A stretch of 21,821 bases of DNA from a virus. Shown here piece after piece: positions 1 through 21,821 of the stretch. The notes under the pieces were generated by a model. The model was not told the origin of the DNA, made no database searches, and saw nothing but the letters and a program-made list of their open reading frames with translations. The position numbers and the translations under genes are program-made. The stretch is from positions 1-21,821 of IMG/VR virus record IMGVR_UViG_3300023110_000189. One strand, written 5' to 3'. Numbering within the stretch: position 1 is the first letter of the stretch; every line of letters starts with the position of its first letter.

Positions 1-60
1 ACAACAGATGCAGTTGGATCAGCTATTAGTGCATCAAACGGATTGGTAGCAGAGGATTAA
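1..60 (+). CDS. 3' end of an upstream gene (partial)
   Basis: The first 20 codons of the window are open in frame 1 and end in TAA at 58-60. The visible residues are TTDAVGSAISASNGLVAED. The next gene starts two bases after this stop, so the two are almost certainly cotranscribed and translationally coupled. The Ala/Ser/Gly/Thr-rich tail would suit another tail-fibre-type protein, but 19 residues are too few to assign a function. Confidence 0.6.
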   Translation, partial: TTDAVGSAISASNGLVAED

Positions 61-62
61 TA

Positions 63-1133
63 ATGACAGTTAAAGTAACAAAACCAGAGATTAATGTTAG
101 AGAAAAACTAAGTGAGTTAGATAAACCAAGCGGTGCAGCTGGTGAGGCAATGCTACGTGCTGAGACACCACAAGAACAGTTTCAGCTTATTAATGCGGGT
201 CGAAAGAACTTATTGTATAACGGCGCAATGATGATAAATCAAAGAGGAACTCAGTCTGGTATAACATCAGGAAGGTACACTTTAGATCGTTGGGTACTAT
301 CAGACGGTACGGGGGGAACATTTCAGGTATCGCAATCCACAAATGTACCGGATGGTTTTCAGAATGCAATTTTGTTTGAGACAACAACTGCTGACACGGA
401 CCTATCTAGCGGTACTCAATATGTAAACTTTACTCAAAAGCTAGAGGGCCAAGACGTAAAACAATTAGCTTATGGAACTCCTAATGCTAAACCTGTTACA
501 CTTTCTTTTTGGGTTAAGTCCTCTAAATCAGGTCAGTTCGCCTCAGAATTAGAAATATCCGGGGGTGTAAATGTGCAGCCATGGACAGTTAATCAAGCAG
601 ATACTTGGGAATATAAGACAGTTACATTTGAAGGTAACACAAGCACAGCCATTACTGCAACAACGGGTGTAGGAATGTGGGTAGTTCTTTGTTGGATGGC
701 AGCAGGTCCTGGTATTAGTGGACCAAATTTCCAACCAGGTTGGAGACCCTTAAATCAGACTGAAAGATTACCTGAGGGTATCCCTAACATGGCAGGCAGC
801 ACAAGCAATATTATGCGTTTTACAGGAGTTCAACTAGAAGTAGGCAAAATCGCCACCCCCTTCGAGCATCGTTCTTACGGGGAAGAACTGGCATTGTGTC
901 AAAGGTATTATGAAGTATCAGGTACACTTTACTTAACACACTACAGTAATTCTTCAAGTCAAATCGCTAATTATCCTTATAGGGTTGTAAAAAGAGCAAC
1001 ACCAACATCGAGTATTATTGGTGGTAATGCAGGTACAGTTACAGGCACAGGTGATATCTATGCTAACTATCTCTATAACTCATCCAGTCAAACAGCAAAT
1101 AGTGCAGTACTTATAGCAGATGCGGAGTTATAA
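63..1133 (+). CDS. Tail fibre/adhesin protein with carbohydrate-binding-like beta-sandwich
   Basis: A 356-residue virion protein, probably part of the host-recognition apparatus. After a charged N-terminal segment (residues 1-45) comes a module familiar from marine phage structural proteins. It opens with NLLYNGAMMINQRGT near residue 49, continues with YTLDRW near 72, has a central beta-rich segment resembling carbohydrate-binding modules (LSFWVKSSKSG near 147), and closes with TGVQLEVGKIATPFEHRSYG near 255-275, followed by the usual ELALCQRYYE. About 75 residues follow, rich in Ser/Thr/Asn/Tyr, which probably form the exposed tip. The start is two bases after the previous stop. A 68-residue gene follows after two bases. 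The module identity rests on recognised motifs; the ligand is unknown. Confidence 0.72.
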   Translation: MTVKVTKPEINVREKLSELDKPSGAAGEAMLRAETPQEQFQLINAGRKNLLYNGAMMINQRGTQSGITSGRYTLDRWVLSDGTGGTFQVSQSTNVPDGFQNAILFETTTADTDLSSGTQYVNFTQKLEGQDVKQLAYGTPNAKPVTLSFWVKSSKSGQFASELEISGGVNVQPWTVNQADTWEYKTVTFEGNTSTAITATTGVGMWVVLCWMAAGPGISGPNFQPGWRPLNQTERLPEGIPNMAGSTSNIMRFTGVQLEVGKIATPFEHRSYGEELALCQRYYEVSGTLYLTHYSNSSSQIANYPYRVVKRATPTSSIIGGNAGTVTGTGDIYANYLYNSSSQTANSAVLIADAEL

Positions 1134-1135
1134 AC

Positions 1136-1342
1136 ATGTTTAATACTAACACTACAGAGTTAGGTGATACTAATATATATTGTCAAACTCATAATCACTA
1201 CATCCCACTAGATCCAGAAAACCGTCACTATCAAGAAATGCTAGATGCAATTATTGAACAAGGTGCAGATTGTTTTGAAGGTGAAATTCCAGCTGAACTA
1301 CAAGCGGCAGCAGATGCTAAAGCGGCTGCAAGAAGTGAATAA
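1136..1342 (+). CDS. Small acidic protein after tail fibre, possible tail-fibre assembly helper
   Basis: A 68-residue protein of unknown function. Its central part reads IPLDPENRHYQEMLDAI and is followed by a helical, Ala-rich acidic C-terminus (ELQAAADAKAAARSE). Short proteins with a 'P-x-D-x-x-N-x-x-Y' segment are common directly after phage fibre genes. It starts two bases after the stop of the fibre gene at 63-1133 and has no strong ribosome site of its own, so coupled translation with that fibre is likely. A role as chaperone or small structural partner of the fibre is inferred from position only. Confidence 0.6.
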   Translation: MFNTNTTELGDTNIYCQTHNHYIPLDPENRHYQEMLDAIIEQGADCFEGEIPAELQAAADAKAAARSE

Positions 1343-1354
1343 AACATTTTAGTC

Positions 1355-1376
1355 TAATCGATAAATAAGTGTAATA
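1355..1376 (+). repeat. Direct repeat, copy 1, containing late promoter
   Basis: A 22-base segment repeated exactly at 5048-5069. Both copies lie just upstream of the two paralogous long fibre genes. Similarity continues less perfectly to each start codon (a shared TAGGATTATTAC). The repeat contains the late promoter octamer GATAAATA. Confidence 0.85.
1360..1367 (+). promoter_or_regulatory. T4-type late promoter GATAAATA
   Basis: The octamer GATAAATA matches the T4 late consensus TATAAATA at seven of eight positions. It sits 27 bases upstream of the fibre start at 1395. Recognition by a gp55-like late sigma is inferred from family knowledge; that gene is not in the window. Confidence 0.7.
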
Positions 1377-1394
1377 ACAATAGGATTATTACGC

Positions 1395-4300
1395 ATGGCC
1401 ATTGATAAGTTAAAAACCAGCAGTCTAGAAGACAACAGTGTCACAAGTCCCAAACTTGCACCAGGTGCAGTTACAGAGGATGATATCGGTGACAGTTCTT
1501 TACCACTTAGTAAATTAAGCGAAGTTGATCTCGACATTGCTCCTGAAGTACTGGAAATTCAAGTATCTGCTCCACAAGCAGGTCAAGATACCCAGTGGCT
1601 TTGGACATGGTTAACCAGTAGCCTACCCTACGCCAGACGTACTATTACAAATTCACCTGAAATCCAAGTACCGTTATACAAGCAAGGTACGTACACAGTC
1701 AATAACTTTGCGGCATATGATCTATTTGATAGTATGACACAAACACACAGTTTGTACCTCAAATGGATTGACGGCGCTGGTACAGATAACCTTGTGTCCT
1801 GGGCAACTAGTACTGGACCAGTAAGCGATAGCCATCCAGACATTAACGGAGGAGCAGCTACAGACGTACAGCGCATTAACATCAGTGTTCCAAGTACTAT
1901 TACACTTCCTACGCTAACTCCTCCGAATGTAACCTATACCGTTACAAACAACGGTGCTGGTGCTTATACATTTAGTGGAGCCGCTAAAGGTGATAATCCA
2001 AATTTAGGTCCGTTTTACAGAGGTGGTACATACACCATCAACATTACTGCCACTGGACATCCGTTCTATTTTACAACTGACAATGGTACTAATTTTGCGT
2101 CAGGTACTTACTTTGGCGAGTATACAGATGGCGTTACTGGTTCAAGAACTGACAGTGGTACGATCACATTTACGGTACCCAATGACGCACCTGATACATT
2201 ATACTATCAATGCGGCAATCATTCGGTAATGCGTGGCGCTATCACGGTTAAAGATTTAGCAGTTGAAACAAACATCAATGGCAACTATGTTGTCTACTTC
2301 CAGCACACACAGGAAGGTCACAAAACACCAGTTGAATTAAGACCAATTCCATCATTAGTTAACCAGATGTGTTTGGTATATGATGCTGATAGTGGAAAGT
2401 TTGTTCCACAAGATTTGGCCACATATGTGGAAAACACGCCAAGTTTTGAAAACAAGATTCGTGAAGTGGCAGGTACAGCAGAATTAGTTGTTGAAGATGG
2501 GTCGGCGGTCATTGCAAAAGTTAATGTTTATGACGACAGTACCTACTTACCACTAGTTGGCAACAATCCAGGTGATCAGGCATTTGCAACGGATACTGAC
2601 ATCTTATACATTTGGGATGGAAGTGCATGGCAACAGGCCGGTGCAGCTAACACAGATGACCTGGCTGAAGGCACTACTAATTTATTTTACACAGATGCTC
2701 GTGTAGGTACTTACTTGAGTGCTCAAGGATATGATACAGCAACTAACATTGTAGCATCAATTACTGATTCAGCACCAGCAACACTAGATACCCTAAATGA
2801 ATTAGCCGCAGCATTAGGAGATGACCCTAACTTCGCTACAACAGTTACCAATAGTATTGCAACTAAAGCACCACTTGCTAATCCAGAGTTAACAGGGCAA
2901 GTAGATATTACAGCAACATCAGATGATGCTGCTTTAAGAATATTGCATGATGGAACACAGGGACATAAATCCACTATTAGATTTAGTAATGGATACACAC
3001 AGACATTTGAAATAGGTATGAGTGACACTCTTGGGTCTGCTCGTAATTTTATTATTTCTGAAACATCAACTGGTGCAAGTACAGATGCAACAAATCCAAA
3101 ATATGTGTTTAAAGGTAATGGAGATGGGCAATTATCAATTACCGATGCTGCTGATGGTGATGTTAAAATAAATTTATCAACAAATGGCGATACATACTTT
3201 ACTGGCGGTAATGTTGGTATTGGTACTAATAATCCAAGTTCATTGCTTCATATTGATGGAGGCGCTACTGGCTATTCGATTCATATGACTGATTATGGTG
3301 AACTTGGATTAAACGTAGTACCAAGTGCTAATTATAAATTAGAAATTGGTGCAGATTTTAGTTACGATGGTATTGGTATTAACGGTACTGATGAAGTAAG
3401 ACTTACAGTAGATCCTAGTAATGATTGGACCAATCCACCTGGTCCCAGTTACTTGCAATGGGACCGAGATTATTTTACCATCAATTCTCAAGGTACAAAT
3501 ATTATAACGCATGATGTTACACCTGCATCTAATCAGGATTATATTCTCTCGATTGGGGCAGGATACGTACAAGATGCAATTAATATCAAAGGCAATGGCA
3601 ATATTGGTATTGGCGCTGATCCAACTGGATTAGTCGCACCACTTAATATTCAAGCAGATGCAAATGCACGTTCTATTAGGGTTATTGGTAGATCAGATGA
3701 TTATGGCGAAATAGATTTTTATGAAAATGACAATACAACTATATTGTCAAGAATTCAAGCTCATAATACAATGTTTAACATTAGAGCATATAACGTACCA
3801 ATGCAATTCCAACAAAGCGGGAATACTAAAATGGTACTTACCACAGATGGTAAAGTTGGTATTGGTGGAAATTCTACAGTTTCAGCTAACTTGGACGTTA
3901 GGGTAAGTAGGACTGATACAGATCCATTGATCGGGTTATTTTCACAACAATCTAGTGGTGCAGACGCTAGAGTTATGATTGGTACAATTGCTAACCAAGA
4001 TGGTGATCCTTATTTAAAATTTGATGCTGGCGGATCAAATATGATTGTCGGTGAGTTTTGGAAAGGATCTACTAGCAATGAATTGAGAATGGGTACAGGT
4101 GAAAGACCTAGCGATAGTAATTTTAGAGGCCTTAGAGTAGATGGCGGCGGGCAAACTTATGATGAATCTGGTATTTTTAGTCCTATGTTCTATATCAATA
4201 GGAACTACGCAAACGTCAGTGGTAGTGGAGCCAGTAGCGGTACTTGGGGAACTGGTAGTTTTTACTCAGACTTAACTGCTGATGGCGATTTTCTAAATCT

Positions 4301-4718
4301 CAAAGACCATACTGCTAGTGGATTACAAAGTTGGTTTCATGGAGCATTTGGTCCAAACTGGCAAACAAGTACTTGGAGACAAGATATACGCAACTGGGGA
4401 GCAATTAGAATACTAGCAGTAATAAGTAGAACTAGTAACAGTTATGACACTACCAGCTGTGTATTCAATTATAAACGATATTTTTATAGCACTGGTTGGG
4501 CTGATATGAGTAGTACATACGACACAACATTTACTGGAACAGACAGTGACCGCGGTAGACGTTGGTTAGTTATGCCTTGGATTGACTATAGTGATTTTCC
4601 AAATGGCACAGACGTTCCTGGCATAGGATTAGTGCTAAAAACCAGCAATGGTGTTAATATAAGAGTCGGCGCATGTTATGTACAATACAGATATAAAGCC
4701 GCAGCAAATGGAGTTTAA
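1395..4718 (+). CDS. Long tail fibre A with cupredoxin-like domain
   Basis: A 1107-residue fibre-type virion protein. Residues 48-494 are nearly the same as residues 38-484 of the fibre at 5088-8015 (about 25 differences by eye). Residues about 205-287 look like a plastocyanin-type cupredoxin: GHPFYFT at 221-227 and YYQCGNHSVM at 270-279, giving the type 1 copper set H222, C273, H276 and M279. Next come a W-rich segment (YIWDGSAWQQ near 405), the fibre motif NLFYTDARV near 429, and TLDTLNELAAALGDD near 463. The distal part has GNVGIGTNNP-type repeats (three by eye) and a Tyr/Trp/Ser/Gly-rich C-terminus. No S74 endosialidase-type chaperone domain is evident. The ATG follows a late promoter and leader duplicated before the paralogue. 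A 109-residue gene follows after two bases. Fibre identity is secure; receptor and metal binding are inferred. Confidence 0.85.
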   Translation: MAIDKLKTSSLEDNSVTSPKLAPGAVTEDDIGDSSLPLSKLSEVDLDIAPEVLEIQVSAPQAGQDTQWLWTWLTSSLPYARRTITNSPEIQVPLYKQGTYTVNNFAAYDLFDSMTQTHSLYLKWIDGAGTDNLVSWATSTGPVSDSHPDINGGAATDVQRINISVPSTITLPTLTPPNVTYTVTNNGAGAYTFSGAAKGDNPNLGPFYRGGTYTINITATGHPFYFTTDNGTNFASGTYFGEYTDGVTGSRTDSGTITFTVPNDAPDTLYYQCGNHSVMRGAITVKDLAVETNINGNYVVYFQHTQEGHKTPVELRPIPSLVNQMCLVYDADSGKFVPQDLATYVENTPSFENKIREVAGTAELVVEDGSAVIAKVNVYDDSTYLPLVGNNPGDQAFATDTDILYIWDGSAWQQAGAANTDDLAEGTTNLFYTDARVGTYLSAQGYDTATNIVASITDSAPATLDTLNELAAALGDDPNFATTVTNSIATKAPLANPELTGQVDITATSDDAALRILHDGTQGHKSTIRFSNGYTQTFEIGMSDTLGSARNFIISETSTGASTDATNPKYVFKGNGDGQLSITDAADGDVKINLSTNGDTYFTGGNVGIGTNNPSSLLHIDGGATGYSIHMTDYGELGLNVVPSANYKLEIGADFSYDGIGINGTDEVRLTVDPSNDWTNPPGPSYLQWDRDYFTINSQGTNIITHDVTPASNQDYILSIGAGYVQDAINIKGNGNIGIGADPTGLVAPLNIQADANARSIRVIGRSDDYGEIDFYENDNTTILSRIQAHNTMFNIRAYNVPMQFQQSGNTKMVLTTDGKVGIGGNSTVSANLDVRVSRTDTDPLIGLFSQQSSGADARVMIGTIANQDGDPYLKFDAGGSNMIVGEFWKGSTSNELRMGTGERPSDSNFRGLRVDGGGQTYDESGIFSPMFYINRNYANVSGSGASSGTWGTGSFYSDLTADGDFLNLKDHTASGLQSWFHGAFGPNWQTSTWRQDIRNWGAIRILAVISRTSNSYDTTSCVFNYKRYFYSTGWADMSSTYDTTFTGTDSDRGRRWLVMPWIDYSDFPNGTDVPGIGLVLKTSNGVNIRVGACYVQYRYKAAANGV
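1536..2876 (+). repeat. Paralogous fibre head, copy A
   Basis: Encodes residues 48-494 of fibre A and matches 5199-6539 of fibre B codon for codon without a gap. Protein identity is about 94% by hand count, but a sampled 126-base stretch at the start is only about 78% identical in DNA, with most changes at third positions. This indicates long divergence under strong selection on the protein, or import of one copy from a related phage. Confidence 0.85.
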
Positions 4719-4720
4719 CG

Positions 4721-5050
4721 ATGGAATATAAATTTGAATTTAATGGTATGCTTTTAGAATCTGATCCATTTGCATTTGCGCCAGTGGAAGAAGGACATGA
4801 GCATTATAATATGCGTCTTTATGAAATTTGGAACATGCCTTTATCTACAGCAGAACAAATTAGAGATGATCATTTATGGGCAGATATAAGAGCTCAACGA
4901 AATAAACTAATTGCAGAAAGTGACTGGACACAAAACAGAGATGTGGTTTTAGATAACGATGATGCTTGGGCAGAATATCGTCAATCATTAAGAGATATAA
5001 CAAATCAAGAAGATCCTGAAAATATAGTATGGCCAACTCCTCCTGCTTAA
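4721..5050 (+). CDS. Tail assembly chaperone-like protein (Phage_tail_APC type)
   Basis: A 109-residue acidic protein. The C-terminal half carries the pattern of the small phage tail/fibre assembly domain of the PF16778 type: RAQRNKLIAESDWTQNRDVV near residues 59-78, then AWAEYRQSLRDITNQ near 83-97 and a Pro-rich end with WPTPPA. In that family the R-x-x-RN-x-L-x-x-SDWTQ segment and the W-x-x-YRQ-x-LRD segment are the hallmarks, and both are present. It starts two bases after the stop of fibre A, so coupled expression is likely and fibre A is the probable client. Family membership is read from motifs; the client is inferred. The stop codon is the first part of the duplicated promoter repeat that serves fibre B. 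Confidence 0.75.
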   Translation: MEYKFEFNGMLLESDPFAFAPVEEGHEHYNMRLYEIWNMPLSTAEQIRDDHLWADIRAQRNKLIAESDWTQNRDVVLDNDDAWAEYRQSLRDITNQEDPENIVWPTPPA

Positions 5051-5069
5051 TCGATAAATAAGTGTAATA
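5048..5069 (+). repeat. Direct repeat, copy 2, containing late promoter
   Basis: Exact copy of the 22-base segment at 1355-1376. Here its first three bases are the TAA stop of the preceding gene. It leads into fibre B as copy 1 leads into fibre A. Confidence 0.85.
5053..5060 (+). promoter_or_regulatory. T4-type late promoter GATAAATA
   Basis: GATAAATA lies two bases after the stop of the gene at 4721-5050 and 27 bases before the start of fibre B, the same geometry as before fibre A. It would allow late transcription of fibre B and the genes after it to be set independently of fibre A. Confidence 0.7.
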
Positions 5070-5087
5070 CGATAGGATTATTACACC

Positions 5088-8015
5088 ATGGCAATTCAAA
5101 AGTTTACAGAAGCCGCACTTGCGGATCTTGCACTAACAGATGCAGTAATTGCAGATAACAGTATTGATATTGAAAAACTCAGTAATGTTAATTTAAATAT
5201 TGCACCTGAAGTACTGGAGATTCAAGTAAGTGCGCCACAGGCTGGACAAGACACACAGTGGTTGTGGACCTGGCTTACAAGTAGCTTGCCTTATGCAAGA
5301 CGTACAATTACCAACTCACCTGAAATAAGTGTACCACTTTACAGACAGGGTACCTACACAGTAAACAATTACGCCGCTTACGATATATTTGACGACATGA
5401 CACAAACACATTCACTTTATTTGAAGTGGATTGATGGAGCGGGTACTGATAACTTAATTGACTGGGCTGTTAGTACTGGCCCAGTAAGTGATAGTCATCC
5501 AGATATCAATGGCGGCAATGCTACAGATGTACAGCGCATTAACATCAGCGTACCTGCAACCATTACATTGCCAACTTTGACAGCACCGTCAGTTTCATAT
5601 ACTGTAACGAATAATGGAGCAGGTGCTTATACGTTTAGTGGTGCAGCTAAAGGCGATAATCCAAATTTAGGTCCATTTTATAGAGGTGGTACATATACTA
5701 TTAATATTAATGCAGTGGGTCATCCATTTTACTTTACGACTGACAATGGCACCAACTTTGTTAGCGGTACATATTTTGGTGAATACACAAGTGGTGTAAC
5801 TGGTAGTCGTACTGACAATGGAACTATCACATTTACCGTTCCCAATGATGCCCCTGATACACTTTATTACCAATGCGGTAATCATGGTGTAATGCGTGGA
5901 GCAATTACTGTCAAAGACTTGGCTGTTGAGACAAATATTAATGGTAATCCAGTTGTATACTTCCAGCATACACAAGAAGGACATAAAACTCCAGTTGAAT
6001 TGAGACCAATTCCTAGTCTAGTTAATCAGATGTGCTTGGTGTATGATGCCGCTAGCGGACAGTTTGTTCCACAAGACTTGGCAACTTATGTGGAAAACAC
6101 ACCAAGTTTTGAAAACAAGATTCGTGAAGTAGCAGGTACTGCGGAATTGGTAGTTGAAGATGGTAGTGCCGTAATTGCCAAAGTTAACGTATATGATGAC
6201 AGTACATATCTTCCACTTGTTGGTAATAACCCTGGTGACCAGGCGTTTGCCACGGATACGGACATCCTATACATTTGGGATGGCTCGGCTTGGCAACAAG
6301 CCGGCGCCGCAAATACGGATGACTTGGCTGAAGGTACTACTAATTTATTTTATACAGACGCTCGTGTAGGCACGTATTTGTCAGCTCAAGGTTACGATAC
6401 AGCAACAAACATTATTGCCACTATTACTGATAGTGCGCCGACAACCCTGGACACATTAAATGAACTGGCGGCAGCATTAGGTGACGACCCCAACTTTGCT
6501 ACAACGGTTACTAACTCAATTGCAACTAAAGCACCACTAGTAGATCCAGTATTTACTGGACAATTAACAGCATCAGGTCCACTGGATGCAAACCTAGTAA
6601 CACAAAGTACTGATGGCACGACCGGTGTCAAGTTTATTGATTCTGACGGAACTGGACATTTATATTATGTAGGTGCTAGTGATCACTTTTATACTACTAG
6701 TAGATTATCTGTAGGTACAGCCGCTAATAATACATCACTTGATGTTTATCATGCTGTAAACAATACTGTTGCTTGGTTAGAAAGTGGCGATGCTGGCGTT
6801 AACATTACATTCAAAGATAGCGATACTACTAATAGACCTTATATTGGTGCTACTGGGAATAATATCATATTAGGACATGTTTCAGGTGGTGATAAAGTAA
6901 CAATTGATAGCGATGGTAATGTTGGTATTGGTACTGATAATCCTGATACCACATTAGTTGTTGATAGTTCTAATGTAGGTCCACTGAGAATACGTAGTTC
7001 TAATAATAACGGTGCTTATATTAGGTTAAGTGATCCAACCACCAGTGCTGACCCTAACCACGTATGGATTGGTTCCAAAGGTAATGATACTAGATTCTAT
7101 CAATCAAACTCATTATTGTCAATGGTTATCAGAAGCGATGGACATGTTGGTATAGGTACCAGTAATCCAGGATCTTTTGTTGAACTTGAAAATAATAATT
7201 ATTACCTAGCACTAAACCGTACTGATGACAGTGGATATCATGGCATTCAATTACAGTCTACTGGCTCAGCAAAAGGTTATTTAGGACTAGGCGGTACAGG
7301 TGGACACTTTACTGCAAATGGTCAACAGTTTGATCTTGTTTTGCGTAGTGAAAATGATTTACGTTTAGTAGCAGGCGGCGGTAGTGCAAGTGAAGAAGAA
7401 GTGCACATTAGAGCAGGAAGTGGTAATGTTGGTCTTGGTGTAAATAATCCAAACAGTAAACTAGCAATAGACACACCAGCGGCAGTTGGTTTAACTAACT
7501 TAGATTCAAATAATGGACTATACAGCTTTGCGAGTATTATTGAAACTCCTAGAACCAGTCATAAAGAATGTGTGTTTCTTATGAATCCAACCGCCAATGG
7601 ACAAAAATATATACATCTTGTTACAAATAGAGGTGGTGCAATTGCATGGGATTTAGACATTGTTAGCGGTAGAAGCGGAAGTGAACGTGCTTTTGGACGT
7701 GTTACTATGAGTGGATATAAGTATCATGAATCTGATGGTGATTTTAGACACGGTGCTCATAGTCATATTACTAGTATAAATGCATACGGTAATTATTTTG
7801 AAGTCAATGGTGAACCTACACATTATCTTGCAATTAATCCAACAGATACTAGTCAAACTTGGGCAGGCGGCGGCACCAATGCTGATTATTGGGTAGTTAG
7901 AATTCCAATACTTATGAACGCCGCTGGAACTGGTACAACAGAATTTACTGCAATATTAAAAGCAACATATCACAATCAAGGTGTAGGTGGTAGTTACTGG
8001 ATAGGATTTGTATAA
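5088..8015 (+). CDS. Long tail fibre B with cupredoxin-like domain
   Basis: A 975-residue fibre, paralogue of the one at 1395-4718. The first 37 residues differ, residues 38-484 are almost identical, and the rest differs. The cupredoxin-like domain (about 195-277) keeps the full ligand set H212, C263, H266 and M269 in GHPFYFT and YYQCGNHGVM. W-rich (YIWDGSAWQQ), TDARV and LNELAAALGDD motifs follow as in the paralogue. The unique distal part has at least three GNVGIGT-like repeats (GNVGIGTDNP, GHVGIGTSNP, GNVGLGVNNP) and ends in a beta-rich tip (YHNQGVGGSYWIGFV). No S74 chaperone domain is evident. The stop overlaps the next start as TAATG, a layout that supports translational reinitiation. 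The two fibres probably display different tips on a common base. Confidence 0.85.
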   Translation: MAIQKFTEAALADLALTDAVIADNSIDIEKLSNVNLNIAPEVLEIQVSAPQAGQDTQWLWTWLTSSLPYARRTITNSPEISVPLYRQGTYTVNNYAAYDIFDDMTQTHSLYLKWIDGAGTDNLIDWAVSTGPVSDSHPDINGGNATDVQRINISVPATITLPTLTAPSVSYTVTNNGAGAYTFSGAAKGDNPNLGPFYRGGTYTININAVGHPFYFTTDNGTNFVSGTYFGEYTSGVTGSRTDNGTITFTVPNDAPDTLYYQCGNHGVMRGAITVKDLAVETNINGNPVVYFQHTQEGHKTPVELRPIPSLVNQMCLVYDAASGQFVPQDLATYVENTPSFENKIREVAGTAELVVEDGSAVIAKVNVYDDSTYLPLVGNNPGDQAFATDTDILYIWDGSAWQQAGAANTDDLAEGTTNLFYTDARVGTYLSAQGYDTATNIIATITDSAPTTLDTLNELAAALGDDPNFATTVTNSIATKAPLVDPVFTGQLTASGPLDANLVTQSTDGTTGVKFIDSDGTGHLYYVGASDHFYTTSRLSVGTAANNTSLDVYHAVNNTVAWLESGDAGVNITFKDSDTTNRPYIGATGNNIILGHVSGGDKVTIDSDGNVGIGTDNPDTTLVVDSSNVGPLRIRSSNNNGAYIRLSDPTTSADPNHVWIGSKGNDTRFYQSNSLLSMVIRSDGHVGIGTSNPGSFVELENNNYYLALNRTDDSGYHGIQLQSTGSAKGYLGLGGTGGHFTANGQQFDLVLRSENDLRLVAGGGSASEEEVHIRAGSGNVGLGVNNPNSKLAIDTPAAVGLTNLDSNNGLYSFASIIETPRTSHKECVFLMNPTANGQKYIHLVTNRGGAIAWDLDIVSGRSGSERAFGRVTMSGYKYHESDGDFRHGAHSHITSINAYGNYFEVNGEPTHYLAINPTDTSQTWAGGGTNADYWVVRIPILMNAAGTGTTEFTAILKATYHNQGVGGSYWIGFV
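5199..6539 (+). repeat. Paralogous fibre head, copy B
   Basis: Counterpart of 1536-2876, encoding residues 38-484 of fibre B. Both copies end at the same point (TKAPL), after which the two proteins share only generic fibre motifs. Confidence 0.85.
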
Positions 8016-9049
8016 TGACGAATAGAACAAGACATAAAGGCGAACACTTTTTTAACGGTGGACTACTGAGTCCCAGCGGTATGCAGAATATTTTAAATGC
8101 TAAAACAAAATATACATTTGATTTTACTGGATATCCAAATAATGGAAATGGCGGCAGTGATCCTAGAAATGTAGCGGATGAAATTAATCGTGGGTCCAGT
8201 GTTGATTGGACAAACTATGGATATCAAACCATGCAAGATGGTGGTGGGGCAGCCTATTTAAAAGTTGACTGTAAAGATGCTTATCGTGTAACACACACCG
8301 CAGTTTCAGGGTATAACAATGGTAGTCATAAACCTACCGGTACCTGGTATTTAGAAGGGTCAAATGATGATAGCAACTGGGATGTTGTTGCGACATGTCA
8401 TCCAGATCAATGGACACCTAACACTACAGGCACAGATGTGCAGGACCAAACGTATCCATTTAAACCACATCAAATAATTGAGTGTCAGAACCCAGGTATG
8501 TATCGATACTATAGAATTATTGCAACTGGTTGGACCAACAGTTACATGCTGGTTATGAACTGGGGGTTATTTGTAGGCGGTGGTATGGTTGACCACTTTA
8601 ATGCTCCAATGATGGGACAGATAATGTTACATCAAACTAGCACATCGACCAATGCCATTATAAGCAATGATGCTGGTTATGCAGAATTTGGCACTAAAAA
8701 TTATAATGGACAAAGTGATTGGTTTAGTTTCGGAGGCGGAACTGGCGGTGCCAACAGTGGGATTACTATACAGCGTCCAGGTATACTGTTCTTAACCTAT
8801 AATCAAGATATTATTACTACTGGCAGTACTGGTTATGTCACAACAAGAACACTAGTTAATGGATCAATTAATACATACCAACTAATAACACGAACAGATG
8901 GACAATGGGATAGTATACACAACTCAATGAGTTGTTATGTGAATAAAGGCGATACAGTAGATGTATGGTTTGGTGGGGCTGATATTACAGGTATGGACCA
9001 CAGTACCTGGGGTCAATATAACTTCCTTTGGTTTAACAGTGCATTTTAA
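8015..9049 (+). CDS. Adhesin with discoidin-like and C1q/TNF-like domains
   Basis: A 344-residue protein, probably a tail-tip adhesin or decoration protein. Residues about 45-188 look like a discoidin (F5/8 type C) carbohydrate-binding fold. The supporting segments are YLKVDCKDAYRVTHTAV near 81, GTWYLEGSNDDSNWDVV near 109-125, and YRYYRIIATGW near 163-173, followed by a hydrophobic closing strand. Residues about 200-344 look like a C1q/TNF-type jelly roll: GQIMLHQT near 201, then RPGILFLTYNQ near 254, NSMSCYVNKGDTVDVWFGG near 303-321, and the aromatic end YNFLWFNSAF. The start overlaps the stop of fibre B (TAATG), so the two are coupled. Both domain calls come from strand patterns and key residues and need a profile search. 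Trimer formation is usual for C1q-like heads. Confidence 0.65.
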   Translation: MTNRTRHKGEHFFNGGLLSPSGMQNILNAKTKYTFDFTGYPNNGNGGSDPRNVADEINRGSSVDWTNYGYQTMQDGGGAAYLKVDCKDAYRVTHTAVSGYNNGSHKPTGTWYLEGSNDDSNWDVVATCHPDQWTPNTTGTDVQDQTYPFKPHQIIECQNPGMYRYYRIIATGWTNSYMLVMNWGLFVGGGMVDHFNAPMMGQIMLHQTSTSTNAIISNDAGYAEFGTKNYNGQSDWFSFGGGTGGANSGITIQRPGILFLTYNQDIITTGSTGYVTTRTLVNGSINTYQLITRTDGQWDSIHNSMSCYVNKGDTVDVWFGGADITGMDHSTWGQYNFLWFNSAF

Positions 9050-9059
9050 GGATTAACAC

Positions 9060-9239
9060 ATGATTACACAATATGTTTATATTTCAAATAATGAAGTGCA
9101 AGAAGTAAGATCTGTTGCACACGCTGAACATGATTTTGATGAAATGAGAGAAGTATCTACTGAAAACGGTATTATGTCAGCTAAACTTGTTGATGGGGTA
9201 CTTGAACTAGACGAAGTACTGCCAAATAAAGAAAACTAA
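9060..9239 (+). CDS. Small acidic protein, end of the fibre operon
   Basis: A 59-residue open frame starting ATG at 9060, ten bases after the adhesin stop, with AAGGATT just upstream as ribosome site. It begins MITQYVYISNNEVQEVRSVA and is rich in Glu, Asp and Val, with no membrane segment. It is the third short acidic protein placed right after a fibre or adhesin gene in this cluster (with 1136-1342 and 4721-5050), which suggests an assembly helper, but I do not recognise the family. Its TAA overlaps the stop of the convergent Nudix gene by four bases. Confidence 0.6.
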   Translation: MITQYVYISNNEVQEVRSVAHAEHDFDEMREVSTENGIMSAKLVDGVLELDEVLPNKEN

Positions 9240-9772
9240 AAACTATCTAACCAATTTGGGAGATCATTCATATCACGTTTACTCTCCCAAATTGTTTTAA
9301 TCTTTTCAGTCATTTCAGGATTTTGTAAAACAACTTTGGCACCTTGGTGTAGTGGTTTAGGATACATTCCTAAATTAACCCAAGCATATCCTGCACTTTC
9401 GCCATTTGTATCTGGCGTAAATTCTTCAAAGACAGTTACAACAAATGCATTGTATTCAAACTTTTTATCTGCACTTGTAAACTTGTGTAGTGGATATATT
9501 TTCTCAAAGTCTGGCAACATGCCAATCTCTTCACCAAGTTCACGTAACAGTGTCTCAACAGGACGTTCATTACGTTCAGCCTTGCCGCCCCAGAAACTCC
9601 AGGTTCCCTGATGTGTGCTACTTTTACTTCTTAATTGTAAACAAATTCTACCAGTGTCTAGTGCTAAAAATATACAACCACTAGCCGTTATGATCTTAGA
9701 GGTAGATCCTCCAGTAGCCTTCTTTGTACGTTCCTTCGTAACTGTTCTGCCAGTTTTGGCCCGTCCATTCAT
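9236..9772 (-). CDS. Nudix hydrolase
   Basis: A 178-residue Nudix (MutT-type) pyrophosphohydrolase. The Nudix box is perfect: G63-x5-E69-x7-R77-E-L-G-E-E-I-G-M85, from GGKAERNERPVETLLRELGE onward. The E77-82 cluster is the metal site that positions a nucleoside-diphosphate-linked substrate. Upstream, GCIFLALDTGRICLQLRS is the usual first strand pair, and QGTWSFWGG precedes the box. The chosen ATG at 9772 has GGAG seven bases upstream and is the only usable start before the domain: no later ATG, GTG or TTG occurs in frame before the box. That start lies 77 bases inside the gp15 gene, in another frame, so the first 26 residues are a basic tail read from gp15 coding sequence. Substrate is unknown; nucleotide-pool cleaning, ADP-ribose or mRNA-cap-type substrates are all possible. 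Confidence 0.87.
   Translation of the reverse strand: MNGRAKTGRTVTKERTKKATGGSTSKIITASGCIFLALDTGRICLQLRSKSSTHQGTWSFWGGKAERNERPVETLLRELGEEIGMLPDFEKIYPLHKFTSADKKFEYNAFVVTVFEEFTPDTNGESAGYAWVNLGMYPKPLHQGAKVVLQNPEMTEKIKTIWESKRDMNDLPNWLDSF
9252..9298 (+). terminator. Intrinsic terminator of the plus-strand fibre operon, inside the Nudix gene
   Basis: A perfect 12-bp inverted repeat (CAATTTGGGAGA at 9252-9263, TCTCCCAAATTG at 9283-9294, loop of 19) is followed by TTTT and, slightly further on, another T run (to about 9308). It lies 13 bases past the last plus-strand stop. On the minus strand the stem is followed at some distance by TTTTT, so it may also end the Nudix message. Confidence 0.7.
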
Positions 9773-11048
9773 ATTGATCTCCAGTAGCAGTGTTTGTAGT
9801 AAATTCATTTCCAGCAGTATTACTGCTACTATCGAACACCACAGTCCATGCACTGCCATTATAACTAATTATGTCATTTGCCCCTGCGTCTACACCCCAG
9901 AGACTACTTGTACCAATATCATTGAGTATCAAATACCGTTGTCCACTAGCCGCCGCTGGCAGTGTACCATCACCTGGATACGCATTTTGCGGATTAACAA
10001 TTGCATCCACTGTACCTTGTGTATCACTTGGTAGTGTATCAGTATCCAATAAGACAATTAACTTTTGTGGATCTGCAGGGTCAAAACTAATTGAACCAAT
10101 TACATCGCCACTTGGGTCTGATGGGTCAGCATTCCTACGTAAACGCAATTGACTAATACCAGGTCTCAGTGCACCAAATGGTGGAAGTATATTACTCCAG
10201 TCCAGTGTATTGCCGTCATTGTCAGTATTGCCATAATTTCTATTTAAAATTATAGCACGTTCGTCTAAAAACTTCAACTTATAATTTTCCAGTGTAACAA
10301 TTTTATAGTTATTAAAGTCTGCACTGAAACTTTCACCTAACTCAAAGTTGTCTAGATTGTCATCAGTAACACCATTGATGTTGTTTAATATAGTATGAAT
10401 AAGTGTTTGTTTTTGTACTTTTGCAGGTGGACTGATCCAGATTGGAACATCAAATTGCAGTGTAGCAACGTCAATAATCTCATCTACACCACTAGGAACA
10501 CTACGTACACTCCAGGTCATGTTAATAAGTTCAACGTATGCTAATCTTGTCCAATCATAAACATTGTCTGTTGCATTGATATTAAGTGTTGGGTTATACA
10601 GTACTAGTATTTGTTCTAGCAATTGCATTTTCTGTTCAGTGTTACTTGTCCAGATATCCACTTGCATTGTCAAGTTATATGGCACAGGCTGATAGCGTGT
10701 AATTTGATATGTGTCGCCAACTTCATCCAGATACTCACCAGTACCAGTATCATACTTCTTTTCATATACTTGTACTTTATCTGTGAACTGTGCATGTGTA
10801 CGTCTGTCAGGTGCAATGCTCATATCGCTCACATAACAACTGATAAACGGTGTAGCATTAACTACGTTTTCACTGTTGTCTTTAACAATGTGTGCAGCCA
10901 TACGACTGACGTCACCATAACGTACTGGCACAGTCTGATAAATCTTAGTGCCATCACTATTGGTTCCCATTTCAATATTAAAACCGCTAAACAGTCTAAT
11001 AAACTGTTGGATGTATCTGCGTAGTTGTTTGTCATAAAAATATTGCAT
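9696..11048 (-). CDS. gp15: Tail sheath stabiliser / tail terminator, T4 gp15-like, with C-terminal extension
   Basis: A 450-residue protein; T4 gp15 is 272. The N-terminus MQYFYDKQLRRYIQQFIRLF matches the T4 gp15 opening (YFYNSSFRRY...LFS), and the core (to about residue 255) keeps the same order: QTVPVRYGD near 39, PFISCYVSDMSIAPDRR near 67, YNLTMQVDIWTSN near 124, EQILVLYNPTLNIN near 142 and LQFDVPIWISPP near 199. In T4, gp15 forms the hexameric ring that caps tube and sheath and joins the tail to the neck. Residues about 260-450 are an extension with SYNGSAWTVVFD and QYEWTGQNWQN, motifs also seen in the sheath and fibres here. A late octamer lies five bases before the ATG and no ribosome site is seen. 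The 3' end overlaps the Nudix gene. Confidence 0.85.
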   Translation of the reverse strand: MQYFYDKQLRRYIQQFIRLFSGFNIEMGTNSDGTKIYQTVPVRYGDVSRMAAHIVKDNSENVVNATPFISCYVSDMSIAPDRRTHAQFTDKVQVYEKKYDTGTGEYLDEVGDTYQITRYQPVPYNLTMQVDIWTSNTEQKMQLLEQILVLYNPTLNINATDNVYDWTRLAYVELINMTWSVRSVPSGVDEIIDVATLQFDVPIWISPPAKVQKQTLIHTILNNINGVTDDNLDNFELGESFSADFNNYKIVTLENYKLKFLDERAIILNRNYGNTDNDGNTLDWSNILPPFGALRPGISQLRLRRNADPSDPSGDVIGSISFDPADPQKLIVLLDTDTLPSDTQGTVDAIVNPQNAYPGDGTLPAAASGQRYLILNDIGTSSLWGVDAGANDIISYNGSAWTVVFDSSSNTAGNEFTTNTATGDQYEWTGQNWQNSYEGTYKEGYWRIYL

Positions 11049-11053
11049 AACAA

Positions 11054-11061
11054 TATTTATC
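11054..11061 (-). promoter_or_regulatory. T4-type late promoter GATAAATA at gp15
   Basis: On the minus strand GATAAATA is followed by TTGTT and then the ATG of gp15. With T4 late geometry (octamer about -13 to -6) the first transcribed base would be the A of ATG. The octamer overlaps the space after the stop of the upstream gene. Confidence 0.6.
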
Positions 11062-11062
11062 T

Positions 11063-11929
11063 TTAATCACTACTCTCAGAATCATCTTCTGTCTTTGGTA
11101 ATAAGTTCATATAGTCTGTATTATAAACGTCTTTCTTACCAAACATTCTTTCAGTAGTGATATCAGCAAAATTACAATATTTTTTAGATAACTCATCTAA
11201 AAAATCTTCTAAATGATTACTGTGTAGTACAACATTTTTTTCAATTTCTCTATTAACAAATTTAATATACTCACTAATTTCTTTTGTACCCACTTGTGGG
11301 TGTATACCGTACTGTTGCATGTACTCAATAGTAGACGGACTTGGATTTCCTCTTTCTATTAGATTGCGATACATAAGTTCAAAACCACGACGAATATGAT
11401 GCCGTTTTTCTTCACGCTCAAACTGTTCTTCGTCCCAATCATCTATATTGTTTTTCTCTTTAAGAGAGTCATATGCATCCATTAATGTCGCAATGTCTTT
11501 AAACGCACCATTAATTTTACTTTCCATTATAGAAATGTTTACATACGCAAGACGTAGTTTTGCTTCTATGACATGGTCATTAGGACTGTCTTCTAATTGC
11601 TGTTGTAAGTTTTCAATATTTACTAATGATTCTGCATGAGCTACTTGTGATTCAGCTAAAGCCATTTTACGTTTTTCAATTTCAGCAAGTACTTGTCGCA
11701 ACATACGAAAAGGAGATTGACCATTTAACATGGTCAAACTCATAAGACTTAATGTTGTTTGTGTATTATTTCTATCAAAAAATCGAGTTTTATTTTCGAT
11801 TTCTGGCAATCCAGCATTTACTTTTGCGACTGCATTTTTATTGATAGTGCCACTAGTTACTGTTGGCATATTAAATGTAACAGTATTGTCAGTTTTAACA
11901 ACCTGTGTTGATTTATCTTTATCTGTCAT
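11063..11929 (-). CDS. Coiled-coil protein of unknown function
   Basis: A 288-residue protein I do not recognise. The first 60 residues are Thr/Val/Asn-rich. Residues about 75-165 form a long charged heptad-type helix region (MLRQVLAEIEKRKMALAESQ, then the IENLQQQLED stretch), typical of coiled coils. The C-terminal half is helical and acidic (NNIDDWDEEQFEREEKRHHI, then YRNLIERGNPSPSTIEYMQQ) and ends in acidic residues and serines. No signal or membrane segment is present. It lies between the propeller protein and gp15 in the minus-strand structural run, so a structural or scaffold role is possible. A strong sigma70-like promoter sits just before its ATG, and no Shine-Dalgarno sequence is visible, so its expression may be early and leaderless, unlike its neighbours. 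Confidence 0.72.
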   Translation of the reverse strand: MTDKDKSTQVVKTDNTVTFNMPTVTSGTINKNAVAKVNAGLPEIENKTRFFDRNNTQTTLSLMSLTMLNGQSPFRMLRQVLAEIEKRKMALAESQVAHAESLVNIENLQQQLEDSPNDHVIEAKLRLAYVNISIMESKINGAFKDIATLMDAYDSLKEKNNIDDWDEEQFEREEKRHHIRRGFELMYRNLIERGNPSPSTIEYMQQYGIHPQVGTKEISEYIKFVNREIEKNVVLHSNHLEDFLDELSKKYCNFADITTERMFGKKDVYNTDYMNLLPKTEDDSESSD

Positions 11930-11935
11930 AGCTAT

Positions 11936-11964
11936 ACTATATAACGAAATCTTTAAATTGTCAA
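11936..11964 (-). promoter_or_regulatory. Sigma70-like promoter, TTGACA-17-TATAGT
   Basis: On the minus strand TTGACA (11964-11959) and TATAGT (11941-11936) are separated by exactly 17 bases. The start codon at 11929 begins seven bases after the -10 box, so transcription would begin at or within a base or two of the ATG. Confidence 0.65.
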
Positions 11965-11968
11965 CATA

Positions 11969-14212
11969 TTAAGTTGCGGCACCACTGACACCAGATGATG
12001 GTGCTTGTGCAATAGTTAAATCGCCAAAGTCAGTAACTGTATATAGTGTATTAATTTCAGCATATTCAATAGTTGATGTATATGTACTACTGTATCCTGG
12101 ATCACTTGAAGTAGCACCACTACCACCAGCAACACAAATTCTTGAACCATTACATGTTGCAACAGCGTTTTTACGTTGATAATTTAAACTACCAAAAAAT
12201 TCCGCTGTACCCGCATTTGCAATTTCAATTGTAGCCATATTGCCAGTTCGAGTGTTTACTGTGTTTTCAAACATAACAATGTGTGTATCATTTGAGCCTG
12301 CTGATGGTTTGGGCACGGCTGCTGCCAATGTAGCCCAAGTAGATGCTGTGCCTCCGCTAGCATAAGAAATTCTTTCTATGCTATCTTGTACTGTGTTTGT
12401 ACTATCATAACCACCCATACTGTATGCATATGATGCATCAGATACTGAACCAAGGTCACGTCTTGCAGATGTTAAATTACCAAAACTTGTACTATTTCCT
12501 AAAGTTTGTACTGTAATTTGACTTACTGTTGTAGTCGCAACCCAACCTGATCCTGTAATATTATAACCAGCTATAAACAACCCTTTTGTGCCGTCACATG
12601 TGGCAGTACCCCACAATCCGTGATCATCACCTAATGTGCCAAAGGATGTTGCGTCTGCAGGCGTGGCTGTTTCTATATATTCAATATTTCCGTTATAACC
12701 ATAACATGCACGGGTTCCGTCTGACAAGCCAGCTGATTGGAAGCCAGTTACTAATACACCAAAGTTTGTTGCGTTACTTGGGGTACTCATATCAAAATAT
12801 TGAATTTGATTTGAATTCGCACCACCAGCTTTAGTACCACCAGCAATGATACCACGTGGACCGTAGAACGATAATGGACTACCTTGTGTTCTTGACGCTG
12901 GCTCAATTAAGTTATCTTCTGTTCCACCAGAGCCATAAATCCATATTCTACCTGAACGATTTTCACCATCAACAACTTCTCCGTATTCTGAAATAACAAA
13001 TCTATCATTAAATAATCCAAGAGCATGTCCATAGTCTGGGAAGCTAGCACTTGGCGTACCTGGATGTGTAAATCTTTGAACAATTTCACCACTAGTAACG
13101 TCAAACATATATGCGTAACCATAACTATAATTTTCAGCCCATGGATCGCCAACGATAAAGTAATTATTACTAATGGCAATACCATAACCAAAATATGATC
13201 CAAGTGGGTCATATGGGTAATCACTACCTACAATTGTATGTGTTAAACTGCCATCTGAAACGTCCATTAAATAAGCCACCCCGCGGTTTGCTCCAGTACT
13301 GTTTCCTATATCTGGAACACCAACAACCATATTGTTTCCAGATACTCTTAGATAATAACCGAAAGCATCCCCATCTGGATCAACTAAGTTAGGGTTATCA
13401 ATTCTTCGCTGAAGATTACCTGTAGCAGTATCGTATACATAAATAGCACCGGCGTTTGTTCCACTAACATCTTCATTAGGCGCACCAACAACAATCCAAT
13501 CAGAAGTTATCCCAAGAGAAGCCCCAAAATAGTCATTTGAGTCAGCAGTATTAGCATTTGGATTAGATAATGTATATACAAGTCCACCACTTGTAGACTG
13601 TGTAATATCAAAAACAAAAACTTTATTACCAGTTCTTGCACTAACTGCAACTAAGTTTCCACTAAGACCTATGTCATAACCATACTGTATGTTATTACCA
13701 TCTGGGTTTGTAAATGTTCTAGCTAGAGACCAGTCTGATGTTTGGAAAACGTAAACCACACCAACACTTGCCCCGCTTGGTCCATCTTCGTCCATGCCAC
13801 TAACAACTACATAATCTTCACTAATTGCAACACCCTGCCTGCCAAATTGGTCATTGGCAGTTGTATTATATGAATTTGGGTTATCTAATGTTGCTAGTAG
13901 TGACCCGTCGGCGTTACTGAAAACATATACTTTACCAGCGTTTGATGTTGTACTAGAAGTATCATCTTCTCTGTATGCAGAAGCAACTGTAAAACTTTCA
14001 CATGTTGCGACCTTAGCACCAAAAAAGTCATCGACACCTGTACCAGTTGCATTAGGGTTGTCAATTGTGTGTGCTACTTGAAAAAAGCCGTCAGTGTTAA
14101 CGTTAAAGCCGCCACTTCCGCCCCCTGATTGTTGATCTGCTAAAAAGCTAGATTGTGCAGTTGCTCCAGTTGAAACTACTGAAAATCCTGAAATTGATGT
14201 TAGAAATGGCAT
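11969..14212 (-). CDS. Double beta-propeller protein (FG-GAP-like plus kelch-like)
   Basis: A 747-residue virion adhesin candidate. Residues about 45-430 hold seven repeats of the FG-GAP type. Each has an aromatic-Gly phrase (FFGAKVA, QFGRQGV, QYGYDIG, YFGASLG, AFGYYLR, YFGYGIA, DYGHALG), a V-V-x-G strand, then G-x-x-Y-V-F/Y and a 'D/T-x-x-G-x-L' turn, with linkers such as TIDNPNA and TLDNPN. Seven repeats fit a seven-bladed propeller. Residues about 450-735 hold about six kelch-like repeats (FIAGYN, YSMGGYD, VAGGSG, each followed by an I-x-Y/I strand and a T-x-FG-x-L turn). Asp/Asn-rich loops may bind calcium. It follows the fibre-like gene at 14224-14823 after 11 bases with AAGGA as ribosome site. 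Surface binding to host glycans or proteins is inferred. Confidence 0.72.
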   Translation of the reverse strand: MPFLTSISGFSVVSTGATAQSSFLADQQSGGGSGGFNVNTDGFFQVAHTIDNPNATGTGVDDFFGAKVATCESFTVASAYREDDTSSTTSNAGKVYVFSNADGSLLATLDNPNSYNTTANDQFGRQGVAISEDYVVVSGMDEDGPSGASVGVVYVFQTSDWSLARTFTNPDGNNIQYGYDIGLSGNLVAVSARTGNKVFVFDITQSTSGGLVYTLSNPNANTADSNDYFGASLGITSDWIVVGAPNEDVSGTNAGAIYVYDTATGNLQRRIDNPNLVDPDGDAFGYYLRVSGNNMVVGVPDIGNSTGANRGVAYLMDVSDGSLTHTIVGSDYPYDPLGSYFGYGIAISNNYFIVGDPWAENYSYGYAYMFDVTSGEIVQRFTHPGTPSASFPDYGHALGLFNDRFVISEYGEVVDGENRSGRIWIYGSGGTEDNLIEPASRTQGSPLSFYGPRGIIAGGTKAGGANSNQIQYFDMSTPSNATNFGVLVTGFQSAGLSDGTRACYGYNGNIEYIETATPADATSFGTLGDDHGLWGTATCDGTKGLFIAGYNITGSGWVATTTVSQITVQTLGNSTSFGNLTSARRDLGSVSDASYAYSMGGYDSTNTVQDSIERISYASGGTASTWATLAAAVPKPSAGSNDTHIVMFENTVNTRTGNMATIEIANAGTAEFFGSLNYQRKNAVATCNGSRICVAGGSGATSSDPGYSSTYTSTIEYAEINTLYTVTDFGDLTIAQAPSSGVSGAAT

Positions 14213-14223
14213 ATTTTTTTCCT

Positions 14224-14823
14224 TTAACTATATGAAACTAGGTTACCTAAAACAGTGTATGTAGAAGAAGATTGATATACAGTAAACGTAACTTGATCTA
14301 CTCCGCTAGCTGTTCCAGTTGGCGCACTTCCACCTAACCAAAGTATTGTTTGGGCTGCCCCGCCAATTTGAACTGCATTAGGGATATAAGCAGTACCGCC
14401 TTGAATTAGTGTTAATGCAATTGCAGTACCCTGACCGTCTGATAAACCAATATTTGTAAAATTGGCTGTAAAGTCTGCTGCAATACTTGTATGTCTAAAT
14501 ATTTTTGCAGTTGAGCAATCATGGTCTACAGCACCAGTTGCACCTGTTAAATCTGCAAAACTTTCAATTACACCAGCACTAAGAGTTGGTGCCGCCGCAA
14601 ATGAACTATTATTTAAGTCAGTGACATCAACTGACACTGTACTAGCATCACTCAGTGTTAATGTCATTGTGTTTCCAGCAACGCTACCGCTTGCTAGATA
14701 TGTGTTAGTTGAGGCCGGCGCATTTTCTAGTGTAGTTACACGTCCATCTAAATCAGTAAAGTTACCGTCTAGTTCAGAATGTGTTAATGCTGACCCTTTT
14801 GTGTTTCTTAATGTAATTGTCAT
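14224..14823 (-). CDS. Short fibre-like structural protein
   Basis: A 199-residue protein. The N-terminus MTITLRNTKGSALTHSELDG continues into NFTDLDGRVTTLENAP. This opening is common in marine phage fibre and structural proteins: an attachment segment with 'G-S-A-L-T-H-x-E-L-D-x-N-F' followed by a short trimeric coiled coil. The remainder (about 40-199) is beta-rich, with Thr/Ser/Ala-rich strands and an end (VTFTVYQSSSTYTVLGNLVSYS) resembling the closing strands of fibre heads. It starts 13 bases after the gp14 stop, whose TAA overlaps the AAGGA ribosome site, and precedes the double-propeller gene. A likely role is an adaptor or short fibre that carries its neighbour; this is inferred from context. 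Confidence 0.68.
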   Translation of the reverse strand: MTITLRNTKGSALTHSELDGNFTDLDGRVTTLENAPASTNTYLASGSVAGNTMTLTLSDASTVSVDVTDLNNSSFAAAPTLSAGVIESFADLTGATGAVDHDCSTAKIFRHTSIAADFTANFTNIGLSDGQGTAIALTLIQGGTAYIPNAVQIGGAAQTILWLGGSAPTGTASGVDQVTFTVYQSSSTYTVLGNLVSYS

Positions 14824-14835
14824 ATCATTTTTTCC

Positions 14836-16203
14836 TTAATCTTCTACATAGCCACTAGCCACGTAATCAGTAACTATATAACTATTATTTATCGGTTCTG
14901 GGCTATTTTCTACATAATCATCTGCTACGAAATCAGTAGCAACATATAGCTCATTTTCATTTATTGGACTCGGTGCATCTTCTACATAATCATCTGCTAC
15001 GTAGTCTGTATCAACATATAATAACTCAGGGTCTGGGGTAGTACCAGTATCTGTACCAGTATCTGTACCAGTATCTGTACCAGTATCTGTACCAGTACCA
15101 GTATTAATTTGACCGTCTAATGGATCAGTAGTACCTCCTGCATCAGCTCTTGGTAGTATTGCTTTACTTATCGCTTGTCTTTCACTAAACTCTTTATCAG
15201 CAACAACAGTTGTTGCATCATTGTTAATAAATGGTTCAGCATTGTAAGTCTTTTCGCTCCAAGTCTGTGCAGTTACGTTGTCATATAGTCGTTGCCATTT
15301 GCTGCCACGTCTTACAAACAAACGTTTAGGCTGGAAGTCTGTGCGTACAAAGTAATCACCTTCATTTGGATTGCTTGGGAAACTAGTACCGCTGTTGATA
15401 GTTTCACCATATTCCCAAATTTCTCTAGTGTTATCAAATCCAAATAAGTGTTCAGTTAAACTTTCTCCAATTGGATCTGCTTTTTCAGCCGCTTCAACAA
15501 TAGCATTACTGATATCCAATTCTTTCTTGTAACTACTGATAACATTTTTAAGACTGTCTTCTTGTTCTGCATTGCCAAGTATATCTGCGTACTCCTGGCT
15601 GTCTGTAATTGGCGACAGTTTAACACGCCAAATATGCGGCATCCAAGTAGCACTAAATCCTTCACTACCACGGTTAGCGTCTTGTACTACATAAAACTTG
15701 GGAATAGGATCGCATTTTGTAGCATCTAGTGCTAAGTCATCTAACAAGTGTGGTAATTCAATAACATCGCCTGGCATAAGTCTGCGTCCAATAATCTCTA
15801 CCATATGATTCATATGGAATGTCATAAACAGGACATCGTTAGTTAAAAACAAACCAAACTGTGTCAAGTCAAAGTCATTGTCACTAACATTGTATACGCC
15901 ACGCAGTTCATAGATACAAGGATCATATTTACGATCACGGTTTTCCATAAACAGCAAGTCTTGGATTTTAGTTTCGTTAATAACGCCTTCCAAGTTTGTA
16001 AAGTCACCAGTAATAGGATCTACTTCTTCTCCAGCACGATAGTTTGGTTGTGCTGGGTCTCCAGTCTCGCCAAGACTCTGTGGGCCAATGTATTTGTGTA
16101 CATAGGCACCAGTACCACCAATTTCAAACTGCTCTTTGATGGTGTTATCTAAAAAATAGTAATCATTTGTTTTAGTGGGTTTCCACAAACTTAGTCTAGG
16201 CAT
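14836..16203 (-). CDS. gp14: Neck protein, T4 gp14-like, with repeat-bearing C-terminus
   Basis: A 455-residue protein; T4 gp14 is 256. The core matches marine T4-like gp14: LLFMENRDRKYDPCIYELRG near 83-102, NDFDLTQFGLFLTNDVLFMT near 108-127, HMVEIIGRRLMPGDVIELPH near 132-151, KFYVVQDANRGSEGFSATW near 167 and HIWRVKLSPITDSQEY near 189. Gp14 and gp13 form the neck that joins the filled head to the tail. Next comes the module SFPSNPNEGDYFVRTDFQPK with KWQRLYDN, also seen in marine phage homologues. The end is low complexity: a TDTG run near 373-388, then three copies of a Y-V-x-T-D-Y/F-V-A-x-x-Y-V-E unit at 396-409, 420-433 and 442-455. AAGGA precedes the ATG and a late octamer lies upstream. 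Confidence 0.85.
   Translation of the reverse strand: MPRLSLWKPTKTNDYYFLDNTIKEQFEIGGTGAYVHKYIGPQSLGETGDPAQPNYRAGEEVDPITGDFTNLEGVINETKIQDLLFMENRDRKYDPCIYELRGVYNVSDNDFDLTQFGLFLTNDVLFMTFHMNHMVEIIGRRLMPGDVIELPHLLDDLALDATKCDPIPKFYVVQDANRGSEGFSATWMPHIWRVKLSPITDSQEYADILGNAEQEDSLKNVISSYKKELDISNAIVEAAEKADPIGESLTEHLFGFDNTREIWEYGETINSGTSFPSNPNEGDYFVRTDFQPKRLFVRRGSKWQRLYDNVTAQTWSEKTYNAEPFINNDATTVVADKEFSERQAISKAILPRADAGGTTDPLDGQINTGTGTDTGTDTGTDTGTDTGTTPDPELLYVDTDYVADDYVEDAPSPINENELYVATDFVADDYVENSPEPINNSYIVTDYVASGYVED
14839..15020 (-). repeat. Three imperfect repeats encoding YVxTDYVAxxYVE units in gp14
   Basis: The last 62 codons of gp14 carry three copies of a roughly 14-residue acidic/aromatic unit separated by Pro/Asn linkers (APSPINENEL, SPEPINNS). 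The first two linkers share the S-P/E-x-P-IN pattern, so the real period is about 22-24 residues. Confidence 0.8.
15041..15100 (-). repeat. 12-bp tandem repeat in gp14
   Basis: Four exact plus-strand copies of GTACCAGTATCT (15041-15088) and a degenerate fifth copy encode a Thr-Asp-Thr-Gly linker on the minus strand. Near-perfect DNA identity points to recent slippage, so its length probably varies between relatives without breaking the reading frame. Confidence 0.9.
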
Positions 16204-16221
16204 ATACTTGATCCTTTATAA

Positions 16222-16229
16222 TATTTATC
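16222..16229 (-). promoter_or_regulatory. T4-type late promoter GATAAATA for gp14 operon
   Basis: GATAAATA on the minus strand lies 18 bases before the gp14 ATG, with AAGGATC as ribosome site between them. It faces away from the gp13 promoter 21 bases further on. Confidence 0.7.
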
Positions 16230-16250
16230 TGTTCAAAGTTTTCCAAAATG

Positions 16251-16258
16251 TATAAATA
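16251..16258 (+). promoter_or_regulatory. T4 late promoter TATAAATA for gp13
   Basis: A perfect match to the T4 late octamer, 18 bases before the gp13 ATG, with AGGAG in between. It forms a divergent pair with the gp14 promoter. Confidence 0.82.
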
Positions 16259-16276
16259 TTGGTATAGGAGATCCGC

Positions 16277-17014
16277 ATGGCACTACGTGATACAATTATT
16301 AAAGAGATAGAATTAAGACTTGGCGGTCAAATGGTTGACGTTGAGCTTGATCCTGAGCATTACAATCTTGCTATTGACAAGGCGTTGGACAAATATAGAC
16401 AGCGTAGTGAAAATGCTGTTGAAGAAAGTTTTATTCACTTGAGACTACAGGCTGAAACAAATAGTTATACACTTCCTAACGCTGTTATTGAAGTTAAAGA
16501 CATTTACAGACGTAGTAGTGGTGTAAGCGGCACAAGTGGTAATGATTTTGAACCATTTGAAGCACAATACTTGAACACATATTTGTTACACAGTGGCCGT
16601 GCAGGTGGCTTGGGTGTGTTTGATGCGCTAGCACAACACCGTGAAGCACTGGGCAGGCTGTTTGGTGCAGAGTATACATTTACCTGGAACACAACAAGCA
16701 AAAACCTGCTAATCCACCGTCGCATTAAAGCAGATGATGACGTTTACTTGCATTGCTTTAACGAGCGTCCAGAAGAAGTGTTGTTTGCAGACACATATGC
16801 AAAGCCCTGGATTAAAGACTATTCACTAGCTCATGCAAAACTAATGCTAGCAGAAGCACGTGGTAAGTTTAATACTATTGCTGGTCCACAAGGCGGTACA
16901 ACACTTAATGCAGATGTATTACGTGCAGATGCACAGGCTGATATTGATAAACTAGAACAAGACTTAACTCTTTATGCAGAGGGCAGTACTGGTTTAAGTT
17001 TTGTTATTGGCTAA
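16277..17014 (+). CDS. gp13: Neck protein, T4 gp13-like
   Basis: A 245-residue neck protein; T4 gp13 is 309. The N-terminus MALRDTIIKEIELRLGGQMV leads into DVELDPEHYNLAIDKALDKY and RQRSENAVEESF. This matches the opening of T4 gp13 (a 'LRRLG-P-x-INVEL-T-P-x-x-x-x-x-I-x-RAL-x-x-Y' pattern) and is close to marine T4-like versions. Later landmarks are YTLPNAVIEVKDIYRRSSG near 63, then the hydrophobic/basic segment KNLLIHRRIKADDDVYLHCF near 139-158 and LAHAKLMLAEARGKF near 184. With gp14 it completes the portal-tail connection. It has its own perfect late promoter and an AGGAG ribosome site. Its stop overlaps by four bases the stop of the convergent gene at 17011-17559. Expected partner genes 14, 15 and 18 are not next to it on this strand. 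Confidence 0.85.
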   Translation: MALRDTIIKEIELRLGGQMVDVELDPEHYNLAIDKALDKYRQRSENAVEESFIHLRLQAETNSYTLPNAVIEVKDIYRRSSGVSGTSGNDFEPFEAQYLNTYLLHSGRAGGLGVFDALAQHREALGRLFGAEYTFTWNTTSKNLLIHRRIKADDDVYLHCFNERPEEVLFADTYAKPWIKDYSLAHAKLMLAEARGKFNTIAGPQGGTTLNADVLRADAQADIDKLEQDLTLYAEGSTGLSFVIG

Positions 17015-17559
17015 AAACGTATTGAAAATCCACATCCTAAACTAGTAGCTATAGCATCATCCACGTCAAAATCATGTGTTCTACTGTCTATGGTTTCTTT
17101 TACAATGCCTGCTGCAATACTGGCCAAGCATCCTTTAACTTTACTTCCAGTATAATTTGTAACCGCTGTGCTTATTACTAGTCCAGCAACAGCATGTCCT
17201 ATTTTGTCGCTGTCTCCAGTTAACTGATAGTTATTAATAGCAGCAAATGTATGTACAGCACCAGCAAAATTTGCTACATTGTTGTATCCGTTATCATACA
17301 GGTAATATTGTAATCCAAGTCTTCCTATCATGTATAAGCCAATTTCACCTCTAGTAGGATGTTCTCCCAATATAGGATTTAATTCACGATAGCTTCTATT
17401 GTGCCAATTATCTCGTGCAGCCATGTCTGTACTGTGCCAGTCAAGTCCAATACTAACTGATGTTGCTGCAAATTGTTCACGTGTCTTTTGATCCCAGTCT
17501 TGCCAAGCAATTGCTGGTGATGCTAAAATACAAAATAATAAAAACAATATCACTCTCAC
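17011..17559 (-). CDS. Secreted YfiM/VanZ-like protein
   Basis: A 182-residue protein with a clear signal peptide (MRVILFLLFCILASPAIA, probable cleavage after AIA at 18), so the product acts outside the cytoplasm. The middle holds DWHSTDMAARDN near 40 and YRELNPILGEHPTR near 57-70, a phrase seen in small bacterial envelope proteins. The C-terminal half resembles the DUF2279 (YfiM) / VanZ-like pattern: DKIGHAVAGLVIS at 118-130 and GIVKETIDSRTHDFDVDDAI at 151-170, then ATSLGCG. Polar residues H122, K153, E154, D157, D163 and D166/D167 are the ones normally kept. It starts with GTG; no ribosome site is visible and a late-type CTTAAATA lies five bases upstream. It converges on gp13 with a four-base stop overlap. 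Function is unknown; lysis, envelope change or superinfection exclusion are guesses. Confidence 0.7.
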   Translation of the reverse strand: MRVILFLLFCILASPAIAWQDWDQKTREQFAATSVSIGLDWHSTDMAARDNWHNRSYRELNPILGEHPTRGEIGLYMIGRLGLQYYLYDNGYNNVANFAGAVHTFAAINNYQLTGDSDKIGHAVAGLVISTAVTNYTGSKVKGCLASIAAGIVKETIDSRTHDFDVDDAIATSLGCGFSIRF

Positions 17560-17564
17560 AATAT

Positions 17565-17572
17565 TATTTAAG
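17565..17572 (-). promoter_or_regulatory. Possible weak late promoter CTTAAATA
   Basis: Minus-strand CTTAAATA (two mismatches to TATAAATA) is followed by ATATT and the GTG start at 17559, the same five-base spacing as the gp15 promoter. It overlaps the early-type promoter on the other strand. Confidence 0.35.
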
Positions 17573-17601
17573 TTGACTTGACAGAAAATTAAGCGTATAC
17601 T
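17573..17601 (+). promoter_or_regulatory. Sigma70-like promoter, TTGACT-17-TATACT
   Basis: TTGACT at 17573-17578 and TATACT at 17596-17601 are 17 bases apart. The predicted start lies about 24 bases before the ATG at 17632. It drives the first of the small early-type genes. Confidence 0.7.
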
Positions 17602-17631
17602 TTATGTGTAAAAATATAAGGAGTGAGACAC

Positions 17632-17910
17632 ATGTTTTTATGCTATCAAGATAACGAGAAACGTAGTAATGCACCGTTTAATCCGCATCGCTACAATCCC
17701 AACAATATGGTTCATAACCATCTGGAAAATTACTTTTTCCTAAAATTCATCATACAAAATAGTTCAGATATGTTAGAGCGTCATCGTGCGTCAAAAGAAC
17801 TAGATATCTGCGAGCGTAAGATCAATTATTGGAAAAAAATGCCCACGTTTAATGAGGATACCTATATGCGTGATTTAGATGTTTACAAAAAAAATTACAA
17901 TATGGGTTGA
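17632..17910 (+). CDS. Small hypothetical protein
   Basis: A 92-residue protein (from ATG 17632) rich in Asn, His, Tyr and Lys. It contains FNPHRYNPNNMVHNHLEN near 16-33 and a charged helix (MLERHRASKELDICERKINY) near 47-66. No known motif, signal or membrane segment is seen. The ATG at 17632 is chosen over the in-frame GTG at 17623 because AAGGAG ends eight bases before it. A sigma70-like promoter lies upstream and another follows its stop, as in the T4 style of small, separately transcribed early genes. Confidence 0.65.
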   Translation: MFLCYQDNEKRSNAPFNPHRYNPNNMVHNHLENYFFLKFIIQNSSDMLERHRASKELDICERKINYWKKMPTFNEDTYMRDLDVYKKNYNMG

Positions 17911-17935
17911 CAAGCAACTTGTTTTGCTATAACCT
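17907..17935 (+). promoter_or_regulatory. Sigma70-like promoter, TTGACA with weak -10
   Basis: TTGACA at 17907-17912 overlaps the stop of the preceding gene. At 17-base spacing the -10 is TAACCT; at 15 it is TATAAC. The preceding AAAAAAATTACAA matches the start of the two terminator-promoter cassettes downstream, but no stem-loop is present here. Confidence 0.5.
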
Positions 17936-17964
17936 TGTATGATAAACTCTAAGAGGAGAATAAT

Positions 17965-18417
17965 ATGTCTAATGTAGTTGAATTTCCAGGACACCTTACA
18001 CAGCCAGTACAGCAAGCACATGAAACTGCTCGCACAACCTGTTATAACCTAGCATGCCATATGCGAGATGACTTGATCACTATGGGGTTGCCTGTGTGGC
18101 AAAGCAAAGAAATTCGAAACAAAATTGAAAAAGTCGTAAATGACTATCGCAACATCGTGTTAGATTTTTACGGAGCCGGAGACGAGGATTATGAACGTTT
18201 TTGGGAACAAGTACAATCAGGAAAAAACATCGACGACATCGATCCAGTAGGTCCAGATTGTCCTATCGACTTTGCAGACGAAAAATGTTATACAGATGCA
18301 ACCAATTACTTTGTAGACGGTATGACTGATGATGAAAAAGACGAGTTTGAAAAATGGGTAGATGAAATGGCAAAAGCATTGAGTGAAAACAACCCACGTT
18401 GGTTTATGAAAAAATAA
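17965..18417 (+). CDS. Hypothetical protein
   Basis: A 150-residue acidic protein of unknown function. It opens MSNVVEFPGH, has a helical N-terminal half with three cysteines and His/Arg (TTCYNLACHMRDD near 24-36) and an acidic C-terminal half (MTDDEKDEFEKWVDEMAKAL near 119-138). No membrane or signal segment is evident. AGAGGAG lies seven bases before the ATG. A strong terminator follows the stop after 18 bases, so this gene ends its transcript. Confidence 0.68.
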   Translation: MSNVVEFPGHLTQPVQQAHETARTTCYNLACHMRDDLITMGLPVWQSKEIRNKIEKVVNDYRNIVLDFYGAGDEDYERFWEQVQSGKNIDDIDPVGPDCPIDFADEKCYTDATNYFVDGMTDDEKDEFEKWVDEMAKALSENNPRWFMKK

Positions 18418-18435
18418 AAAAATTACAACCCATTG

Positions 18436-18465
18436 AAAACGCAGGAAACTTTCTTGCGTTTTTTT
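18436..18465 (+). terminator. Intrinsic terminator
   Basis: AAAACGCA (18436-18443) pairs with TGCGTTTT (18455-18462) around an 11-base loop and runs into seven Ts (18459-18465). A promoter begins two bases later, making a compact terminator-promoter cassette. Confidence 0.85.
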
Positions 18466-18466
18466 G

Positions 18467-18495
18467 TTGACATCAGCATCGTGATACAGTATATT
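18467..18495 (+). promoter_or_regulatory. Sigma70-like promoter, TTGACA-17-TATATT
   Basis: A perfect -35 at 18467-18472 and TATATT at 18490-18495 with 17-base spacing. The same boxes and spacing recur at 19181-19209, and both leaders share TATGTAGACA. Confidence 0.85.
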
Positions 18496-18522
18496 GTATA
18501 TGTAGACACGAGGAGACATTAG

Positions 18523-18795
18523 ATGTTCGATTTAGCAGTAGTAGAAGCGTTTAACAATGCAGTTGTTCGTTCAGAAAACTGGGATAAAAACGGCATTATT
18601 TGGAACTTCATTGATAGCGACATGTACATGGAAGTCAAGCCTGCAACAAAAGCACAGGAAGACCAGTTCTATCGTATGTTTGATGATTTAGCAGATATGC
18701 ATGAAAAGCACCATGCTAATGCAACATACACAGACTACATGGCATATCAATCAAAAGTAGAAAAAGAATATAAAGAACTGTTCGGAGTTAATTAA
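18523..18795 (+). CDS. Small hypothetical protein
   Basis: A 90-residue acidic protein rich in Met, Asp and aromatic residues, with FNNAVVRSENWDKNGIIWNF near 9-28 and helical MFDDLADMHEKHHANATY near 49-66. No recognised family, signal or membrane segment. It has GAGGAG upstream of the ATG and is the first gene of a two-gene transcript with the membrane protein at 18871-19131, bounded by cassettes on both sides. Confidence 0.68.
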   Translation: MFDLAVVEAFNNAVVRSENWDKNGIIWNFIDSDMYMEVKPATKAQEDQFYRMFDDLADMHEKHHANATYTDYMAYQSKVEKEYKELFGVN

Positions 18796-18830
18796 GAACA
18801 GCACAGTGAGGCAAACATACGGGAGCAGTT

Positions 18831-18869
18831 ATGGGAGAACTCTTACTCAACTTACGAAAGGAAACCTAA
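18831..18869 (+). CDS. Possible 12-codon leader peptide
   Basis: ATG at 18831 is preceded by GGGAG at six bases and opens a 12-residue frame, MGELLLNLRKET, that ends in TAA one base before the ATG of the membrane protein. The AAGGAAA within it can serve as the next gene's ribosome site. It may couple translation, or be chance; no comparison is available. Confidence 0.3.
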   Translation: MGELLLNLRKET

Positions 18870-18870
18870 A

Positions 18871-19131
18871 ATGAGTAATAACTTTTATAAACTAGTTGCA
18901 ACTGAGTTTGCAAAACAATTTTACAATGGCACCAAAATTGTTGCAGTATGTCTTACTGCACTTGTTGCCTGTTTGGCGTTCTGGCGTTACTTCGTAGGAT
19001 TGGATGCTGATACCGCATTTATGGCAGGTATGATTTCCTACATTGTATTGGGGTGCGTGTATGCTATGATTGATGTAGCATTAACTCGTGCACGTATGAA
19101 AGAAAAATATCCAGATATAGATTTTTCTTAA
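18871..19131 (+). CDS. Small membrane protein, two transmembrane segments
   Basis: An 86-residue protein with two hydrophobic helices at about 22-42 (TKIVAVCLTALVACLAFWRY) and 48-71 (TAFMAGMISYIVLGCVYAMI), a short acidic loop (GLDADT) and a basic end (RARMKEKYPD). The basic residues flanking the helices suggest both ends are cytoplasmic. Function is unknown; small inner-membrane proteins from T4-like early regions often alter host envelope or block superinfection, but nothing here points to one. It shares a transcript with the gene at 18523-18795 and is followed at once by a terminator. Confidence 0.7.
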   Translation: MSNNFYKLVATEFAKQFYNGTKIVAVCLTALVACLAFWRYFVGLDADTAFMAGMISYIVLGCVYAMIDVALTRARMKEKYPDIDFS

Positions 19132-19149
19132 AAAAATTATAAGCTATTG

Positions 19150-19179
19150 AAAGTGCAGGATCTTTTCTTGCACTTTTTT
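19150..19179 (+). terminator. Intrinsic terminator
   Basis: AAAGTGCA (19150-19157) pairs with TGCACTTT (19169-19176) around an 11-base loop, followed by Ts to 19179. It is laid out exactly like the terminator at 18436-18465, with compensating changes in the stem. Confidence 0.85.
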
Positions 19180-19180
19180 A

Positions 19181-19209
19181 TTGACAACCAAGGCGTTTTA
19201 CTTTATATT
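19181..19209 (+). promoter_or_regulatory. Sigma70-like promoter, TTGACA-17-TATATT
   Basis: TTGACA at 19181-19186 and TATATT at 19204-19209, identical in boxes and spacing to the promoter at 18467-18495. It drives the gene at 19239 and probably the kinase after it. Confidence 0.85.
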
Positions 19210-19238
19210 GGTTATGTAGACAAAAAGAGGACTAAACA

Positions 19239-19580
19239 ATGCAAAACGAAATCATCATGTTGCTTGACGAAATTAAAAATCAGTATTATGATTATATGAC
19301 TCGTCGTGGTAAAGAACCTAACCTAAGCAATCATCAGAAAGATATGATTGTTGAGTTTGATCTTGGACTTGATTATACAGTTGGTAAAAAGTATATTAAA
19401 ATTATGTCCAATCGTTCAGTTTGGGGATTCATTGTTAAAGGCGATGACGACAAAAAGTTTCGTAAAGGTGACATCTTAAAAGCAGCAGGTTGGAATGCAC
19501 CAGCACGTAATGCTGCCCGTGGTAACATCATTGATGGCGGCTACAGTGTTTGCTGGACTGGACCACATTACTTGAAATAA
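19239..19580 (+). CDS. Conserved hypothetical protein of marine T4-like phages
   Basis: A 113-residue protein. The C-terminal segment has a pattern I associate with conserved small proteins of marine T4-like phages: KFRKGDILKAAGWNAPARN near 74-92, then ARGNI and a closing YSVCWTGPHYLK. The N-terminal half is helical and charged. The YIKIMSNRSVWGFIVKGDD stretch (about 52-70) suggests a small beta fold. Function is unknown. AGAGGA precedes the ATG. The stop is eight bases before the kinase ATG, so the two are cotranscribed. Confidence 0.72.
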   Translation: MQNEIIMLLDEIKNQYYDYMTRRGKEPNLSNHQKDMIVEFDLGLDYTVGKKYIKIMSNRSVWGFIVKGDDDKKFRKGDILKAAGWNAPARNAARGNIIDGGYSVCWTGPHYLK

Positions 19581-19588
19581 GGAAAAAA

Positions 19589-20110
19589 ATGAAACCAAAG
19601 TTACTAGTTATTGGTCACGGAAGACACGGTAAAGATACAGTATGTGAAATCCTTCGTGACCAATATGGTTATAGTTTTGAGAGCAGTAGTAAATTCTGCT
19701 CCAAACTTTTTATTTACGATATGTTAAAGGACAAATATGGATACAGTGATGAAGAACAGTGCTACGATGACAGGCATAATCACCGAGCAGAATGGTATGA
19801 TGCTATCTGCGATTATAATGTTCCTGATGCAGCAACACTAGGCAGAGAAATTTTTGCTGAACATGATATCTATTGTGGCTTGCGCAATAAGCGTGAGTTT
19901 TTTGCTATGCAAAACACTGGTGTATTTGATTATTGTATCTGGGTAGACCGCAGTGACCATTTACCTCCTGAAAGTAAAACCAGTATGAGCTTAGAGCAAT
20001 GGATGTCAAATTTTACAATTGATAACAATGGTACACTGGAAGAACTTTCTTTTAATGTACAACAATTAATCAGCCATATTGATCCATATAGTATTCCAAA
20101 TATTGATTAA
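19589..20110 (+). CDS. Deoxynucleoside monophosphate kinase-like protein (T4 gp1 type)
   Basis: A 173-residue P-loop kinase that would phosphorylate deoxynucleoside monophosphates for phage DNA synthesis. The Walker A loop is at the N-terminus: LLVIGHGRHGKDTVCEIL, with GHGRHGKD at about residues 8-15, like the GVKRSGKDT loop of T4 gp1. The C-terminal phrase IDNNGTLEELSFNVQQL resembles the end of T4 gp1 (NDGSLEELFSKI). CIWVDRSDHLP near 126 fits the strand before the lid region. At 173 residues it is shorter than T4 gp1 (241). The start at 19589 is used because AAGGA lies five bases before it; an upstream in-frame ATG at 19550 would overlap the previous gene. Nucleotide kinase type is fairly sure, the exact substrate is not. 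Confidence 0.75.
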   Translation: MKPKLLVIGHGRHGKDTVCEILRDQYGYSFESSSKFCSKLFIYDMLKDKYGYSDEEQCYDDRHNHRAEWYDAICDYNVPDAATLGREIFAEHDIYCGLRNKREFFAMQNTGVFDYCIWVDRSDHLPPESKTSMSLEQWMSNFTIDNNGTLEELSFNVQQLISHIDPYSIPNID

Positions 20111-20213
20111 CTACGTAGTTTACCCTCTAATCAGCCCAGATAAGTATGCTTCTGCTAAATACTGATAGTTGTTAAAAATAACATACTAACAGGATTTAAG
20201 AGGAGAAATACAC
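20111..20213 (+). promoter_or_regulatory. Leader of the tail sheath gene with possible late promoter
   Basis: A 103-base gap. It holds GCTAAATA at 20154-20161, a two-mismatch version of the late octamer, and an AT-rich hairpin (TGTTA-AAAA-TAACA, 20170-20183). The ribosome site AGAGGAG (20199-20205) lies eight bases before the ATG. Confidence 0.5.
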
Positions 20214-21821
20214 ATGGCATTAGTATCACCAGGTGTTTCCGTAAGTGTTGTAGACGAAAGCGCATATGCTAGCCCAGGTGCTGGCACTATTCCGCTAATC
20301 ATCCTTGCCACACGTAGTGACAAAGTTGACCCAACAGGTACAGAAACAGACGGTATTGCAAAATACACAAAATCTGCAAACGCAGGCAAGGTTGTATCAG
20401 TAACCAGTCAAAGAGAACTAACACAATTTTTTGGTAATCCTGTATTCGAAAGCACAGAAGCCGCTGAAACAAGTGAATACGGTCTTCTAGCTGCATATAG
20501 CTTCCTTGGTCAAGGTAGCCAACTATATGCTGTTAGAGCAGACGTTGACTTGGGCGACTTGATTGCTAGCAATACAGCACCAACAGGCCCAGTTGCCGCA
20601 GGCACAGTTTGGGTTGACACAGACAACAGTAGCTATGGTGTACATGAATGGTCAGGTACAACATGGATTGCACAAAGCGTGACAGTTGAAGTTGACACAT
20701 CAGCAACAACAGCAGAAGTAGGTGGTACATATGCCCCAACTGCAACAGTTGTTAATGGTGACTATCTAGTTGCTGTTCTATCAGACGGAACAGACACAAG
20801 TGCACTATACTTTAAAGGTGTAGGCGGTAGTTGGGAAAAACTAGACAGTGCAGCTTCAAATACAGTAACATATGATGCACACTACAATGCACCAACAGCA
20901 CCATCAACAGGCGATGTTTGGATTAAAACAACATCACCAGGTAATGGTATTGATCTTGTTGTATATACAGCAAATGCAAGCGGTGTATTCCAGTTGGAAA
21001 CAGTACAAGGTGTAACAAACACACAGGGTGGTACAGACTACGTAGCACAAGACGGTTCTTCAACAACAGTAATTGCATCACTAACAAACAGTGACCTACA
21101 GGTTACACTAGCTGGCGCCGCAGTTGGTGGTTTTGAACTACAAACCACAGTTGCAAATGCTGCAAGTAGCCTAGCAGTTGACAATGCTCAAGCAGCAGAG
21201 CCAACAGGTACACCAGCAGACGGTCAACTTTGGTTTAATGACGATCGCACAAGCGTAGACGTACTTGTACGTGGCGCAGCAGGTTGGGAACGTGTTGCAG
21301 ACGATGCAATCCTATACAACACAATTGAACCAACTGAAAGAGCAAACGGTGGCGCACTAGTAACTGGCGATGTTTGGATTGATACAAGCGCAGGTGAGCG
21401 TGATCGTCCAAAAATGTACCAGTACAATGGTTCAGCGTTTGTACTACATGATAATACGGACCAAACTACACAAGATGGTGTTCTATTTGCTGACTTTACA
21501 GACCAAGATCGTACAGCATTAGCAAGCGGTGCAATTACAGCACTAACTGACGCACCAGATCACCAACTATACCCACAAGGTATGCTAGCAGTAAACATGG
21601 CACAAAGTGGTAACACACTACGTGCTTATAATGCCGCAGCAAGTGCATGGAGAAACGGTGTAGCAAATCATGCAGACGGTAGCGGACGTTTTGGACGCTT
21701 TGCTCAGCGTGGTTACATTGCAATGAAAATGCAAGCCGCAGTTGCAAGCAACGAAGATCTACGTGACGAAGTACGCACATTTACACTACTAGCAGCGCCA
21801 AACTTCCCAGAACTAACTGAT
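20214..21821 (+). CDS. gp18: Tail sheath protein, T4 gp18-like (3' end beyond window)
   Basis: The first 536 codons of the contractile sheath subunit; T4 gp18 is 659 residues. The opening MALVSPGVSVSVVDESAYAS, then GAGTIPLIILATRSDK, NAGKVVSVTSQRELTQFFGN and YGLLAAYSFLGQGSQLYAVR with ADVDL, is the conserved gp18 start. Residues about 121-415 are a variable region with repeated short beta units of the form G-D/T-x-W-x-D-T...Y-x-x-G-x-x-W (for example GTVWVDTD...HEWSGTTW and GDVWIDTS...YQYNGSAF). The conserved body resumes at QDGVLFADFTDQDR near 420, and the window ends in the DLRDEVRTFTLLAAPNFPEL segment. Sheath subunits stack round the tail tube and contract on infection. A good AGAGGAG ribosome site supports this start. 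Open to the last base of the window, no frameshift seen. Confidence 0.88.
   Translation, partial: MALVSPGVSVSVVDESAYASPGAGTIPLIILATRSDKVDPTGTETDGIAKYTKSANAGKVVSVTSQRELTQFFGNPVFESTEAAETSEYGLLAAYSFLGQGSQLYAVRADVDLGDLIASNTAPTGPVAAGTVWVDTDNSSYGVHEWSGTTWIAQSVTVEVDTSATTAEVGGTYAPTATVVNGDYLVAVLSDGTDTSALYFKGVGGSWEKLDSAASNTVTYDAHYNAPTAPSTGDVWIKTTSPGNGIDLVVYTANASGVFQLETVQGVTNTQGGTDYVAQDGSSTTVIASLTNSDLQVTLAGAAVGGFELQTTVANAASSLAVDNAQAAEPTGTPADGQLWFNDDRTSVDVLVRGAAGWERVADDAILYNTIEPTERANGGALVTGDVWIDTSAGERDRPKMYQYNGSAFVLHDNTDQTTQDGVLFADFTDQDRTALASGAITALTDAPDHQLYPQGMLAVNMAQSGNTLRAYNAAASAWRNGVANHADGSGRFGRFAQRGYIAMKMQAAVASNEDLRDEVRTFTLLAAPNFPELTD

Follow-up and report, generated by a model that had tools for sequence, protein, structure and literature searches.

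The window, by which we mean the whole stretch of viral DNA analysed (21,821 nt, positions 1 to 21,821 of IMG/VR record IMGVR_UViG_3300023110_000189), carries two long tail fibre genes on its + strand. Copy A (1395..4718, 1107 aa) and copy B (5088..8015, 975 aa) were called from their open reading frames and from matches to PHROG tail-fibre families, several of them for copy A. Between the two lies a gene for a tail fibre assembly protein (4721..5050, +; phrog_4912, E 4e-18). The fibre proteins share more than 90% identity over residues 46-495 of copy A and diverge beyond approximately residue 495. The source phage is probably an uncultured jumbo myovirus, because the window's tail-sheath stabiliser-like protein has its nearest relatives in jumbo phages of Sinorhizobium, Agrobacterium and Pseudomonas.

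Each fibre contains two neighbouring domains, D1 and D2. D2 comprises residues 176-288 of copy A (1920..2258, +), on the evidence of an AlphaFold2 model, fold matches in the PDB and the C-terminal part of phrog_677, and residues 166-278 of copy B (5583..5921, +); it is about 113 residues long in both fibres, and the two copies of the domain are 93% identical. D1 comprises residues 46-171 of copy A (1530..1907, +) and, by alignment with that domain, residues 36-161 of copy B (5193..5570, +). A first-pass annotation made from the letters of this DNA had placed a plastocyanin-like copper site at 2007-2255 and 5670-5918. A domain is indeed present at both positions, and its extent is longer than annotated, reaching from about 1920 to 2258 and from about 5583 to 5921.

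Ligand residues and predicted fold of D2

The motifs GHPFYFT and YYQCGNH-[SG]-VM occur in both copies, with 51 residues separating the first His from the Cys, and the residues of the annotated His, Cys, His, Met set lie where the first-pass annotation had put them. In copy A, the predicted ligands are H222 (2058..2060, within GHPFYF), C273 (2211..2213), H276 (2220..2222) and the axial M279 (2229..2231), all on the + strand, and they align with the first His, the Cys, the second His and the Met ligand of amicyanin, respectively. Their counterparts in copy B are H212 (5721..5723), C263 (5874..5876), H266 (5883..5885) and the axial M269 (5892..5894), also on the + strand. The Ser/Gly change between the copies falls between H276 and M279, as had been noted, and leaves the ligands identical.

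The comparison with plastocyanin holds for cupredoxin kinship and fails for the ligand loop: D2 has the C-x2-H-x2-M spacing of amicyanin, versus C-x2-H-x4-M in plastocyanin, and we rejected a plastocyanin assignment on this basis. Amicyanin (TIGR02657; PDB 1aac, 2gb2) shares with D2 the cupredoxin fold and the arrangement H...C-x2-H-x2-M followed by MRG. It differs in being a free periplasmic electron carrier, and D2 does not belong to its family, scoring 14 bits against a TIGR02657 cut-off of 110.2 bits. In addition, D2 has Pro directly after the first His (HP), where plastocyanin and amicyanin both have Asn (HN), so second-sphere hydrogen bonds must differ from those in either protein. At the type 1 site of multicopper oxidases, the first His is followed by Pro-Phe (HPFHLHG). 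D2 has this His-Pro-Phe in common with them, but contains a single predicted copper site and lacks the type 2/3 His residues.

AlphaFold2, run without templates, predicts D2 as an eight-stranded domain with a pLDDT of 95.1, in line with the Greek-key beta-sandwich of about eight strands that characterises cupredoxins. In this model the Cys ends one strand and is followed by a loop that carries the second His and the Met and leads into the last strand; the first His lies just before an earlier strand. The predicted strand positions and fold agree with a formed type 1 site. Using Foldseek and VIA-align against the PDB, we found the best matches to be exclusively cupredoxins and multicopper oxidases, which bears out the cupredoxin fold that the first-pass annotation had proposed to examine with AlphaFold. 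The closest were rusticyanin (2cal; VIA-align Z 10.6, 100 residues at 2.5 Å) and the N-terminal cupredoxin of Hyphomicrobium nitrite reductase (2dv6; Z 10.3, 25% identity), and small laccases were also among the fold matches. The two best matches share approximately 21-25% identity with D2 and, unlike it, are enzymes or electron carriers rather than virion parts; the rusticyanin ligand loop is also longer.

Sequence comparison of D2 by itself returned no Pfam or NCBIfam family above threshold, with the gathering score of PF00127 unreached, and a phmmer search against PDB sequences gave nothing convincing; its matches 9rxk and 8a14 (E 0.06-0.08) involve no cupredoxin and were discounted. We also compared a family profile, A2, comprising 85 phage and bacterial relatives, with PDB sequences. 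The top matches were copper nitrite reductase, amicyanin, plastocyanin, pseudoazurin and azurin, and in the A2 alignment the four D2 ligands fall on the four of amicyanin. PF00127 (Copper-bind) is matched by 26 of the 85 members at E up to 0.1, and one bacterial relative, L182, passes its cut-off (25.1 vs 21.2 bits) and matches amicyanin with an E-value of 3.7e-8. Separately, 33 of the 85 members show a weak match to PF25489, the At5g54830-like domain (best E 7e-6), and that domain may be cupredoxin-like as well.

A chance motif is ruled out by the fold and the family profile and, as described below, by the full-length match to phrog_677, the conservation of the ligand columns and the ligand-blind survey. 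The located residues, their predicted strand positions and the amicyanin alignment support the view, put forward in the first-pass annotation, that D2 in both fibres is a cupredoxin domain with a complete predicted set of type 1 copper ligands.

Distribution of the domain and retention of its ligands

D2 aligns over its full length with the C-terminal part of phrog_677, the family of gp9, a baseplate wedge tail fibre connector of cyanophages (profile positions 298-411 of 412, E 3e-21), whose C-terminal domain is the same domain. Because the match is confined to these positions, the fibres themselves were not assigned to gp9/phrog_677: the domain ends the baseplate connector in gp9, whereas in the window it occupies the N-terminal third of a fibre that lacks the N-terminal part of gp9. 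The domain is common in marine phages. Among cultured phages, 215 records contain a detectable D2 relative, and all are cyanophages except two marine virus records. Named cyanophages, including P-SSM2, S-ShM2, Bellamy and the podovirus P-GSP1, have one to four copies each, and copies under annotated cyanophage genes lie within the tail-gene region, in proteins of the baseplate or fibre or in hypothetical ones. S-ShM2 carries the domain at the end of gp9 with its ligands retained; P-SSM2 has four copies in all, in a fibre-like protein and elsewhere; Bellamy has two; and P-GSP1 has the domain in a hypothetical protein adjoining a tail fibre gene. The strong-scoring cyanophage copies that we examined retain the His, Cys, His and Met.

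Relatives also occur in bacterial genomes and among giant-virus proteins. Bacterial genomes with related domains (L163-L205) belong to Flavobacteriaceae, Myxococcales, Alphaproteobacteria and, in one case, Neomarinimicrobiota, with two copies in some proteins; the proteins may be encoded by prophages or be secreted by the cell itself. In BFVD, predicted structures of short Pithovirus and Marseillevirus proteins named "beta-sandwich protein" (A0A481Z6J5, A0A481YVH3) match the D2 fold over most of their length.

We surveyed ligand conservation in two ways. The first survey used scans with GHPF-containing patterns and representatives below 80% identity, and recovered all four ligands in 75 of 77; one of the remaining two is truncated and the other (L079) lacks three. 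In this survey the 7 most conserved of the 114 columns include those of the ligands, the H222 column being biased by the GHPF search pattern. To remove this ascertainment bias, the second survey searched viral contigs with ligand-free stretches and a ligand-masked profile. Among its 133 full-length domains, 106 have four ligands, none has three, six have two, 14 have one and seven have none; the corresponding numbers for 90 representatives are 72, 0, 2, 11 and 5. Every domain that retains the other three ligands also has the axial Met.

Frequent loss of ligands in homologues had been named in the first-pass annotation as evidence that would speak against a copper site. Such loss occurs to an extent, in 18 of the 90 representatives, but always removes at least two ligands at once and is never seen in the window's own clade, where the site is intact in 25 of 25 representatives. 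A tree from 114 columns implies about five changes in site state, at least three of which are forced by well supported branches, with the exact number of losses uncertain. These data show that the fold can persist without the site and that relatives can discard it. Joint loss of several ligands, never leaving exactly three, is the pattern predicted by a metal site under selection.

The two copies within the window provide a further comparison. Between the D2 domains of copies A and B, pS is 0.76 and pN is 0.07, and the ligand residues are identical; synonymous change is near-saturated, and purifying selection on both copies is strong. Together, the all-or-none pattern among relatives and the strong purifying selection between copies argue for a metal site that is selected as a unit.

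Domain D1 appears to represent the other outcome. In a profile-profile comparison it matches D2 with a probability of 87.5% (E 3.6e-6, 61 columns), and it is beta-rich in a two-domain model. The matches listed in the two-domain fold search were filled by D2, and it is the profile comparison that carries the assignment of D1. D1, which has no Cys-His-Met, is probably a degenerate cupredoxin sister of D2 that has lost the site, in which case a site-less and a site-bearing sandwich probably adjoin in each fibre. A different tandem arrangement is found at other viral loci (L222, L235, L253, L288 and similar), whose proteins contain three cupredoxin-like stretches each; the middle stretch lacks most ligands (DCQM, YSQM, EAQM) and the flanking ones match partly.

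Possible roles of the predicted copper site

Our preferred reading is that D2 is a structural or docking module stabilised by copper, rather than an electron carrier or a receptor-binding domain. On this proposal, the N-terminal third of each fibre would consist of two tandem beta-sandwich domains, with the predicted site of D2 on two loops at one end of its sandwich. The site would bind copper in the virion, having acquired it after lysis or from the surrounding water rather than in the cytoplasm. The metal would tie the two ligand loops together, stabilising D2, and would fix the end of the sandwich that other cupredoxins use for docking, allowing it to pack against neighbouring fibre or baseplate parts. 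We infer the copper binding, its uptake outside the cell and the tying of the loops from the features described above, and consider the module as a whole, with its D1 and D2 sandwiches and its predicted copper site in D2, reasonably likely.

The position of D2 in the N-terminal third of the fibres, and that of its counterpart closing the gp9 connector, favour this role over receptor contact. gp9 is annotated as joining baseplate and fibre, and a related domain at its C-terminal end fits a structural or docking role. Two observations sit less easily with it. A structural role alone does not explain why the site would be retained whole, as sister domains manage without it, and roughly one-fifth of the representatives lack the site.

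Retention of the site as a unit, and the abundance of the domain in marine phages, would also be expected if the site served copper-dependent adhesion, in which a site on the virion mimics or competes for copper or a redox partner at the host surface and thereby aids attachment. Receptor contact is usually made through the distal fibre tip, however, and the domain is placed near the virion, towards the N terminus of the window's fibres and closing the gp9 connector at its C terminus; in the fibres its probable site-less sister, D1, adjoins it. Adhesion of this kind would be the copper analogue of the Trojan or Ferrojan horse idea for iron, for which a model with HxH motifs in fibres has been published (PMC11705849). 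That work, which proposes HxH iron sites in T4 gp37 and marine phage fibres, is the nearest published idea to ours in placing a metal in phage tail fibres, and is distinct from D2 in metal, motif and fold (PMC11705849). The repeated HxH motifs of such iron-binding fibres are not found here: copy A has no HxH and copy B a single one, and we rejected that assignment. Overall, we regard copper-dependent adhesion as unlikely.

Equally unlikely, in our assessment, is that the Cys and two His residues hold another metal, such as zinc, purely for stability. Zinc can enter cupredoxin sites when the proteins are made in recombinant hosts, and fibre assembly takes place in the cytoplasm, which contains little free copper. 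The axial Met argues against zinc, as its invariance alongside the other three ligands is what copper sites typically show and zinc sites usually do not.

It is less probable still that only the fold was inherited, as a reused beta-sandwich in which the ligands persist as a relic without any metal function. The absence of the site from D1 of each fibre and from several distant lineages indicates that the fold does not need it, but a relic would be expected to lose its ligands one at a time, and not one of the 133 domains has exactly three. Nor does a relic account for an intact site throughout the window's clade in spite of near-saturated synonymous change. Finally, D2 matches electron-transfer cupredoxins in its ligand set and spacing, but we consider it improbable that the site acts as a redox switch, with a fibre transition set off by a change between Cu(I) and Cu(II), or as an electron carrier: it is embedded in a structural protein, and the window offers no partner and no hint of an electron path.

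Known cupredoxins are domains for electron transfer or oxidase activity, either soluble or bound in enzymes. We found no description of them in phage tails in the freely accessible published papers searched. Here, many aquatic phages have an intact and strongly conserved predicted type 1 site in the fibres and baseplate connectors of their virions, in proteins annotated only as tail or unknown, which suggests that phage tails may carry copper. If copper is bound, it would be a second metal proposed in phage tails besides iron, one for which spectroscopy offers a clear test, and the adsorption or stability of phages would be tied to the trace-metal chemistry of the sea. A much broader possibility, which we consider doubtful, is that many aquatic phages have functional type 1 copper centres in their tail fibres and baseplates, that these centres take up their copper from the water, and that infection depends on them; virions would then form a copper-binding pool, and adhesion or fibre deployment would depend on copper or redox state.

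Other features of the window

Further genes were noted on the - strand. An open reading frame for a NUDIX hydrolase (9236-9859, -) overlaps the tail sheath/stabiliser-like reading frame (9696-11048, -) on the same strand, and in PA5oct-like jumbo phages NUDIX and sheath annotations occur within one and the same match. At 11969-14212 (-), a 747-residue protein for which a PHROG search returned no match contains repeats such as DDYFGASLGI followed by VVGAPNED, which resemble FG-GAP beta-propeller repeats. A virion structural protein encoded at 14836-16203 (-) ends in a low-complexity TGTD repeat and repeated units resembling YVxTDYVADDYVED.
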